From contig NZ_CP109131.1 of the NCBI RefSeq assembly GCF_035917995.1, positions 1,736,001 to 1,800,000 of the forward strand: a stretch of 64,000 bases of DNA, in the 5' to 3' direction. Below are positions 1 to 64,000 of this stretch, one piece after another; the first letter of the stretch is position 1; each line of letters starts with the position of its first letter. The position numbers and the translations under genes were made by a program. Below the pieces are notes generated by a model, which did not search any database, was not told the DNA's origin, and worked only from the letters and a program-made list of their open reading frames with translations. The stretch is from Streptosporangium sp. NBC_01755 (GTDB taxonomy: Bacteria; Actinomycetota; Actinomycetes; Streptosporangiales; Streptosporangiaceae).

Positions 1-465
1 CCTCACCCCACGGCAGCTACCGGCCGATGTGCGCGGGTTCGTCAACCGTACCGGTGAGTTCGAAGAGCTGAACACTGTCCTGATCGGTGAAGACGGCGAT
101 CCGCGCGTCATCTCGGTGTGCGTGATCGCCGGGACCGCGGGCGTGGGGAAGACGTCGCTCGCGCTGCGCTGGGCGTATCAGGTCCAAGACCGCTTTCCCG
201 ACGGGCAGCTCTACATCAATCTCCGCGGCTACGACCCGGGAGAGCCGGTCACCGCCCAGGAGGCCCTGCACCGTTTCCTGGTCGCTCTCGGCGTCCGCGC
301 CCATTCCGTGCCGCAGGACCCCGACGCCGCCGCCGCGCTCTACCGCTCGCGGCTGGCCGGCCGCCGGATGCTGATCGTCCTGGACAACGCGGCGACGCCG
401 GACCAGGTCCGTCCCTGCTGCCCGGGAGCGCGGGCTGTCTGACCGTACGACGGCCGCCTTCCTGA
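1..465 (+). pseudogene. SARP/AfsR-type regulator fragment (NB-ARC ATPase part), frameshifted
   Basis: The reading frame is open from the left edge (frame beginning at base 2, LTPRQLPADVRGFVNR...) and reads like the start of the NB-ARC ATPase of AfsR/SARP transcriptional activators. The Walker A motif GTAGVGKTS lies near bases 131-157 and a Walker B-like RRMLIVLDNA near 361-390. After DQVRP (about base 412) the frame runs into PCCPGARAV-stop, whereas the +1 frame continues with the expected LLPGSAGCL before stopping at 465, so one base has been lost. Homology to the rest of a roughly 900-residue regulator is absent downstream. I read it as a decayed 5' part of a regulator gene beginning outside the window. 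Confidence 0.75.
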
Positions 466-758
466 GCCCTGTCATGAATTATCACCCACGAAAACATGGG
501 ACCCTTGATGGGCTTTAGCAGGAAATAAATAATTATTCGGCGGATTGTCCGCCTATGTTCGTGAATCGCAGATCGAGCAGCTATCGAAACGCCGCCGATA
601 ATTCTTTTTCCATTGACACGGCAGAGCGTAAATGACACGTTTACCAATGTCTGGCGCCATCACGTGAGATCAGCACCGTGCACATTTCCAACCGCCGGAC
701 AAGATTCACACAACGGCCTCTGCCCCCGCTCGACTCGACTCAGCACGGAGGTACGATC
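466..758. other. AT-richer intergenic region upstream of secreted-protein gene
   Basis: About 290 bases without a convincing gene. Base composition is clearly more AT-rich than the surroundings (for example around 520-540 and 595-640). A TTGACA hexamer at 613-618 could be a -35 element for the secreted-protein gene, but no well-spaced -10 box is evident. The ribosome binding site GGAGG at 747-751 belongs to the gene starting at 759. Confidence 0.35.
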
Positions 759-1316
759 ATGCGTCAATCACTCCGCAAGATCTCCATGACGGCCGGCATC
801 GTAAGCGCAGCGCTCCTCGGGATGTCGCAGACCGCGGCGATCGCGGTTCCGTCGAAATCCGTCCTCGCACCCCCTCCCGCCCCCGCTCCGGCTCCCGATA
901 CCGGTCGGGCTCCCGCGGGGGGCGAGGCGACCCTGGAGAACACCGGTTCCACCGCGAACACCCGGGCGCTGTGCGTCTTCAACACCGCGGGGGACTACGT
1001 CCACGTCTCCTCGTCCGCCTTCGAGGCCTCCGGGCACGGCTGGTGGGTCAACGGCAACTGCAACGCCACCCTGGCGGTCGTCACGGTGCAGCTGCAGCAG
1101 TACTACTCCGACGGCAGCTGGAGAAACGCCGGCACGGTGGGCCGTGCGACGGTGCGATCCGGCGGCGGCGCCGGCAACCGCGCGACCGGACGCGGCGGCT
1201 GTAACAGCAACAGCCTGACGGGATGGCGTAGCGTCGTCGACGTGGACCTGGTCGGTCTGGCCGACGACCCGGGCAAGCTCTACACACCGAGCCGGAACAT
1301 CTACTGCAGGCGATAG
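759..1316 (+). CDS. Secreted hypothetical protein with Sec signal peptide
   Basis: 185 residues. The start at ATG 759 is chosen because it is preceded by GGAGG at 747-751 and gives a normal signal peptide (MRQSLRKISMTAG..., hydrophobic core to about residue 22, Ala-rich cleavage region around residues 26-30); an in-frame start at 678 would add an atypical leader. A Pro/Ala-rich stretch (about residues 37-56) precedes a globular part with four Cys (CVFNTAG, NGNCNA, GGCNSN, NIYCRR), which could form two disulfides. No family recognised. The next gene starts 14 bases downstream, suggesting co-transcription. Confidence 0.7.
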   Translation: MRQSLRKISMTAGIVSAALLGMSQTAAIAVPSKSVLAPPPAPAPAPDTGRAPAGGEATLENTGSTANTRALCVFNTAGDYVHVSSSAFEASGHGWWVNGNCNATLAVVTVQLQQYYSDGSWRNAGTVGRATVRSGGGAGNRATGRGGCNSNSLTGWRSVVDVDLVGLADDPGKLYTPSRNIYCRR

Positions 1317-1330
1317 CGGAAGAGGGCGAC

Positions 1331-2134
1331 GTGAGCATCAGACCCGACAGCACCATGTTCGCGGCTCTGCACGGCGAGCTGGTGTCACATCCGTGGCGAG
1401 ATCCTCACGTCGCCTCCTCGGACGCGTACAGCCTGTTCGTCGCGCGGTCGTCCGCGATGGGATGGCTCACCGAAGCCACCGAGAACGCGTCCGGCGGCCT
1501 CTGGGGGATGAACGACGCCGGGCAGGGTCCGGATTCCGGGTCGGATCCGTCACGTATCGCGTGGTTTCAGGTGTCGTTGACCGAACCGGTTCCCGACGGC
1601 CGGCCGTTGCCGGTTCAGGCGTTCCTCTCATGTGCGGGGGACGTGGTGGCGCGTATCGGCACTCCGCGCCTGCGAGCGGTTCAGCTCCTGCTGCCGGTGC
1701 AGAGCCTCGACGCGTCGTCGCGGGTGAGGGGTGTGATACCCCTGCTCCAGGAGGCCGGCTGGTTCGCCGACGTTGACCCGCGGCTGAGAACGCCGGTGCG
1801 GGTGACGTTGGACGGCGGACAGGAGCCGTCCATCCGCTCGGCGGCGCCCGAGATGCTCCGGTGGATGCGGGGTTTCACGCAGGACGTCTTCTCGTGCGAC
1901 TCGTTCTCCCTGACCGACGACGACACGGTCCTGAAACCCGCCGTCATCGACGAGCTGTGGCGCGGGCCCGCCCGGCACCGGGCCACATTCAGCGGCGTCC
2001 TCGCCGAGTGGTCACTGGACGCCCTGGGATGGCTGGCCGCCTTCCTCGCCGAGGCGAGCTCCCAGAACGGGGTCGGCACCCCGTTGATGCTCACGGCCGA
2101 CCGACCCGAAGGATCGCGTTCACACGTCGATTGA
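1331..2134 (+). CDS. Hypothetical protein
   Basis: 267 residues from a GTG start placed 14 bases after the secreted-protein gene; a GAAGAGGG purine-rich stretch just upstream may serve as ribosome binding site. No signal peptide or membrane segment. The protein is mixed alpha/beta with Trp-containing hydrophobic motifs (AWFQVSLTEPVPDG, LQEAGWFADVDP, EWSLDALGWLAAFLAEA). I do not recognise a domain. Its likely operon partner is secreted, but a functional link is only inferred from spacing. Confidence 0.6.
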   Translation: MSIRPDSTMFAALHGELVSHPWRDPHVASSDAYSLFVARSSAMGWLTEATENASGGLWGMNDAGQGPDSGSDPSRIAWFQVSLTEPVPDGRPLPVQAFLSCAGDVVARIGTPRLRAVQLLLPVQSLDASSRVRGVIPLLQEAGWFADVDPRLRTPVRVTLDGGQEPSIRSAAPEMLRWMRGFTQDVFSCDSFSLTDDDTVLKPAVIDELWRGPARHRATFSGVLAEWSLDALGWLAAFLAEASSQNGVGTPLMLTADRPEGSRSHVD

Positions 2135-2245
2135 GTTCGGCGGCGCTTCTCTCGGGTCGGCCTCGGAAAAAGCTCTCCCGGGTCAGCGGTGAGCCGGCGT
2201 TCGCGGAGTTCGGCCAGGAGTGGTTCATCGGGGTCGATGTCGAAC

Positions 2246-3091
2246 TCAGCCGTCGCGTGCGAGCGCGGCGATGTCCACATCGGCGCTGACACCGTCGAGG
2301 TGACGCTCCAGGACCTGCCGGATCGCGGGGAGCAGATCCGGCCGCGCGCCGAGACTCTCGGCGAGTTCGGCGACCAGGGTCACATCCTTGTGCAGGATCC
2401 GGGTACTGCCGCGCACGGTCCCCGGCTCCTCCACCAGCCGCGCGACGAGGACCTGGAGCATCGTGGAGTCGGCTGCCGTCCCCGCCAGCAGCTCGGCAAT
2501 CGTGGTCTCCGCCAGACCCGCCGACGCCGCCAGCCGGAACATCTCGGCCGCCGCGACGACGTGCGCCGCGACCAGGTGCTGGTGCAGGAGCTTCACGGTC
2601 GTCCCTGCTCCGAGCGCGCCGCATGCCACCACGCGGGACGCGTACGCCGCGAGCACCGGCTCGGCCGTGAGCAGCGCGCTCCGGTCACCTCCGGCGAAGA
2701 CCGTCAGCGTCCCGGCCACCGCCGACTCGGTGCCGCCCGAGAACGGCGCGTCGAGCACCCGGCAGCCGGTCTCGGCGAGTGAGCCGAGCGCGACAGCGTC
2801 CTGCACCGCGACCGTGGAGTGGTTCACCAGTAAGTGGTTCGGGCCCAAGAGCGGCGCGAGCTCCCCGATGACGCCGCGCACCGTCGGCGGCGTGGGGAGG
2901 ACGAGCAGGAGCACGGACGCCGCCTCGGCCAGCGCGGCCAGGCTGTCCACACGGTGGGCCTGCGTGGTGCCCCCGAAAGGGTCGTGGCCGAGCACCGGCC
3001 AACCGGTGGTCGCCAGGCGGTCGGCGAGCTTTCCGCCCATCGCCCCGAGCCCGACGACACCGACAGTCGGGGGTCCCGTCTCCGTCCGCAT
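2246..3091 (-). CDS. 3-hydroxyisobutyrate dehydrogenase-like NAD(P)-dependent oxidoreductase
   Basis: 281 residues, member of the beta-hydroxyacid dehydrogenase family (6-phosphogluconate dehydrogenase-like NAD domain). The N-terminal Rossmann motif GVVGLGAMGGKLADRL (residues 10-25) is clear; the family substrate motif appears as DAPFSGGTESA and the catalytic Lys sits in GAGTTVKLLHQH. Such enzymes oxidise 3-hydroxyisobutyrate or related 2-methyl-3-hydroxy acids. It is the last gene of the importer operon, 9 bases after the LivF-like gene, so it probably acts on the imported substrate or a branched intermediate. The exact substrate is unknown. Confidence 0.8.
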   Translation of the reverse strand: MRTETGPPTVGVVGLGAMGGKLADRLATTGWPVLGHDPFGGTTQAHRVDSLAALAEAASVLLLVLPTPPTVRGVIGELAPLLGPNHLLVNHSTVAVQDAVALGSLAETGCRVLDAPFSGGTESAVAGTLTVFAGGDRSALLTAEPVLAAYASRVVACGALGAGTTVKLLHQHLVAAHVVAAAEMFRLAASAGLAETTIAELLAGTAADSTMLQVLVARLVEEPGTVRGSTRILHKDVTLVAELAESLGARPDLLPAIRQVLERHLDGVSADVDIAALARDG

Positions 3092-3100
3092 CGACCGGCC

Positions 3101-3862
3101 TCAGATCCGGTGTCCGGCGACGGAGCCGTCGCGCACGTTGCGCTGCACGCTGCCGAGCGCCTCGGCGTAGGCGGCCTCGAGGTCGTCCGGAGCGAGCGGT
3201 CCGGCGTAGACGCCACCGCGGACCAGCACGTAGCCGCTGTCGACATAGCGGAGCAGTCGCGTGCTGGTCGGGCTGGTGAGCAACGATGCCACCCCCTCCT
3301 CGGCCAGACCGGTCAGGAGGTCGAGCAGCTCGCTGACGATCACCGGTGCCAGCCCGGTCGAGAGCTCGTCGAGCAGGAGGACTCGCGGCTCGTTGAGCAA
3401 CGCCCGCGAAATCGCCAGCATCTGCTGCTCGCCGCCGCTGAGCACGCCGGCGGATTTGTTCACGCCACGGCGCAGCGGCTCGAACCGCTCGATCCCCCGC
3501 TCCACCGCCGCGTCCGGGAGGTCCAGCATCTCCGCCATCACCTGAAGGTTCTCCCGGACCGTCATGCGGGGGAACAGCTGCCGCCCCTGCGGGACCAGCG
3601 CCATCCCTCGGCGTGCCCGGTCGACCGCGCTCGTGGCCGAGACGTCCTCACCGTCGAGCAGCACCACGCCCGTGCTGCGCACCGCCCCGTACGCCGCGTT
3701 CACCAGCGACGACTTGCCGGCCCCGTTGGCGCCGAGCAGTAGCGTCACACCGCCGGTGGGGACGACGAGTGCCTGACCGGCGAGGTTGAGGGCCACCGCC
3801 TTGCCGTAGCCGACTCTGAGATCGCGCACCTCCAGGGCCACCCGATCGTTCTCAGTCGTCAC
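3101..3862 (-). CDS. ABC transporter ATPase, LivF-like
   Basis: 253 residues. One of two cytoplasmic ATPases of a branched-chain-amino-acid-type (HAAT) importer. Walker A is LLGANGAGKSSLV, the signature is LSGGEQQMLAISRALL and Walker B is VLLLDELSTGLAP, whose STGLAP form is typical of LivF. It overlaps the LivG-like gene by 11 bases. In actinomycete catabolic clusters HAAT importers often carry aromatic, steroid-derived or short organic acids rather than amino acids; the catabolic neighbours favour that here, as inference. Confidence 0.9.
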   Translation of the reverse strand: MTTENDRVALEVRDLRVGYGKAVALNLAGQALVVPTGGVTLLLGANGAGKSSLVNAAYGAVRSTGVVLLDGEDVSATSAVDRARRGMALVPQGRQLFPRMTVRENLQVMAEMLDLPDAAVERGIERFEPLRRGVNKSAGVLSGGEQQMLAISRALLNEPRVLLLDELSTGLAPVIVSELLDLLTGLAEEGVASLLTSPTSTRLLRYVDSGYVLVRGGVYAGPLAPDDLEAAYAEALGSVQRNVRDGSVAGHRI

Positions 3863-4619
3863 CGAAGTACACCTCCTTCATCTCCGCGCTCGCCATGCAC
3901 TCGGCCGGGTCTCCGTCGAAGCGCACCTCACCGTGCGCCATGAGCACCACCCGGTTGACAAGGGAGACCACGATGTCGATGTTGTGGTCCACCAGCAGCA
4001 CCGCGCAACCGGCGTCGGCCATCGTGCGGATCGCGCGGGAGAGTCCCTGGATGCCGTCGGCGTCCAGCCCGGCGAACGGCTCATCGAGGAGCACCACCTC
4101 CGGATCCTGGCTGAGCGCGCGCGCCGCCTCCAAGAGGCGGAGCTCACCCAGGGTGAGCTCGGAGGCGGGACGGTCGAGGTCGCGGAGACTGAGCGAGCCG
4201 GCCACCTCCTCGGCGCGGCGCCGCAGCCGCTCCGCGCGCGGGTCGAGCAGTCCGTGGATCAGCGTCGCGGCGAACGAGAGCGGTCCGGTGAACGTCGTCG
4301 CGTAGGCGCCGATCAGCACGTTCTCCAGCGCGGTGAGCTCGTGTGCGATCTGCGGGTACTGGAAGGTACGCGCCAGCTTCGCCCGCTTGGCCCGCCGGGC
4401 CGCGGGCCCGCTCAGCACCCGGTCGGCGACCAGGACCTGGCCGGTGTCCGCGGACTGCTCGCCGCTGATCAGGTCGACGACCGTGCTCTTCCCGGCGCCG
4501 TTCGGCCCGACCAGGCCGACCACCTCACCACTGCACACGTGGAAGCTGACGTCGTGGACCGCACGCACGCCGCCGTACGCCTTGTGCAGGCCCTGACAGC
4601 TAAGCGCCAGGCTGGACAT
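3852..4619 (-). CDS. ABC transporter ATPase, LivG-like
   Basis: 255 residues. Second ATPase of the HAAT importer. Walker A is LVGPNGAGKSTVVDLI; the signature is the divergent ELTLGELRLLEAARALS instead of LSxGQ, a form common in LivG proteins; Walker B is VVLLDEPFAGLD. The C-terminal extension of LivG (MAHGEVRFDGDPAECMAS) is present. The gene overlaps the LivM-like gene by 20 bases, consistent with translational coupling. Confidence 0.9.
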   Translation of the reverse strand: MSSLALSCQGLHKAYGGVRAVHDVSFHVCSGEVVGLVGPNGAGKSTVVDLISGEQSADTGQVLVADRVLSGPAARRAKRAKLARTFQYPQIAHELTALENVLIGAYATTFTGPLSFAATLIHGLLDPRAERLRRRAEEVAGSLSLRDLDRPASELTLGELRLLEAARALSQDPEVVLLDEPFAGLDADGIQGLSRAIRTMADAGCAVLLVDHNIDIVVSLVNRVVLMAHGEVRFDGDPAECMASAEMKEVYFGDD

Positions 4620-5598
4620 GGTCCCTCCCCTCCTTGCGACCTAGCCGGGTCAGTCCCGCCAGGACATCGTCGAGCAGACCGAGCAGGCCCCGCCGCGCGA
4701 AGATCAGCACCAACAGCACGGCGACCGCGAACGCGAGCGTGCCGGTGTCCTGGAACCAGGTCAGGTTGAAGGTCAGCTGGGTGACGATCACCGCCCCGGC
4801 CACCGATCCCCATGGCGACTGGTAGCCGCCGAGGAATGGGATGAACAACGCCACGAAGGCGACTGAGAGCGGCACCGACTCGGGCAGCATCGACAGGTTC
4901 ACCGCGGCGAAGTACCACCCGCCGACGGAGCCGAGGGCGGCGCCGATACCGAGCGAGATCAACGTCAGCGCTCGCGTCGAAACGCCCGAGGACTCGACGG
5001 CACGGGCCGCCTCGCCCTTGGCCCGCAACGCGATCCCGAACGGCGAGGTGCGCAGTCGGTCCAGCCCCCAGGCCGCCAGGAAGAGGGTCAGCAACGCGGC
5101 GACCACCAACTGCTGGCGGGTGACCTCGTGGCCGAACACGGTCAGCCCCCGGGTCAGCACCACCCCGGCCGGGCCGCCGGTGAGGTCGGTGCTGTCCACC
5201 AGCCAGGCCGTGAACGCCTCGCCGAACAGCAGGGTGACCGCGGCCAGGTAGAAGCCGGAGAGCTTGTACGTCGTCAGCCCGAGCAGCACCGCGACCGCCG
5301 CCGAGATCACGATCCCGATCGGCAGCGCCAGGAACAGCGACAGGTTGGTGCGCACGCACAGAATGCCCAGTGCGTAGCCGCCGATCGCGACGTAGGCGTT
5401 GTAGGCGACCGACATCGAGTTGCCCATGATGTAGTGGCTGTACAGACCGAGGCTGATCATGCCGTAGGTGACCATGAGGATCGCCAGGTCCTGGCGGTAG
5501 CCGTTCTGGCCGACCCACACCACGACCAGCATCAGCACCGCGAACGCGATGGGCGTCCGCCAACGACTAAGCCGACTCAAACGACTAAGCCGGCTCAT
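4600..5598 (-). CDS. ABC transporter permease, LivM-like
   Basis: 332 residues with about nine hydrophobic segments; the region ESSGVSTRALTLISLGIGAA and the preceding RTSPFGIALRAKGE form the cytoplasmic EAA-like loop of LivM permeases. The start codon overlaps the LivH-like stop (ATGA). The N-terminus is built from two 18-base direct repeats (bases about 5561-5595), giving MSRLSRLSRLSRW, a small in-frame duplication. It forms the membrane channel with the LivH-like protein. Confidence 0.88.
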   Translation of the reverse strand: MSRLSRLSRLSRWRTPIAFAVLMLVVVWVGQNGYRQDLAILMVTYGMISLGLYSHYIMGNSMSVAYNAYVAIGGYALGILCVRTNLSLFLALPIGIVISAAVAVLLGLTTYKLSGFYLAAVTLLFGEAFTAWLVDSTDLTGGPAGVVLTRGLTVFGHEVTRQQLVVAALLTLFLAAWGLDRLRTSPFGIALRAKGEAARAVESSGVSTRALTLISLGIGAALGSVGGWYFAAVNLSMLPESVPLSVAFVALFIPFLGGYQSPWGSVAGAVIVTQLTFNLTWFQDTGTLAFAVAVLLVLIFARRGLLGLLDDVLAGLTRLGRKEGRDHVQPGA

Positions 5599-6467
5599 GC
5601 GCGCACCCGCTTGACGAAGATTCCCTCCGGGCGCAGCGCGAAGAAGATCGCTGCGGCGGCGAAGGTCACGTAGCTCAGCGCCGCGGGACCGAAGTGGTAG
5701 ATGGCCAGCGCCTGCAGGAAGGCCAGGCCGAGCCCTCCGGCGAGCGGCCCCCAGACGTTGGCCGCGCCGCCGATCACGAAGGCGAGGAACCCGAACAGGG
5801 TGAACTGCAGCGCGCTGGTGAACGCGACCCCCGCACGGTTGGCGAACAGCGCGCCGGCCAGCCCCGCGAACAGGCCGGACGCGGCGAATGCGAGCAGCCG
5901 GATCCGCCGTACCGGCATCCCGAGCATGGTCGCGGCCTGCGTGTTGTCGCCGATCGAGCGGAACTGCCGCCCGAGCTTGGTACGACGCAGGAGCAGCCCG
6001 ACGGCGGCGAACAGGGCGACGGTGACCGCGATCTCGATAAGCGCCTGTGCGCTGATCACGAGCTTGCCCAACTCGAGCACATCTCCGTTCACCCAGGTCA
6101 CCCCCGGCAGCGCCGACTTGCCGAAGGCGACCCCGGCCATCTGCTGCACGGCGAAGAGACCGGCCACCAGCGCCATCACCACGTGGTGGTCCTCACCCCC
6201 ACCGGGCTTGACCAGCGGGGCCACCACCAGCACCTCGATGCACAGGCCGAGCACGGCGCCGGACACCACCCCGACCAGCACGCCGAGCACCAGCGGCAGA
6301 CCGGCGCCGACCGTGAGCGCCGAGCTGACCATCCCCCCGACGACCACCAGGCCGCCGACGGCGAAGTTGAACAGTGCGGCGCTCTCCTTGACCATGAACA
6401 GGGCCAACGCGATCAGGCCCAGGAAACACCCCGTCTCCAGCGTGGGGATGACGAGCTCGACAGGCAT
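5595..6467 (-). CDS. ABC transporter permease, LivH-like
   Basis: 290 residues, highly hydrophobic, with the LivH-type loop GRQFRSIGDNTQAATMLGMP (EAA-like loop contacting the ATPase) followed by VRRIRLLAFAASGLFAGLAG. The purine-rich GGAGTCC stretch just upstream of ATG 6467 may be its ribosome binding site. Its stop overlaps the LivM-like start by four bases. Second gene set of the importer operon, 34 bases after the VOC gene. Confidence 0.88.
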   Translation of the reverse strand: MPVELVIPTLETGCFLGLIALALFMVKESAALFNFAVGGLVVVGGMVSSALTVGAGLPLVLGVLVGVVSGAVLGLCIEVLVVAPLVKPGGGEDHHVVMALVAGLFAVQQMAGVAFGKSALPGVTWVNGDVLELGKLVISAQALIEIAVTVALFAAVGLLLRRTKLGRQFRSIGDNTQAATMLGMPVRRIRLLAFAASGLFAGLAGALFANRAGVAFTSALQFTLFGFLAFVIGGAANVWGPLAGGLGLAFLQALAIYHFGPAALSYVTFAAAAIFFALRPEGIFVKRVRA

Positions 6468-6501
6468 GGGGACTCCTTCTCCGTCTCTCAGCGCGTGCGG
6501 A

Positions 6502-6921
6502 TCACTCGACCCGCTGGTTCACCTCGACGACGTTCATCGACGGGTCGTAGGTGTAGAGCTGGTGGAAACCCTTGTAGGACCAGGTGCCGGCGTCGTTGAA
6601 GGGCACGCCCTGCTCGGTGAGGCGCTGCATGACGCCCTTGATGTCGTCGACCTGGATGGCGATGTGGCCGTTGATGACCGGGTGCAGTCGCAGGTCGTTG
6701 TCCCAGGGCAGTGACGGGGTCGGCTTGCAGACATGGATCTGGCGACCGTTGCCGTCCTCGAACAGCGCGACGAAGTCGCTCCCGGTCTCGAGTTGGCCCT
6801 GCTTGCCATCGCCGGACCAGGGGAACTGGATCTCGTTCATGCCGAAGACGCTCTGGTAGAAGCGGACCATCGCCCGGACGTCGTGGGCGGGGATGTTGAC
6901 GTGGTGCAGCTGCCAGCTCAT
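6502..6921 (-). CDS. VOC superfamily (glyoxalase/dioxygenase fold) protein
   Basis: 139 residues. Two beta-alpha-beta-beta-beta modules: LHHVNIPAHDVRAMVRFYQ at the N-terminus and GHIAIQVDDIKGVMQRL in the second half. Possible metal ligands are His6/His7, the His of GHIAI and Glu near the C-terminus (NVVEVNQ). Members of this superfamily include dioxygenases, epimerases and lyases; which applies cannot be read here. Embedded in the importer operon between an SDR and LivH, so probably acts on the imported compound or its CoA ester (for example as an epimerase). Confidence 0.75.
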   Translation of the reverse strand: MSWQLHHVNIPAHDVRAMVRFYQSVFGMNEIQFPWSGDGKQGQLETGSDFVALFEDGNGRQIHVCKPTPSLPWDNDLRLHPVINGHIAIQVDDIKGVMQRLTEQGVPFNDAGTWSYKGFHQLYTYDPSMNVVEVNQRVE

Positions 6922-6972
6922 GATTCCTTCGTTTCTCTCGGTTCTCTTGGTTCTCGTTCGAGGACAGGGGGG

Positions 6973-7716
6973 TCAGATCCGCAGCGGGAAGCCGCCGCCG
7001 ACGATGAGGGTCTCGCCGGTGACGAAGGCGGCGGCCTCCGAGGCGAGGAACAGCGCGGGGCCGACCAGGTCCGCTGTCCGGCCCTGTCGCGCGATCAACT
7101 GCTTGGTCGAGATGAAGTCCTCCAGCAGCGCCGACGGCAGGTCGGCCATCGCGGAGTCGGTGTCCATCGGTCCGGGCGCCACGCAGTTGACCCGGATCCC
7201 GTCGGCGGCGAGCTCGGCGGCGAGCGCAGTGGTCACACCGCGCACGGCCAGCTTCGTCACTCCGTACACGTCCCGCGGCACCATGCCGGACACGGACGAG
7301 ACGTTGATGATGCTGGCGTTCGGGGACCGGGCCAGCCAAGGACGGGCGCTACGGGCGCACCGGACCAGGCCGACGACGTTGACCGACAGGATGGACATCC
7401 AGCCGGCACTGTCGATCTCGGTGGCCGGGCGGGACCAGGCCATCAGGTGCAACCCGGCGTTGTTGACCAGGCAGTCGATCCGGCCGGCCCAGTCGGCGAT
7501 CTCCTCGATCGCCGACTGGACCGACTCGTCGTCCCCGACGTCGCAGCGCACCCCGCGGGCGACGTCGCGACCGAGCTCGGCGGCGGTGGCCTCGGCCTGG
7601 TCGAGGTCGAGGTCCGCGAGCGCCACCCGGGCGCCGTCGGCGACCCACGCCTCGGCGAGGGTGCGTCCGATTCCGCGGGCGCCGCCCGTGATCACCACCA
7701 GTGGCCGGCCGGCCAT
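6973..7716 (-). CDS. Short-chain dehydrogenase/reductase
   Basis: 247 residues from ATG 7716, chosen because it shares one base with the upstream stop (TGATG) and gives a standard SDR N-terminus. Cofactor motif TGGARGIG, DLD acidic residue after beta-2 (ALADLDLDQ, suggesting NAD preference), NNAG (VNNAGLHL), catalytic Ser in INVSSVSG and YGVTK active-site motif are all present, so the enzyme should be active. Operon position after the receptor gene suggests oxidation of a hydroxylated imported substrate. Confidence 0.88.
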   Translation of the reverse strand: MAGRPLVVITGGARGIGRTLAEAWVADGARVALADLDLDQAEATAAELGRDVARGVRCDVGDDESVQSAIEEIADWAGRIDCLVNNAGLHLMAWSRPATEIDSAGWMSILSVNVVGLVRCARSARPWLARSPNASIINVSSVSGMVPRDVYGVTKLAVRGVTTALAAELAADGIRVNCVAPGPMDTDSAMADLPSALLEDFISTKQLIARQGRTADLVGPALFLASEAAAFVTGETLIVGGGFPLRI

Positions 7717-8915
7717 CAGTTGCAGCTCGGCTGGTATGCGGCCCAGTTCTGCCCGGGCTGGTTCTGGGCGTCGAAGGTGCGCAGCACGATACCGCACAGC
7801 CCGTCGGAGCCGATGTGCTTGTCACCGCTGAACGACATCGTGAACCCGGCGCCACCGAAGCTGGCGTCGAAGCCGGAGATCTTCTGCAGCGCGGCGTTGA
7901 TCGCCTTCGAGTCGGCGCCGGAGCCGGCGTCCTTGAGCACCTTCGCGGCCAGGTGCACGCTGTCGTAGCCCTGCGCCGAGAACGCCGTGAGCGCCTTGAA
8001 CTTGGCGCCGTAACGGGCCTTCAGCTTGGTGATGAGCTCGTTGGACCGGGTGTTCTGCGAGGAGATCGCGCTCGCGTAGACCAGGCCGTCCAGGGTTCCC
8101 GGCTTGGCCAGCGCCCAGGTTTCGGGCTGGTTGCCGATCGAGGCGAGCGAGAACCGCGGGGTGCTCGGCAGCGCCTGCTTGAGGGCGTTCTGGAACAGCA
8201 CCTCCAGCTGACCGCCGAGCGAGGAGACCAGCACCGCGTCCGGCTTGGACTCGCTCAGCCGGCTGACCTGGGCGGTGACGTCGGTGGCGTTCATCGGCGC
8301 CTTCTCCTTGGCGACCAGGTTCACGCCCGCCTTCTCCAGGGTCGGCAGCAGCGCGTCGTTGAGGCCCGCCATCGTCGGGGAGTCGTCGGTGAGCACGGCC
8401 ACCCGCTTGTAACCGGCCTTGGTGAAGGCGGCGCCGTAGACGGTGCCCACGTCGGTCACCGGGTTGGCCAGGATGTAGGAGTAGGTGTGGTTCGGCGGCT
8501 GCGCGATCGCACCGAGGATGTTGGTCGGCGAGATCGTCGCGATGTGCTCCTGCTGGACGACCGGCTTGACCTGCGCCGCCGACGCGGAACCGGAGTTCAT
8601 CAAGATGATCCGGGCGTCCGCGTTGATCAGCTTGCGCACCAGCGCCGGCGACTGGCTGGGCTCGCCGCCGTCGCTGAACCGGACCAGCTTCAGCTTCTTC
8701 CCGTCGACCCCGCCACCGGCGTTGATCTCCGACAGCGCCAGCTCGATCCCCAGGGTCGCCTCGGCGGACGTCGCGGCGATGCCACCTGCGGTGTCTTCGA
8801 TCATGCCGATGACGATGTCGCCTCCGCTCTCCGGGGAGTCGCTGCAGGCTGTGACTGAAAGGGACAGCACGGCCGCAGCTAGGCTCACCCCCAGAATTCG
8901 AGTTCTATTCGCCAT
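7716..8915 (-). CDS. ABC transporter substrate-binding lipoprotein (LivJ-like, HAAT family)
   Basis: 399 residues. Lipoprotein signal peptide with lipobox VTAC, acylated Cys24, then the type I periplasmic-binding fold (IVIGMIEDTAGGIAA, LALSEINAGGGVDGKKLKLV). It would capture the substrate outside the membrane and deliver it to the LivHMGF-like components encoded downstream. First gene of the eight-gene operon; its promoter carries a 20-base perfect inverted repeat (8952-8971). Placement of the receptor apart from the permeases, with an SDR and a VOC gene between, is typical of catabolic HAAT loci. Confidence 0.9.
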   Translation of the reverse strand: MANRTRILGVSLAAAVLSLSVTACSDSPESGGDIVIGMIEDTAGGIAATSAEATLGIELALSEINAGGGVDGKKLKLVRFSDGGEPSQSPALVRKLINADARIILMNSGSASAAQVKPVVQQEHIATISPTNILGAIAQPPNHTYSYILANPVTDVGTVYGAAFTKAGYKRVAVLTDDSPTMAGLNDALLPTLEKAGVNLVAKEKAPMNATDVTAQVSRLSESKPDAVLVSSLGGQLEVLFQNALKQALPSTPRFSLASIGNQPETWALAKPGTLDGLVYASAISSQNTRSNELITKLKARYGAKFKALTAFSAQGYDSVHLAAKVLKDAGSGADSKAINAALQKISGFDASFGGAGFTMSFSGDKHIGSDGLCGIVLRTFDAQNQPGQNWAAYQPSCN

Positions 8916-8951
8916 GGCGAGCCTCCATCATGTGCAGTTCCAGGATCTGGA

Positions 8952-8977
8952 TTGTTCTCATGTGAGAACAACGTTCT
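8952..8977. promoter_or_regulatory. Palindromic operator upstream of importer operon
   Basis: TTGTTCTCATGTGAGAACAA (8952-8971) is a perfect 9-bp-arm inverted repeat, and overlapping it AGAACAACGTTCT (8965-8977) forms a second 13-bp palindrome. They lie 37-62 bases upstream of the receptor start at 8915. The 13-bp form recurs upstream of two other genes of the cluster (17838-17850, 21202-21214), which supports a regulator binding site. AGAAC/GTTCT palindromes resemble KstR-like TetR operators of actinobacteria; the cognate regulator is not identified in the window. Confidence 0.6.
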
Positions 8978-9039
8978 GTGTACCGTAATCCATGGCGCAG
9001 GAGCACGTCAACGACTTGCAAAGCCCGTTCTCTGAGCAG

Positions 9040-10092
9040 TCACAGGGCATCGACGAGCTCCCGCAGCCGGGCGATGTCGGCCAGCGGCCGCGGGCCCACC
9101 GGGTCGATCTGCAGGGTCGTCACGCCGGCGTCGACGTAGGCGCGCAGCCGCGCCCTCAGGTAGTCCTCGTCCCCGATCAGTGAGGTGCCCTCCAGCAGTC
9201 CCGCGGGGACCGCGGCCGCGGCCTCGGGCTTGCGCCCGGCCAGGTACAGCTCCTGGACCCGGTCGGCCTCGTCCGCGAATCCGTACGCCGAGGCGACCGC
9301 GTGGTAGTAGTTCGCGCCACGAGCGCCCATACCGCCGACGTACAGCGCCAGCCGCTCCCGTCCCAGGTCACGCAGCGGCCACGGGGCATCGGTGATCGCG
9401 AACGGCCCGCCGGCCGAGACCTGCAGTGGCCCGAGCGCCGGGTCCCGCCGTTCCCGGCCGCGCGCCAGCGGCTCCGCCCAGACCCGGTCGGCGAGTTCGG
9501 GGACATAGACGAACGGGATCCACCCCTCGGCGATCTCGGCGGTCAGTTCCACGCTGCGGGGTCCGAGCGCCGCCAGGTAGATCGGGATCCGGTCGCGCAC
9601 CGGTCGCTCGATCAGGGTCAGCGGTTTGCCCAGGCCGCTGCCGCCGCGCCCCTTCGGCAGCGGCAGCGGATACAGGTCGCCGTCGTGGGACAACGGTTCG
9701 CGGCGCCACACCCGGCGGCACACCGCGACGATCTCACGGGTGCGGGCCGGCGACCGGTCGAAGCGGACACCGTGCCAGCCCTCGATCACCTGTGGTCCCG
9801 AGGCGCCGAGGCCGAGCCGGAACCGTCCCTGGCTGACCCGGTCGAGCCCGGCCGCCGTCATCGCCAGCAGCGCCGGGGTGCGGGAGTAGATCGGCAGGAT
9901 CTGGCTGGCCAGTTCGACCCGGCTCGTGTGCGCCGCCAGGAACCCCAGCAGGCTGACACAGTCCATGCTGTAGGCCTCCGGTACGGCGAGCACGTCGACG
10001 CCGGCCCGTTCCATCGCGATCGCCGTCTCCAGCAGCCGCGGCAGCTCGCCGCCGAGCGGCAGCACCACCGACAGCCTCAGCGGCCCGCTCAT
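9040..10092 (-). CDS. LLM-class (F420-dependent) oxidoreductase
   Basis: 350 residues, luciferase-like monooxygenase TIM barrel. Recognisable segments are the N-terminal GVDVLAVPEAYSMD, RVELASQILPIYSRTP, GLDRVSQGRFRLGLGASGPQVIEGWHG (in pieces, the classic F420-enzyme core) and IPIYLAALGPRSVELTAEIAEGW. In actinomycetes such enzymes usually use F420 to reduce or dehydrogenate substrates or CoA thioesters. The start overlaps the preceding acyl-CoA dehydrogenase stop (ATGA), so the two are co-translated and likely act in the same pathway. Confidence 0.85.
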   Translation of the reverse strand: MSGPLRLSVVLPLGGELPRLLETAIAMERAGVDVLAVPEAYSMDCVSLLGFLAAHTSRVELASQILPIYSRTPALLAMTAAGLDRVSQGRFRLGLGASGPQVIEGWHGVRFDRSPARTREIVAVCRRVWRREPLSHDGDLYPLPLPKGRGGSGLGKPLTLIERPVRDRIPIYLAALGPRSVELTAEIAEGWIPFVYVPELADRVWAEPLARGRERRDPALGPLQVSAGGPFAITDAPWPLRDLGRERLALYVGGMGARGANYYHAVASAYGFADEADRVQELYLAGRKPEAAAAVPAGLLEGTSLIGDEDYLRARLRAYVDAGVTTLQIDPVGPRPLADIARLRELVDAL

Positions 10093-11240
10093 CGCAGCGC
10101 GGATCGGCCGAGGAGGTGCTTGCCCATCTGCAGAACCTGGATCTGCGAGGTGCCCTCCGGGATCGTCGCCTCACGAGCGTCGCGGAAGTACCGCTCGACG
10201 GGGAACTCCTCCATCAGGCCGGCGCCGCCGTGCACCTGCAGCGCCAGCGTCGCGCTGCGTCCGGCGGTCTCGCCGCAGTAGTACTTCGCCATCGAGCACT
10301 CGAAGCGCCCGTCCCCGCCGGCGTCGAGCACGCGGGCGGCGTCGTACCCGAGGAGCCGGGCGGTCTGGGTGCCGACGGCGATGTCGACCACCATCTGCTG
10401 GACCAGTTGGAACTCGGCCAGGCTCTTGCCGAACTGGCTGCGCTCCCGGCTGAACTTGACCGCCGCCTCCAAGCACGCCTGGGAGAGGCCGACCGCGCCC
10501 ATCGCCATGTTCAGCCGCCCCTGGTTGACCGCGGCCATCGCGAGCCCGAACCCGGAGCCGGGCTCACCGAGCAGGTTCTCGGCGGGGATCCGGACATCGT
10601 CGAAGACGAGCTCGCAGCTGGTGGTGCTGCGCACCGGCATGTGCGCGATGTCGTGGACGTCGTACGGCGACTCGGCCGCGTCGACCAGGAACGCCGAGAC
10701 CCCGCGGTCGGTGCCGTCCTCGTCGAGCTGGCGCGCCAGCAGAATCCCGAATTCGGAATGCAGCGCGTTGGTGATGTAGATCTTGCGGCCGTTGAGCACG
10801 AACGAGTCGCCCTCGCGGCGGCCGGTGCTGCGCAGCGCGCCGGCGTCGGAGCCGGCCTCCGCCTCGGTGAGCGCGAACCAGCCGAACCGGGACGCGGCCA
10901 GCATCGGATCCAGGAAGCGGGCGCGCTGCGCGGCGGTGCCGACCCGGCTGAGCAGCATCGCGACCATGCCCTGGACGTTCACCGTGGTCCGCAGCGAGCC
11001 CCAGCAGCGACCGGCTTCCTCCATGAGGATGGCCTGCACCATCGCGCTCACCTGGTCGCCGCCGTGCTCACGGGCGACCGCGCCGCGGACGTACCCGAAC
11101 TCGTAGAGCTCCCCGAGCAGGTCCCAAGGGAACTCGCGGCGCTTCTCGTACTCCGCGACGAGCGGTGCGATCTTGGTGTCGAGGTAGCGGCGCAACGCCT
11201 GCTGGAGGTCCCGCTCCTCGGTGTTCAACACAATTGACAT
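10089..11240 (-). CDS. Acyl-CoA dehydrogenase
   Basis: 383 residues from ATG 11240; AAGGA just upstream supports this start over a GTG-type start 39 bases earlier. Typical FAD-dependent ACAD: FALTEAEAGSDAGALRSTG (flavin/substrate loop), the ITNALHSEFGILLAR segment, ERSQFGKSLAEFQLVQQ, the QVHGGAGLMEEFPVERYFRDARE motif (in pieces) and the C-terminal IPEGTSQIQVLQMGKHLLG. It introduces a 2,3-double bond into an acyl-CoA. Divergent from the thiolase gene across a 77-base promoter region with several TGTTC/GAACA half-sites. Confidence 0.9.
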   Translation of the reverse strand: MSIVLNTEERDLQQALRRYLDTKIAPLVAEYEKRREFPWDLLGELYEFGYVRGAVAREHGGDQVSAMVQAILMEEAGRCWGSLRTTVNVQGMVAMLLSRVGTAAQRARFLDPMLAASRFGWFALTEAEAGSDAGALRSTGRREGDSFVLNGRKIYITNALHSEFGILLARQLDEDGTDRGVSAFLVDAAESPYDVHDIAHMPVRSTTSCELVFDDVRIPAENLLGEPGSGFGLAMAAVNQGRLNMAMGAVGLSQACLEAAVKFSRERSQFGKSLAEFQLVQQMVVDIAVGTQTARLLGYDAARVLDAGGDGRFECSMAKYYCGETAGRSATLALQVHGGAGLMEEFPVERYFRDAREATIPEGTSQIQVLQMGKHLLGRSALR

Positions 11241-11317
11241 CCGGCGTCCTTGCTCTAATGTGTTCACCAGTAAGAACATAGAACAATATACAGAACAGCC
11301 TTGTCGAGAGGGTCTGC
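11241..11317. promoter_or_regulatory. Divergent promoter with TGTTCA/AGAACA half-sites
   Basis: Between the divergent ACAD and thiolase genes, TGTTCACCAGTAAGAACA (11261-11278) is an imperfect inverted repeat sharing 14 of 18 positions with the palindrome at 8953-8970. Further AGAACA-like half-sites follow at about 11280 and 11292. The region is AT-rich relative to its flanks. It probably controls both transcripts through the same regulator as the importer operon. Confidence 0.5.
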
Positions 11318-12466
11318 ATGAGCGCCACAGCTGTCATCGTCGATGCGGTACGCACCCCGATCGGACGCCGCAACGGCTCCCTGGCGGGCGTCCACCCGGT
11401 GGACCTGACCGCGCACGTGCTGACCGAGATCCTCGAGCGCAACGGTCTCGACCCGGCCCACGTCGACGACGTCGTCTGGGGCTGCGTCACCCAGATCGGC
11501 GCCCAGTCGAGCAACGTCGGCCGCCTCGGCGCGCTCGCCGCCGGCTGGCCGGAGACGGTTCCGGGGACCACCGTCGACCGCGCGTGCGGCTCCAGCCAGC
11601 AGGCACTCCACTTCGCGGCCGCCGCCGTGGTCTCCGGACAGCAGGACGTCGTGATCGCCGGCGGCGTCGAGTCGATGTCGACGGTACCGATCGGATCCGC
11701 GCGCGCGGTCGGCAACCCGTACGGGCCGCGGGTACGGGCCCGCTACGGCACCGACACCTTCAGCCAGGGCCTCGGCGCGGAGACCATCGCCCAGCGCTGG
11801 AGCCTGAGCCGGAACGAGCTCGACGAGCTCTCCCTCCGCTCGCACGAGCGGGCCGCCGCCGCCACCGACGTCGGCGCCTTCAAGGACCAGCTCGCGGTGG
11901 TCGACCTCCCCGAGGGCTCTCTCGCCGTCGACGAGGGCATCCGCCGGGACACCTCAGCGGAGAAGCTCGCCGGCCTCAAGCCGGCCTTCCGCGACGACGG
12001 CGTCGTCACGGCCGGCAACGCCTCGCAGATCTCCGACGGCGCCGCGGCGCTGCTGATCATGACCGACCGCAAGGCGGCCGAGCTCGGACTGCGCCCGCTG
12101 GCCGCGTTCCGGCACGGCGTGGTCATCGGCGACGACCCGGTCACCATGCTCACCGCGCCGATCCCCGCCACCCGGAAGCTGCTCGCCCGCGCCGGTCTCG
12201 GCATCGGCGACATCGACGCGTTCGAGGTGAACGAGGCGTTCGCCTCGGTGGTCGCCGCCTGGCAGCGGGAGACCGGCGCCGACCCGGCCCGGGTCAATCC
12301 GCTCGGCGGCGCCATCGCGGTCGGGCACCCGCTCGGCGGGTCCGGCGCCATCCTGATGACCCGCCTCGTGCACCACCTCCGCGACCGCGACCTCCGCTTC
12401 GGTCTGCAGACCATGTGCGAGGCCGGCGGGATGGCCAACGCCACGCTCGTCGAGCGCTGGTCATGA
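11318..12466 (+). CDS. Acetyl-CoA acetyltransferase (thiolase)
   Basis: 382 residues. Active-site Cys in VDRACGSSQQALHFAA (about residue 91), catalytic His in VGHPLGGSGA, second Cys in MCEAGGMANATLVERW; EVNEAFASVV is also conserved. It cleaves a 3-ketoacyl-CoA to acetyl- or propionyl-CoA and a shortened acyl-CoA, the last beta-oxidation step. GAGAGGGTCTGC precedes the ATG. First gene of a short plus-strand operon with a small ORF and an HSD10-like SDR. Confidence 0.93.
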   Translation: MSATAVIVDAVRTPIGRRNGSLAGVHPVDLTAHVLTEILERNGLDPAHVDDVVWGCVTQIGAQSSNVGRLGALAAGWPETVPGTTVDRACGSSQQALHFAAAAVVSGQQDVVIAGGVESMSTVPIGSARAVGNPYGPRVRARYGTDTFSQGLGAETIAQRWSLSRNELDELSLRSHERAAAATDVGAFKDQLAVVDLPEGSLAVDEGIRRDTSAEKLAGLKPAFRDDGVVTAGNASQISDGAAALLIMTDRKAAELGLRPLAAFRHGVVIGDDPVTMLTAPIPATRKLLARAGLGIGDIDAFEVNEAFASVVAAWQRETGADPARVNPLGGAIAVGHPLGGSGAILMTRLVHHLRDRDLRFGLQTMCEAGGMANATLVERWS

Positions 12467-12591
12467 GCGGCGTCGTGGCCGGACCCACGGGCGCGTCGCC
12501 GGTCGTGGTAGGCGCGCCCAGAACATCAGAGCGCTCACCTGCGGCGGTTACCGACCCGGAGTTCCGCCGGATGGCTTACTCCCAGAACTGA
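12463..12591 (+). CDS. Possible small protein overlapping the thiolase stop
   Basis: A 42-residue frame whose ATG overlaps the thiolase TGA (ATGA), the coupling used repeatedly in this cluster. It ends 13 bases before the SDR start. The composition (Ser/Pro/Val-rich, ending FRRMAYSQN) gives no domain. It may be a translated coupling peptide, or chance; the overlap is the only positive evidence. Confidence 0.3.
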   Translation: MSGVVAGPTGASPVVVGAPRTSERSPAAVTDPEFRRMAYSQN

Positions 12592-12603
12592 TTAGGACAC
12601 AGT

Positions 12604-13356
12604 GTGAAGATCGAGTCGTCCACCATCGTCGTCACCGGGGCCGCCTCCGGTCTCGGGCGGGCCACCGCCGATCTGCTGCTCACCCGCGGCGCCAACGTGG
12701 TCGGGACCGACCTGCGCCCGCAGGAGGCGGACGCGACCGCGATCCCGTTCGTCAAGGCCGACATCACCGATGAGACGGCCATGACCGCGGTCTTCGACGC
12801 CGCACAGGAGCGCTACGGTGCCGTGCACGGGGTGGTCCACTGCGCCGGGCGCGGCGGCGACCGGGTACGGATCCTCGACCGCGGCGGACAGCCCGGCTCG
12901 CTGGAGTCGTTCGGCGACGTCGTGCGTACCAACCTCATCGGCACCTACAACGTGCTCCGGCTGGCCGCGCAGCGCCTCAGCCGCAACGACCTCGTCGACG
13001 GCGAGAGGGGGGCGATCGTGCTGACCGCCTCGGTGGCCGCTTTCGACGGCCAGATCGGACAGACGTCGTACTCGGCGTCCAAGGCCGGCGTGCACGGGAT
13101 GGTGCTGGTGGCCGCCCGTGACCTGGCCTCCCACGGGGTCCGGGTCAACGCGATCGCGCCCGGCATCTTCGACACGCCCATGCTGGCTCGGCTGCCGGAG
13201 TCGACCCGCGCCGCACTGTCCGCGACGGTGCCCTACCCCAAGCGGCTGGGCGACCCGGCCGAGTACGCCGAGCTCGCCCTCCAGCTCCTCTCCAACGGCT
13301 ACCTCAACGGGGAGACGATCCGGCTCGACGGCGCGATCCGGATGGCACCGCGCTGA
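12604..13356 (+). CDS. SDR, HSD10/2-methyl-3-hydroxyacyl-CoA dehydrogenase-like
   Basis: 250 residues from GTG 12604. TGAASGLG cofactor motif, NAD-type acidic residue (VGTDLRP), HCAGRGG, and the stretch GAIVLTASVAAFDGQIGQTS with YSASKAG active site. This SVAAFDGQIGQ pattern and the FDTPMLARLPE C-terminal part are characteristic of type II 3-hydroxyacyl-CoA dehydrogenases (human HSD17B10 family), which oxidise 2-methyl-3-hydroxybutyryl-CoA and similar esters. Together with the thiolase it completes beta-oxidation. A strong hairpin follows the stop. Confidence 0.85.
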   Translation: MKIESSTIVVTGAASGLGRATADLLLTRGANVVGTDLRPQEADATAIPFVKADITDETAMTAVFDAAQERYGAVHGVVHCAGRGGDRVRILDRGGQPGSLESFGDVVRTNLIGTYNVLRLAAQRLSRNDLVDGERGAIVLTASVAAFDGQIGQTSYSASKAGVHGMVLVAARDLASHGVRVNAIAPGIFDTPMLARLPESTRAALSATVPYPKRLGDPAEYAELALQLLSNGYLNGETIRLDGAIRMAPR

Positions 13357-13376
13357 CCCGGACGAGACCGAACCGA

Positions 13377-13411
13377 CGACGAGGCGCGACCGATACGGTC
13401 GCGCCTCGTCG
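13377..13411. terminator. Bidirectional terminator hairpin between convergent genes
   Basis: Perfect 15-bp arms (13377-13391 and 13397-13411) around the 5-base loop GATAC, located 20 bases after the SDR stop and about 90 bases from the convergent ACAD stop at 13499. GC-rich stem without a U-tract, as common in actinomycetes. Confidence 0.75.
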
Positions 13412-13491
13412 CCGGTTCGGTCGCCGGTTCGGTCGCCGGTTCGGTCGCCGGTTCGGTCGCCGGTTCGGTCGCCGGTTCGGTCGCCGGTTCG
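13408..13491. repeat. Seven tandem copies of a 12-bp unit
   Basis: The unit GTCGCCGGTTCG is repeated seven times without mismatch from 13408 to 13491, starting inside the right arm of the terminator and ending seven bases before the convergent ACAD stop codon. Non-coding minisatellite. The first unit begins with the GTCG of the hairpin arm, suggesting that slippage started there. Confidence 0.9.
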
Positions 13492-13498
13492 GCTCGGC

Positions 13499-14437
13499 TC
13501 AGGCGGCCGGTACCAGCCTGACCTGCCGAGCGAACCTCTCGGCCTCGGTGGCCAGCTGCGCGACCCGCTGGCCGAGCCAGGACAGTGGGCCCTCGAGCGA
13601 AAAGCCGATCGCGCCGTAGGTCTGGTGCGCCTGGTAGACCGCCTGCCGGGAGGAGCGCGCCGCGGCGCGCAGCGCGGCGTGCACGTCGATCTCGGCCGCA
13701 CGCGGGTCGTCGGCGTCGTCGAGCGCGTCGGCCGCCCGGCGCGTCAGCAGCGTCGCCGCCCGCACCTGCGCGTCGACCTCGGCCAGCGGGTGGGCGACCG
13801 CCGTGAAGTCGCCGATCCGGGTCCGGAACTGGGTGCGCTGTCCGGCGTAGGCGACGACATCGGACAGCACGCGCTGGCCCGCGCCCGCCAGATAGGCGGC
13901 CAGACCGAGCCGGGCCAGCAGCGCCGTACGCGGCCCGACCAGCACCTCGGGGCTCGCGGGTACGAGCTCTGCGGCGACGACCGGCTCGTGGCCGAGCGAG
14001 ACCCAGTCCTCGCGCACCTCGCCGAGCGCCACCGGCCGGACCCGCCAGCCGTCCTCGTCGTACCGGCCCAGCTCGAAGATCCGGTCGGCGCTCGCGCCCC
14101 ACGGCATCGCGGTCGCGGTGCCGGCGGTCAGCACCAGCGCGCCGGCCATCGCCGCCTCGGCGTCCTCGGCCGGCAGCGCGTCCAGGGTCAGCAGGGTCTG
14201 CCACCACGGGCCCGGGCAGCCGCCCTGGCCGAGCGCGTCGCCGGCCGCGACCACGTCCAGGGCGCCGGCACCGAGGTCGGGCGCGGTGAGCCCCAGCGCC
14301 CCCGCCTCGGCGATCGCGGTCCATCGGTTCCGGGGGAAGATCGGCCTCGGCTCGGGTTCGGGCAGCTCGGACAGGATGCGCGCCAACGTGCGCTGGAAAT
14401 CGCGCTGTTCCTGGGAGTAGGGCCAGTCAGTGCTCAT
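13499..14437 (-). CDS. Acyl-CoA dehydrogenase-like subunit, shortened
   Basis: 312 residues, shorter than the usual 380-400. The N-terminal helical domain (QEQRDFQRTLARILSEL) and C-terminal helical domain (HQTYGAIGFSLEGPLSWLGQRV, matching the HGGIGFTxExPL motif) are present, but the middle beta-domain is reduced and the usual EPxAGSD-type loop is not seen. Such degenerate ACADs often pair with a complete one in heteromeric (alpha2beta2) enzymes, as with mycobacterial FadE pairs. The complete partner may be the ACAD at 15881-16996 in the same operon. Confidence 0.75.
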   Translation of the reverse strand: MSTDWPYSQEQRDFQRTLARILSELPEPEPRPIFPRNRWTAIAEAGALGLTAPDLGAGALDVVAAGDALGQGGCPGPWWQTLLTLDALPAEDAEAAMAGALVLTAGTATAMPWGASADRIFELGRYDEDGWRVRPVALGEVREDWVSLGHEPVVAAELVPASPEVLVGPRTALLARLGLAAYLAGAGQRVLSDVVAYAGQRTQFRTRIGDFTAVAHPLAEVDAQVRAATLLTRRAADALDDADDPRAAEIDVHAALRAAARSSRQAVYQAHQTYGAIGFSLEGPLSWLGQRVAQLATEAERFARQVRLVPAA

Positions 14438-15884
14438 CGAGCCACCTCTTCAGCGTGAGCTTGTCGATTTTCATCGCCGTGGTCAGCGGCATCGCGTCGC
14501 GGACGACGATCCGCTTGGGCACCTTGTACCCGGCCAGCCGTTCCCGGCAGTGGCGGTCCAGGTCGCCGACCAGAGCGCCGGTGGACCCTGCCGCGGGAAC
14601 CACCACCGCCTCGACCCGCTCGCCCCAGCCGGGATCGGAAACGCCGACGACGGCGGCCTGCGCCACGTCCGGGTGCTCGCACAGCACCCGCTCCACCTCG
14701 ATGGGGAAGACGTTCTCGCCGCCGGTGATGATCAGCTCCTTGAGCCGGCCGCGCAGTTCGATGCTGCCGTCCGGGGCGCGGGCGGCCAGGTCGCCCGAGC
14801 GCACTCCCTCCTCCGGCACCGGCTGCGGTACCCCGTCGATGAGGTAGCCCGCCATCTGCCACGGCGCGCGCACCACCAGCTCACCGACCTCGCCTGCCGC
14901 GACCGGCTCACCGGCTGCGGAGACGATCCGCAGCTCGGCGCCGGGAACCGGCCAGCCGATCCCGCTCATCCTCCCTCCGTTCTCCCAGGAACGCAGCCGC
15001 GCCACCGCGCCGAATTCGGTGGCGCCGTAGCCGGTGATCAGGGTGGCGTGGCCGAAGCCGCGGCCGAGCCGCTCGGGCAGGTCGGGCTCGGAGGCGGTCG
15101 AGCCGAAGAGCACGGTGCGGATGTGTCCGGTACGGGACGAGTCGAACGCGGGATGGTCGAGTATCCGGTTGAGCGCGGTCGGAGGGCCGAACAGCCGGTT
15201 CGCCCGGCCCGTGAGAAGCAGGTCCACCGCCCGGCCGGCGTCGAAGCGCGGCTCGACCACCAGACCGCCTCCGACGTACAGCGTCGAGAGCGCGCAGGTG
15301 GCGAGCGCGATGTGGAAGAACGGCGCGAAGAACAGCTCGGTGTCGGTCCGGCGCGCTTCGAGGGCGAGCGCGCTGCAGGCCAGGTAGTCGGCGAGCCCGG
15401 CCGTCGACCAGACCGCGCCGCGAGGCGTCCCCGTCGTCCCGCCGGTCCCGAAGACGATTGTCGGCGCGTCGCCGGGCGTCCGGTGGTGCTGCCAGGACGC
15501 GGCCGCGCCGACGAGCTCGCCACTCAGGTACGACGGCACCCGCGTCTGCGGGCGATGTCCGTCGCCGACCACGATCGCGGACGGCCGGACCGCGTCCAGG
15601 TACCGCGCGAGCTCGGCAGGTGCGAGCTTGACGTTCAGCGGCGCCGCGGTCGCGCCGCCGGCCATGATCCCGATCAGGACCGCGAGGTGCTCGGCTCCCG
15701 GGTCCATCGCGGTCCCCACCCGGTCGCCGGGCCCGATGCCGCGGTCCGCCAGCGCGCCGCCGATCTGGTGCGCGCGCCGCCACAAATCCGCCCAGCTCCA
15801 CGCGGTCGCCGGGTCGGTGACCGCGGGCGCCTGCGGGGTCTGCAGCGCATGCCGACGCACCACCTCCACGAACGAGCCGGTCAT
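14427..15884 (-). CDS. Acyl-CoA synthetase (AMP-forming)
   Basis: 485 residues from ATG 15884, which overlaps the upstream stop (ATGA). P-loop FGTGGTTGTPRGAVW, A5-like motif TGYGATEFGAVARL, the hinge and A8 LRGRLKELIITGGENVFP, A10 Lys in TTAMKIDKLTLKRW. It activates a free carboxylic acid with ATP to the acyl-AMP and then the CoA thioester, the entry into beta-oxidation. No membrane segment. The substrate is presumably the acid imported by the Liv-like transporter (inference from context). Confidence 0.9.
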   Translation of the reverse strand: MTGSFVEVVRRHALQTPQAPAVTDPATAWSWADLWRRAHQIGGALADRGIGPGDRVGTAMDPGAEHLAVLIGIMAGGATAAPLNVKLAPAELARYLDAVRPSAIVVGDGHRPQTRVPSYLSGELVGAAASWQHHRTPGDAPTIVFGTGGTTGTPRGAVWSTAGLADYLACSALALEARRTDTELFFAPFFHIALATCALSTLYVGGGLVVEPRFDAGRAVDLLLTGRANRLFGPPTALNRILDHPAFDSSRTGHIRTVLFGSTASEPDLPERLGRGFGHATLITGYGATEFGAVARLRSWENGGRMSGIGWPVPGAELRIVSAAGEPVAAGEVGELVVRAPWQMAGYLIDGVPQPVPEEGVRSGDLAARAPDGSIELRGRLKELIITGGENVFPIEVERVLCEHPDVAQAAVVGVSDPGWGERVEAVVVPAAGSTGALVGDLDRHCRERLAGYKVPKRIVVRDAMPLTTAMKIDKLTLKRWLDEH

Positions 15885-16996
15885 CGGCCACCGAGCCCGA
15901 ACTCGGCGCGCGCCAGCACGCCGCGCATGATCTCCGACGTACCGCCGGCCAGGGTTTCCATCATCGACTCGCGCCACAGGAAGGCCAGGTCGTCCTCGCG
16001 GCGGGTGGCCTCCAGGTAGCCGAGCTCCAGCGCGGCCCGTGCGATCTCCTGGGTCGCCCGCGAACCCACCAGCTTCACGCGCGCGGCCTCCGCGGTGCAG
16101 TCGGCGCCTTCCAGGGTGCGCGCCAGCGCCTCGGCGGCCAGCACCTCGACGGCCTGGACGTCGACCGCGAGTTGCTCGATCCGGTCCCGCAGAAGCGGGT
16201 CGTCGAGGACGTCCTGCTCCCGCGCCCAGCCCACCAGGCTCTCCAGGTCGCGGCGGACCCGGCCGGGCAGCACCATCAGGTGACGTTCGACCGCCAGCGC
16301 CTCCCGGATCAGCCTCCAGGCCTGACCCTCCTCACCGACCCGGTCGGTCACCGGCACGACCACGTCGTCGAGGAAGACCTCGTTGAGGCGGTGCCCGTCG
16401 ATGGTCTCGATCGGCCTGATGTCGACGCCGACGGCTCGCAGGTCGAGGACGAGCAGCGTGTGCGGGTCGCCGTCGGCCACCCCGTCGGCCCGGCACAGCA
16501 GCCAGAGGTAGTCGGAGTGGTGGGCGTCGGAGGTCCAGCGCTTCTCCCCGGTGACCCGGTAGACGCCACCGTCGCGGACCGCCCGGGTACGCACCCCGCG
16601 CAGGTCCGAGCCTGCCTCCGGCTCGGAGTAGCCGAGCGCGAAGGAGATGTCGCCGAGCGCGATGCCGGGGAGGAAGCGCGCCTTCTGGTCCGCGGTGCCG
16701 TGCACGACGAGAGTCTTGGCGACGATGCCGGCGGCGAGATCGGGGCGCGCGGCGCGGGCGTAGGCGAGCTCGTCCCAGAGCGCGAACTCGTGGGCGAGCG
16801 TCTCCGGGGCGGCGCCGTCCTCACCGGGCCAGCCCAGCGAGAGCCAGCCGCGCCGGCCGAGCTCACGGTAGAGCGCCCGCGTCGGGCCGCCTCGGCCGTG
16901 AAAGAACTGACGTGGGTCGAGACCGTCGCCGATCTCGCCCAGCAGTGCCCGGACCTCGGCCCGGAACGCGTCGACGTCGGCGAGCTCAGCGGTCAT
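15881..16996 (-). CDS. Acyl-CoA dehydrogenase
   Basis: 371 residues from ATG 16996 (ATGA overlap with the crotonase stop). SFALGYSEPEAGSDLRGVRT flavin loop, GEKRWTSDAHHSDYLWLLC, and the C-terminal FADH motif TLAGGTSEIMRGVLARAEFG. An N-terminal helical region and ATREDDLAFL-type C-terminal helix are complete, so the protein should bind FAD and be catalytic, possibly with the shortened ACAD-like protein encoded by the last gene of the operon. Dehydrogenates an acyl-CoA to the enoyl-CoA. Confidence 0.88.
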   Translation of the reverse strand: MTAELADVDAFRAEVRALLGEIGDGLDPRQFFHGRGGPTRALYRELGRRGWLSLGWPGEDGAAPETLAHEFALWDELAYARAARPDLAAGIVAKTLVVHGTADQKARFLPGIALGDISFALGYSEPEAGSDLRGVRTRAVRDGGVYRVTGEKRWTSDAHHSDYLWLLCRADGVADGDPHTLLVLDLRAVGVDIRPIETIDGHRLNEVFLDDVVVPVTDRVGEEGQAWRLIREALAVERHLMVLPGRVRRDLESLVGWAREQDVLDDPLLRDRIEQLAVDVQAVEVLAAEALARTLEGADCTAEAARVKLVGSRATQEIARAALELGYLEATRREDDLAFLWRESMMETLAGGTSEIMRGVLARAEFGLGGR

Positions 16997-17832
16997 GACC
17001 CCACCGTCCACCGCGCCGGCCGCTTCTCGGCGAAGGCACGGGCGCCCTCGAGAAAGTCGGGGTGCGACCAGTGCCGCTGAGCCAGGCGCCAGGCATCCTC
17101 CGCGGCGTCGTGGGGCCGACGGCCCAGCGAGTCCCAAAGCAGAGCGCGGGACAACTCGACGGCGCGCGGCGAGTTCGCGGCGATGCAGGAGGCCACGTGC
17201 AGCGCGGTCGACTCCAGGTCGGCGGCGGGGACCACCTCCTCGACCAGTCCGAGCGCGTGCGCCCGGGCCGCGTCGAGCCGGAAGGAGGAGCCCTGGAGGG
17301 TCATCCGCATCGCGGTCCCGAAGGGCAGCCGATGGGTCAGGCCGATGTTCTCGACCGCCCCGACCTGGCCGACACTGACATGGGTGTCCAGGAAGGCGGC
17401 GTGCTCGGCGGCGATCACCACGTCGGCGTCGACGACGAAGTGCAGGCCGCCTCCGGCCGCGATGCCGTTGACCGCGCAGATCACCGGCTTGCGGACGCCG
17501 CTTGCCAGGGGCGACCAGACGATCGGCTCCTGCGCGGCGGCCGCGGACGGGACCTCACCGGTCTCGGCGATCTCCTTGACGTCGGCGCCGGTGCAGAAGT
17601 GCCGGTCGCCCGCGCCGGTCACCACCACGGCGCGGAGCTCGTCGTCCTCGTTGACGCGCGCCCAGATGCGCGCCATCGGCTCGCGCATCCGGCGGCTCAG
17701 GGCGTTGCCGACCTCGGGCCGGTCGAGCCGGACGACGAGAACGCGGTCAATGACCGAAACGTCGAACCCGGCGTACTCCACGGCGCCGCCGCGGTCGGAG
17801 TGTGAAGGGAGAGTCATCACGCACTCATTCAC
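16993..17832 (-). CDS. Crotonase (enoyl-CoA hydratase/isomerase family), atypical active site
   Basis: 279 residues from GTG 17832 (ATG 17817 is an alternative; neither has a convincing ribosome binding site). Crotonase fold with RLDRPEVGNALS, GDRHFCTGADVKEI oxyanion-hole region and NGIAAGGGLHFVVDADVV. The two Glu of classical hydratases are not conserved: the first site reads GGGLHFV and the second DTHVSVGQVG. It is therefore probably not a simple hydratase; related enzymes act as isomerases, hydrolases or lyases. First gene of the ECH-ACAD-ACS-ACAD operon. Confidence 0.85.
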   Translation of the reverse strand: MNECVMTLPSHSDRGGAVEYAGFDVSVIDRVLVVRLDRPEVGNALSRRMREPMARIWARVNEDDELRAVVVTGAGDRHFCTGADVKEIAETGEVPSAAAAQEPIVWSPLASGVRKPVICAVNGIAAGGGLHFVVDADVVIAAEHAAFLDTHVSVGQVGAVENIGLTHRLPFGTAMRMTLQGSSFRLDAARAHALGLVEEVVPAADLESTALHVASCIAANSPRAVELSRALLWDSLGRRPHDAAEDAWRLAQRHWSHPDFLEGARAFAEKRPARWTVGS

Positions 17833-17837
17833 TATGG

Positions 17838-17850
17838 AGAACCGTATTCT
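17838..17850. promoter_or_regulatory. Candidate operator upstream of crotonase operon
   Basis: AGAACCGTATTCT is an inverted repeat of the AGAAC-N3-GTTCT type with one mismatched pair, six bases upstream of the GTG start at 17832 and flanked by a wider ACTAT/ATAGT inverted pair. It matches the elements at 8965-8977 and 21202-21214 in length and spacing. Confidence 0.5.
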
Positions 17851-17880
17851 TTATAGTGTACGAGCGCCTGGCTATCGGGG

Positions 17881-19068
17881 TCAAGGACGCGCGGGTGCCC
17901 GGAAGACCGCGCGGGCGGCGCAGAGCGCGTCGACCTCGTCCTCGCCCAGACCCAGCTCCGCGAGCAGCTCGGCGGTGTCCGCCGCCTGCCCGCACCGGGG
18001 CCGGGCGACCGCGGGACTCGCCGAGAGCCGCGGCGCGGGCGCCGGCTGCGGCACGCCGTCCCAGTCGACGAAGACGCCGCGCACGGCGAGCTCGGGGTCG
18101 GCGACCGCCTCGTCCGGCGTGGAGACCGCGGTCACGCAGGCGTCGCTCCCGCGAAACCGCTCCACCCATTCGGCCCGGGTCCGAGAGGCGAAGATCTCTG
18201 CCAGCGCGGCCCGCTGCCCGGCCCAGCAGGACCGGTCGTGCTGCGGCCACTGGGCCGGCTCGAGGCCGAGTCCGTCCAGCAGCGCGCGGTAGAAGGCGGG
18301 CTCGATCGCGCCCACCGCGACGTACCGGCCGTCGGCCGTGCGGTAGGTGCGGTAAAAGGGAGCGGCCCCGTCCAGCAGGTTGGCGCCGCGCTCCGGGCGC
18401 CAGGCGCCGGAGCCGAGCATGGCGTGGATCATCGTGGTCAGGGACGCCGCGCCGTCCACCATCGCGCAGTCGATCACCTGACCCCGCCCGGTCCGCTCGC
18501 GCTGCATGAGCGCCGCGAGCACGCCGAGCGCGAGGTAGGCGCCACCGCCGCCGAAGTCGGCCACGAGGTTCAGCGGGACCGCGGGCGGTCGGTCGGGGTC
18601 GCCGATCGGGTGCAGCGCCCCGGAACGCGCGATGTAGTTGATGTCGTGTCCGACGGTCTGGGCCAGCGGTCCGTCCTGCCCCCAGCCGGTCGCCCGGCCG
18701 TAGATCAGCCGCGGATTGACCGCATGCAGATCCGCCGGCCCCAGGCGCAGGCGCTCCATCGCCCCCGGGCGCATCCCCTCGAGGAGGACGTCCGCGGAGG
18801 CCGCGAGCCGGGCCGCGATCGCGCATCCCTCCGGGTGTTTCAGATCGATCCCGATCGAGCGCTGGCCACGGGTGCGCGGGTCGTCGGCCGGCGCGGTGTC
18901 GATCACCCCGGCGGCTCCGGCGCGGTCGATCCGGATCACCTCGGCACCCAGGTCCGCGAGCAGCATCGCCGCGAACGGTACCGGGCCGAGCGCCGCGGGG
19001 AAGACCACGCGGATGCCGGTGAGAGCCTGCTCTCCGGCCTGAGGGAAGTACGCCGGGGGTGGGGTCAA
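17881..19068 (-). CDS. CaiB/BaiF family protein, alpha-methylacyl-CoA racemase-like
   Basis: 395 residues. The LLADLGAEVIRIDR N-terminus defines the CoA-transferase III family. The segment ATGWGQDGPLAQTVGHDINY with the following ARSGALHPIG, and VPLNLVADFGGGGAYLALG, is the pattern of alpha-methylacyl-CoA racemases, including the His-Asp of GHD and the Asp of ADFGGG that act as acid/base pair. This implies 2-methyl-branched acyl-CoA intermediates whose stereochemistry must be inverted before an S-specific ACAD. It follows the IclR gene by 8 bases, forming a two-gene unit. Confidence 0.85.
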   Translation of the reverse strand: MTPPPAYFPQAGEQALTGIRVVFPAALGPVPFAAMLLADLGAEVIRIDRAGAAGVIDTAPADDPRTRGQRSIGIDLKHPEGCAIAARLAASADVLLEGMRPGAMERLRLGPADLHAVNPRLIYGRATGWGQDGPLAQTVGHDINYIARSGALHPIGDPDRPPAVPLNLVADFGGGGAYLALGVLAALMQRERTGRGQVIDCAMVDGAASLTTMIHAMLGSGAWRPERGANLLDGAAPFYRTYRTADGRYVAVGAIEPAFYRALLDGLGLEPAQWPQHDRSCWAGQRAALAEIFASRTRAEWVERFRGSDACVTAVSTPDEAVADPELAVRGVFVDWDGVPQPAPAPRLSASPAVARPRCGQAADTAELLAELGLGEDEVDALCAARAVFRAPARP

Positions 19069-19076
19069 GCCGGTGC

Positions 19077-19856
19077 CTATCTACTCAGCTGCCGCGACTG
19101 CGCGTTGGCCTCGCCGATCCGGTCGCAGACCTGGCGCAGCTCGACGCCGTACTCGGCAGCGGTGTCGTCGTCGATGAGATTGGAGAAGCCCACGGCGGCC
19201 ACCACCAGGGTGACCCGCCCGTCGGCGTCGAAGATCGGGGCCGCGACCGTGGAGATGCCCAGCGCGTATCCCTCGTGGTCGACCGCCCACCCGCGTTCGC
19301 GGACCAGGTCCAGCTCCTGCCGGAACGCCGCGACGTCGGTGAGGCTCTTGGGGGTGAACGCCTGCAGTCCGTGCCGCAGGATCACCTCCAGCGAGGCAGG
19401 GTCCTCGTAGGCGAGGAAGGCGCGACCGAACGAGCCGCCCTGGATCGGGATCCGCTCGCCCGGCTGGAGGGTGATCCGGACCCGGTTGGGACGCTCCAGC
19501 TTGTCCAGCAGCGAGATCTCCTCGGTGCTCACCCGCCGGTAGATCACGATGGTGGCCATCAGCCTCTCCAGCAGCTCGCCGAGGTAGCGGCGCGCCAGGG
19601 AGAGCTCGCCGAACTGGCTGCTCGCCGCCGCGCCCAGCTCGAGCAGGGCCGGGCCGAGCCGGTAGGTGCGCATCCGCTCGTCGTAGTCGACCGCCTCGAG
19701 GGCGGTGAGAGTGCGGAGGATGTAGAAGACCGTGCTCTTGTTGATGCCGGTCTTCTCGACGATGTCCGCGAGCACCGAGGGGCCGCCCTGCGCCAAGGCG
19801 CTGAGCACCGTGAAGGCGCGCGTCACCGCGGGTGCCCGGTCCTTGTCATCGGTCAT
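19077..19856 (-). CDS. IclR-family transcriptional regulator
   Basis: 259 residues. N-terminal winged HTH (AVTRAFTVLSALAQGGPSVL, IVEKTGINKSTVFYILRTL) and C-terminal IclR effector domain (RRVSTEEISLLDKLE, GRAFLAYEDP, DHEGYALGISTVAAPIFD). IclR proteins sense small organic acids or CoA-pathway intermediates and often autoregulate. The only intact regulator inside the catabolic cluster. Two 25-bp direct repeats lie directly upstream (19893-19950) and are the likely self-operator. Confidence 0.92.
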   Translation of the reverse strand: MTDDKDRAPAVTRAFTVLSALAQGGPSVLADIVEKTGINKSTVFYILRTLTALEAVDYDERMRTYRLGPALLELGAAASSQFGELSLARRYLGELLERLMATIVIYRRVSTEEISLLDKLERPNRVRITLQPGERIPIQGGSFGRAFLAYEDPASLEVILRHGLQAFTPKSLTDVAAFRQELDLVRERGWAVDHEGYALGISTVAAPIFDADGRVTLVVAAVGFSNLIDDDTAAEYGVELRQVCDRIGEANAQSRQLSR

Positions 19857-19892
19857 GGATCTCGTCCTTTCGGAGCCGCGCGGTCGGCATCG

Positions 19893-19950
19893 TTTCAGAA
19901 ACGCGCGATCTTACTCGGCAAATGATTTCAGAAACGCGCCACCTTACTCG
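19893..19950. promoter_or_regulatory. Two 25-bp direct repeats upstream of IclR gene
   Basis: Copies at 19893-19917 and 19926-19950 differ at three positions; both contain TTTCAGAAACGCGC and end CTTACTCG. Each holds a TTTC-A-GAAA palindrome. Their starts are 33 bases apart, close to three helical turns, so dimers would bind the same DNA face. They lie 37-94 bases upstream of the IclR start, suggesting autoregulation. The motif is different from the AGAAC-N3-GTTCT elements. Confidence 0.6.
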
Positions 19951-19956
19951 AAGGAA

Positions 19957-21189
19957 TCAGAGATTGCGGTCGCCGGCGAGCAGACGGCCGGCGACGAGTC
20001 GGCGCAGGATCTCCGCGGACCCGTCGGCGATCTGGACGGTGCGGACCATCTGCCATGCCTCGGCCATCCCCACCTCGGTGGTGATCCCCATGCCGCCAAG
20101 GGTCTGCATCGCCCGGTCGATCGTCCGGGTCGCCATCTCGGTGGAGAGGATCTTGCACATCGCCGACTCCTTGAGGGCGCCCTCGCCGGCGTCGATCCGG
20201 GTGGCGGTGTCGAGGCCGAGGACGTGCGCGGCGTGCACGTACGTCGCGGACTCGGCCAGCGGGAACATCACCCCCTGGTGCTCGGCGAGCACCTTCCCGA
20301 AGGAGCGCCGCTCGGCGGCGTAGTCGAGCGCCTGGTCGAGTGCCCAGCGCGCCAGGCCGACGGACTTGGCGCAGTTGTACATCCGGCCCAGGCTGATCCC
20401 GCCCAGGCCGATGCCGGCAGCCCGGCCCTCCTCGCCGACGAGGAGCTCGGCCCCGACGTGGACGTCATCGAGCGAGATGATCGCGTGGTTGCCGCCGCTT
20501 TCGCCGTACAGGCCGATGACGCTGTCCACCCGGAGCCCGGGCGCGTCCATGTCGACGAGAAAGGCCGAGAGGCCGCCGCTGCGCTCGGCCAGCGCGGCCG
20601 GGTCGGTCACCGCGAAGACCAGGCCGTAGTCCGCGTAGGGACCGTTCGTCGTCCACTGCTTGGTGCCGGTCAGGCGCCACCCGCCGGACGGATCGGGAAC
20701 CGCCCTGGTCCGCATCGACCACGCATCGGAACCCGCCTCGGGCTCCGACATCATGAAGCACATCGTCTTCTCGCCGGACATCAGGCCCGGCAGCACCCGA
20801 TCGCGAACGTCTGCGGAGACCAGCCCGAAGACGAAGCTCGGACCGGTCGCCCAATGCGCCAGCGCCTCGTGGGCGAGCCAGCGGTGCGGCCCGCTGAGCC
20901 GGTAGATCAGCTCCCAGGCGGCGTACGTCGTGACCGCGCCCTGGCCACCGCCGCCGAGCTCCTCGGGCACGTTCATCGTGAAGAAGCCGGCCTCCGCGGA
21001 CGCGGTACGGACCCGGCGGCGGCACTCCTCGACCTGAGCGACGTGCCGACCGCTGTCGTCGTAGCGGCCGCGCGGTTCGTTGAGCACGGCAGCATGCTTC
21101 TCGTGCAGCGGGAAGACCTCTGCTTGGAGGAAGCCTTCCAGGCCACTCAGGATCGCGGACGTCTCCTCGGACAACCTGGTCGTCGACAT
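19957..21189 (-). CDS. Acyl-CoA dehydrogenase
   Basis: 410 residues from ATG 21189, preceded by GGAGGA on the minus strand (an ATG 12 bases upstream lies on the other side of that site). FMMSEPEAGSDAWSMRTRAV flavin loop, TGTKQWTTNGPYADYGLVFAV, ERRSFGKVLAEHQGVMFP, and C-terminal MVRTVQIADGSAEILRRLVAG. Complete ACAD. It is transcribed away from the crotonase at 21263 with a shared operator-like element between them. Confidence 0.9.
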   Translation of the reverse strand: MSTTRLSEETSAILSGLEGFLQAEVFPLHEKHAAVLNEPRGRYDDSGRHVAQVEECRRRVRTASAEAGFFTMNVPEELGGGGQGAVTTYAAWELIYRLSGPHRWLAHEALAHWATGPSFVFGLVSADVRDRVLPGLMSGEKTMCFMMSEPEAGSDAWSMRTRAVPDPSGGWRLTGTKQWTTNGPYADYGLVFAVTDPAALAERSGGLSAFLVDMDAPGLRVDSVIGLYGESGGNHAIISLDDVHVGAELLVGEEGRAAGIGLGGISLGRMYNCAKSVGLARWALDQALDYAAERRSFGKVLAEHQGVMFPLAESATYVHAAHVLGLDTATRIDAGEGALKESAMCKILSTEMATRTIDRAMQTLGGMGITTEVGMAEAWQMVRTVQIADGSAEILRRLVAGRLLAGDRNL

Positions 21190-21201
21190 TCCATCCTCCA
21201 T

Positions 21202-21226
21202 TGAACATTGTTCTTGATGTAGAATA
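21202..21226. promoter_or_regulatory. Candidate operator in the ACAD/crotonase divergent promoter
   Basis: TGAACATTGTTCT (21202-21214) matches the 13-bp AGAAC-N3-GTTCT element except for the first base, and overlapping TGTTCT-N6-AGAATA (21209-21226) resembles the wider palindrome upstream of the importer operon. Located between divergent genes starting at 21189 and 21263. Confidence 0.5.
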
Positions 21227-21262
21227 ACACGCCAGCCAGCCTGGGACGTCCGAGGAGGACAC

Positions 21263-22039
21263 ATGGAGAAGGAAACGGGTGGTGCCGTCCTAGTGGACGC
21301 GCACGACGGAATCCTCACGATCACACTGAACCGGCCCGAGAAGCGCAACGCGGTCAACCGCGCGGTCGCCGAGGGCGTCTCCGCGGCGCTGGACCGGCTG
21401 GAGGAGGACGACGCGCTGCGGGTCGGCGTGATCACCGGTGCCGGCGGCACGTTCTGCGCCGGACTCGACCTGGACGCGTTCACCCACGGTGAGGTCGCCC
21501 GCTCGGCGACCCGTGGGTTCGCCGGCATCGTGGAGCGGCCGCCGACGAAGCCGCTGATCGCGGCCGTGGAAGGCTGGGCGCTCGGCGGCGGCTTCGAGAT
21601 CCTGCTCTGCTGCGACCTCCTGGTCGCCTCCTCGACCGCCGTCCTCGGCCTGCCCGAGGTCAAGCGCGGACTGGTCGCCCGCGGCGGCGGAGCACTCCGC
21701 CTTCTCCACCACCTGCCACGCAGCCGCGCCCTGGAACTGCTGCTCACCGGCGACCCGATCACCGCCGAGGATGCACACGCCTACGGACTGGTGAACCGGC
21801 TGGCCGAGCCGGGCCAGACGCTGCGGGTCGCCCAGGACCTCGCGCGCACCATCTCGGCGAACGCCCCGATGGCCGTGTCCGCGGCAAAGCAGATCATCGC
21901 CGAGGCGCCCCGCTGGCAGCCCGACGAGGCGTTCCGCCGCCAGGGCGAGATCCTCGCGCCGGTCTTCGACTCCGCCGACGCACGCGAGGGCGCGCTCGCG
22001 TTCAAGGAGAAGCGCGTCCCGGTCTGGCAAGGCCGATAG
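21263..22039 (+). CDS. Enoyl-CoA hydratase
   Basis: 258 residues, ATG preceded by GAGGAGGAC. Crotonase fold: LNRPEKRNAVNRAV, GTFCAGLDLDAF oxyanion hole, EGWALGGGFEILLCCDLLVA and LGLPEVKRGLVARGGGALRL. Both catalytic Glu positions (GGFEI and LPEVKRG) are kept, unlike the crotonase at 16993, so this is the likelier true 2-enoyl-CoA hydratase of the pathway. Last gene of the catabolic cluster; an IS remnant begins immediately after it. Confidence 0.9.
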   Translation: MEKETGGAVLVDAHDGILTITLNRPEKRNAVNRAVAEGVSAALDRLEEDDALRVGVITGAGGTFCAGLDLDAFTHGEVARSATRGFAGIVERPPTKPLIAAVEGWALGGGFEILLCCDLLVASSTAVLGLPEVKRGLVARGGGALRLLHHLPRSRALELLLTGDPITAEDAHAYGLVNRLAEPGQTLRVAQDLARTISANAPMAVSAAKQIIAEAPRWQPDEAFRRQGEILAPVFDSADAREGALAFKEKRVPVWQGR

Positions 22040-22044
22040 GAATC

Positions 22045-22440
22045 AATCTCACACCCACTCGTCGACCGCGGCTACGCACGCGGCAGCCGCCGGGCCGCGG
22101 TCGAGGCGTTCATCGCCGTCCAGCCGGCAGGGCCGGGCACCGACGCCGCGGCGGCGAGCACGGCCGTCGCCGCCCAGATCCGCGACCAGGACGTCACCAT
22201 CGCCGAGGACGGCAGCACGGTCTTGGCCCGGGGCGTGGCCAAGGACCGGCGCATCGGCGCCGCGGACACCGACATGCGCCACGGCCGCAAATCCCGCGCG
22301 GTACGTTTCGACGGCTACAAACGGCACGTGCTGACCGATCTGGACACCGGCCTGATCGCCGCGGTCGGCATCACCCCCGCCAATGTGCCCGAGGCAGCGG
22401 TCACCGACGCTATCACCGCCGATCTCGCCGCTCAGCAGGC
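22045..22440 (+). mobile_element. IS1182-family transposase remnant
   Basis: One frame reads DQDVTIAEDGSTVLARGV, then AKDRRIGAADTDMRHGRKSR, VRFDGYKRHVLTDLDTGL and TPANVPEAAVTDAI, the internal part of IS1182-type (DDE Tnp_1) transposases. There is no start region and no C-terminal DDE portion, and the homology ends sharply at about 22440 against a sigma-factor fragment on the opposite strand. Upstream the same frame is open from about 22045. A dead fragment left by a deleted IS copy. Confidence 0.75.
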
Positions 22441-22593
22441 CACGATGTCGTCGGCCATCGAGCCCCCCAGGCGCCGCGTCACACAACGGTGCAGGGCGGA
22501 GGCATGCCGGTCGAACAGCACCGAGAAAGCAGCGGGATCATGCCGGGCACGCTTGATCACCTCCGCGTCGTCCAGATCTGTCTCCGCACCCAA
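22441..22593 (-). pseudogene. ECF sigma factor 5' fragment
   Basis: On the minus strand from TTG 22593, with GGAAACGGAG just upstream, the frame reads DDAEVIKRARHDPAAFSVLF, DRHASALHRCVTRRLGG and SMADDIVA before the IS1182 remnant breaks it. This is region 2 of an RNA polymerase ECF sigma factor (AFxxLFDRHA...RRLG...ADDIVAE). The rest of the gene (regions 2.3-4) is missing, so it is inactive. The IS remnant probably marks the deletion end point. Confidence 0.65.
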
Positions 22594-22684
22594 GCGTGAA
22601 CTCCGTTTCCTCGGTCCGGTCCCCCCCTTTCACCCGATGCCACGAATCGAGTTCTCCAAGCCTCCGTTTCATGGACCTGACCGC

Positions 22685-22774
22685 GGAGTTCATCGCACCA
22701 CCGGAGTTCACCGTGCCACCGGAGTTCACCGTGCCACCGGAGTTCATCGCACCACCGGAGTTCACCGTGCCGCA
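22685..22774. repeat. Five tandem copies of an 18-bp unit
   Basis: Consensus GGAGTTCACCGTGCCACC, copies at 22685, 22703, 22721, 22739 and 22757 with one to three substitutions. Non-coding region between the sigma fragment and the membrane gene at 22946. It could in principle be read on either strand as hexapeptide repeats, but no start with ribosome binding site supports that. Confidence 0.85.
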
Positions 22775-22945
22775 CGGCGCCGTCCGCGTCCGCCGGCGCC
22801 GATCCAGCGCGCTCTCCTCCGCCGCGGACCGTTCTTTCCGCTGACATGCGCGCCATATGCCAAAATGATCACGCCTCCCAGAGGCATGAATCGGTCTATC
22901 CGGATTGCCGAAAAGGCGCTCAGCGCCATCAGGAGGGGATGTCGG

Positions 22946-24636
<1,691 letters not shown>

Positions 24637-24640
<4 letters not shown>

Positions 24641-25455
24641 CCGCCCGCCGAAGAACCTCCAGCACGACCCTGATGGCCGGTTGGCTCTTCGCCGACCTGC
24701 TGCTCGGACTCACGATCATCATGCTGGGAGCGCAGGCACCACCCCCCTCACCCACCGACCTCGTGACGGACACCGCTCGGCTCCAACCGGACCCCTTCCA
24801 GTCCCTGCCTGCCCCCGCCCGGCCCCCGGCCAAAGAGCCCCCGGCCGAAGGGCTACCGGCCGAAGAGCCCCTGGCCGAAAAGCCTTCAGCCGAGAAGCCT
24901 CCGGAGAAGAAGGCCCCGGAGAAGAAGGCCCCGGAGCAAGAGAGCTCGGAGAAGAAAACCCCGGAGAAGGAAACCTCGGAGAGAGAACACCAGCCCGAGG
25001 AGCCCTCGGAGAAGAAGAGCCCGGCCAAGAAGGAACCTGGGGAAAAGAGTCCCGCCAGACCCGCCCCCTCGGCTTCTCCCTGCACCGGCCTGATCGGAGG
25101 CGTCCGGGCGAAACCGGTCACGCTCTCGTTCCGGGTCACCCCCGGTGCCGGTGACGGCGTACTGACCGCACAGGTCCGCCAAGAGTTGCGCAGGTACCGG
25201 GACAACCTGGCCGGACGGCGCGTCGGCATGGTCCTGACCTTCGGCTCCGACTCCGACGGCGGCGCCAGAGGCGGCGTTCAACTGGCCACCCGGGTCAACA
25301 CGGCCATCCGCGAGACGTACCCGCGCATCTTCGGAACGGCCGTGACCCGGAACTTCCACGACCTCTCCGCCCCTAACGGGTCGATCTCCATGGAGATCTA
25401 CTTCGTCACCCACGGCTGCGCCCCCACGTCCCCGAACCCGGGGTCACCCGATTAG
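24637..25455 (+). CDS. Single-TM protein with MotB/ZorB-like N-terminus and OmpA-like periplasmic domain
   Basis: 272 residues, GTG start overlapping the upstream TGA. One TM helix near the N-terminus (residues 12-32) reads GWLFADLLLGLTIIMLG with an Asp20 inside it, the position of the proton-binding Asp in MotB, ExbD and ZorB. A Pro/Glu/Lys-rich linker with KKAPE/KKTPE repeats (about 34-146) is followed by a globular domain (about 147-272) with VRQELRRYRDNLAGRRVGMV, TFGSDSDGGA and VQLATRVNTAIRETYP, laid out like the GHTD..N..LSxxRA helix region of OmpA-like peptidoglycan-binding domains. Inferred partner of the upstream membrane protein in a stator-like complex. Confidence 0.7.
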
Positions 25456-26054
25456 GGCGTGTTCGGGGTTCAGATCATGAGGTTGTGGATTCTCCTGCAC
25501 GGCACCGTACGCCCCCTCGGCCGGTCACCGTCACCACCGGCGACCTCACCCACGCCGGCGCCTCCGGCCCCCGCTCCTGCTGAACGGTCAGGTGGCCGTA
25601 CCTGGACAGGACCGCGGCCAGGTCTCCGGGCTTGCCGCGGAACCGGCCGCCTCCGCCGGCCACCGGGGCGTCGGGCACCGAGTGCGTGCGGGCGCGCGCC
25701 GGCTCGTCGAACATGAAGCCCGGAATGCCGAGGTAGTCGGCCTCGCCGCGGGCGACGAGCCGCGCCTCCTGCGCCGTACGGCCGAGGTAGCGGGGTTTGC
25801 GGCTCAGGGCCACGCCGGCGACAACGCCACCCGGGTGGTGATCGCCCACCGGCTCTCCACGGTGGTGGCCGCCGACCGCATCGTGGTCATGGACGAGGGA
25901 CGCATCGTCCAGCAGGGCACCTACAACGAGCTGCCGGCCGTGCAGGACGGCCTCTTCGCCCGGCCGGCCACCCGCCCCAGCTCTCCTGATCACCCCCGGG
26001 CGCGGCCGTCCGCGTCCGGGCGGTTCTCAGGTGTCGAGCCGGCGGGTGGCCTGG
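25456..26054. other. Decayed region with ABC exporter ATPase fragment
   Basis: About 600 bases lacking an intact gene. The plus strand holds the exporter ATPase fragment listed separately (25815-25980). On the minus strand about 25830-25475 a frame reads [17 protein letters not shown] and [16 protein letters not shown], protein-like but with no start, no recognised family and a ragged end, so probably a remnant of another gene. Confidence 0.5.
25815..25980 (+). pseudogene. ABC exporter ATPase C-terminal fragment
   Basis: One frame reads [20 protein letters not shown] followed by [18 protein letters not shown], the H-loop and C-terminal end of an exporter-type (ABCB/MsbA-like) nucleotide-binding domain. 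Walker A, signature and membrane domain are absent upstream, so this is a broken end piece left by a deletion. Confidence 0.7.
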
Positions 26055-26447
26055 TCAGCCACCGACCAGCGGAACGAGTTTGATGAACGACACAACCGGG
26101 TCACAGGTCAGATCGACCGTCTCCGACAGGTCGTCGATCTGCCGCTCCCCGATCAGCAGCACGAACCCGTTGCGCTGGAACGCCCGCTCGGCGGTGTCCG
26201 CCTGCCGTTCCCAGTCGATCCGCCGCTTCGCGCCCATCCGGTAGCCGTTCAACTCCACCTCGGCGTCCTCGGGACGGACCAGGCCGTTGAACCGGGCGGC
26301 GGGGGCCTCGTTGTACCGGGCGACCTCCTCGCGGACCCTGAGCCGGACCAGTTCCCGCGCCGAGATGCTCTCCGGCAGGTCGGGGAGGGTGAACTCCTCT
26401 TTCGGCTTTCCCGCCGCGGTCTCATCTCTGAAGGTGACCGTTGCCAT
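26055..26447 (-). CDS. Conserved hypothetical protein
   Basis: 130 residues from ATG 26447. Soluble, charged: [60 protein letters not shown], ending [12 protein letters not shown]. The C-terminal part (two beta strands then [13 protein letters not shown]) reads like a compact domain. I believe similar small proteins occur across actinomycetes, but no function is known to me. It is divergent from the ARMT1-like gene, with a 279-base gap that includes AT-rich promoter-like sequence at 26450-26530. Confidence 0.65.
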
Positions 26448-26726
26448 CTAATAGCTCCACAAATCATCGGAATCACTGCGACGGCCATCAATAGCATTTA
26501 AATCCGACAGAACCCATCACACCGAACCGCCGTCACCTATTTGCGACCATTCCGGCGGGCGACCCGAGAGGCGCGGCCGACCCACCGCCATGATCTGCTG
26601 GGCGGCGTCCGCGCGGTTGAAGGTACGGTCACGGCCAGCTGGGTGGCGTTCGGTCTTCGCGACCTCGACGCGTACGGTTGGAACGCACGCGTCAGATACC
26701 CGCCGACGAGGAGCGAGAGAACTTCG

Positions 26727-27872
26727 GTGAATGAAGAGCTACCGCCCGAGTTGCTGAACAGCGATCCGGAGGGCTACGCCTGGCAGGTCTGGCACGATCG
26801 TACTCCGAAGCTGGTAGCGAAGATCAAGGACACGAATTCGTACGGGTCCGAGCAGCGTGACGCCCTCGACGCGTTGCTCACCGAGATCTTCTCCGGGGTG
26901 ATGGAGCCGCTCGGCGCGCGGGCCCATGATCGGAAGGTGTGGGCGGTCTGGGGTGCCGACCACTTCGGAAAACCATGGTTGGAAGCCCCTTTCCTCTGGT
27001 CGGAGTCGTACTTCTACCGGCGGGTGCTTGAGGCGGTCGGATTCTTCGAGCCGGGACCGTGGCAAGGAGTGGATCCGTTCGCCCCTCTCAAGCGTGCCGA
27101 GCCGGCATCCCTCGACGACCTTGAGCGGCCGGCGGCCGGCGCGTCCGGTCGGGCAAAGCTGCTGGCCGCGCTCTGGGGCAACCGCGCCGACCTGAGTTTC
27201 AAAATGGGCACCCTCGCCGAATCATCGAGTGCCGAGCTGGTCTGCGACGACAGCGCGAAGGTGTGGAACGCGCTCTCTCCCGGGGCCGAGGTCGTGGTGG
27301 TGGCCGACAACAGCGGGCGCGAACTGCTCGCGGATCTGATTCTCATCGACCACCTCCTGGAACACGGGCACGCCTCCTCGGTCGCTCTCCATCTGAAGCC
27401 GTACCCCTACTACGTCTCCGACGCGACCACCGCCGACCTCGCCGACACGCTGGCCCGCCTGGCCGAAACAGACGGCGCGTCCTTCCACCGACTCCGGAAG
27501 GCGACCGCGGACGGGAGACTCTCGCCCTACGTCCACGACTTCTACTGCGCGCCCTGGTCCTTCCGTCGTCTCCCCACCGACCTCGCGGTTCTGTTCGAGC
27601 GGGCGTCACTGACCATCATGAAGGGCGATCTCAACTACCGGCGGCTGGTGGGCGACCGGTCATGGCCGCCCACCACCCCGTTCGCCGACACGGTCGCGTA
27701 CTTTCCCGGCCCGGTCGCCGCGCTCCGCACCCTCAAATCCGACGTGGCCGTCGGCATCCCCCCGGCAACCCTGAAAAACCTCGACGCGGACACCCCGGAC
27801 TGGCGCGTCACCGGCGGCTACGGGCTCCTCCAGGCCGACCTCCGGGAAAGGGTGCCTGGGAGCGGTTCCTGA
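26727..27872 (+). CDS. ARMT1-like damage-control phosphatase (DUF89 family)
   Basis: 381 residues from GTG 26727, since the protein family begins near this point and upstream codons read as non-protein. Key family motifs: metal-site VVVVADNSGRELLADLILID (Asp-Asn), LHLKPYPYYVSDAT, DFYCAPWSFRRLP, and the C-terminal TIMKGDLNYRRLVGDRSW (KGDxN). DUF89 enzymes are metal-dependent phosphatases that remove damaged or excess phosphometabolites such as sugar phosphates. Expected cytosolic role; no operon partner on its strand. Confidence 0.85.
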   Translation: MNEELPPELLNSDPEGYAWQVWHDRTPKLVAKIKDTNSYGSEQRDALDALLTEIFSGVMEPLGARAHDRKVWAVWGADHFGKPWLEAPFLWSESYFYRRVLEAVGFFEPGPWQGVDPFAPLKRAEPASLDDLERPAAGASGRAKLLAALWGNRADLSFKMGTLAESSSAELVCDDSAKVWNALSPGAEVVVVADNSGRELLADLILIDHLLEHGHASSVALHLKPYPYYVSDATTADLADTLARLAETDGASFHRLRKATADGRLSPYVHDFYCAPWSFRRLPTDLAVLFERASLTIMKGDLNYRRLVGDRSWPPTTPFADTVAYFPGPVAALRTLKSDVAVGIPPATLKNLDADTPDWRVTGGYGLLQADLRERVPGSGS

Positions 27873-28175
27873 CGTTGTTCTCGACCCGGTCCTCGACATT
27901 CCCGCCGTCCATCGTCACGGCCCTGAGCAGTTCCTGATGGCCTCGACAGATGTCGTTGTACTGCGCCTCGTCACCCCGGTCCGCCGGGCGGGCATCGACG
28001 GCACACGAGAGGTCCCCGAGCACCCACCGATCCTTACCCAACCTGAGCCGTCAGACTTATCAGCCACGGCGAGTGATCTTCGCGCTCCGGCGTCTCATCC
28101 CGATCACATGGATTTGTCGGGGGCAGCTGATAGACGTGCGTTGGAAGTCATCCCGTCGCCGAGAGGAAACGCACT
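27873..28175. other. Intergenic region, no gene recognised
   Basis: About 300 bases. Short frames on both strands (one minus-strand frame reads YNDICRGHQELLRAV) do not resemble any family I know and lack ribosome binding sites. GAGAGGAAAC at 28161-28170 is the ribosome binding site of the next gene. Confidence 0.4.
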
Positions 28176-28580
28176 GTGAACTGGACCCTGGAAGTGGTGG
28201 TCGTGCCGGTCTCCGACGTGGACCGCGCCAAGGCCTTCTACGCCGAGCGACTCGGCTTCACCGTGGACCACGACACCAAGGTCGGCGACGACGTTCACGT
28301 CGTCCAGCTGACCCCTCCGGGCTCTGGCTGCTCGATCGTGGTGGGGAAGGGGCTCACGGACATGGCGCCGGGCTCGCTCCGAGGGCTGCAACTGGTCGTC
28401 TCGGATCTCCACGCGGCGCGTGCCCAGCTCGTCGAGCGAGGGGTGGAGGTCAGCGAGATCCAGGTCCTTGGCAAGAGCCCGAATCCCGAACCTGACCCCC
28501 TGGACAACGTCGGATTCGTCTTCTTCAACGACCCGGACGGCAACAGCTGGGCCGTACAGCAGATATCCGCCCGAGGCTAG
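28176..28580 (+). CDS. VOC superfamily protein (glyoxalase-like)
   Basis: 134 residues, GTG start with GAGAGGAAAC upstream. Paired beta-alpha modules: VVVVPVSDVDRAKAFYAERL and LQLVVSDLHAARAQLVERGV, ending FFNDPDGNSWAVQQI. The NDPDGN motif is typical of glyoxalase/bleomycin-resistance-like VOC proteins. Few obvious metal ligands remain (no His in the first strand), so it may bind a ligand rather than catalyse. Stand-alone gene. Confidence 0.8.
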   Translation: MNWTLEVVVVPVSDVDRAKAFYAERLGFTVDHDTKVGDDVHVVQLTPPGSGCSIVVGKGLTDMAPGSLRGLQLVVSDLHAARAQLVERGVEVSEIQVLGKSPNPEPDPLDNVGFVFFNDPDGNSWAVQQISARG

Positions 28581-28835
28581 GAGATCCCGTCGGAATCCCC
28601 AGGCGTGCCGAGTCCGCCCGGACATCGACGGCCCGGCACCGGGCAGCCCTCTTCTACGGCGGTCCGGCCTGGAAGGCGAACCGGGATCGGGCCAACGCGA
28701 CGATGATCGACTCCGATGACATGCTGCTGTTGCGCGCGAGACCCGCGGGGCTGCCCGTCCTCCCCTGGTAGCGTTCGCGAACAGGTGTGTCCGCATGTCG
28801 TTCACACGGACCAGCCGGGTGGAACAGGACCTACG

Positions 28836-29528
28836 ATGAGCCCCGAGTCGACGCCGCGCCAGGCGATCGCCGAGCACATGATCGAGATTCCCGCCGGGAG
28901 CATCTTCCTGCGGGACGAGGGCACGAAGGCGATCTGGAAGGTCGAGGTCGGCGCCTTTGAGCTGGCGCCGTATCCGGTGACCCGCGAGCTGTACCGCACC
29001 GTTCGAGGTGAGGTGCCCGCGAGTTCGGCGGGGCCGCGGACGCCGGTGACCGAGGTCTCCTGGATGGATGCCGTCCGGTTCTGCAACCTGCTCTCTCAGG
29101 CGACGGGGCTCGGCCCCTGCTACTTGATGGGTGACAACCCCGACGGTCAGGACGTGGTCTGCGACCGGGAAGCCGACGGCTATCGCCTCCCGTCCGAGGC
29201 GGAGTGGGAGTACGCGTGCCGGGCCGGGACCTCCGGCGTGCGCTACGGGGAGCTGGACAAGATCGCCTGGCACCGCGGGAACTCCGGCGGCGAGGTGCAC
29301 GACGTCGCGACCAGGGCGCCGAACGCGTGGGGCCTGTACGACATGATCGGCAACGTGTGGGAGTGGTGCTGGGACGTCTACGATCCCGAGGTCTACGGCC
29401 CGTACCGGGTGTTCCGGGGCGGAGGTCTGTACGATCACCCCCGGGGATGCCGAGCGTCGTGCCGCCGCAAGAGTCACCCGACCTTCCGCATCGACGACCT
29501 GGGGTTCCGGCTCGCCCGATCGCGGTGA
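28836..29528 (+). CDS. SUMF1/FGE-sulfatase fold protein
   Basis: 230 residues from ATG 28836. Family pattern: MIEIPAGSIFLRDEG, YPVTRELYRTV, PVTEVSWMDAVRFCNLLSQA, YRLPSEAEWEYACRAGTSG, PNAWGLYDMIGNVWEWCWDV and RVFRGGGLYDHPRGCRASCR with terminal DDLGFRLAR. True formylglycine-generating enzymes place two copper-binding Cys directly after the RGGSW/F motif; here the Cys pair is shifted (GCRASC) and the RGG is followed by GLYDHP. I therefore call it a SUMF1-fold protein of unknown activity rather than an FGE. Confidence 0.8.
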   Translation: MSPESTPRQAIAEHMIEIPAGSIFLRDEGTKAIWKVEVGAFELAPYPVTRELYRTVRGEVPASSAGPRTPVTEVSWMDAVRFCNLLSQATGLGPCYLMGDNPDGQDVVCDREADGYRLPSEAEWEYACRAGTSGVRYGELDKIAWHRGNSGGEVHDVATRAPNAWGLYDMIGNVWEWCWDVYDPEVYGPYRVFRGGGLYDHPRGCRASCRRKSHPTFRIDDLGFRLARSR

Positions 29529-29585
29529 GTGGGCGCCCCTCTCGCCGTCCATATCCTGAGGACAGGGCTTGCCCTTTGTGACGCC

Positions 29586-29611
29586 GCAGCGGCTTAACGA
29601 GAAGCCGCTGC
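29586..29611. terminator. Hairpin downstream of SUMF1-fold gene
   Basis: Arms GCAGCGGCTT (29586-29595) and AAGCCGCTGC (29602-29611) with a 6-base loop, 57 bases after the stop. The surrounding 29529-29877 stretch (about 350 bases) holds no gene; it also has a GTGAC/GTCAC inverted pair and an imperfect direct repeat of GGACAGG...TTGCCCTT on either side of the hairpin. Confidence 0.5.
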
Positions 29612-29877
29612 CTTCGGGGAGCGGAGGAGTCACGAAGGACAGGTATTGCCCTTGATGAGCCCCAAACCGGCCTTGGTCCGGGAAAAGTGCCAAGGTCGAG
29701 GGTTTGCGGCTCAACCTGAGATGGGCACTCTCACTCCTGCGGCCGGTTGTGCGGGGCCGGGGATTCCGGCCTCGACAGGCGTTCCCTCGGCGCTCCACCA
29801 CGGGACGGACCGCGTACGGAAGGTAGCGTAACCGTCACCGTCCGGGACGTGAGACGCCGACGCGAAGAGGAGAGATC

Positions 29878-30297
29878 ATGTCGAACCCGCCGCTTCCCGA
29901 GGAAGCAGTCGCCATGCTGAAGAGGCCGAATCCGGCCGTCATCACAACGCTCCAGCCCGACGGCCGGCCGGTGTCCACCGCCACCTGGTATCTCTGGGAC
30001 GACGGCCGGATCCTGGTCAACATGGACGAGGGCCGCAAGCGGCTGAATCACCTGCGCGACGACCCCCGGGTCGCCCTCACCGTGCTCGAAGAGGACAACT
30101 GGTACACCCACGTCAGCATCATCGGGCACGTCGCCGACATACGCGACGACAAGGATCTGACCGACATCGACCGGCTGGCCCAGCAGTACCTCGGGAAGAA
30201 GTATCCGCAGCGGGACCGCGGCCGGGTCAGCGCCTGGATCGAGATCGACCACTGGCACGGCTGGGGCAAGCACAAGGACAGCAGCCAGCCCGGCTGA
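29878..30297 (+). CDS. PPOX-class F420-dependent oxidoreductase
   Basis: 139 residues, ATG with AGAGGAGAGA upstream. Pyridoxamine-phosphate-oxidase-like split barrel: AVITTLQPDGRPVSTATWYL, ILVNMDEGRKRLNHLRDDPR, VALTVLEEDNWYTHVSIIGH and terminal RVSAWIEIDHWHGWG. The NLxxDPRVAL-like pattern is typical of actinobacterial PPOX proteins that bind F420 (FDOR-B). Reduces unknown substrate; stand-alone. Confidence 0.85.
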   Translation: MSNPPLPEEAVAMLKRPNPAVITTLQPDGRPVSTATWYLWDDGRILVNMDEGRKRLNHLRDDPRVALTVLEEDNWYTHVSIIGHVADIRDDKDLTDIDRLAQQYLGKKYPQRDRGRVSAWIEIDHWHGWGKHKDSSQPG

Positions 30298-30578
30298 CAC
30301 CCACAATCGACCCGGAGTTCGGCGACACCCCCTGGTCCGGAGGTCCCGCTGCCGGATCCGGCCGGAACCGCGGAGGGAAACGGCCGGAGCCTGACCCGCC
30401 AAGCTCCGGCGGCCACCACGACCTTCACCATCGGCGCCGTCACCCCGGATATCGCACCGTTTTGTCCAGGAAACCGCCCCCCGGAGGGGCGGCAAACTCC
30501 GGCCGGCTGCTCCAAAGAATTTTTTCGCGGCACATCCGACAGGGTAATTTTCTTCTGTGAGTGATCCATAATATCGCC

Positions 30579-31724
30579 ATGAACACGCGTTTTGCCATTT
30601 GGGCGGCAGTAGCGGGTGTGACCTCCGTAGCGATCACCATCTATGTGCACGTCGGCTTGGAGGCCGCGGACAAGATATCCAGTTCGGCCGGTCTGGTGGT
30701 CGCATTGCTCGCAGCCGCCCTTACATTTGATCAGGTCGCCGCACAAAGGAAAAAAGGGGTGGTAGTAAACCCTGAGGCGCCGACGATTCCGGAGGCGAGA
30801 AGATTCATTGAGGACCTGCGCCGACTGCGCGGGAACTCCTCATTCAAAGAGGTCGGCGCACATATGGGGCGTCATGGCAGCTTTCTGGCGCGACGCCTCG
30901 TTCCAACCGGGCCGTTGCCCTCTCTGGAATTCGTCAAGGCCTACACCACGGCGTGTGGGGCCGACCCTGTTCCCTGGGTGGACCGCTGGTCGGCGCTGGC
31001 TCGGGCCACCATGGCAGCGGCGCCGTCCAGACGGAAAAAGTCCGTGCACGCCGTGGCGAGAATCGTCGTGCTGGCCGCGGTGGTGATCGCCGGGGTCTGG
31101 GTGACAGAAAAAGTCTTGTCGACCCCTACGGGTCCCGTCCCCTCCCTGGTCATCCCCACCTCGTCTCCGGCGGCCAGTCCGTCGCCGGTAACCTCTGGAC
31201 ACGGTTTCCCCATAACGATCGAGAGCATGACCATGCGCATCTTCTCGGGGGACTGGACCCAGACGGTCAGTGGCAATATCGAGATCTGGTCGAACCTCAC
31301 CTGTCCGTCCGGTGTCACGACTTACTGGATGGCCCTGCGTCCGATCGGCACCGTCGCGCAGTTCACCTGCAACTCCTGGCAGCATCACAAATGGGTCAAC
31401 GTCCCCGCGGGGTTCTATCACTTTGAGATCTGGAAGCAGCGTGACGGCCAGACGGTCATGGGAACGGCGCTCGTGCACACCAGCACGCCCATCACCTTTC
31501 ATCCCAAATTAAATCCGCCGGTGTCGAAGCCCCCGGCGGGGACTTTACCGGGATCCGCCGATCCTCCCCGGACCAGCATCCTCGGCAGCCGGTCGGCGAG
31601 GAACTCCCCCGTGCCCAGCAGAAGGCTCGTGCCGGATCCGCTCCACCACTGCTCGCATCGCCTCGCGATCGAGGTCTGCCACAACGCCCCTTCCGCCGGT
31701 ATCCGGACTGGCGACGTCCGATGA
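30579..31724 (+). CDS. HTH-containing membrane protein with extracellular domain
   Basis: 381 residues from ATG 30579 (GTG 30561 also possible). Two N-terminal hydrophobic segments (AIWAAVAGVTSVAITIYV and SAGLVVALLAAALTF), then a cytoplasmic segment with XRE-like helices (IEDLRRLRGNSSFKEVGAHM ... LPSLEFVKAYTTACGADPVP), a further TM helix about residues 158-175 (IVVLAAVVIAGVWVT), a Ser/Pro linker and an outside domain with one Cys pair (NLTCPSG, FTCNSW). This layout is common among actinomycete orphan proteins; function unknown. The 281 bases before it hold no gene. Confidence 0.65.
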   Translation: MNTRFAIWAAVAGVTSVAITIYVHVGLEAADKISSSAGLVVALLAAALTFDQVAAQRKKGVVVNPEAPTIPEARRFIEDLRRLRGNSSFKEVGAHMGRHGSFLARRLVPTGPLPSLEFVKAYTTACGADPVPWVDRWSALARATMAAAPSRRKKSVHAVARIVVLAAVVIAGVWVTEKVLSTPTGPVPSLVIPTSSPAASPSPVTSGHGFPITIESMTMRIFSGDWTQTVSGNIEIWSNLTCPSGVTTYWMALRPIGTVAQFTCNSWQHHKWVNVPAGFYHFEIWKQRDGQTVMGTALVHTSTPITFHPKLNPPVSKPPAGTLPGSADPPRTSILGSRSARNSPVPSRRLVPDPLHHCSHRLAIEVCHNAPSAGIRTGDVR

Positions 31725-31956
31725 GGGGGCGGCGGCCGGGTCTTTGACAGCCGGAGATTCCACGTCACCAAAGCACCAAATATCACCTCATTCAGCACCG
31801 ATATTGCGGAACTCCCTCCCAAATCAGTGTTCATGCCGCACTATGCGCACCTGCGGGAACCCTCGGGGCCTCGCTGACATCCAACTCGTGCGCGACTGAC
31901 GTCCGCTCACCGGACGCGAGCCGTACATCCCCGATGTTGATGACATATGAGGTGTT

Positions 31957-34101
31957 GTGATCATGACGTCGAACGTGACGCGGTTATATCAGGCGGTGCT
32001 ACGCGACCCCACACCTCCGATCTCCATCCGGCTGCGCCGTACCTTCTCGGGCTGGGTCGTACGGAAGGGGTTCCCGGCCCCGGGCGCCGCGGCGCCGAAG
32101 GTAGAGGCGGAGGTGGGCGGAGCCCGGCTCGTGATGGAGCGGCGTGGCGACTGCGGCCGCTACACGCTGGACGAGCCGTGGGGGGAGGCACGTCTGCGGA
32201 CCCGGGTGACCTACGCCGAATCGGTGCCGGGCATGACCGGATGGGTCGTCGTCACCGTGGACCAGCATGGAGAGCCCGAACATGCCGGGACCACCGGGCA
32301 GGGATCGAGGGCGGGAAGACGGAAAGGCCGGGAAGCGGAGCCGCAGCAGGAACCGGCGGTGGTGAAAGCACCCGGTTTCCTCCCGGCGTACCTGAGCACC
32401 TCGCGGATCAGCGACGGCGGCGTCCAGGTGGAGGGCGGCCCGGTGCTCCTCCACGAGGATGACGTGCGGCGCTTCGTCCACGTGATGACCGAACCCCGCC
32501 GCCGGGTGCCGGTCCTGGTCGTCTCCACGAACCCCCGCGATCCCGAGGCGGCGCGGGAGCGCGCCGGTCGACTGGCCGACGGCGTCGCAGGGGTCGGCCT
32601 GGTCGTACGGCTGGCCGACCTGAGCGCCCAGGACCGGTTCAACGAGGCGATGGGCCCGGAGCTGGGCGTGTTCGGCGGAGCGATCCGCACCTACTTCACC
32701 CCTTTCGATCCTGCCGGGGAGCGCTACCCCCGTCGGCACCTGCCCATGGGCGACGCCAAGATCCGCAGCTGGGGCGCCGCCGCCCTGGATCGGATCGTCG
32801 ACGGGGCGATCGGCGAGACCGCCCATCGTGAGCTCCCCGAAGACGTGCGGCGGACGCTCAGTGCCGTCTACCGCGTGCTCGCCGGACGGGCCGAGCTGGG
32901 CGAGATCGCCGCCGCCGCGTCCCGGCCCTCGAAGACCGATGCCGCCCGCGAGGACCTGCTGCGGCGGATGATGGCCAAGACCCGGCCCACGGCCTCCCCG
33001 GTCGCCAAGCCCTCCGAGGACACCGGGGAGACCGAGGGCAACGCCGAGGTCGCCGAGGTCGCCGCCGGGAAGGACACGGAGACCGGGGAGACGGTCGCCG
33101 TGGAAGCCGGGCCGACCTCCGGCGTGGCGGAGATCGCCCAGAGTGTCGCGGACCTGGTGGTCAAGGAACTGCGCGGGGAGTTGGAGACGGCCCTGGGACT
33201 CGCCACGTCGTCCCAGGCCTCGGGCGACTCCGGCCGGGTGCTCCGCGAGGTCCGCACGCTCGGCCCGCACCTTTCCGGCCTGCGCGACATCGTCTTCGAG
33301 CTGCGTGACGCCGTCGCGGAACGACACGATGCCGTACTTCCCACCGGGCTCCCCGCCGAACCTCACTCCGAACCTCCCCCCAGACCTCACGCCAAGCCTC
33401 CCGCCAGGACGGAGGACGCGAGCGACCGGCTTGCCGCCGAGATCAGGAAGCTTCGCGACGAGCACCTACTGCTCAGCGGGGAGTACGCCGAGGCCGTCAC
33501 GAACGCCAGGAAGCTCGCCGAGCGGGTCCGCTGGCTGGAGCGCAGGCTCGCCGAGGCGGGCCAGCCGGTGTACGGGGTGACCGGGGACGAACCCGTGTTC
33601 GAACCCGGCGGCCTGATCGAGGTCCTGGCCGAGGCCCGCGAGAGCCTGCGTCACATCGGCGTCGGCGACATCGACGACGCCGCCGCCCGGCTGGACCTGG
33701 AGCATCACGTCCAGTGCCGTACCTGGGCGGCGAAGGCGTGGGACGCGCTGCGCGCCCTGGACGACTTCGCGGGGGCGCGCTCCCGCCGGGAGTTCGCCGG
33801 CGGTTTCTACGACTGGTGCACCAACGGCTCCCCCACTCGCCTCACCATCCCCACCGGGATGCTGTCCATGCGCGAGTCCAAGAGCGTGGTCAGCCGCGCC
33901 AAGTTCAGCGCCCCCCGCGTCTTCGCCGTACCACCCGAGGTGCATCCGAGCGGGCAGATGCTGATGGAGTCCCACATCAAGCTCCGGCCCGTCGGATACC
34001 CCGCGCCCCGGCTGTACTTCCACGACGACTCAGCCGGCACCACCGGCAAGGTCTGGATCGGCTACCTGGGTGAGCACCTCCCCAACACCCGCACCAACTG
34101 A
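31957..34101 (+). CDS. Large hypothetical protein with central coiled coil
   Basis: 714 residues, GTG 31957 or ATG 31963. N-terminal third contains SDGGVQVEGGPVLLHEDDVR and a Rossmann-like run RRRVPVLVVSTNP, GVGLVVRLADLSAQDRF, VFGGAIRTYFTPFDPAGERY. A Glu/Thr-rich acidic linker (about 360-400) leads to a coiled coil (about 500-545: LAAEIRKLRDEHLLLSGEYA). The C-terminal 170 residues form a separate domain (WAAKAWDALRALDDFAGARS, FYDWCTNGSP, RLYFHDDSAG, KVWIGYLGEHLPN). I do not recognise a family. Modular layout of a domain, coiled coil and terminal globular domain is reminiscent of actinobacterial conflict or scaffold proteins, but that is only a guess. Confidence 0.65.
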   Translation: MIMTSNVTRLYQAVLRDPTPPISIRLRRTFSGWVVRKGFPAPGAAAPKVEAEVGGARLVMERRGDCGRYTLDEPWGEARLRTRVTYAESVPGMTGWVVVTVDQHGEPEHAGTTGQGSRAGRRKGREAEPQQEPAVVKAPGFLPAYLSTSRISDGGVQVEGGPVLLHEDDVRRFVHVMTEPRRRVPVLVVSTNPRDPEAARERAGRLADGVAGVGLVVRLADLSAQDRFNEAMGPELGVFGGAIRTYFTPFDPAGERYPRRHLPMGDAKIRSWGAAALDRIVDGAIGETAHRELPEDVRRTLSAVYRVLAGRAELGEIAAAASRPSKTDAAREDLLRRMMAKTRPTASPVAKPSEDTGETEGNAEVAEVAAGKDTETGETVAVEAGPTSGVAEIAQSVADLVVKELRGELETALGLATSSQASGDSGRVLREVRTLGPHLSGLRDIVFELRDAVAERHDAVLPTGLPAEPHSEPPPRPHAKPPARTEDASDRLAAEIRKLRDEHLLLSGEYAEAVTNARKLAERVRWLERRLAEAGQPVYGVTGDEPVFEPGGLIEVLAEARESLRHIGVGDIDDAAARLDLEHHVQCRTWAAKAWDALRALDDFAGARSRREFAGGFYDWCTNGSPTRLTIPTGMLSMRESKSVVSRAKFSAPRVFAVPPEVHPSGQMLMESHIKLRPVGYPAPRLYFHDDSAGTTGKVWIGYLGEHLPNTRTN

Positions 34102-34309
34102 CGCCGGGAAGCACCCCGCCCTATTTCGAGATCCGGGGCAGCGTGGCGGTCATGAGGGAAACGACGGCGGTAGGCCGGCGGCCGAGCCCGGTCTGCCGCC
34201 GGCCGATTTCCTGGCTGTGCCGTCCCAGAGCCCGCACCCGCGCCACCAGTTCGGTGTAGTCGAACCGGCGGACCCGCGCCGTCCTGGCCGCCGGTGGTCA
34301 GAGGTGGGT

Positions 34310-34702
34310 TCACCCGCGTTTCTGCAGGGTGTAGAGGCGGATCTCGATGCCGTCGGGGTCGGTCACCCCGCTGATCAGCCATCCGATGCTGGCCTCGGCG
34401 ATTCCGGAGTGGGCCGCGCCGGCGGCGTCGAGGTGATCCGACCACTCCACCAGCGCGTCGTAGGTCGGTACGCCGAGCGCGACGGGGTCGAACCCCCGCA
34501 GCTCCCCTGCCAGCCTGGGCTCCTCGCGCAACGCCAGCATGAGGGTACCGTCCCGGTCGCGCAGTGCCACACCGCGCAGCACGCCCGCCTCGACGAACTC
34601 GATCGCCACCTCAAGGCCGAGCACCCGCCCGTACCACTCGATGCTCTTGCGCACGTCCGAGACCGGCAGTTTGACGTGATGGAATCCGCCCAGGGCCGTC
34701 AT
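34310..34702 (-). CDS. VOC superfamily protein
   Basis: 130 residues. FHHVKLPVSDVRKSIEWYGR and the matching second module ALGVPTYDALVEWSDHLDAA, ending DPDGIEIRLYTLQKR; His8 and the C-terminal Glu of IEIRLY match the metal ligands of metal-binding VOC enzymes. Divergent from the TetR gene across a 17-bp palindrome, so it is the probable regulated target: a small-molecule resistance or modification enzyme induced by its ligand. Confidence 0.82.
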   Translation of the reverse strand: MTALGGFHHVKLPVSDVRKSIEWYGRVLGLEVAIEFVEAGVLRGVALRDRDGTLMLALREEPRLAGELRGFDPVALGVPTYDALVEWSDHLDAAGAAHSGIAEASIGWLISGVTDPDGIEIRLYTLQKRG

Positions 34703-34752
34703 CGGTCACCCCTTCCCGGCCGGCGAGGGGCGTCGGCGCGGATCTGAAGTTA

Positions 34753-34769
34753 TTAAAGTTATACTTTAA
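34753..34769. promoter_or_regulatory. Palindromic TetR operator
   Basis: Inverted repeat TTAAAGT-TAT-ACTTTAA in the AT-rich gap between the divergent VOC (start 34702) and TetR (start 34787) genes. Its position supports control of both genes by the TetR protein. Confidence 0.7.
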
Positions 34770-34786
34770 AGTGTTACTATAGTTTG

Positions 34787-35413
34787 GTGTCAGACGTCAA
34801 CGGCCGGAACCGAAGATCCGCGCAGACCAGGCTCCGCATCGTCGAAGCCGCGCACCGGCTGTTCGTCACCCACGGCTACACCGGGACGACCTTCCAGGAG
34901 ATCGCCGACGCCGCCGGGGTGTCGGCCCCGACCGTCTACTTCCACTACGGCAACAAGGGCTGTCTCCTCAAGCACGTCGTCGACGTCGCCTCCATGGGTG
35001 ACGACGAGCCCGTCCCGCTTCTCGAACGGCCCCGGTTCGTCGCGCTGAAGGCCGCACCGGACCCGGCGACGGCCATCCGGCGGTGGGTTCACGAGTCCGG
35101 CGTCATCCTCGGCCGGGTCGCCCCCGTCCTGGCGGTGGTGCGCGACGCGGCGGCGAGCGATGCCGACATGGCCGCCCAGTGTGCCCAGAACAGCGAGGAG
35201 CGGCGCACCGCCCACAGCACGTTCGTCGCCGTCCTCGCCGGGCTGACCGCGCTGAGACCTGGACTGACCCGGCGCCGGGCCACCGACATCACCGTCGCCC
35301 TGCTCTCACCGGACCTGTTCCTCGTCATGACCCGCGAATGCGCGTGGACCACGAAGCACTGGGAGAGCTGGGTCACGGATCAGCTCGCCCACGCCCTGCT
35401 CCCGGATCCCTGA
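34787..35413 (+). CDS. TetR-family transcriptional regulator
   Basis: 208 residues from GTG 34787 (TTG 34784 also in frame). N-terminal HTH: RLRIVEAAHRLFVTHGYTGT, FQEIADAAGVSAPTVYFHYG, NKGCLLKHVVD. The ligand domain is Ala-rich and contains PDPATAIRRWVHESGVILGR. It most likely represses itself and the divergent VOC gene through the palindrome at 34753-34769. Confidence 0.9.
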   Translation: MSDVNGRNRRSAQTRLRIVEAAHRLFVTHGYTGTTFQEIADAAGVSAPTVYFHYGNKGCLLKHVVDVASMGDDEPVPLLERPRFVALKAAPDPATAIRRWVHESGVILGRVAPVLAVVRDAAASDADMAAQCAQNSEERRTAHSTFVAVLAGLTALRPGLTRRRATDITVALLSPDLFLVMTRECAWTTKHWESWVTDQLAHALLPDP

Positions 35414-35672
35414 CCTGCGGCATCTTCCAGACGCCGAGCCGCGGTCACCGGCCATCGTCCGCGGCGACGAACACCGAGGGGCTCCCTGACCCGTATATCC
35501 AAGACACTTCGAAAATTGAATCTTCGCAGACGCTAAGAACTCATCATCAAGACTTTCCATATTTCGGTGTATATCAGCTTTTATCAGCCTAATTCAGTAT
35601 TTGCCCATCTCGGGAGTGTGGCGGGAACGGGCTCGGGCATCATTCAAAAGGACTGGCAACCAGGATCCCTAG
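35414..35672. promoter_or_regulatory. Promoter region of the MNIO RiPP operon
   Basis: A 259-base gap with a clear drop in GC from about 35490 to 35610 (runs such as TATTTCGGTGTATATCAGCT), unlike the flanking genes. No gene fits. It probably carries the RiPP operon promoter; exact -35/-10 boxes cannot be assigned by eye. Confidence 0.45.
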
Positions 35673-36560
35673 ATGGCGACACACGCCGAATCTTGGGGGT
35701 GCACGGTGTTCGAACTGCGCGAGTTGGGCTCAGGCCTGGGTTACCGGACCGAGCTCGCAGACATGATCGACCAGCATGCCGACCGGATCGACTGGCTAGA
35801 AGTGATCACTGAGCACTTCCTGTTCGCCCCTACTGACAAGCGGGAACGGTTGCACGCGCTGGCCGCCCGATTCCCGATCGTGCCGCACGGGGTTGAAATG
35901 TCCATCGGCTCGGGCTGTGAAGTCGATGGAGACTACCTTGAGGCACTGGCGGCTCTGGTGGCCGAGATCGATGCGCCGTGGTTCAGCGACCATCTGTGTT
36001 TCACCCGGACGGATCAGGTCGCGCTGGGGGTGCTCGCGCCGCTGCCCCGCACCCGGGAGACGGCGCGCCTGCTGGGACGCAGGGCGCAGAAAGTGCAGGA
36101 CGCGGTGGGGGCACCGTTCCTGCTGGAGAACATCACCTACTACGTGAATCTGGCCGGCCCGCTCAGCGAGGCGCAGTTCATCGCCGAGGTGATGGAGAAC
36201 TGCGAGTGTCACCTGTTGCTGGACCTGACCAATCTCGACATCAACGCCCGCAATCACGATTTTGATCCGCTGGAGTTCCTCGACACCATCCCGGTGGAGC
36301 GGGTGGCGCAGGTGCACCTGGCGGGCGGTGAGGACGGGGACGATAGGGAGTTGTCCCTCGACACCCATGGTGAACCGGTACCACCCCGCGTGTGGGACCT
36401 GCTGGCCGAACTGGTGGGCCGCACCACCGTTCAGGCCACCCTGGTGGAACGCGACCGGAACTTCCCGGATGATCCGTACGAGCTGCTGGTGGAGATCGAC
36501 CAGGCCCGTACCCTCCTACGACGTTCGCCTGCCGGCCCGTCCATGACCGGGAGCACCTGA
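35673..36560 (+). CDS. DUF692 multinuclear non-heme iron-dependent oxidase (MNIO), RiPP maturase
   Basis: 295 residues from ATG 35673 (GTG 35706, closer to the usual family start and with GGGGG upstream, is possible). TIM-barrel DUF692 protein. Metal-site residues expected for the family are seen: PHG (His72), SDHLCF (Asp106, His107), LLENITYYV (Glu152, Asn153), LLLDLTNLDINARNHD (Asp184, Asn187), VHLAGG (His215), DTHGEPV (His232) and LVERD (Glu259). MNIOs (MbnB, TglH and relatives) oxidatively modify Cys or nearby residues of precursor peptides using a multi-iron site. It overlaps the partner gene and lies upstream of a Cys-rich precursor, so it is the core modifying enzyme of a RiPP pathway. 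Confidence 0.92.
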   Translation: MATHAESWGCTVFELRELGSGLGYRTELADMIDQHADRIDWLEVITEHFLFAPTDKRERLHALAARFPIVPHGVEMSIGSGCEVDGDYLEALAALVAEIDAPWFSDHLCFTRTDQVALGVLAPLPRTRETARLLGRRAQKVQDAVGAPFLLENITYYVNLAGPLSEAQFIAEVMENCECHLLLDLTNLDINARNHDFDPLEFLDTIPVERVAQVHLAGGEDGDDRELSLDTHGEPVPPRVWDLLAELVGRTTVQATLVERDRNFPDDPYELLVEIDQARTLLRRSPAGPSMTGST

Positions 36561-37474
36561 TGGGCCTACAGGAGGCCTTGGCCGCGGTGCTGACCTGCGA
36601 GGCCGAACTGGCGACGTTGCGTGAGGATCCCGCGCGGCTGCAGCACCGCTACGGGTTGAGCGATGCCGAGCTGGCCATGTTGGCCGGCGCTCCACCCGCG
36701 GGATTCCGTGTCACCGCTGAGAGCGTCCGCAGCAAGCTGGTGCAGAAGGTGACAGCCTGTCTGCCCGTCACCGTCGCCGAGCTGAAGGCCCATTACCCGG
36801 AGCTGTTGGAGGGGTTCGCCTCCGCCACCGTTCGCCGACCGCAACCGGGCGAGGGGTTGACGGGCTCCGGGGAGCCCGAGCGACTGGTGGCGTGGATCGA
36901 CGGCCGCGCGTCGGCGCCCTTGGTCGACTTCGCCCGCTACGAACTGCTGTGCGGACAGCTCGCACGTGACCGGCAGGCGACCCAGGCGGCCCAAGCGGCT
37001 CAGGCGACCCAGGCACCCCAAATGCCCCAGGCAGCCCATACGGCCCAAGCAGCCCAAGCAGCCCAAGTGGCCAGAAAACCGACCGCCGCCGTTCCGGATG
37101 ACCTCGAACCGGTCCTCGAACCGGTCCTCGCTCCGGACGGGGCCGTCGGTGAGGGCACACCGGCAGGTGGGGTGCTCAGCATCTCCCCCACCGTCCGGGT
37201 CGCGTTCTTCGATCACGACGTCACCGCCGAGGTGCCGCCCGCGCGACTACCCGCCCGGCACACGTCGATCCTGCTGCAACGCCAGTGGGGTGAGCCGGCC
37301 GTACGGGTCTACCGGATCAACGACGCCACCGCCGCCCTGCTGGACCACTGCGACGGCACCCGGAACGTCACGGAGGTGATCGCAGCGGTCGGCGTCGGTT
37401 CTGACCAGGTCACCGGCATGCTCACCAGGTTTGTCACCGAGGGCGTGGTCTGCGTCGCCGCTGACCGTTACTGA
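36560..37474 (+). CDS. MNIO partner protein with C-terminal PqqD-like recognition (RRE) domain
   Basis: 304 residues; start overlaps the MNIO stop by one base. The N-terminal 130 residues are helical (LQEALAAVLTCEAELATLRE, YPELLEGFASATVRR), comparable to the helper domains encoded beside MNIOs. A Gln/Ala linker made of 9-base repeats (residues about 139-170, TQAAQAAQATQAPQ) follows. The last 80 residues, VRVYRINDATAALLDHCDGT and NVTEVIAAVGVGSDQVTGML, are the winged-helix PqqD/RRE pattern that binds RiPP leader peptides. I infer that it presents the precursor at 37627 to the MNIO. Confidence 0.85.
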   Translation: MGLQEALAAVLTCEAELATLREDPARLQHRYGLSDAELAMLAGAPPAGFRVTAESVRSKLVQKVTACLPVTVAELKAHYPELLEGFASATVRRPQPGEGLTGSGEPERLVAWIDGRASAPLVDFARYELLCGQLARDRQATQAAQAAQATQAPQMPQAAHTAQAAQAAQVARKPTAAVPDDLEPVLEPVLAPDGAVGEGTPAGGVLSISPTVRVAFFDHDVTAEVPPARLPARHTSILLQRQWGEPAVRVYRINDATAALLDHCDGTRNVTEVIAAVGVGSDQVTGMLTRFVTEGVVCVAADRY

Positions 37475-37626
37475 GGGAAGGCCCGGCCACGACTCCCCGA
37501 GGGCCATCCCCATCAGGCTCCGCGCCGACCTCACAGAGGTCACCTGAAACAGCGCGGAAATCGACCCGGCGACGGGTCGGCGATCTGTGACCTGCCCACG
37601 GCGGGACACACTTTGAAAGGAAGCCC

Positions 37627-37767
37627 ATGAGCACAAACACACCGGTCGATACCACCACCGATCAAACGACCTCGCCAACGTTCGTGTTCGAGCCCATCGT
37701 CGATCTCACCTCCGCCCAGGCACCAGACCACTGCGGTGGGAGCACCTGTAGTCGATGCGGTCATTAG
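37627..37767 (+). CDS. RiPP precursor peptide, Cys-rich C-terminus
   Basis: 46 residues, ATG preceded by AAAGGAAG (37615-37623), 152 bases after the partner gene. The leader is Thr/Asp-rich (MSTNTPVDTTTDQTTSPTF) with a hydrophobic patch FVFEPIVDLTSAQAP that could be the RRE-binding segment. The C-terminus DHCGGSTCSRCGH holds all three Cys (positions 36, 41, 44) and a terminal His, the expected substrate of an MNIO. A strong terminator follows 23 bases after the stop. Too short for routine gene calling, but position, ribosome binding site and composition make it the precursor with good confidence. Confidence 0.88.
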   Translation: MSTNTPVDTTTDQTTSPTFVFEPIVDLTSAQAPDHCGGSTCSRCGH

Positions 37768-37790
37768 CCAGAGTCACGGCAACAGCTAGA

Positions 37791-37823
37791 AGAGGAGTGG
37801 GGCTTCGACAACCCCACTCCTTT
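37791..37823 (+). terminator. Terminator of the RiPP operon
   Basis: Stem AGGAGTGGGG (37793-37802) with CCCCACTCCT (37812-37821), extendable by a G-T and an A-T pair, 9-base loop, then TTTC. Located 23 bases after the precursor stop. Confidence 0.85.
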
Positions 37824-37866
37824 CACCCGCCATCCCCGATCACCACATGATTGATGACCTAACGGG

Positions 37867-37989
37867 ATGTACCTAATGGGATGTCAGGTGAAGACGGGAG
37901 ACGTGTTCCACGAGGACGGCCGCCCCTTCGTCGTGGAAATGTGCTTCCACTACCACCGGGGTTTCCACCCCTGCGGTCGCTACCTGTGA
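37867..37989 (+). CDS. Small Cys/His-rich ORF downstream of RiPP operon
   Basis: 40 residues: MYLMGCQVKTGDVFHEDGRP then FVVEMCFHYHRGFHPCGRYL. It contains three Cys and four His, an unusual density for a chance frame. Possible starts are ATG 37867, ATG 37876 and GTG 37888; GGGATGT is duplicated around the first two and no strong ribosome binding site is visible. It lies past the RiPP terminator. It may be a second peptide or metal-binding partner of the locus, or an independent small protein; expression is unproven. Confidence 0.45.
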   Translation: MYLMGCQVKTGDVFHEDGRPFVVEMCFHYHRGFHPCGRYL

Positions 37990-38036
37990 CCTGCTCCCGG
38001 AACCCTGGAGAGGGCTCCGGGGTATCCGGCATCTCC

Positions 38037-38345
38037 TCAGTCCACCTGCTCCGGTGCGAAGTGTTCACGTAGCAGGGCGATCTTCCCGTCGCGAAGGCGG
38101 AAGATCTGTACCAGCGACATGGTCGTCGCTCCTCCTGGCACGTCGAAGGCGGTATCGATCTCGGCGATGAACACATCCGGGTCAGCGGTGGTGTGCAGCA
38201 CGTACCGGTACCTGTCCGCGTTCACCTTGCGGTCGCTATCCACCGATCGCGCATAGTACGCGGCCATTCCATCGCGTATCTTCTCGCGCCCCTCCAGGCG
38301 CCTCGGAAAGACGCGGCCGGGCGCCGAGGGCTCCGCCCCCGGACC
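38037..38345 (-). pseudogene. SnoaL-like domain protein, 5'-truncated
   Basis: The C-terminal half of a SnoaL/ketosteroid-isomerase-fold protein is intact: RRLEGREKIRDGMAAYYARS, VLHTTADPDVFIAEIDTAFD, TMSLVQIFRLRDGKIALLRE. The expected N-terminal helices and the catalytic-Asp strand (e.g. FAEDAVxxFPF) are missing; upstream sequence in this frame is Pro/Gly/Ser low complexity and does not match the fold. I read it as a truncated remnant. The ribosome-binding and start region is absent. Confidence 0.6.
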
Positions 38346-38680
38346 GGCGGCGGCCCAGCGCGATCTCGTACCACGATCATCGACATCACCACTCGGCCTC
38401 AGGCCGAGCCCCCCCTGGACAAGCAGTCCGTACCGGTGCCCGGCGCCGCCCGTGTCAAGCGAGTGCCCATGGCCTTTTCGCTCTTTCGGAAAAGTCGACA
38501 GGTTCCCAAAAATAATCGGAACAAACAAATCCGGAGGTTAAATTGGCTTTGCCGGAGTCTGCCGCAAGAACAAGAAAGCAAGCAATTAGATCCTTTGCGC
38601 CAAAGGATTCGCCTTATATCGTGCCTGTTGCCCATGGCCGCCAAGTGATCCATGCTCGCGGCCATTCAGAGGAGGAACCC

Positions 38681-39022
38681 ATGTACGGCAAGCGACAACT
38701 TATGGTGCTCGGTCCGGCGCTTCTTGCGGCCCTGACCCTCGGACCGGCCTCGATCTCGCACGCCTCGGCCACGCCGGATCCCACACCGCCGGCGGCAAGC
38801 GCTCAACAGAGCAAGCCAACGACGGACCTGGCCCCACCGGCCAGGGACCCGAGAGGGGGGTACTGGAACGGCTACCGAGACGGCTACCGAGCCGCCGGAC
38901 AGGACTGTTCTAGGCCGAGGGCCAAAGCGGGCGAGTTGCCCGGCCTCGCACTGAGAATCAGCGACTACGACAGGGGCTGGCTGGACGGCTACGACGACGG
39001 CCACGACAGGTTCTGTAGATAA
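38681..39022 (+). CDS. Small secreted protein
   Basis: 113 residues from ATG 38681, with GAGGAGGAACCC directly upstream (an in-frame start at 38543 lacks this). Signal peptide MYGKRQLMVLGPALLAALTL with Ala-rich cleavage region near residue 29 (SHASA). Mature part has Gly/Tyr/Asp repeats: GGYWNGYRDGYRAAGQD and DRGWLDGYDDGHDRFCR. The WxxGYxDGYxxG pattern is found in actinobacterial exported proteins of unknown role. Two Cys could form one disulfide. A large hairpin follows. Confidence 0.75.
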   Translation: MYGKRQLMVLGPALLAALTLGPASISHASATPDPTPPAASAQQSKPTTDLAPPARDPRGGYWNGYRDGYRAAGQDCSRPRAKAGELPGLALRISDYDRGWLDGYDDGHDRFCR

Positions 39023-39096
39023 ACAGGAACCAAACACACTGAGGTAATCAAGGCGTTCGGCACGTCTCATCGGCCGGACCGGCCGTGAACGAAGAA

Positions 39097-39160
39097 GCGG
39101 AGCTCCAACCCCCGGAAGGGCTTTTGCCCGAAATCGCCCTTCCGGGGGTTGGAGCTCCGC
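39097..39160. terminator. Long perfect inverted repeat after secreted-protein gene
   Basis: 25-bp perfect arms at 39097-39121 and 39136-39160 around a 14-base loop, 75 bases after the stop. Contains GGAGCTCC within each arm. Much longer than a usual terminator in this window, so it may be a bidirectional terminator or a mobile palindromic unit. Confidence 0.7.
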
Positions 39161-39356
39161 CGGCCGCCCCCTCTGCCGTCGCTCGCGAAGTCACCATGGC
39201 CAAACCCTGAGAGACACGCGATGAGGCGGTGCAGAATTCAGGGCCGCCCGTTCGACCAGGCGGAGAGCCTGACGCCCCCCTCAATTGGGTCTCTCTCGCA
39301 AAACACCATGAACGGGCAACACCGGCACCGAGATCACACCCCCGCGCGCGGCCGAC

Positions 39357-39424
39357 CTCTGATCCGGCTCTGCCCCGGCCCCGGCTCTGATCCGGCTCTG
39401 CCCCGGCCCCGGCTCTGATCCGGC
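39357..39424. repeat. 28-bp tandem repeat, about 2.4 copies
   Basis: Unit beginning CTCTGATCCGGCTCTG at 39357, repeated exactly at 39385 and partly at 39413. Non-coding. Confidence 0.85.
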
Positions 39425-39683
39425 GGGAACGGTGAGGGCTCGCGGGCCCGGTCAGTCCAGGGGATGGCGCACCCAGACGTTGGGTTCGACGTAGACGGCG
39501 TAGTCGTGCGCGAGCACGCAGCGCGGCCACCCCGGCCACGATCGTGCCGTGCCGTCCGAACAGGACACCGGCCACGGCCGTGCCATGGGCGGCTTTCGGG
39601 CCCGTGACACCTTCGGTCGGCCACGGGCCCGGCACCCGGGTGAGACCGGCTCCCGGCAGGGGGCCGCGCCGCCGCGCGACCCG

Positions 39684-39755
39684 CACAGTCCGCACGGCTC
39701 ACACAGTCCGCACGGCTCACACAGCCCGCACGGCTCACACGGCCCGCACGGCCGG
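39684..39755. repeat. 18-bp tandem repeat, four copies
   Basis: Unit CACAGTCCGCACGGCTCA at 39684, 39702, 39720 and 39738, with substitutions in the last two copies. Lies in the decayed stretch upstream of the DeoR gene. Confidence 0.85.
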
Positions 39756-39992
39756 AGAGTGGCCGCGATGCCCGCGAATGACCGAGGATGCCCGGGGCGG
39801 TCACGGACAGGCAGAGTCACCGGGGCCTTATAGCTCACTTATGTAACCAGGTCAGGGGGGACTCCCTCGGGCTGCCGACAGCGGGATCCCAGCAAAAGTT
39901 TCCAACTCGATAGCGCAAAGTATTGACTTGGTAACCACACCAAAGCATAATTCCCGTCATGCATGCACAGAATTCCACAAAAACGGGCAACC

Positions 39993-40760
39993 ATGCTGCC
40001 CGCTGAGCGGCATTCGCGCATCGGGGAGGCGCTCCGGACCTCTCGCGTGGTCACCACGGACGACCTCGCTCGCGAGCTCGGCGTGTCAGCGGAGACGATC
40101 CGCCGTGACTTCGTACTGCTCGAACGCCAGGGAAAGCTGGCGCGCGTTCACGGAGGCGCGACGATCGCGCTCGGGCAGTCGTCCGGTGAGGAACTCCCCT
40201 TCGCCGAACGCGCCGGGACCGCGGCGGAGGCGAAGAGGCGCATCGGCCGCGCCGCGGCCGCGCTCGTGCATCCCGGCCAGACCATCGTGATCGACGTGGG
40301 AACCACAGCCGTCCAGGTGGCCCGTGCCCTGCCACTTGACTTCTCCGGGACCGTGGCCACGTGTTCCCTGCTGGTCGCCGCCGAACTCTCCGAGCACCCC
40401 GGCATCGAGGTCCTCGTCTGCGGGGGCAGGCTGCGGAGCGGAGACCTCGCGCTCTCGAACTCGGTGGCCCAGGCGTTCTTCGCGGACCTGCACCCGGACA
40501 TCGCGTTCCTCGGATCGGGCGGCGTCGACGCCGTGGCCGGCCTGACCGACTACTACCTGGACGAGATCGCGGTTCGGAAGATCATCCTCAGGAACGCGAC
40601 GCGTTCCTACGTGCTCGCCGACTCAGGCAAGTTCGGCCTGGTCGCCCGGCACCGGGTCGCCGAGGTGAGCGAGTTCGCCGGTCTCATCACCGAGGCGGAA
40701 CCCCCCTCCGGCATCCAGGACACGATCACCCGCAAGGGCGGGGTGATCGTGCTGTCTTGA
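39993..40760 (+). CDS. DeoR/GlpR-family transcriptional regulator
   Basis: 255 residues from ATG 39993 (an upstream in-frame ATG at 39963 lacks a ribosome binding site). N-terminal HTH: RHSRIGEALRTSRVVTTDDL, ARELGVSAETIRRDFVLLER, QGKLARVHGGA; C-terminal DeoR sensor: TIVIDVGTTAVQVARALP, GSGGVDAVAGLTDYYLDEIA and SYVLADSGKFG. GlpR-type proteins sense phosphorylated sugars or polyols. It probably controls the downstream permease-kinase-dehydrogenase operon, fitting a kinase-produced effector. Confidence 0.92.
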   Translation: MLPAERHSRIGEALRTSRVVTTDDLARELGVSAETIRRDFVLLERQGKLARVHGGATIALGQSSGEELPFAERAGTAAEAKRRIGRAAAALVHPGQTIVIDVGTTAVQVARALPLDFSGTVATCSLLVAAELSEHPGIEVLVCGGRLRSGDLALSNSVAQAFFADLHPDIAFLGSGGVDAVAGLTDYYLDEIAVRKIILRNATRSYVLADSGKFGLVARHRVAEVSEFAGLITEAEPPSGIQDTITRKGGVIVLS

Positions 40761-40779
40761 ACGTTCTCGACTGTCGAAG

Positions 40780-40811
40780 GAGCCGGGCGGCGCGGCAACG
40801 CCACCCGGCTC
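40780..40811 (+). terminator. Hairpin between DeoR gene and operon
   Basis: GAGCCGGGCGGC (40780-40791) pairs with GCCACCCGGCTC (40800-40811) except for one mismatch, 8-base loop. Lies between the regulator stop (40760) and the permease start (40864); may terminate or attenuate read-through. Confidence 0.5.
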
Positions 40812-40863
40812 GGACTACCACACCGATGCACCATCTGACAGGAAACACAGGAGTTGTAGGTCC

Positions 40864-42411
40864 ATGACCCAGTATTCACCACCCGCGCCGGGCAATCAGG
40901 AGAGCGGCGCAAGTGTTGAGGAATTCGGTTACAAGCAGGCGATGACGCGGGGCACCGGGCGTTTCGCCTCGTTCGCCGTGGCGTTCGCCTTCGTTTCGAT
41001 CGCCACCGGCATCTTCACCACGTACGGTTCGGTGCTGAACACCTCGGGACCGGCCGGTATCTGGACCTGGCCGATCGTGATCATCGGTCAGCTCGCCGTC
41101 GCGTTCATCTTCGGCTCGCTGGCCGCGCGCATCCCGGTGACCGGCTACTCCTACCAGTGGATGTCCCGGCTGGCCAACCCCGTCCTCGGCTGGATCATCG
41201 GCTGGGTCTCGTTCTCGTTCCTCGCGGTCGTGGTCGTGGCGGTGGACTACACCATCGCCTCCACCGTGATGCCCGTGCTGCTCGGCTACGAGGGCACCGC
41301 GCTGAACGCCTGGGTGATCACCGGCGTGGTCATCATGTGCCAGGCGCTGCTGGTCGGGTTCTCCACGAAGTGGACCGAGCGGGTCAACAACTTCGCCGTG
41401 ACGGCGGAGCTGATCGGCATGATCGCCCTCGTCCTGCTGCTGCTGATCGTGGGATTCGTCGCCAAGGAAGTCAACTTCGCCAACCTGTTCAGCACCGGCG
41501 CCATCCCGTCCGAGGGCTACCTCAGCATTGGCACCCTCACCTCGGCCGGCCCGTGGATGCTGGGCTTCCTGCTCGGCGCGTTCACGATCGTCGGTTTCGA
41601 GTCGGCGGCCAACCTCGCCGAGGAGACCAAGGACCCGGCCCGCGTCGTCCCCCGCGCCATGTGGCAGGCGGTTCTCGCCTCCGGTGTGCTCGGCTTCCTG
41701 TTCCTGGTCGCCGTCACACTGCTCGCCGGCGACCCGGTCGAGCTGGCCAAGTCGGGAACCCCGGTCGCGGACGTGATCAGCCGGTCGCTCGGCCCGATCG
41801 TGGGTACGGGTCTGCTCGTGCTGGTGGTCATCGCGATCTTCGCCTGCGGCATGGTGATCCTGATGACCGGCGTGCGGCTGGTCTGGGCTATGTCCCGCGA
41901 CCAGCGCTTCCCCGGCTGGCAGGGCCTGCACAAGGTCTCCCCGCGCTTCGGCACCCCGCTGAACGCCACCGTCTTCATGTTCGTCATCGGCGAGCTGATC
42001 CTGGCGGTCTTCTCCACCCGGACCGACGCCCTCTTCGGTCTGTTCGCCGCCGCCACCCTGCTGCCGGCGATCATCTACACCGGGACCGTCGTCATGTACG
42101 TGGTCAAGCGGAAGTCGCTGCCGCCGAGCAAGGGGTTCGACCTGGGCCGCTGGGAGATCCCGGTGATCGTCGTCGCGCTGATCTGGCTCGCGTTCGAACT
42201 GCTGCTCTTCCGTGACGCCTCATTCGTGGAGCCGTGGATCTACGTGCTCATCATGCTCGCCATCGGCGCCGTGTACTTTGCCTACCTCCTTCTCACCAAG
42301 GGCACGAAGGGCCTGGTGATGCCGGACATGCACTCCATCGACGCGGAGCTGACCACCGACGCCACGGATGCGGCCAAGGGCAGGCGCACGGAGGGGACCC
42401 ACCGGCGGTGA
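40864..42411 (+). CDS. APC-superfamily amino acid/amine permease
   Basis: 515 residues, about 12 TM helices. RFASFAVAFAFVSIATGIFT and YSYQWMSRLANPVLGWIIGW are the TM1-TM3 region of APC permeases of the ACT/GABA-permease branch (TC 2.A.3.4), which carry amino acids, GABA or choline-like amines; GFESAANLAEETKDPARVVP is the conserved TM6 end. The C-terminus is cytoplasmic. An amine-type importer in front of a glycerol-kinase-like gene is an unusual pairing. The stop overlaps the kinase start (GTGA). Confidence 0.9.
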   Translation: MTQYSPPAPGNQESGASVEEFGYKQAMTRGTGRFASFAVAFAFVSIATGIFTTYGSVLNTSGPAGIWTWPIVIIGQLAVAFIFGSLAARIPVTGYSYQWMSRLANPVLGWIIGWVSFSFLAVVVVAVDYTIASTVMPVLLGYEGTALNAWVITGVVIMCQALLVGFSTKWTERVNNFAVTAELIGMIALVLLLLIVGFVAKEVNFANLFSTGAIPSEGYLSIGTLTSAGPWMLGFLLGAFTIVGFESAANLAEETKDPARVVPRAMWQAVLASGVLGFLFLVAVTLLAGDPVELAKSGTPVADVISRSLGPIVGTGLLVLVVIAIFACGMVILMTGVRLVWAMSRDQRFPGWQGLHKVSPRFGTPLNATVFMFVIGELILAVFSTRTDALFGLFAAATLLPAIIYTGTVVMYVVKRKSLPPSKGFDLGRWEIPVIVVALIWLAFELLLFRDASFVEPWIYVLIMLAIGAVYFAYLLLTKGTKGLVMPDMHSIDAELTTDATDAAKGRRTEGTHRR

Positions 42412-43841
42412 CCACGGTACTGGCGATAGACCAGGGAACATCCGGCACCAAGGCGATCGTCGTCGACGCCCGCGGTGAGGTGCTCGGCCTCGCCGAGCTC
42501 CCGGTCCGCCCCACCTACCTGCCCGCAGGCGGAGTCGAGCAGGACCCCGGGGAACTGCTCGACTCGGTCCTGGCGGCCGGTCGCCAGGCCGTCGCGCGGG
42601 CCGGGGTGCGGATCGACGCCGTCACGCTGGCGAACCAGGGCGAGACCGTCCTGGCCTGGGACCCCGTAACGGGTGAGCCCCTATCGGCCGCCATCGTCTG
42701 GCAGGATCGCCGCTCGGAGAGCATCTGCGCGGAGCTGGAGGAGTTCAAGGACCGGATCGCCGCGACCACCGGGCTGATCCTGGACCCGTACTTCTCCGCC
42801 CCGAAGATGGCCTGGCTACGCCGGAACGTGACGGGTGAAGGGGTGGTCACCACCTCCGACTCCTGGATCATCCACCGTCTGACCGGGGAGTTCGTCACGG
42901 ACGTCGCCACGGCCAGCCGGTCGCTGGTCACCCGGCTCGACGACGGCGACTGGGATCCGGAGCTGCTGGAGCTGTTCGGGCTCGGCGGGGAGCGCCTGCC
43001 GCGCATCGTCTCCTGCGACGAGGTGGTCGGCCACACCTCCGCGTTCGGCGGGCACGTGCCCGTCGGCGGACTCGTGGTCGACCAGCAGGCGGCGCTGCTC
43101 GCCGAGAACTGCCTGAACGCCGGAGAGGCGAAGTGCACCTTCGGCACCGGCGCGTTCCTGCTTGCCAACACCGGCACCTCCGCCGCGCGCTCCACCGCCC
43201 GCCTGGCCGCCTCGGTCGCCTGGCGGGTCCGGGGGGAGACCTCGTACTGCTTCGACGGCCAGGTCTACACGGCCGCCTCCGCCGTACGGTGGATCCAGGA
43301 TCTCGGCTTCATCCGTACCGCCGCGGACCTGGACGTGGTCGCGGCGGCGGACGCCGAGGGGGTGCTGTGCGTGCCGGCGCTGGCCGGCCTGGCAGCCCCC
43401 TGGTGGCGTCCCGACGCCAAGGCGTCGTTCTCCGGGCTGACCCTCTCCACCGGTTCCGGGCACCTCGTGCTCGCCGTACTGCAGGGGATCGCGGCGCAGG
43501 TCGCCGAGCTCGGCGACCTCGTCGCCGCCGACCTCGGGCAGCCGTTGACCCGGCTGCGCGTGGACGGCGGGCTCACCCGGAGCAGGGTCCTCATGCAGGC
43601 GGTCGCCGACCTGATGCGGATCCGGATCGACGTCTACCCCTCCCAGCACGCCACCCCGATGGGGGCGGTGGCGCTGGCCCGCACCGCGCTGGACCCGTCG
43701 CTCTCCCTCGCGGACGCGGTGGACCCGTGGGAGCCCAGCACGACCTACGAACCCCGATGGTCCGCCGATCAGGCGGCCGACTTCCGCTCCCGGTGGGGAG
43801 AGGCGGTCAACGCCGCCCTGACGCGGGAGGGAGCACGGTGA
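42408..43841 (+). CDS. FGGY-family carbohydrate kinase (GlpK-like)
   Basis: 477 residues from GTG 42408 (GTGA overlap). Phosphate-1 motif LAIDQGTSGTKAIVVDARGE, substrate region NQGETVLAWDPVTGEPLSAA with IVWQDRRSE, CTFGTGAFLLANTG phosphate-2 motif and LRVDGGLTRSRVLMQAVADL adenosine motif. The pattern is closest to glycerol kinase and relatives. It phosphorylates a polyol (possibly glycerol or a polyol-amine) with ATP for the following dehydrogenase. Substrate is inferred only. Confidence 0.88.
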   Translation: MTTVLAIDQGTSGTKAIVVDARGEVLGLAELPVRPTYLPAGGVEQDPGELLDSVLAAGRQAVARAGVRIDAVTLANQGETVLAWDPVTGEPLSAAIVWQDRRSESICAELEEFKDRIAATTGLILDPYFSAPKMAWLRRNVTGEGVVTTSDSWIIHRLTGEFVTDVATASRSLVTRLDDGDWDPELLELFGLGGERLPRIVSCDEVVGHTSAFGGHVPVGGLVVDQQAALLAENCLNAGEAKCTFGTGAFLLANTGTSAARSTARLAASVAWRVRGETSYCFDGQVYTAASAVRWIQDLGFIRTAADLDVVAAADAEGVLCVPALAGLAAPWWRPDAKASFSGLTLSTGSGHLVLAVLQGIAAQVAELGDLVAADLGQPLTRLRVDGGLTRSRVLMQAVADLMRIRIDVYPSQHATPMGAVALARTALDPSLSLADAVDPWEPSTTYEPRWSADQAADFRSRWGEAVNAALTREGAR

Positions 43842-45256
43842 ACACCACATTCGATGTGGCGGTGATCGGTGCCGGCATCGTCGGCTCGGCCATCGCCAGG
43901 AAGCTGGCCGGGTACGAGCTGAGCGTCGCGCTGCTCGACGCGCGCGACGACGTCGGTGACGGCACGAGCAAGGCGAACACCGCCATCCTGCACACCGGTT
44001 TCGACGCCAAACCCGGCACCCTCGAATCCCGGCTGGTGCGCGAGGGCTACCATCTGCTCTCCGAGTACGCGACGCGGACCGGCATTCCGGTCGAGCACAC
44101 CGGCGCCCTGCTGGTGGCCTGGACGGCCGAGGAGCTCGACGCGCTGCCGGGCCTGCGCCGGAAGGCGGAGCAGAACGGGTACGGCAGGACGGAGATCGTC
44201 GGCCCCGAGGAGGTGTACCGGCAACTTCCCCACCTCGGGGAAGGCGTCCTGGGCGGCCTGACCGTTCCCGACGAGTCGATCATCTGCACCTGGACCACCA
44301 ACCTCGCCCTGGCCGCGGACGCGGTCGGCCGCGGCGTGACGCTGCTGCTGAACCGGGCGGTCACCTCGGTCGAGGACCTCGGCGATCACACGGTGCTGCG
44401 CGCTTCCGGCGGGGAGGTGAAGGCCCGCTGGGTGGTCAACGCGGCGGGGCTCGGCGCCGACGTCATCGACCGGCTGTTCGGCCACGACCGTTTCACGGTC
44501 ACGCCGCGCCGCGGTGAGCTACTGGTCTACGACAAGCTCGCCCGCCCGATGGTCAACAAGATCGTTCTGCCGGTGCCCAGCTCGCGCGGCAAGGGCGTGC
44601 TGATCAGCCCCACCGTCTACGGCAACGTGCTGCTCGGTCCCACCGCCGAGGACCTCGTCGACCGCACCGACACCGGGACCTCGGAGAAGGGGCTGGAGTT
44701 CCTGCTGGGCAAGGGCGAGAAGCTGATGCCCGACCTGCTGCGCGAGGAGGTCACCGCGACCTACGCCGGTCTGCGCGCGGCGAGCGACCACCCCGACTAC
44801 CTCATCGAGGCCGACGCCGGACAGCGCTACGTGCTGGTCGGCGGGATCCGCTCGACCGGCCTGACCGCCGGCATCGCCATCGCCGAGCACGTCGCCGAGC
44901 TCGCCCGTGGCGCCGGGCTGGTGCTCGTACCACGGGAGAACCTGCCGGAGCCGCCCCGCATGCCCAACCTCGGGGAGGCTTTCACCCGCCCGTACCAGGA
45001 CGCCGCCCGGATCGCCGCCGACCCCGCCTACGGCCACGTGGTCTGCTTCTGCGAGCGGGTGACCGCCGGCGAGATCCGCGACACCTTCCGGTCGCCGATC
45101 CCACCGGCCACCCTGGAAGGGCTGCGCCGCCGCACCCGGGCGATGAACGGACGCTGCCAGGGGTTCTTCTGCGGCGCCGAGGTCAAGAAGCTGCTGGAAA
45201 GCAGGGGCGAGAGCGCCTGCGGGCAGAGCCACGCACCGCAGGAGGCCCGCCGATGA
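43838..45256 (+). CDS. GlpA-like FAD-dependent dehydrogenase with C-terminal [2Fe-2S] (BFD) domain
   Basis: 472 residues from GTG 43838 (GTGA overlap). FAD motif AVIGAGIVGSAIARKLAGYE, D-amino-acid-oxidase/glycerol-3-phosphate-dehydrogenase fold with NTAILHTGFDAKPGT, DESIICTWTTNLALAA and GIRSTGLTAGIAIAEHVAEL. The last 90 residues add a BFD-like iron-sulfur domain: VVCFCERVTAGEI and GRCQGFFCGAEV give four Cys. This layout matches anaerobic glycerol-3-phosphate dehydrogenase subunit A/LhgO-type enzymes and fits oxidation of the phosphorylated product of the preceding kinase. Confidence 0.88.
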   Translation: MNTTFDVAVIGAGIVGSAIARKLAGYELSVALLDARDDVGDGTSKANTAILHTGFDAKPGTLESRLVREGYHLLSEYATRTGIPVEHTGALLVAWTAEELDALPGLRRKAEQNGYGRTEIVGPEEVYRQLPHLGEGVLGGLTVPDESIICTWTTNLALAADAVGRGVTLLLNRAVTSVEDLGDHTVLRASGGEVKARWVVNAAGLGADVIDRLFGHDRFTVTPRRGELLVYDKLARPMVNKIVLPVPSSRGKGVLISPTVYGNVLLGPTAEDLVDRTDTGTSEKGLEFLLGKGEKLMPDLLREEVTATYAGLRAASDHPDYLIEADAGQRYVLVGGIRSTGLTAGIAIAEHVAELARGAGLVLVPRENLPEPPRMPNLGEAFTRPYQDAARIAADPAYGHVVCFCERVTAGEIRDTFRSPIPPATLEGLRRRTRAMNGRCQGFFCGAEVKKLLESRGESACGQSHAPQEARR

Positions 45257-45345
45257 CGTCCGGCGACAACACCGCGGAAGGCCCGCCGATGACGTCCGGC
45301 GATATCACCGCAGGAGGCCTGCCGATGACGTCCGGCGATATCACC
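45238..45345 (+). repeat. Three 36-bp tandem copies spanning ribosome binding site and start codon
   Basis: Copies at 45238-45273, 45274-45309 and 45310-45345. Each holds a GGAGG or GGAAGG, the start ATG and ACGTCCGGCGA. All are in the same frame, so the following gene has three possible starts, each with its own ribosome binding site. The first ATG overlaps the previous stop (ATGA). Confidence 0.92.
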
Positions 45346-46584
45346 ACTCTCACCCCGGCCGTCGTCATCATCGGCGCCGGACCGTCCGGGCTGAGCGCCG
45401 CCCGTGAACTCGCGCCGAGAATCAACGGCGAGGTCCTTGTCCTGGACCGGGAGAGCACGGCCGGGGGCATTCCCCGGCACAGTGACCATCCCGGCTACGG
45501 GATCAGGGACATGAGACGCTTCATGAGCGGTCCCGCCTACGCCAGGAGGCTCGTCCGGCAGGCCGAGGCCGCCGGTGCGACGATCCTGACGAACGCCACC
45601 GTGACGAACTGGGCCGGTGACCGCGCGATCGAGGCCACCACCCCGCGGGGCCGCATCCGCGTCGAGGCGCAGGCAGTCATCCTGGCCACCGGCGCCCGGG
45701 AGCGTCCACGACCGGCCCGGCTCATCCCCGGAGACCGCGCCCACGGCGTCTACACCACAGGGCACCTGCAGAATCTCGTCCACCTGCAGCACGGGAAGGT
45801 CGGGAAGAGAGCGGTCATCGTCGGCGCCGAACTGGTCAGCTGGTCGGCCGCGCTGACCCTGCGCGAGGCCGGTTGCCGGACCGTCCTGATGACCACCGAG
45901 TATCCCCGGCCGGACTCCTACTCCCTGTTCAGCGTCCCCGGCAGGATCCTCTTCCGCACCCGGGTCGCCACCCGCACCCGGGTGACGAAGGTCATCGGCC
46001 GACCGGAGCTGCGGGCCGTCGAGATCGAGGACATCGACACCGGCAGGAGGCGGGTCGTCGAGTGCGACACGCTCGTCCTCACCGGCGACTGGATCCCCGA
46101 CCACGAGCTGGTGCGCGCGGCGGGAATCGCCATGGACCCCGGCACGAACGGCCCGCTGGTCGACAACGCGCTACGTACCGACAGGCCGGGCGTGTTCGCC
46201 GTGGGCAACCTGCTCCACCCGGTTGACACCGCCGACATCGCGGCGATCGACGGCGCCCATGTCGTGCGCTCCGTCATCGCCTGGGTGGAGGAGAGGAGGA
46301 CACCGGCCGAACAGGTACGTCTCGTCGCCGACGCGCCCTTCCGCTGGGTGGCGCCGGAGATCTTCCGCCCGAAGGATCCGGCCCCGGCCCGTCGCCGCCT
46401 GCTGTTGTGGAGCGACCGCTACATCCCGTTCCCCCGGATCGTTCTTCGGCAAGAGGGAAAGGTCGTCGTGCGGAAGCGGCTGTGGTGGCCGGCGGCTCCC
46501 GGCCGGGTGTTCCGCATCCCGACGAGCATCCTCAGCGCGGTCAGACCGGACGCCGGTCCGGTACACATCGGCGTGGAGCCCTGA
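45253..46584 (+). CDS. FAD/NAD(P)-dependent oxidoreductase (pyridine nucleotide-disulfide family)
   Basis: 443 residues from the first of three repeated in-frame ATGs (45253, 45289, 45325). Two Rossmann motifs: VVIIGAGPSGLSAARELA (FAD) and RAVIVGAELVSWSAALTL (NAD); ILATGARERPRPARLIPGDR and the C-terminal VFAVGNLLHPVDTADIAAID are typical. Such proteins accompany GlpA-like dehydrogenases and pass electrons to NAD or quinones. Its N-terminal 24-36 residues (MTSGDNTAEGPP-type) are repeat-derived and probably dispensable. A 45-bp triplication also covers its last codons. Confidence 0.87.
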   Translation: MTSGDNTAEGPPMTSGDITAGGLPMTSGDITTLTPAVVIIGAGPSGLSAARELAPRINGEVLVLDRESTAGGIPRHSDHPGYGIRDMRRFMSGPAYARRLVRQAEAAGATILTNATVTNWAGDRAIEATTPRGRIRVEAQAVILATGARERPRPARLIPGDRAHGVYTTGHLQNLVHLQHGKVGKRAVIVGAELVSWSAALTLREAGCRTVLMTTEYPRPDSYSLFSVPGRILFRTRVATRTRVTKVIGRPELRAVEIEDIDTGRRRVVECDTLVLTGDWIPDHELVRAAGIAMDPGTNGPLVDNALRTDRPGVFAVGNLLHPVDTADIAAIDGAHVVRSVIAWVEERRTPAEQVRLVADAPFRWVAPEIFRPKDPAPARRRLLLWSDRYIPFPRIVLRQEGKVVVRKRLWWPAAPGRVFRIPTSILSAVRPDAGPVHIGVEP

Positions 46585-46705
46585 CACACCTTCAACGAGC
46601 GGCCCCCGGCCACAGGCGTGGAGCCCTGACACACCTTCAACGAGCGGCCCCCGGCCACAGGCGTGGAGCCCTGACACACCTTCAACGAGCGGCCCCCGGC
46701 CACAC
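46571..46705. repeat. Three 45-bp tandem copies at the 3' end of the flavoprotein gene
   Basis: Copies begin at 46571, 46616 and 46661 (GCGTGGAGCCCTGACACACC...). Each copy contains the gene's last codons and stop (GVEP-stop) and the left arm of the terminator; only the last copy is followed by the right arm. The true stop is the first (46584); copies two and three are post-stop. Confidence 0.92.
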
Positions 46706-46723
46706 TGGTCGGGGGCCGCTCGT
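46685..46723 (+). terminator. Terminator of the DeoR-regulated operon
   Basis: Arms ACGAGCGGCCCCC (46685-46697) and GGGGGCCGCTCGT (46711-46723) with a 13-base loop that can itself close by G-C/G-T pairs. The left arm belongs to the third 45-bp repeat copy, so two orphan left arms lie upstream. Confidence 0.85.
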
Positions 46724-46828
46724 ATGTGCAAGGTGAGGGGCACACCGACGGCAGGTGAGTGGACAGGCACCGTTCACACGTCCGGCGTCGTCCGTGGTGA
46801 AGGTCGGGGATGCGCCGAGGGTGTGATC

Positions 46829-47093
46829 TGCGGGCCTGTCCGGGGTTGAAGGTCAAAACCGCAGCGACGGCAGGTGGACGGGCGGGCGCCGTTGACGCCT
46901 GCGGACCGTACGGGGTGAAGGGCATGTTGGGGGGAGGCGGTTGGGGGGAGGCAGTTGGGGGTCGAGGCGAAGGGCCGGGACGAAACGGGGCAAAAGGCTT
47001 ACTGGTCGGCCTCTGGCGCGTTTTTCCGTAGGGGTTTTCCTTGATCTGGGTGATTGAGCACACCCCCAGCGTGCTCAATCACCCAGATCAAGG
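46829..47093. repeat. Left arm of long inverted repeat flanking DUF559 gene
   Basis: About 265 bases homologous, in inverted orientation, to 49910-50168 (shared blocks include GAAGGTCAAAACCGCAGCGA, GCCGTTGACGCCTGCGGACC and GTCGGCCTCTGG). It ends in a hairpin with 23-bp perfect arms (47039-47061 and 47071-47093, 9-base loop); the stop codon of the DUF559 gene lies inside the hairpin. Upstream (about 46740-46828) a degenerate copy of part of the same unit is visible. Confidence 0.85.
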
Positions 47094-47713
47094 ACCGAAC
47101 AGGCCAGACCGCAGGAACTGGGGCGCCCGGTCCAGCCATGGGCGATGAGGACGTGGCTGATCTGGGCGGCGACCTCGCAGGAGCGGTGGGTGACATCCGC
47201 GTAGCCATATCGGAGCGAGGCTTTGTTCTTTTCCGTGGCGGCGTTGTCTCTGCGCATGTCCCGGAAGACATCCCGCCCAAGGTGACCGACTCGGCCATCG
47301 AGGTGAACGATCGTGCGATATTGCTCATAAGTCACGTCGTCGTACTGGCTGACGCCGTCTTCGGTGCGCCGGAGCTGGCGTCGACCTCGGGGGAGATCAT
47401 GAGCCCGCTCGACTCTCTGGAAGTAGCGTGTCTCCAACAGCGAATGGGCACCTTCGGCGGCCACACCCACGAACGCGATCAACTCCGGCCGCCGGCGAAG
47501 CTTGCCGTGCCCTGCGAGTGTGGTGGCCAGCCGAGCCGCGGTGGTCAGTCGGGAGCCGCAAGCCTGCGCTACCCATGCGGTGACCTCGTCAAGATCAGAG
47601 GAGAGCTGGGTCAGCGCGATGACCGTCTCCTCCAACCTGGTTCGCGGCGGAGATGCCGCCGGATGCCTGATCCGATCTGCCTTGGAAGATCGGTGGATCC
47701 GTATGTCCCTCAG
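47075..47713 (-). pseudogene. DUF559-type nuclease gene, 3' half (split by IS)
   Basis: C-terminal half of a DUF559 (Vsr-like, restriction-endonuclease-fold) protein: LATTLAGHGKLRRRPELIAF, LLETRYFQRVERAHDLPRGR, YDDVTYEQYRTIVHLDGRVG, RDMRRDNAATEKNKASLRYG and ADVTHRSCEVAAQ. The E...LD..R nuclease motif (ELIAF..., VHLDGRVGH) is recognisable. Joining it with the 5' half at 49458-49807 across the IS and removing one 5-bp target copy restores a continuous 327-residue frame (HSVRAL-RDIRIHRSSKAD). The stop codon sits in the hairpin of the left inverted repeat. Confidence 0.85.
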
Positions 47714-49457
47714 CCTGGATCCACGGCGTGAATTCTGGTGATCATTCTTCGGTTCGATTCCTTCACCAGGACCGTTTTGCCTGACGGGGGTCTGATTTGG
47801 GGTGTGGAGAACCCGCCGTGCGCGGGTCACGGATTGTCCAGGCGTTCACGGGCTCGGGGGCGGGGTTCGTGCGCGAGGGCGCGGGTGACCGTGGAGGTCG
47901 AGGGAAGAGTGGTGGCAGGGCGGGGACGGGTCAAGCCGCGCGGATCGGTGGCAGCCGGTGGACGGCTTGGAAGAGGTTCATCCATGCGTGCCGCCAGTGC
48001 CAATACCGGGGAAGATGCAGGGTGAGGTGGCCCCGGCCGTGCCGGGCGATGCGGGCGGGCACGCCGATGAGATGGCGGCGCAGGGTGGCGCCGCGCGCCT
48101 TGGCGTGAAAGGTTCCGGCCAGGCAGCCGGCCGCGCGCAGCAGGTTGTGGCAGATCGCCGCCAAGGTCAGCCAGGCGGCGTTGGCGGTGAACACGCCCGA
48201 GGGCAGGTGCGCTAATGGTCCGTCGATCAAGTCCGCGTTGACCTGCTCGATGACCGCGTGATCACGGTGTTGTTCCTCGGCCTGCCCGAGGGCGTACGGA
48301 CTGTCGGTGAAGATCGCGTGATAGCGGTAGAGCGGGAACGGTTCCTCTGGCCGGAGCCCGGTCTGCGAGTTGAGCCGTTTGACCCGGCGCACGATCAGCC
48401 GGGCGGTGATGGCCTGGCCCTTCTTCGCGGCGAACGCCGTGTAGGCGACCTCCGCGATCTCGGCGTCGGAGATCCAGCCCCCTGCTTGTTCGTCGAAGAT
48501 GGCGTTGGGGTATTTGATCGCTGTCCAGGCGGTTTCGTCGATCGCCGCGATCGCGGCTTTGATCTTGGGGTCCATTTTGGCGGTGACGGAGAAGCGCACG
48601 TCGTTCGTGTGGCAGGCGTTGATCACGCCTGCGGTGTAGAACGCCGAGTCCCCGCGCATCATCAGGGTGGCGCTCGCGCCCGCTGATCGTGCCGCGCCGA
48701 TCGACTCACGCACGAACCAGGCCGCGCCGCGGGCGGAGTTCGCGCTTCCGCCGCGCAGCCGGGTGCCGGTCACCACCGGGGCGGCCAGCGGTGTGGACAG
48801 TGTGGAGGCCAGCACGTTCAGTCCGCGCACCAGCACGCCCTTGCCGCCGATCTTGGTGTGGCCGAACCCCGATCCTTGCTTCTTGTAGCCGTAGGTACGT
48901 CGCTGCATCGAGTCCACATCGAGGAAGGCGAGCACGTCCGCGCCGGGCGGCAACGGCGTATGGGCGGCCGGCCGGGCCGGCAGCAGGCGGGCCACTTTCT
49001 CGATCTGCCGGACGTTGCCCCAGGCCAGGCACCGCAGGAACGATCCCAGCGTGGACGGTGCGCGGATACCGGTAAACAACGTGTCCATGCCGCCGTGGCG
49101 CAGTGCGTCCAGATCATCGATGCTGTCGGCCCCGCAGGCCATCCCGGCTACGATCGAGCCGATCTTCGCCGCCGGGTTCACGCCGTCCCGGCCGGTGGGA
49201 GTGACGTGCTCGCCCGCCAGGTCGCTCAGGCCGCACCGCTCGGCCAACCGCATCACCGGCCCCAGCCCGCCGTACGCGACTACACGCTCCTCATCGAAGA
49301 TCGCATGGGTCTTGGCAGAGTCGTGGAACAATTGCACTTGAGAGGTGTCCTCTCGATCAAGGTGGCGGAAGCCTGAAGAACTCCCATCATCCCAGGTCGG
49401 AGGGCACCTCCTCTCATTTCAGGATCTTCAGTTCAGAATCGGCTCGGTGGATCCAGG
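47714..49457 (-). mobile_element. Complete IS1380-family insertion sequence
   Basis: 1744 bases. Terminal inverted repeats begin CCTGGATCCAC on both ends (the left end reads CCTGGATCCACGGCGTGAAT, the right end inverted CCTGGATCCACCGAGCCGAT, followed by ATTCTG). It is flanked by the 5-bp direct duplication CTCAG (47709-47713 and 49458-49462). It carries one transposase gene and interrupts the DUF559 gene without any loss of target sequence, so the insertion appears recent and the IS probably mobile. Confidence 0.9.
47931..49337 (-). CDS. IS1380-family transposase
   Basis: 468 residues. DDE domain: FLDVDSMQRRTYG (first Asp), LMMRGDSAFYTAGVI (second Asp), HAVIEQVNADLIDGPLAHLP (Glu) and the C-terminal NAAWLTLAAICHNLLRAAG. 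The N-terminal region GLGPVMRLAERCGLSDLAGE is typical of actinobacterial IS1380 members. Full length, no frameshift. Catalyses movement of the element at 47714-49457. Confidence 0.92.
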   Translation of the reverse strand: MQLFHDSAKTHAIFDEERVVAYGGLGPVMRLAERCGLSDLAGEHVTPTGRDGVNPAAKIGSIVAGMACGADSIDDLDALRHGGMDTLFTGIRAPSTLGSFLRCLAWGNVRQIEKVARLLPARPAAHTPLPPGADVLAFLDVDSMQRRTYGYKKQGSGFGHTKIGGKGVLVRGLNVLASTLSTPLAAPVVTGTRLRGGSANSARGAAWFVRESIGAARSAGASATLMMRGDSAFYTAGVINACHTNDVRFSVTAKMDPKIKAAIAAIDETAWTAIKYPNAIFDEQAGGWISDAEIAEVAYTAFAAKKGQAITARLIVRRVKRLNSQTGLRPEEPFPLYRYHAIFTDSPYALGQAEEQHRDHAVIEQVNADLIDGPLAHLPSGVFTANAAWLTLAAICHNLLRAAGCLAGTFHAKARGATLRRHLIGVPARIARHGRGHLTLHLPRYWHWRHAWMNLFQAVHRLPPIRAA

Positions 49458-49807
49458 CTCAGTGCTCTGACCGAATGACCGTGGGACAGCGTCACGTGGA
49501 TCAGGCCACTCGGCCGTTCGGTGATTCCCCACAACTCTGCAGCGGTGTGGTGACTGAGCATCGCGCCTGTCCCGCAGGCGAGAACCGCGGCCCACAGCTC
49601 AGCGGTTCTACTCAATGGTCCGGTAAAGGTCGCATAGACGCCTCGGCCGGGATAGACGGCCCGCCACCGACAACCACCAAGGTAATGGGAGACGGCGCTC
49701 CGGGAGATTCCGTATCCCAGCACCTGCTGCCGGGTGACGACCCCCGCCTGATGGTGCATCAGGCGCTCCAGTGCCAAGGGGAGACGTTGATGGGCCAGTG
49801 CTCGCAT
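49458..49807 (-). pseudogene. DUF559-type nuclease gene, 5' half (split by IS)
   Basis: Begins at ATG 49807: MHHQAGVVTRQQVLGYGISR, SAVSHYLGGCRWRAVYPGRG, ELWAAVLACGTGAMLSHHTA and AELWGITERP, the AbiEi-like winged-helix N-terminal domain commonly fused to DUF559 nucleases in actinomycetes. The IS1380 copy enters after ...HSVRAL. In its present form the frame stops 17 codon-like bases into the IS (SLDPPSRF-stop), so no nuclease domain is made. Confidence 0.85.
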
Positions 49808-49909
49808 ACGCCGCAGGATGCCCTGTGAGAGAGGAAGCCCGTAGGACCGAATTCCTTTCTGTGGATAAGCACCCTGCCCCCATCCGCCCGATGAGTTGCA
49901 CCGATCAGT

Positions 49910-50168
49910 CCTTGATCTGGGTGATTGAGCACACCGGGGGTGTGCTCAATCACCCAGATCAAGGAACCCCCTACGGAAAAGCTCACCAGAGGCCGACCGT
50001 AAGGTTTTTGCCCCGTTTTGCCCCCTCTCCTCGCCCCCACCATCACCACCCCCAACCACCTCCCCCAACGCGCCCTTCACCCCGTACGGTCCGCAGGCGT
50101 CAACGGCGCCCACCCGTCCACCTGCCGTCGCTGCGGTTTTGACCTTCAGCCCCGGACAGCCCGCAAAT
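49910..50168. repeat. Right arm of long inverted repeat flanking DUF559 gene
   Basis: Inverted counterpart of 46829-47093. Starts with a hairpin of 26-bp perfect arms (49910-49935 and 49939-49964, loop GGG) lying about 100 bases upstream of the DUF559 start, followed by about 200 bases of flank matching the left arm at roughly 80 percent by eye. Confidence 0.85.
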
Positions 50169-50218
50169 CCGAACGGCGCTTGACCACCCACTCACCCTCG
50201 ACGCGGTTTTGACCTTCA
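50135..50218. repeat. Partial ~70-bp tandem repeat extending the inverted-repeat arm
   Basis: GGTTTTGACCTTCA occurs at 50135-50148 and again at 50205-50218, 70 bases apart, each followed by CCGGACAGC. A degenerate equivalent spacing is seen on the left side (GAAGGTC at about 46799 and 46848, GAAGG at about 46917). The flanking arms thus grew from a decaying tandem array. Confidence 0.6.
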
Positions 50219-50616
50219 CACCGGACAGCGCCGCAGGTGCCAACGGCCCCCAACCACCCCGTACATGCCCTGGGCGGTGCCGTAGGTATGAACCCGTGTC
50301 CAACTGCCCCGCAGGGGCCGATCCCACGATGATCATCCGTCGGCAACGGCAGCACACGCCCTCCAGGGGAGGGATTCCAACGCCTTCCTCGACACGAGCA
50401 GGTGAGCTGGTGGCGGCGCCGTTCCCGCGTCGCGGCCTCCGAGCACGAGTTCTTCAAGCTGGTCAAGGAACGTGAGAGGCACGGGTTCGGGTGATCGATC
50501 CCGTTCGGTGACGGGTTCGGGTGATCGATCCCGTTCGGTGACGGGTTCGGGTGATCGATCCCGTTCGGTGACGGGTGCGGGACGCCGAGGTACGCGGCCG
50601 GTGGGCCACGTACAGA
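50219..50616. other. Intergenic region with 30-bp triplication
   Basis: About 400 bases without a gene. Contains the 30-bp repeat (listed) and, at 50405-50510, a short frame ending EHEFFKLVKERERHGFG-stop that could be the end of a lost gene; its start is not found. No promoter is clearly visible. Confidence 0.45.
50481..50570. repeat. Three 30-bp tandem copies
   Basis: Exact copies at 50481, 50511 and 50541 (ACGGGTTCGGGTGATCGATC...), followed by a degenerate start of a fourth. Each contains the palindrome GATCGATC. Just upstream of the 2-hydroxyacid dehydrogenase gene. Confidence 0.92.
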
Positions 50617-51591
50617 ATGTCGTTCATGGAAGCCCGAATCGCGATAGCCCCGTCCCCGGAGGCGGGGGCGGCCTACGACCGTCCCAACTCCCCCGGCCTC
50701 GACCGCCTGCGCCTCAGGGTCGAGGAGGCCGTGTCCGGCGGCGGTGGCGTCAATGTCCCGCTCGCCGAGGCGGACGGCCTGGTGTGGCTCATCCCTGGCG
50801 AGCCGGAACTGCTCCGCTCGGCTCTGGATGCCCACCCCCGGATCGGCTGGGTGCAGTTCCCCTGGGCGGGGGTGGAGAGGTTCACCGCGTCCGGGGTGCT
50901 CGACCGCCCCGTGGTCTTCAGCTGCGCCAAGGGGGCGTTCGCCGGGCAGGTCGGCGAGCACGCGCTCATGCTGGTGCTGGCCTGCCTGCGCAACCTCGCC
51001 CGGCAGGCGCGCACCCCCCGCTGGTACCCGGTGGATCCCAGGTCTCTGCACGGCCAGAGGGTGACGGTCCTCGGCGGCGGCGGTATAGCGACCGAGCTCA
51101 TCCGGCTCCTGCGGCCGTTCGAGTGCCGGATCCGGGTGATCCGCCGCCGGGCGGAGAGGATCGAGGGCGCCGAGGAGACGTTGCCGCCCGAGGCCCTGCC
51201 CGCCGTGCTTCCGGAGACCGACATCCTGGTGCTGGCCCTCGCCCTGACGCCGGAGACGACGCACGTCATCGGCGCCGCCGAGCTGGCTCTGCTGCCGGCG
51301 CACGCCGTCGTCGTCAACGTCGCCCGCGGCGCGCACATTCAGACCGACGCGCTCGTCGAGGCCCTCCGCGCGGGGACGATCTCCGCCGCCGGGCTGGACG
51401 TGACGGACCCGGAACCGCTCCCCGAGGGGCACCCGCTGTGGGCCGAGGACAGGGTGCTCATCACTTCGCACTGCGCCGACTCCGCCGAGTACGTCACCCG
51501 GATGTTCTGCGAGCGGGTCGAGCGGAACGTGCGCAATCTGCGGACGGGCCTCCCGCTGGAGGGGGTCATCGATCCCGCCGCGGGATACTGA
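50617..51591 (+). CDS. D-isomer-specific 2-hydroxyacid dehydrogenase
   Basis: 324 residues from ATG 50617; ATG 50626 (MEARIAIAP) is an equal candidate as neither has an obvious ribosome binding site. NAD motif VTVLGGGGIATELIRLLRPF (GxGGxG with extra Gly), NVARGAHIQTDALVEALRAG with catalytic Arg, DVTDPEPLPEGHPLW with catalytic Glu and the HCADSAEY catalytic His. Reduces or oxidises a 2-keto/2-hydroxy acid. Its substrate-binding half is divergent. No clear operon. Confidence 0.85.
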   Translation: MSFMEARIAIAPSPEAGAAYDRPNSPGLDRLRLRVEEAVSGGGGVNVPLAEADGLVWLIPGEPELLRSALDAHPRIGWVQFPWAGVERFTASGVLDRPVVFSCAKGAFAGQVGEHALMLVLACLRNLARQARTPRWYPVDPRSLHGQRVTVLGGGGIATELIRLLRPFECRIRVIRRRAERIEGAEETLPPEALPAVLPETDILVLALALTPETTHVIGAAELALLPAHAVVVNVARGAHIQTDALVEALRAGTISAAGLDVTDPEPLPEGHPLWAEDRVLITSHCADSAEYVTRMFCERVERNVRNLRTGLPLEGVIDPAAGY

Positions 51592-51767
51592 CGGGCTCCG
51601 CGATCGTCTGCGTCCCGGACCGCGGAACCGGCATCGCGGTGGATCCGGCTCACCTAGGCGCTTTCGGCCGGCGGTGTGTCGCCCCCGCGCTCCTCGGTTC
51701 CCGGAGACGGCACCGGTGAGCCGCCGTGGCCGGGAAAACGGTCCCGCGACCGGAGCGGGTGGTTCTG

Positions 51768-52937
51768 TCAGTGGCCCTGGCCCGCGCCGATCACCTGCGC
51801 GGCCCCGAGGTAACCGGCGAGCAGGCTCTCCGCGAGCGCCTTCACCGTCTCGTCTCCCGGCAGGAAGTGCGGGCTGTGCAGCCCGGCCACCGTGTCGGTG
51901 CCCACGAACAGCATCAGCGACGGCACGACCGACGCGAAGTGGGCGAAGTCATCGGCACCGCAGGAGCGCAGCGTGGCGGGCATGTGGTGGCCCGTCTCGA
52001 CGAGGATGCAGCCGGTCTCCTCGGCGAGGCGGGCGTCGTTGACGAGCACCGGCTCCCCGTACGTGATCCGCACCTCCGCCTCGCAGCCGTAGGCACGGGC
52101 GACACCCTCGGCGATCTCGTGGAAGCGCTGGTGCAGCCGTTGACGCCAGGCCTCCGACATCGTACGGAAGGTGCCCTGGGCGACGGCCTTCCTTGGAATC
52201 GCGTTCGGGGCGGTGCCCGCCGACACGATCCCGAAGGTGACCACCGTCGGCGTCATCGGGTCGGCGTCGCGGCTGACGAGCTGCTGCGCGGCCACGATGA
52301 TCTGGGCGAGTGCCAGGACCGAGTCCTGGGCCAGGTGGGGGTAGGCCGCGTGCCCTCCCCGGCCCCGGACGACGACCGCGAACCGGTCGGAGGAGGCGTT
52401 GACAGCGCCGGGAGTGCAGGCCGTCTGACCGGCTTCGAGCACCGGCTGGACGTGTGACGCGATCATCGCGCCGACCTGGTTCCGCTGGAGCGCGCCCGAC
52501 GCGACGATGTCACGGGCGCCGGAGGGGGGACCCTCCTCACGTGGCTGCAGCACCGCGACCATCGGTGCCGGCGCCTGTACGTGGTCGACCGCCCTGGTCA
52601 GCGCGACCAGGGCGGCGAGGTGGACGTCGTGGCCGCAGGCGTGCATGGCACCGTTCTGCGCAGCCCAGGGCACCCCGGTCTCCTCCGGGATCGGCAGGGC
52701 GTCCAGCTCTCCGCGTACCCCGACGGCCAGGCCGTCGCCGCCGACCCGGAGGAGCGCGCCGGTCTCCGCCACCCGCTCCATCGCGCTGCCCTCGGGCAGC
52801 GCGTCCAGCATCCGTTTGAGTGTCGGCTCCTCCTTGCCGGACAGGCACGGCTCGGCGTGCAGCTCCCGCCGCAGCCGGTAGGCGGCGGGCAACTCGGCGT
52901 GGAGCGCCTCGCGGAGCCGCGCGCCGAGCTCGTTCAC
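51768..52937 (-). CDS. M20-family amidohydrolase (IAA-amino acid hydrolase/hippuricase-like)
   Basis: 389 residues. ACGHDVHLAALVALTRAVDH, LQPREEGPPSGARDIVASGA, GRGGHAAYPHLAQDSV (dimerisation lid) and GLHSPHFLPGDETVKALAES carry the metal ligands (Cys/His of CGHDVH, Glu of EEG, His of PHF) of M20D amidohydrolases. It cleaves an N-acyl amino acid or similar amide. Separated by 240 bases from the dikinase gene upstream on its strand, so perhaps a separate transcript. Confidence 0.9.
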   Translation of the reverse strand: MNELGARLREALHAELPAAYRLRRELHAEPCLSGKEEPTLKRMLDALPEGSAMERVAETGALLRVGGDGLAVGVRGELDALPIPEETGVPWAAQNGAMHACGHDVHLAALVALTRAVDHVQAPAPMVAVLQPREEGPPSGARDIVASGALQRNQVGAMIASHVQPVLEAGQTACTPGAVNASSDRFAVVVRGRGGHAAYPHLAQDSVLALAQIIVAAQQLVSRDADPMTPTVVTFGIVSAGTAPNAIPRKAVAQGTFRTMSEAWRQRLHQRFHEIAEGVARAYGCEAEVRITYGEPVLVNDARLAEETGCILVETGHHMPATLRSCGADDFAHFASVVPSLMLFVGTDTVAGLHSPHFLPGDETVKALAESLLAGYLGAAQVIGAGQGH

Positions 52938-53177
52938 GGTCTCTCCCCGAGAGCGCGGGGGCGGTCACCCCTCATGCGCCCCTCCCCGCCGAACGCGGCC
53001 ACGGCCGGGCCGACGCCCCCGCTCATGCCCCCGCTCACGCCGCTGCTCACGGCGATCCTGTCGGACAGGTGCGATCCATCGAAGACTCTCCTGTGGTCGG
53101 CAGGCCCGGCTACCGGACATGACAAGGCTCGTCATACCCTCCTGAACCATCTGAACCACAGGTGCGGTTTCAACAGT

Positions 53178-55829
53178 TCAGGGAGAGCCGGGCGTGAAGA
53201 CGATCCCGCTACCGCCGTCGACCCCGACCGACTGGCCGGAGACGATGGTCGTGGTCGCGCCCTCGGCGCCGATCACCGCTGGAATCCCGTACTCCCTGGC
53301 CACCACCGCCGGGTGCGACAGCAGCCCTCCCTGGTCGGTCACGACGGCACCGATCAGGCCGAAGTACTGGGTCCAGGCAGGCGAGGTCGTCGAGCACACC
53401 AGGATGTCACCGCGGCGCAGACGCACCGCATCGGCCACCGACGCGCAGACCCGCGCGGGACCCACGTAGCGACCGGCCGATCCCGCGACCCCGCTGACCA
53501 GCACCTGCTCGCCGTCGGCCGACCCCGGTCCCACGCTGAAGTCGAGACCGCTCGCCCGGTCGGACAGGATCGAGTCGATCACGTACGGCACGGCGTCGAG
53601 TGACTGCTCGGCCCCGATGGTGATCGGTGGCCGCAGTCCCCGCTGCCAGTGCCGGATGCGCTTGCGCTCGGCGACGAGGCCTCGACGGTCCAGGCCTCCG
53701 ATCAGGCCCTGTTCGAGTTCCGAGGCGTCCAGGTACAGGGCGTCCACCGGCTCGCGCAACAGATCCCGCGCGCACAGCCTGCGGCCGATCTCCAGCAGCT
53801 GGTAGCGGGTGGCGGCGTGCCCCACCTCGGTCAGCGCGACATAACGGTCCTGCCCGAGTGGCAGGCACGACTCCAGCTCGACGACGAGGCGGCGGATGGC
53901 CTCGGCCCGGCCGGGGTGCTCGGCGACCAGGGCGTCCACGGCGTGCCGCCGCTCGACCGCGAGCCTGGCCAGCCTGGTGCTCGGCCGTTCCTCCTCGTGC
54001 CCGACCTTGGCCGCGAGTACGGCGATCAGCGGGACGGTGTCCTCCATCCAGGGGGTCGACTCGATGCCGTCCATGCCGTGATAGCCGTACTCACCGAGGA
54101 ACGCGGCGATCGGAGCCCACGCCTCCGGCCGGGTGCGCAGCGCCTCCAGCGCGGCCGGCGCCTCCAGGCCCGTCAGGGTCCGGCGCGTCCAGTCGTCGGC
54201 TTCGAGCTCCCTGACCAGCAGCCACAGCGCCTCCTCCAGCTCGCCGAGCATGCTCGGCAGGCCGTGCAGGACGTGCTTGGCCAGCTCCTGGGCGATCTCG
54301 GGTTCCATCCGGGCCAGGCGTGCCATCACGAAGACCGGTGTCATGCCGACCATGCCGCCGATCTCGTCGTCGTCGGCCCGCCCGGCGAGCCAGGCGGTGA
54401 GCCCGCCCACGAGGTCGGCGTCGGAGCGGGCGGTCAGGTCCGCCGCCAGGATCTCCCTGCTGCTCCGCTGGACCGCCTCGCGCCACCCGTCGCGCCAGCG
54501 CACCGGGGCCTCGGCCACCATGCGGTCGATCGCCACCTCGTACGCGACCTGATGATCATCGGGCAGGTCACCGGTGGCGAGGTCCTCGCCCATGTAGAGG
54601 TAGCCCTGGTAGGTGGCGGTCCGCAGCCGGCACGGCGAGTGCCAGGAGGCGCGCGCCCGGTTCAGGCCCTCGGTGAACTTCCCGAACGAGATCAGACCCC
54701 ATACCGAGGAGGGCCCCAGGGACAGCTCGGAGGCGCGCAGCCAGTAGCGGCCGTCCGGCGGGAGGTCCGGGGAGTACTGCGCGCTCAGGTCCGACGGCAG
54801 CCCGGTGATCGGGCGGGCCTGCAACGCGAAGAGCTCGTCGTCGTGGAAGGCCCACTCGATGTCCTGGTTGTCGCCCCTGACCGCCTCGATCTCGGCCGCC
54901 AGCTCCACCAGGCGCCGCAGTTCCGCGTCCGTCAGCGCGGGCGCCTGTCGCCGCCCGGCCGCCACCTCCAGATCGACGATCTCACCCGGCCCACCGGGGA
55001 CGACCGCCGAGGGCTTGTCGGCGATCTTCCGGTCCAGCACCGTACCGGTCTCCCGGTCCACGACGAACGTGTCGCAGGGGGCGGTCCCCTCGACCAGCTC
55101 GCTCGCCAGGCCGTAGACCGCGTTCACCACCAGGCGGGAGCGGTCCCCGGTGACCGGGTCGGCGGTGAAGAGCACGCCACTGGCCGTCGGTGAGACCAGA
55201 CGCTGCACCAGCACGCCCATCGTGTGTCCCGACGTCCCCATCCGCTCGCCGTAGGCCAGCGCCGTCTCCGACCACTGCGACAGCCAGCAGGCGCGGATCG
55301 CGTGGAGCAGCCCGTCGGCGTCGCCGATGTTCAGGTGGCTGTCGAAGATGCCGGCGAAACTCGCCTCGGCGCCGTCCTCGGCCAGCGCGGACGAGCGCAC
55401 CGCCACCGCGGCGGCGCTCTCCCCCCCGCCCCGCGAGGAGCGCGCCACGAGGCGGTCGTACGCGTCGAGGACCTCGGTCACCAGCGTGGGCGGCAGCTCG
55501 GCCCCGAGCAGGCCGGACCTCAGCTCCGCCACGCCCGAGGCGTCGGATCGGCCCTCCTCGACCTCGCGGGCCAGCTCGGTCAGCCCGGCCGCGGCGAGCG
55601 TGTCCCGCAGGGCGAGCACGGTGAGGCAGAACCCGGCCGGAACCCTGACCCCGGCACGCAGCAGGTCGGCCAGCCCCGACGCCTTACCGCCGACACCGGC
55701 GCCGAGACCGGCGTCGACACCGACGCCGGCACTGGCACTGGCACTGGCACTGGCACCGGCACCGGCACCGGCACCGGCACCGGCACCGGCACCGGCGGGG
55801 GCTTCCTCAAGGGGCACTACGTAACGCAT
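53178..55829 (-). CDS. PEP-synthase/rifampin-phosphotransferase-like dikinase
   Basis: 883 residues. N-terminal PPDK-type ATP-grasp domain with GGKASGLADLLRAGVRVPAG and AVRSSALAEDGAEASFAG; a middle region of about 430 residues with no recognised acceptor domain; C-terminal PEP-utilising swivel domain RGDILVCSTTSPAWT and GGLLSHPAVVAREYGIPAVI containing the phospho-acceptor His. This order (ATP-grasp, acceptor-binding middle, His domain) is that of rifampin phosphotransferase: ATP + acceptor + water gives AMP, Pi and phospho-acceptor. Residues 11-47 are a GA/SA repeat expansion from a GGCACY hexamer run. Ten bases after the HAD gene. Confidence 0.85.
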   Translation of the reverse strand: MRYVVPLEEAPAGAGAGAGAGAGAGASASASASAGVGVDAGLGAGVGGKASGLADLLRAGVRVPAGFCLTVLALRDTLAAAGLTELAREVEEGRSDASGVAELRSGLLGAELPPTLVTEVLDAYDRLVARSSRGGGESAAAVAVRSSALAEDGAEASFAGIFDSHLNIGDADGLLHAIRACWLSQWSETALAYGERMGTSGHTMGVLVQRLVSPTASGVLFTADPVTGDRSRLVVNAVYGLASELVEGTAPCDTFVVDRETGTVLDRKIADKPSAVVPGGPGEIVDLEVAAGRRQAPALTDAELRRLVELAAEIEAVRGDNQDIEWAFHDDELFALQARPITGLPSDLSAQYSPDLPPDGRYWLRASELSLGPSSVWGLISFGKFTEGLNRARASWHSPCRLRTATYQGYLYMGEDLATGDLPDDHQVAYEVAIDRMVAEAPVRWRDGWREAVQRSSREILAADLTARSDADLVGGLTAWLAGRADDDEIGGMVGMTPVFVMARLARMEPEIAQELAKHVLHGLPSMLGELEEALWLLVRELEADDWTRRTLTGLEAPAALEALRTRPEAWAPIAAFLGEYGYHGMDGIESTPWMEDTVPLIAVLAAKVGHEEERPSTRLARLAVERRHAVDALVAEHPGRAEAIRRLVVELESCLPLGQDRYVALTEVGHAATRYQLLEIGRRLCARDLLREPVDALYLDASELEQGLIGGLDRRGLVAERKRIRHWQRGLRPPITIGAEQSLDAVPYVIDSILSDRASGLDFSVGPGSADGEQVLVSGVAGSAGRYVGPARVCASVADAVRLRRGDILVCSTTSPAWTQYFGLIGAVVTDQGGLLSHPAVVAREYGIPAVIGAEGATTTIVSGQSVGVDGGSGIVFTPGSP

Positions 55830-55839
55830 GGAGAGCCTC

Positions 55840-56589
55840 TCAGCTGGAGAGCGGTACGGGGTCGAGCCAGCGGTCGACGACGTCGACGACGCCGACCAGG
55901 TCGGTGACGATCGCCTCCGGGTCGGTGCCCTCCTCCTCCTGGAGGCCGTTGGGCAGCCATATCGCGCGCATGCCGACCGCCTGGGCGCCGCTTATGTCCC
56001 AGGGGCTGTCGGCGACGAACACCGCCTCGGCCGGGGTGACCCCCAGGATCCGCAGGACCGTGAGGAAGCTGTCCGGGTCCGGCTTGGCCCGTTTCAGGTC
56101 CGAGCCGCAGACGCAGACGTCCAGGAGATCGGCCAGGCCGTCCTCCTCGAAGAGCCGCTCGTGCCAGGAGCGCGGCCAGTGCGAGCTGGTCAGGATGCCG
56201 ACCAGCAGGTCACGCTCCTTGAGCGCGGCCAGTGCCCGCCGCGCCTCGGGGCGGGCGTGAATGTTGGGCGCCATGGTCTCCAGGTGCGCGGCGAGCACCT
56301 CGTCGGCGAGCCCGTCCGGCAGCTCGACGCCGAGGGTGTCGGCCGCCATACGGGGGACCGTGAGGATCGAGGCCACCTCGCTGGTCTCGGCCCAGATGCT
56401 CCAGATCTCGGTCTCCGCGGCGGCCAGCGCGGCGGCGGCCCGTTCCGGGTCCGCCCCGTCCAGCAGGGCACCCGCGGCGAGCCACTGCAGCTGCCTGGGT
56501 ACGAGGTTCCAGGGCGTGATCGTGCCGCCCCAGTCGAAGACCACGGCCTTCAGCGGGGCGGCCTGCCCTGCGGTCGCGTCGGTGCTCAT
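55840..56589 (-). CDS. HAD-superfamily hydrolase
   Basis: 249 residues. Motif I VVFDWGGTITPWN has nucleophile Asp19 but Gly in place of the second Asp, as in DWGGT-type HADs; motif II GILTSSHWPRSWHER; motif III Lys in DLKRAKPDPDSFLTVLR; motif IV VFVADSPWDISGAQAVGM. Likely phosphatase of a small phosphoester; the missing acid suggests a dehalogenase- or specialised-phosphatase-like branch. Start overlaps the PhyH stop by four bases, so it may dephosphorylate a product of the operon. Confidence 0.82.
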   Translation of the reverse strand: MSTDATAGQAAPLKAVVFDWGGTITPWNLVPRQLQWLAAGALLDGADPERAAAALAAAETEIWSIWAETSEVASILTVPRMAADTLGVELPDGLADEVLAAHLETMAPNIHARPEARRALAALKERDLLVGILTSSHWPRSWHERLFEEDGLADLLDVCVCGSDLKRAKPDPDSFLTVLRILGVTPAEAVFVADSPWDISGAQAVGMRAIWLPNGLQEEEGTDPEAIVTDLVGVVDVVDRWLDPVPLSS

Positions 56590-57629
56590 CTGAATCCCTC
56601 CAGCGTGGAAACCCCGTGCTCCGGCTTCGGGGAGGATGTCAAGGAACGGGTCCCGCCCATCTCGCGGTAGCGGCGCTCGAAGCGCGCCGCGGCCTCCTGC
56701 CAGCGGCCGTTGCGCCGGGTGGCGGCGGTCCCGTCGGCGAACGGGGGGGCGTACGTCAGGTGCAGGATCCTGCGCGGCAGGCCCGACTCGTTGGGCGAGG
56801 AGGAGTGCACCAGCAGGCTGTGGAAGAAGAGCACCGAACGGGCGGGGGCGTGGATCTTCCGCCGCAGCGGCCCGACGCTGCTCTCCTCGACCCGGCCGCT
56901 GCCGCTGTCGGGATCGCGGCCCACCAGGCGGGTGGGCTCGCGGTGCGAGCCCGGCACCACCGTCATCGGCCCCCGGTTCTCGGTGTCGTCCAGGCTGACC
57001 GCCACCGAGATGGTGCTGGGCGGGTAGCCCTGCTGACGGTAGTAGCCCCAGTCGTGGTGGAGCGGCCAGGTGTCGCCGGACGCGCGGGTCGGCAGGAACG
57101 GAAGCCCCTCGACCGGAGGCAGGCGCTGCTTGTAGTTGAGCTTGCTCTCCATGAGCGTGCCGGAGTGCCCGGTCAGCTGCCGTACCGCCGCCAGCATCAT
57201 CGGATCGGCGGCGAGGGCCGCGGCGACGGGCAGCACATCGACGACGGGGCTGATCCTGCGGATCACCAGCTCGCCCGAGGCGTCCAGCAGCAGGTCGCCT
57301 CGCGGGTTCCGGCGGCCGAGCACGACCGAGGAGTCGACCACCAGCTCGATCAGCCGGTCGGCACCGGCCAGCAGCTCCCGGTGGACCTCCGGGGTGAAGA
57401 AGTCCCGGCGTACCAGGTATCCGTCGGCGGCGAAGCTCTGGACCTCGGCCTCCGACAGCGGACCCGCGACCTCCGACGCCGACTCGGCGGCCTCCCCTGA
57501 CGGACCGCCGGCGGCCTCCCCTGACGGACCGCCGGCAGCCTCCCCTGACGGACCGCCGGCAGCCGACAGCGAGCGGGTGCCGTACGGCACCGGGGCGGCG
57601 TCCGCCGCGCTAAGCAGACGCCACGACAT
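56586..57629 (-). CDS. Phytanoyl-CoA dioxygenase (PhyH) family protein
   Basis: 347 residues. Fe(II)/2-oxoglutarate facial triad: LHHDWGYYRQQGYPP gives His191-x-Asp193, FFHSLLVHSSSPNESGLPRR gives distal His275, and the following Arg fits 2-oxoglutarate binding. Residues 25-48 are three exact-phase copies of GGPSGEAA (24-bp repeats, bases 57489-57560). PhyH enzymes hydroxylate small molecules or CoA esters. Start overlaps the amidohydrolase stop by 20 bases. Confidence 0.87.
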   Translation of the reverse strand: MSWRLLSAADAAPVPYGTRSLSAAGGPSGEAAGGPSGEAAGGPSGEAAESASEVAGPLSEAEVQSFAADGYLVRRDFFTPEVHRELLAGADRLIELVVDSSVVLGRRNPRGDLLLDASGELVIRRISPVVDVLPVAAALAADPMMLAAVRQLTGHSGTLMESKLNYKQRLPPVEGLPFLPTRASGDTWPLHHDWGYYRQQGYPPSTISVAVSLDDTENRGPMTVVPGSHREPTRLVGRDPDSGSGRVEESSVGPLRRKIHAPARSVLFFHSLLVHSSSPNESGLPRRILHLTYAPPFADGTAATRRNGRWQEAAARFERRYREMGGTRSLTSSPKPEHGVSTLEGFR

Positions 57630-58905
57630 CGGCCGGCGCGCCTTCCTGCCCGCTCACCGGGGAGATCCCGAAGAACTCGGCCGAGTTGTCGACGTAGAAC
57701 TTCTGCCTGATCGACGGGTTGGCGCCCAGGGCGTCGAAGACCTCCTCGAACCGTCCGGTCCCGTACGCCGTCCCCTCGTAGTGCGGGAAGTCGCTGGCGT
57801 ACAGGAACAGGTCCTCGCCACCCTCGAAGAGGTAGCCGGGCAGTCCCTCGAAGGGGAAGGCGCCCACTCGCACGGCGCGGCGGAAGTAGTCCGAGGGCGG
57901 CATGGACAGCTGCCGGCGCAGATAGTGGTTGCGCACCCCGACGACGTCCATCACCCAGTCGATCCGCTCCAGGAAGCTCTGCACCCACAGGCCGCCGCAC
58001 TCCATGGTGGCGACCTTCAGCCCGGGATGCCGCTCGAAGACCCCTCCGAAGATCAGGTCGCTGAGCGCCGCCTCGACCGGAAGGTGTCGATTGATCATCG
58101 AGCTGAGGTCCGGCCCCGAGTGCGAGTCCGTGTACGCGTCGACTCTCTCCCACGCCGGGTCGACCGTGTGCGGCATGACCGCGATGTGCATGAACACCGC
58201 GAGGCCGGTCTCCTCCAGCGCCTTCCACACCGGTTCGTTGCTCGGATGGGACCAGGGCACCCCCCGGAACGGCTTCATCGCCAGGGAGACGCCCTTCATG
58301 CCGAGCGCGGCGCAGCGGTGGATCTCGGCGACGGTCCAGTCCACGTCGTACAGACCGATCTGCCCCGCGGCCAGCAGCCGCTCGTGGTAGGGCGCGCACT
58401 GCCCGGCCACCCAGTCGTTCCACGCCGCCATGTGGGCCTGGACGACGCGGTGGCCACGCGGCTCGACCAGCCGGGTCCAGTAGAAGGCGTAGCTCGGGAA
58501 CATGATGGCGACGTCCGTGGCCATCTGGTCCAGGAGCGGGATCCTGGCGGCCGGGTCGCTGGCGGTCGGCTCGCATGTCTCGTCGAAGGAGCGGGGGTTG
58601 AGCGCCCGGTCCTCCTTCTCCCGCTCGTAGGCCAGCTCGTCGGCCGCGATGAGGCGGGCGATGCGCTCGTACTCGTCGGGGACGGTCGCCCGGCCCGGGC
58701 CGATCCGCTCCTCGCCGAGGTACAGGAAGCGCCGGCCGAACTCGTCCTCGCGCAGGTCCAGCTTGAGCCCGCCGGTCTCGGTCAGGTCCACGCCGTCCCA
58801 GGTGCCGAACGTCTCGTTCAGGTGCTGGTCCACGTCGATGATCGGTCCGGATACCTGCGGCCGGATCGAGGGGCCGGTGAACTCGGCGTTGCTGGTCCGG
58901 TACAT
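57610..58905 (-). CDS. Amidohydrolase-2 family protein (ACMSD/decarboxylase-like)
   Basis: 431 residues from ATG 58905, preceded by GGGAGG. N-terminal IIDVDQHLNETFGTWDG (metal-binding DxH in place of HxH), later VFMHIAVMPHTVD, MECGGLWVQSFLERIDWVMD and LFLYASDFPHYEGTAYG with the catalytic Asp. This family includes 2-amino-3-carboxymuconate semialdehyde decarboxylase, resorcylate decarboxylases and hydrolases. Substrate unknown; adjacent paralogue at 59003 suggests sequential or heteromeric use. Confidence 0.87.
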   Translation of the reverse strand: MYRTSNAEFTGPSIRPQVSGPIIDVDQHLNETFGTWDGVDLTETGGLKLDLREDEFGRRFLYLGEERIGPGRATVPDEYERIARLIAADELAYEREKEDRALNPRSFDETCEPTASDPAARIPLLDQMATDVAIMFPSYAFYWTRLVEPRGHRVVQAHMAAWNDWVAGQCAPYHERLLAAGQIGLYDVDWTVAEIHRCAALGMKGVSLAMKPFRGVPWSHPSNEPVWKALEETGLAVFMHIAVMPHTVDPAWERVDAYTDSHSGPDLSSMINRHLPVEAALSDLIFGGVFERHPGLKVATMECGGLWVQSFLERIDWVMDVVGVRNHYLRRQLSMPPSDYFRRAVRVGAFPFEGLPGYLFEGGEDLFLYASDFPHYEGTAYGTGRFEEVFDALGANPSIRQKFYVDNSAEFFGISPVSGQEGAPADVVASA

Positions 58906-59002
58906 GCCGAACCTCCCTTTCTCGTCTTCCGCGCCTTCCTTGCCGGACGGCTGGGTGCGGATCGGCGACTGCTCGGTGACGGGCGGGTACAGGTCCGGGG
59001 GG

Positions 59003-60127
59003 TCACAGTCCGAACCACTCGGCTGCCTTGCCGTAGCAGGCGTGGTCGGCGACGTCCTCGGGAACCTCGGCGAACAACTCGTCGAGGACGGGGTGCGGGT
59101 CGAAGCAGACGCGGTGGTTGTGCGGGTAGTCCGAGGCCCACATGACGGTTCCCGCCAGGTTCGCCCACGGCATCGCGAGCATCCGCGCGCCGATGCGGTC
59201 CTCCTCGAAGGTGGCCGCGATCTGGCGCTGCCAGATCTCGATGGGCGTGCTGGAGAGCTTGACGTCGGTGTAGCGCTCCCTGGCGGTGTCCTCGGCCTGC
59301 TGGATGACGAACGGCAGCCAGCCCACGCGGCACTCGCCCAGCAGGACGCGCAGCCCCGGCCGCCGGTCGAGCACGCCGGAGAAGAGCAGCGACAGGATCG
59401 GGTCCAGGATCGCGAACGACGCCTGCACGACGTAGGAGGGCCACTGGCCGTGGTGGCGTACCGGCTCGACACCTGGAGTGGCGGAGATGTGCGTGCACAG
59501 CGGGACGCCCGCCTGCTCCACGGTGTCCCACAACTCCTCCCAGACCGGCTCCCACAGCGGCCGGCCGGCCAGCAGCGCGTTGAACTCCAGCCCGCGGAAA
59601 CCCTGCTCGACGGCCCAGCGGGCCTCGGCCGCACACGCCTCCGGCGAGCCGGTGGGCAGGATGGCGAGCGGTACGACCTTCCCACCGCTGTCCCGGTCCA
59701 TGGTCAGCGCGAACTCGTTGTAGGCGCGCACACAGGCCAGGCCCAGCCGCTCGTCGCCGAAGATGAACCCGTCCACCGGGGGGAACATCACCTGAGCGGT
59801 GACGCCCGCGCCTTCGAGGTGGGCGCTCACCAGCTTCGGATCGGAGGGCGGCAGCGATCCGGGCTCCGTCTCGACGCCGAAGTCACCGTAGAAATCCTTC
59901 AGGAGCAGGGCGTTGTTCGACCCGGCCGCCGACGGGGTGTGCGGCCTGCCCTCCCAGACCCACATCGAGCCCCTGTCGCCGGTCTCGACGACGCGTGGCC
60001 CCTCCTCGCGCAGGCTCGCGGGCAGCCTCTCCTGCCACAGGCCCGGCGGGATCCACGGCAGGTCCAGGTGGGAGTCAGCGGAGATGAGCCGGCGCCTGGT
60101 CGGCGGCGTCGAGAGCACGGGGGGCAT
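59003..60127 (-). CDS. Amidohydrolase-2 family protein
   Basis: 374 residues from ATG 60127, GAGAGGA just upstream. LISADSHLDLPWIPPGLWQE (metal-binding DxH), LCTHISATPGVEPVRHHGQW, VLLGECRVGWLPFVIQQAED and TVMWASDYPHNHRVCFDPHP with the terminal Asp. The SDYPHxxxxFP region and LLGECRVGWLPF are typical of this decarboxylase/hydrolase family. Same operon as the second amidohydrolase, the PhyH and the dikinase. Confidence 0.87.
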   Translation of the reverse strand: MPPVLSTPPTRRRLISADSHLDLPWIPPGLWQERLPASLREEGPRVVETGDRGSMWVWEGRPHTPSAAGSNNALLLKDFYGDFGVETEPGSLPPSDPKLVSAHLEGAGVTAQVMFPPVDGFIFGDERLGLACVRAYNEFALTMDRDSGGKVVPLAILPTGSPEACAAEARWAVEQGFRGLEFNALLAGRPLWEPVWEELWDTVEQAGVPLCTHISATPGVEPVRHHGQWPSYVVQASFAILDPILSLLFSGVLDRRPGLRVLLGECRVGWLPFVIQQAEDTARERYTDVKLSSTPIEIWQRQIAATFEEDRIGARMLAMPWANLAGTVMWASDYPHNHRVCFDPHPVLDELFAEVPEDVADHACYGKAAEWFGL

Positions 60128-60767
60128 TCCTCTCGGTAGGGACAGGTGAAACAGGGTGGACGCGTGAGAGCACCACCGCATCCGAACGTTCGCCCGCGAC
60201 TTCCACGAATGATCGGAGCACGCCCTCCTCCGCGAAGCCGGCGCGCAGCGCGGCCACACGGGAGCCCACGTTGTCGGGGCGCGTGAAGATCTGTATGCGG
60301 GCGTAACCCAGCGAGGCGATGGCCCAGCCGGTGACGAGGTCGATGGCGGTCGCCGCGACACCCCGGCCACGCAGGCGGGGCAACACCCAGTAGCCGGTGA
60401 TCTCGGCGACGCGGTGGTGGGGGTCGAAGGCTCCGAGTGTCAGCAGGCCGGCCGGTGCCGGGCGCGTGTCCCGCCCGGCGTCGTCGGCCTTCCCTGTGAT
60501 CCCGGCGCTCCCTGTGATCCCGGCGCTCTCGTCCGCCTCTACGCCCTGGACCTCGATGATGAAGCCCAGGTCGCCCCGGTCCGCTGTCGCTTCGAGTTCC
60601 GATAGCCACTGCGCCGCTGACAGGCCGAGCGGCACCGGAGCCCAGGGGTTGGTTTCGAGCGAGCTCACCATCGAGAGGAAGGCCACGTCGTGCCGCGTCC
60701 ACGGGCGGACGGTCACACTCCCCCTGGTGAGTGGCCTGCTCGGGTGGCCGGCTGTGTCAGGTGGCAT
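60075..60767 (-). CDS. GNAT-family N-acetyltransferase (RimJ/RimL-like)
   Basis: 230 residues. VTVRPWTRHDVAFLSMVSSL, ITGYWVLPRLRGRGVAATAI (acetyl-CoA binding R/QxxGxG/A) and PDNVGSRVAALRAGFAEEGV are the GNAT core. Residues 77-100 contain a duplicated GITG-type low-complexity insert (AGITGSAGITGKADDAGRD). It overlaps the amidohydrolase by 53 bases and is the first gene of the operon. Acetylates a small-molecule amine or protein N-terminus. Confidence 0.85.
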   Translation of the reverse strand: MPPDTAGHPSRPLTRGSVTVRPWTRHDVAFLSMVSSLETNPWAPVPLGLSAAQWLSELEATADRGDLGFIIEVQGVEADESAGITGSAGITGKADDAGRDTRPAPAGLLTLGAFDPHHRVAEITGYWVLPRLRGRGVAATAIDLVTGWAIASLGYARIQIFTRPDNVGSRVAALRAGFAEEGVLRSFVEVAGERSDAVVLSRVHPVSPVPTERNAPRALDAADQAPAHLR

Positions 60768-60945
60768 ACGAACCTCCCCCGCAGGTCAAGACAGGGAAGA
60801 CAATATATATCTATAACGATACGCGTCAACGACAACCGATCTACCGAGAATCACGACCGCGAAAGTGCCGAAGAACAAGCGATATCCCCGCTGGGAGGGC
60901 CGTGATCCATGGACGCCCCTTACCCATGACGCTATCGTTTCATAT
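60768..60945. promoter_or_regulatory. Divergent promoter region with inverted AACGATA motifs
   Basis: AT-rich gap between the divergent GNAT and ABC transporter genes. AACGATA at 60815-60821 and its inverse TATCGTT at 60933-60939 (each followed or preceded by GC-rich CGCGTC/GACGC) suggest paired sites for one regulator controlling both operons; also ATATATATCTATAACG near 60803. Regulator not identified in the window. Confidence 0.5.
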
Positions 60946-61884
60946 ATGCGCAATGATGTGGAGGCAACCTACGTCCACGCCGAGGGCCTCGTGAAGAGGT
61001 ACGGAGCGCTGACCGCCGTGGACGGCATCGATCTCCGGATCGTCCGGGGCGAGGCCTTCGGCTTCCTCGGCCCGAACGCGGCGGGCAAGAGCTCCGTGAT
61101 GCGCATGATCGGTTGTGTCTCCCCGGTCACCGAGGGCCTGCTGAGGGTCTTCGACACCGACATCCCCGGCAACGAGTCCGCGATCAAACAGCGGCTCGGC
61201 GTGGTCCCTCAGGACGACAGCCTGGACGAGGACCTCACGGTCCACGAGAACATGATCGTCTATGCCCGCTACTTCGGCATGAGCTGGCGGCAGGCTCGCG
61301 CGAAGTCCGTGGAACTGCTGGAGTTCGTCCATCTGAACGATCGGTCCGGCGACAAGGTCGCCAACCTCTCCGGCGGAATGCGGCGGCGGCTGACCATGGC
61401 GCGCGCCCTGGTGAGCGATCCCGACATGCTGCTGCTCGACGAGCCGACCACCGGGCTCGATCCGCAGGCCCGCCAGGCCGTCTGGGACAGGCTCCACCGC
61501 CTCAAGAGCCAGGGCGTGACCCTGGTGGTCACCACGCACTACATGGAGGAGGCCGAGCAGCTCTGCGACCGGCTCGTCATCATGGACACCGGGCGGATCG
61601 TCGCCGAGGGCTCGCCCCGCGAGCTGATCGAGAGATACTCCACCCGCGAGGTCGTGGAGATCAGGGCCGACTCCGAGGTGGTCGCCCGGTTCGGCGACCG
61701 CCTGTCCCAGCTCGCCAAGCGGGTGGAGACGATGCGCGACCGGACGCTGCTCTACACGGACGACGGCGACCGGGCCGCCATCGAGCTCGTCGAGCTGGGC
61801 CTCACACCGGAGGTCCTGCTGGTGCGCCGGAGCGGTCTCGAGGACGTGTTCCTCAGGCTCACCGGACGCGCGCTGACCGACTAG
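60946..61884 (+). CDS. ABC-2 type transporter ATPase (DrrA/NodI-like)
   Basis: 312 residues from ATG 60946. Walker A is GPNAAGKSSVMRM (Ala for the usual Gly), signature NLSGGMRRRLTMARAL, Walker B MLLLDEPTTGLDPQARQAVW, H-loop VVTTHYMEEAEQLCDRL. Exporter-type (daunorubicin/nodulation NodI-like) ATPase. First gene of a transporter-ATP-grasp operon divergent from the GNAT operon; an efflux role is inferred. Confidence 0.92.
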   Translation: MRNDVEATYVHAEGLVKRYGALTAVDGIDLRIVRGEAFGFLGPNAAGKSSVMRMIGCVSPVTEGLLRVFDTDIPGNESAIKQRLGVVPQDDSLDEDLTVHENMIVYARYFGMSWRQARAKSVELLEFVHLNDRSGDKVANLSGGMRRRLTMARALVSDPDMLLLDEPTTGLDPQARQAVWDRLHRLKSQGVTLVVTTHYMEEAEQLCDRLVIMDTGRIVAEGSPRELIERYSTREVVEIRADSEVVARFGDRLSQLAKRVETMRDRTLLYTDDGDRAAIELVELGLTPEVLLVRRSGLEDVFLRLTGRALTD

Positions 61885-61893
61885 GGGAACCCG

Positions 61894-62676
61894 ATGCCGA
61901 AACATCCCACGATCCACGCCCTGGAGTACTGGGCGATCAACTACCGGCGACGATGGCGCGGGACCGTGATCAGCGGAATCCTCACCCCCATCGTCTTCAT
62001 GGTGGGGATGGGCTTCGGCCTGGGGGCGCTCGTCGACACGAAGATCTCCGGCTCCGGCCAGATCGGCGGTGTCGACTACGTGGTGTTCATCGCGCCGGGA
62101 CTGCTCGTCTGGGCGGCGATGCAGACCGCCGTGGGCGAGTCCACCTGGCCGGTGACCACCGCGGCGTTCTGGGAACGGACGTACGCGGCGATGATCGCGG
62201 CCCCGCTGCGGGTCAGGGACGTCTTCCTCGGTCACCTGCTCTGGATCTGCGTGCGGATCACCATGGTGAGCACGGCGTTCCTGCTGGCCGGCCTGCTGCT
62301 CGGCGCGATCTCCTCCTGGTCGTCCCTGTTCGCCCTGCCCGCCGCGCTGCTCACCGGCATCGCGTGCGCGTCCGTCACGATGGCCTTCGCCGTACGACAG
62401 GTCAGCGCCGTCTGGTACGACGCGGTGTTCCGGGTGATCGTGCTGCCGCTCTTCCTGTTCTCCGGGATCTTCTTCCCCATCGAGCAGATGCCCGCGCTCC
62501 TCCGCCCGCTGGCGTACGCCACCCCGCTCTGGCACGGGGTCGAGCTGTGCCGGGGGCTCGTCATCGGCCACGTCGAAGCCGGGGCGCTGACCGTGCACGT
62601 TCTCTACCTGTTCTCGCTGACCGCGCTGGGGCTCTTCCTGGCGGTACGGAGCTACCAGCGGGTTCTCACCAAGTGA
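61894..62676 (+). CDS. ABC-2 type transporter permease (NodJ/DrrB-like)
   Basis: 260 residues, six TM helices. PIVFMVGMGFGLGALVDTK, RDVFLGHLLWICVRITMVST and VLPLFLFSGIFFPIEQMPAL are typical of ABC-2 permeases of the DrrB/NodJ type. 10 bases after the ATPase gene. Confidence 0.88.
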   Translation: MPKHPTIHALEYWAINYRRRWRGTVISGILTPIVFMVGMGFGLGALVDTKISGSGQIGGVDYVVFIAPGLLVWAAMQTAVGESTWPVTTAAFWERTYAAMIAAPLRVRDVFLGHLLWICVRITMVSTAFLLAGLLLGAISSWSSLFALPAALLTGIACASVTMAFAVRQVSAVWYDAVFRVIVLPLFLFSGIFFPIEQMPALLRPLAYATPLWHGVELCRGLVIGHVEAGALTVHVLYLFSLTALGLFLAVRSYQRVLTK

Positions 62677-62686
62677 GGCGGCTCCG

Positions 62687-63499
62687 TTGACCCAGACCGC
62701 GCGGCGAGACGAGGTCCTGTCACCTCCGTACCGCAACCGGCGCAGGCCGTTCCGCCTGATCGAGCGGAATGTGATCATCTACCGCCGCACCCGGATGGCG
62801 GTCCTGTGCCGGTTCCTCGAACCGCTGTTCCACCTGTTCTCGATCGGGTTCGGCATCGGCAGCCTCATCGGCGAGGTGGAGATGTCCCCGGGGGTGGTCG
62901 TCGGCTACGCGGCCTTCGTGGGACCCGCGCTGCTGGCGTCGGCGGTCATGAACGACGCGGTGTACGACACCACACTCATCATGTTCGCCAAGCTGCGCTA
63001 CGCCAAAACGTACGACGCGGTGTTGAACACTCCCATCATGGTCACCGACATCGCCATCGGCGAGACCATCTGGATCCTGCTCAGGACGACCGCCTACTCG
63101 ACGGTCTTCATGGCCATCCTCGTCGCGCTCGGTCTGGTTCAGGCGCACCTGGGCGTCCTGGCGCTGTCGGCGTGCGTGCTGCTGGGGTTCACCTTCGCCG
63201 CGCTCGGCATGGTGGCCGTCACCCTGATGCGCGACTACGACGACTACGAATTCGTGCAGTTGGTCGTCGTTCCGCTCTCCCTGCTCTCCACGACGCTGTA
63301 TCCGCTGTCGGTCTATCCGGACTGGCTGGCGGACATCGTCGCCTGGACACCGCTCTACCACGGCGTGGTGCTCATCCGCGACCTCGCGCTCGGCCACGCG
63401 GGATGGGACGCACTCGGCCACGTCGCCTACCTGCTGGTCGTGGGGGTCGCCGCACTGCTCGTGGCCCGCCGGCGGCTGGACAGCATACTGATCAGATAA
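62687..63499 (+). CDS. ABC-2 type transporter permease
   Basis: 270 residues from TTG 62687; six TM helices. LIERNVIIYRRTRMAVLCRF, VEMSPGVVVGYAAFVGPALL and VVPLSLLSTTLYPLSVYPDW resemble the preceding permease, so the two likely form a heterodimeric channel with the shared ATPase. The N-terminal charged segment MTQTARRDEVLSPPYRNRRR is cytoplasmic. Confidence 0.87.
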   Translation: MTQTARRDEVLSPPYRNRRRPFRLIERNVIIYRRTRMAVLCRFLEPLFHLFSIGFGIGSLIGEVEMSPGVVVGYAAFVGPALLASAVMNDAVYDTTLIMFAKLRYAKTYDAVLNTPIMVTDIAIGETIWILLRTTAYSTVFMAILVALGLVQAHLGVLALSACVLLGFTFAALGMVAVTLMRDYDDYEFVQLVVVPLSLLSTTLYPLSVYPDWLADIVAWTPLYHGVVLIRDLALGHAGWDALGHVAYLLVVGVAALLVARRRLDSILIR

Positions 63500-63532
63500 C
63501 GAGGGTGGGACGCCCACCAATCGGAGAATGCC

Positions 63533-64000
63533 ATGCGCGTACTCGTCCTGGGACACAGCTCCGCCTACGCGGACTACGCGGAGGAGAACGGCGTCGTCCT
63601 GTTCAACGTGCTCGACGCACACGGGCTCCGGCTGGAGAACCTGCGGCTCCAGAGCGATCCGATAGCGGTCGCCGACCGGACCTCGATAGCCGAGATCCTC
63701 TCCGCGCTCCACCGCCGCGGCATTCACCGCGACATCGACGCCGTGTTCACGAACTCGGAAGCGGGGATGATCACCGCGGCGGCGCTGGCCGAGCTGCTCG
63801 GCGCGCGCGGCATCCCGGTCAGGGCGGCCGTCGCGGCGCGCGACAAGGGCTTCCAGAAGGCGCTCATCCGCGCCGCGGGCATCCCCGTCACCCCCTCCGC
63901 CGTCCTGGAGTCGAACCACTCGCCGGTCGACGGAATCGACGACCTCGGATTCCCCGCCGTGGTCAAACCACTGGCCTCGGCCGGTACCTACGGGGTGACC
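63533..64000 (+). CDS. ATP-grasp domain protein, 5' part (cut by window edge)
   Basis: 156 residues visible, frame open to the edge. Begins MRVLVLGHSSAYADYAEENG; VTPSAVLESNHSPVDGIDDL, GFPAVVKPLASAGTYGVT is the ATP-grasp start (Lys of VKP and Gly-rich loop). Such proteins ligate amino acids or make ATP-activated carboxylates (L-amino-acid ligase, carboxylase or peptide-linker type). In a transporter operon it suggests synthesis of the exported compound. GTGGGACG upstream is a weak ribosome binding site. Confidence 0.8.
   Translation, partial: MRVLVLGHSSAYADYAEENGVVLFNVLDAHGLRLENLRLQSDPIAVADRTSIAEILSALHRRGIHRDIDAVFTNSEAGMITAAALAELLGARGIPVRAAVAARDKGFQKALIRAAGIPVTPSAVLESNHSPVDGIDDLGFPAVVKPLASAGTYGVT

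Follow-up and report, generated by a model that had tools for sequence, protein, structure and literature searches.

A three-gene MNIO cassette in Streptosporangium, apparently a new offshoot of an established type of peptide pathway

RiPPs formed by MNIOs (multinuclear non-haem iron oxidative enzymes, DUF692 / PF05114) are well established, the type of partner protein that accompanies these enzymes has already been described, and mining papers list many groups that are unassigned. The question raised by the locus described here is whether a short open reading frame (ORF) with a cysteine-rich tip is the substrate of the MNIO and partner encoded in front of it, and what would then be done to it. 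The locus lies in what we call the window, the whole stretch of 64,000 nucleotides that was analysed, from the soil actinomycete Streptosporangium sp. NBC_01755; the genome is a single contig of 8.15 Mb with one PF05114 match and one precursor copy. An earlier, sequence-only reading had taken the locus for a compact RiPP locus with an MNIO and a Cys-rich precursor, and the three ORFs are found where it had placed them. We consider it likely that they form a three-gene RiPP cassette, comprising an MNIO, a partner with an RRE-like domain and a leader–core precursor, and that the residue modified is cysteine. The features are as follows.

35673..36560, + strand: MNIO, 295 amino acids (Pfam match, iron-site-type residues)
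36560..37474, + strand: MNIO partner, 304 amino acids, with an N-terminal DUF2063-like domain and a C-terminal RRE-like domain at about residues 200–304 (profile comparisons)
36974..37067, + strand: Gln/Ala-rich linker in the partner (tandem repeats; not conserved)
37475..37626, + strand: spacer of 152 bases, conserved with S. amethystogenes (alignment, RNA folding)
37616..37623, + strand: precursor ribosome binding site, AAAGGAAG (a purine-rich stretch also lies 5' of other precursors, the A. harenae row being left out)
37627..37767, + strand: precursor peptide, 46 amino acids (ORF, conservation, profile)
37681..37695, + strand: leader motif FVFEP, of the family F-x-[FL]-E, a putative RRE recognition sequence (invariant F and E)
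37732..37764, + strand: proposed core CGGSTCSRCGH (alignment; Cys-containing tips across all nine precursors)
37791..37823, + strand: hairpin of 12 bp, a probable terminator (folding; counterpart in S. amethystogenes)

Extent of the locus and its neighbours

The start of the partner gene and the stop of the MNIO gene overlap by one base. The DNA aligns with that of Streptosporangium amethystogenes in two segments, 35481-36991 and 37118-37821, the second stopping at the hairpin; as is to be expected of a close species, flanking segments also align (34264-34754, 38503-39037 and from 39740 onwards). The TetR gene at 34784-35413, of which just 76 bases align, was rejected as a member of the operon. 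Nor is ORF 37867-37989 (40 amino acids, three Cys and an FVVE stretch) supported as a second precursor; it falls between the segments that align, which end at 37821 and resume at 38503. The proposal that a terminator closes the locus stands in part. The hairpin is strong, with 12 pairs, and 59 bases of its region fold at -22.6 kcal/mol (z -3.5), but scanning for terminators with a T-run gave none at 37791-37823, and for that reason the assignment is probable, not certain. The spacer bases 37478-37626 also fold better than shuffled sequences (z -2.9, with z -3.1 for the S. amethystogenes counterpart), and no Rfam family reaches its gathering threshold in the locus.

Seven loci (the window, L011, L012, L013, L037, L039 and L040) were compared with the cassette masked. 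None of the 649 ORFs of at least 60 amino acids outside the cassette is common to three or more of them; 29 have a match at E 1e-10 in a single other locus, the sharing pairs being the window and L011 (close species), L037 and L039 (two Actinomadura), and L011 and L037. The statement that no protease, exporter or other modifier is adjacent is thus borne out, in that none recurs beside the cassette across the seven loci.

Conservation of the enzyme, partner and precursor

Co-conservation of the short ORF with the MNIO had been set as a test, and it was found. Matches to the MNIO occur in 172 of 341 genomes of the same family, which we take to be GTDB Streptosporangiaceae with Actinomadura included; those of at least 67% identity are limited to 11 loci in ten genomes, the window's own included, and the next is at 56%. 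Partner matches at E 0.001 or better occur in 15 of the 341 genomes, ten of them with a best E no worse than 3.4e-31 and the other five between 1.3e-5 and 8e-4, and the strong ten are the same genomes as the ten of the MNIO clade. A precursor profile of eight rows (that of L039 including 18 residues 5' of its ATG) gave E 3.7e-11 or better in nine of the 341 genomes, the next being 0.0105, with 18 genomes at the loose limit of 0.1; all nine strong genomes are among the ten. It should be noted that eight of these nine supplied rows to the profile, Actinomadura harenae being the one that did not, and that absences of the precursor are not proof, since at most 21 candidates were scored per genome.

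In the tenth genome, that of Actinomadura fibrosa, the contig is 3,020 bases long and breaks off in the partner gene. In A. harenae, 97 bases separate the precursor from the end of contig C17, and the partner gene runs off the end of contig C56; we infer that the two contigs adjoin. The ten genomes thus hold eight contiguous cassettes, one split and one cut off. The precursor is directly 3' of the partner in seven of the eight contiguous loci, and Microtetraspora has one glycosyltransferase gene between them. This enzyme is GT4-type, with a PqqD-like C-terminus that scores 16.5 bits against a cut-off of 23.4; the glycosyltransferase of a more distant locus, L042, has a PqqD match over the cut-off (25.0). 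Wider sampling gave five weak partner matches besides the window's own in 394 genomes of the class (E 4e-4 to 9e-4), a best MNIO besides the window's own of 43% identity in 396 genomes of the phylum, MNIO matches below 60% identity in all 355 plasmid records, and no relative of the partner among 62 pattern matches on viral contigs. As judged from these searches, the MNIO, partner and precursor of the cassette are conserved together.

The MNIO matches PF05114 with E 4e-81 (272.6 bits against a cut-off of 25), and the iron-site-type residues seen in 3BWW and HvfB are all present (H72, H107, E152, N187, H215, D230, H232 and E259). We take H72, H107, E152, H215 and E259 to be iron-site positions. 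N187 aligns with N175 of both 3BWW and HvfB, and D230/H232 with D241/H243 of 3BWW and D242/H244 of HvfB; the roles of these three residues rest on HvfB, for which Ala variants at N175, D242 and H244 are described as inactive (PMC13419390, in the part available). A tree of 36 MNIOs places the 11 clade members in a single group with support of 100/100. An orphan MNIO, G346 (56% identical, on a long branch), sits inside that group, and five bufferin-type references fall elsewhere, along with six unclassified actinomycete rows. The trees hold 35–36 selected sequences, not all MNIOs of the 172 genomes with matches; L099 is in the final tree, and L073, the same locus as L092, was left out of the preceding one.

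Among 35 aligned MNIOs, the eight iron-site residues are intact in ten of the 11 clade members, which are those with an adjoining partner gene (cut by the contig end in two of the ten, A. fibrosa and A. harenae). The eleventh, C344 of Nonomuraea antri, has H72F, H107R and N187G, and the orphan G346 has N187A and H232R; no partner or precursor was found beside either. Such losses would be expected if the enzyme is kept only where the partner and substrate are. A partner copy without an MNIO also occurs in N. antri. Three residues after H72, at position 75, Glu is present in ten of the 11 clade rows (Gln in C344) and also in G346 and L014; the other 22 aligned rows have Gly, Ser or Arg. Subfamily scores (cut-offs in brackets) are 240 (310) for BufB, 218 (360) for HvfB, 113 (400) for ApyH, 65 (600) for ChrH and 45.9 (325) for MbnB. 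Because the enzyme falls below the BufB equivalog cut-off, the type of modification cannot be read from homology.

The C-terminus of the partner resembles PqqD weakly and below threshold (E 0.096; 13.5 bits, cut-off 23.4). Its matches to two RiPP-binding families, ApyI at E 0.001 and HvfC at E 0.0026, likewise fall far short of the cut-offs; the partner of L090, from the related set, reaches 23.5 bits against PqqD. By hhalign, the partner matches a profile of six more distant actinomycete MNIO partners over its full length (99.7%), whereas the comparison with five DUF2063 bufferin-type partners is weak (48.7%, E 1.8e-4), and Pfam gives no DUF2063 match. Against the PDB, no relative was found at E 1 or better with the single protein, and the profile gave no convincing one, the best (E 0.054) being a ribosomal protein. 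The fusion of a helper to an RRE had been put forward as a distinguishing architecture. This point falls, as a DUF2063 or DUF2063-like helical domain followed by an RRE domain is the common layout of MNIO partners (PMC12452194, in the part available), and the protein aligns with other actinomycete partners. The Gln/Ala linker, encoded by the tandem repeats, is missing from the 77%-identical S. amethystogenes partner. With its gene 3' of that of the MNIO and no DUF2063 signature, the partner has two traits of PME-type 2 and, on this sequence evidence, would fit that type, which is also marked by a DUF2063/TglI-like fold. PME-type 2 partners are linked to precursors without a signal peptide (PMC12452194, same proviso), and the pairing with a leader-type precursor is therefore as expected.

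The window precursor (MSTNTPVDTTTDQTTSPTFVFEPIVDLTSAQAPDHCGGSTCSRCGH, with the C-terminus DHCGGSTCSRCGH) has no Pfam match. Its core cysteines, Cys36, Cys41 and Cys44, are spaced C-x4-C-x2-C (CGGSTCSRC), which corrects the earlier description of the core as CxGGxxxCxxC. Relative to S. amethystogenes, the frame, ribosome binding site and stop are kept, with one 12-base in-frame indel, five silent codon differences and six that change a residue. Over the last 27 codons, dN is 0.05 and dS 0.24, beside 0.053 and 0.243 for the MNIO; over the whole ORF they are 0.088 and 0.192 (dN/dS about 0.46), few sites being available in either case. The other precursors end in CGGNTCSRCGH, HCLNCQACW, CCSGGRCGRDDPDG, GCSSCACSR, GCGACTCGCS, NCSAHGGCFGCL, GCQCY and NCSSCSCSR. 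All nine carry two to four cysteines towards the C-terminus (just two in the GCQCY tip of N. antri) and their tips vary. Invariance across all eight aligned precursors is limited to the F and E of the leader, F19 and E22 in the window, and to a single Cys, the F and E being present in A. harenae also; no Asp, Asn or aromatic residue of the core is invariant in the eight. The last residue may be H, W, G, R, S, L or Y, and is never Cys. A hydropathy scan, used in place of SignalP, found no signal-peptide-like hydrophobic stretch in the eight precursors measured, the highest 15-residue value for that of the window being 0.77. F-x-[FL]-E is similar to the motif FxLD, which serves in RRE recognition of lanthipeptides (PMC12710340, as far as its available text goes). 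The combination of motif and Cys tip occurs in 14 ORFs in 422 kb of DNA, of which 13 were counted as lying close to an MNIO; the pattern was drawn up once the sequences had been seen, most of this DNA had been chosen for an MNIO or partner, and L014, with its MNIO some 6.4 kb off, counts only through a wide interval.

Proposed chemistry and rival readings

In the scheme that we favour, the RRE-like C-terminus of the partner would hold the precursor leader by its F-x-[FL]-E motif. With the partner as activator, the MNIO would then oxidise one or more cysteines of the C-terminal core with O2. By analogy with HvfBC, this oxidation may take place at a mixed-valent diiron site for which the partner is required (PMC13419390, in part). 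The likeliest product would be a 5-thiooxazole or a group of the oxazolone/thioamide type, an assignment to which we give a little under an even chance. A general protease would then remove the leader, and the modified Cys cluster would most likely bind a soft metal such as copper. A secreted product is left unexplained by this scheme, because no exporter or protease recurs. A bolder version, which we think unlikely, makes the F-x-[FL]-E/Cys-tip peptides a separate RiPP class with one RRE–MNIO pair per locus and a fast-changing tip; the MNIO with its near-clade-specific E75 would form a Cys-derived group unlike those of bufferins, oxazolins and methanobactins, and the Microtetraspora product would be further glycosylated by the glycosyltransferase that bears the PqqD-like stretch.

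Other readings have to be weighed against modification of cysteine. The pathway may be a genuine MNIO RiPP pathway in which a residue other than Cys is modified, as in the aminopyruvatide, biphenomycin-like, nitrilobacillin and std cases, with the cysteines serving some other end. There are indeed MNIOs that modify Asp, Asn, Phe or homocitrulline (PMC13174530, PMC13060819 and PMC12257519, each in part), but a single Cys is the sole invariant of the aligned precursors apart from the leader F and E, and non-Cys chemistry goes with larger, more diverse clusters (PMC12452194, in part); we regard this reading as improbable. Distinctly less probable is that the small ORF encodes a regulator or stabiliser and that the MNIO substrate is encoded elsewhere. 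The distance of 152 bases, over a spacer with strong RNA folding, would suit such a role, and some MNIOs may modify proteins (PMC12452194, in part); against it are the co-occurrence, the leader–core layout with its variable tip, and the position after the partner in seven of eight contiguous loci.

A pearlin-like route, in which a Cys at the C-terminus of a scaffold peptide is the target of the MNIO, would be compatible with the partner, as pearlin clusters also use PME-type 2 (PMC12452194, in part). It is hard to square with a variable last residue that is never Cys and with the lack of any further gene that recurs nearby, and we give it very little weight. Least credible is a chance ORF beside a decaying MNIO locus. 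The patchy distribution (ten of 341 genomes) and the orphan copies are what decay would leave, yet the frame and ribosome binding site are conserved, the iron-site residues are intact in precisely those clade MNIOs that have the partner beside them, and the co-occurrence largely refutes the idea.

Novelty and comparison with known systems

The cassette seems to be a new offshoot of an established type of peptide pathway, and its product may be new. The F-x-[FL]-E motif, the precursor family and the placement after the partner were not found in the literature searched, the supplementary alignments of PMC12452194 excepted. The main precursor collection of that MNIO landscape paper is described, in the part available, as made of ORFs that precede the MNIO gene, so that a precursor placed last could be missed; for its small MNIO clusters, however, every RODEO ORF was taken into account. 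As a minimal MNIO system, with three genes, a 46-residue substrate and nine natural core variants on one leader type, the cassette would open two questions to testing: the basis on which an MNIO selects the Cys that it oxidises, and the means by which an RRE partner recognises a leader other than a signal peptide.

In pearlin (TglHI) clusters, the C-terminal Cys is the substrate and a Cys-adding enzyme is encoded; the precursor here ends in His, and no further gene recurs in the cassette loci. Methanobactins (MbnABC) likewise depend on an MNIO plus partner, but the MbnB score of the cassette enzyme is 45.9 against 325 and the partner has no MbnC match. The aminopyruvatide pair ApyHI and other PME-type 2 systems resemble the cassette in having a precursor without a signal peptide, and the partner C-terminus resembles ApyI (at E 0.001, far under the cut-off); they differ in that the ApyH score is 113 against 400 and that the cassette has a Cys-rich core and no additional modifier that recurs. 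In the HvfABC oxazolin system of Haemophilus, an MNIO and RRE partner again act on Cys, HvfB being the enzyme, and N175, D242 and H244 of HvfB have counterparts in N187, D230 and H232; HvfA, however, has a secretion signal and EGKCG motifs (PMC13419390, in part), and the HvfB score is 218 against 360.

Bufferins (BufABC: a DUF2282 precursor, the MNIO BufB and the DUF2063 partner BufC) are similar in having an MNIO and RRE-bearing partner in a compact operon with a Cys-rich substrate, on the cysteines of which the enzymes act (PMC12452194, in part). The same paper reports that bufferins lose mass for each Cys and absorb near 305 nm. The best subfamily score of the cassette MNIO, 240 bits, is for BufB but lies under the cut-off of 310, whereas two plasmid bufferin-type MNIOs exceed it (372.6 and 378.9). 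The cassette precursor comes last, with neither a signal-peptide-like stretch nor a DUF2282 match, and the DUF2063 signature, present in the two plasmid partners that were scanned, is absent from the cassette partner. Finally, there are the larger actinomycete MNIO clusters (L041, L042, L014 and L089). Of these, L041 and L042 additionally have genes for glycosyltransferases and ABC transporters, L042 (and, seen by eye, L041 also) has an asparagine-synthase-like gene, and L014 and L089 have a nitroreductase. Their MNIOs are 46–50% identical to that of the cassette, the precursors of L041 and L042 have an F-x-L-E leader with cores of the CSGC or CAGC type, and their partners are homologous to the cassette partner from end to end.

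The window's cassette and its surroundings

The spacer between the partner and precursor genes (37475–37626) is predicted to fold better than its shuffled versions, with z-scores of −2.9 in the window and −3.1 in Streptosporangium amethystogenes, a close relative that carries the cassette; the folds predicted for the two are partly different. The spacer is possibly an RNA element that controls precursor dosage. The Gln/Ala linker of the partner is encoded by tandem repeats (36974–37067) and is missing in the closest relative; it may thus represent a recent repeat expansion. Three further features of the window are:

35895–35897: MNIO residue 75, a Glu three residues past the H72 iron-site position
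37867–37989: 40-residue ORF with three cysteines and an FVVE stretch, downstream of the hairpin
49340–49456, + strand: Rfam match (55.2 bits; cut-off 45) to the actinobacterial sRNA Ms_IGR-7

Glu at residue 75 is near-specific to the clade, and Gly, Ser or Arg is found in 22 of the 35 MNIOs compared. The 40-residue ORF lies outside the DNA that can be aligned with S. amethystogenes.

Orphan copies in Nonomuraea antri

The genome of N. antri keeps the cassette alongside an orphan of each of two genes:

L087, 8268–9089: MNIO without a partner, with altered iron-site residues
L035, 1925–2704: partner without an MNIO

Candidate precursors and glycosyltransferases at other MNIO loci

The more distant actinomycete loci L041, L042 and L014 contain candidate precursors, two at each of the first two:

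L041, 10849–11283 and 11124–11255
L042, 2738–3766 and 3864–4031
L014, 5834–5947: 37-residue ORF with a GTG start, containing FDLE and CQGCGG

In those of L041 and L042 the leader reads EFELEQL, and examples of the cores are CSGCGSCSGCAHSGCSGCAH and CAGCSSCKA; both loci have genes for a glycosyltransferase and an ABC transporter beside the candidates. L042 has an asparagine-synthase-like gene there as well, and the PqqD match of its glycosyltransferase exceeds the cut-off. A second Microtetraspora MNIO, adjoined by nitroreductase and ABC transporter genes, is encoded ~6.4 kb downstream of the L014 candidate.

The Microtetraspora locus that shares the window's cassette, L012, has an additional gene between partner and precursor:

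L012, 9887–11692: GT4-type glycosyltransferase, Microtetraspora sp. NBRC 13810

Its product ends in a PqqD-like stretch (a sub-threshold match). The position of this gene suggests that the L012 peptide, which is related to that of the window, is glycosylated.
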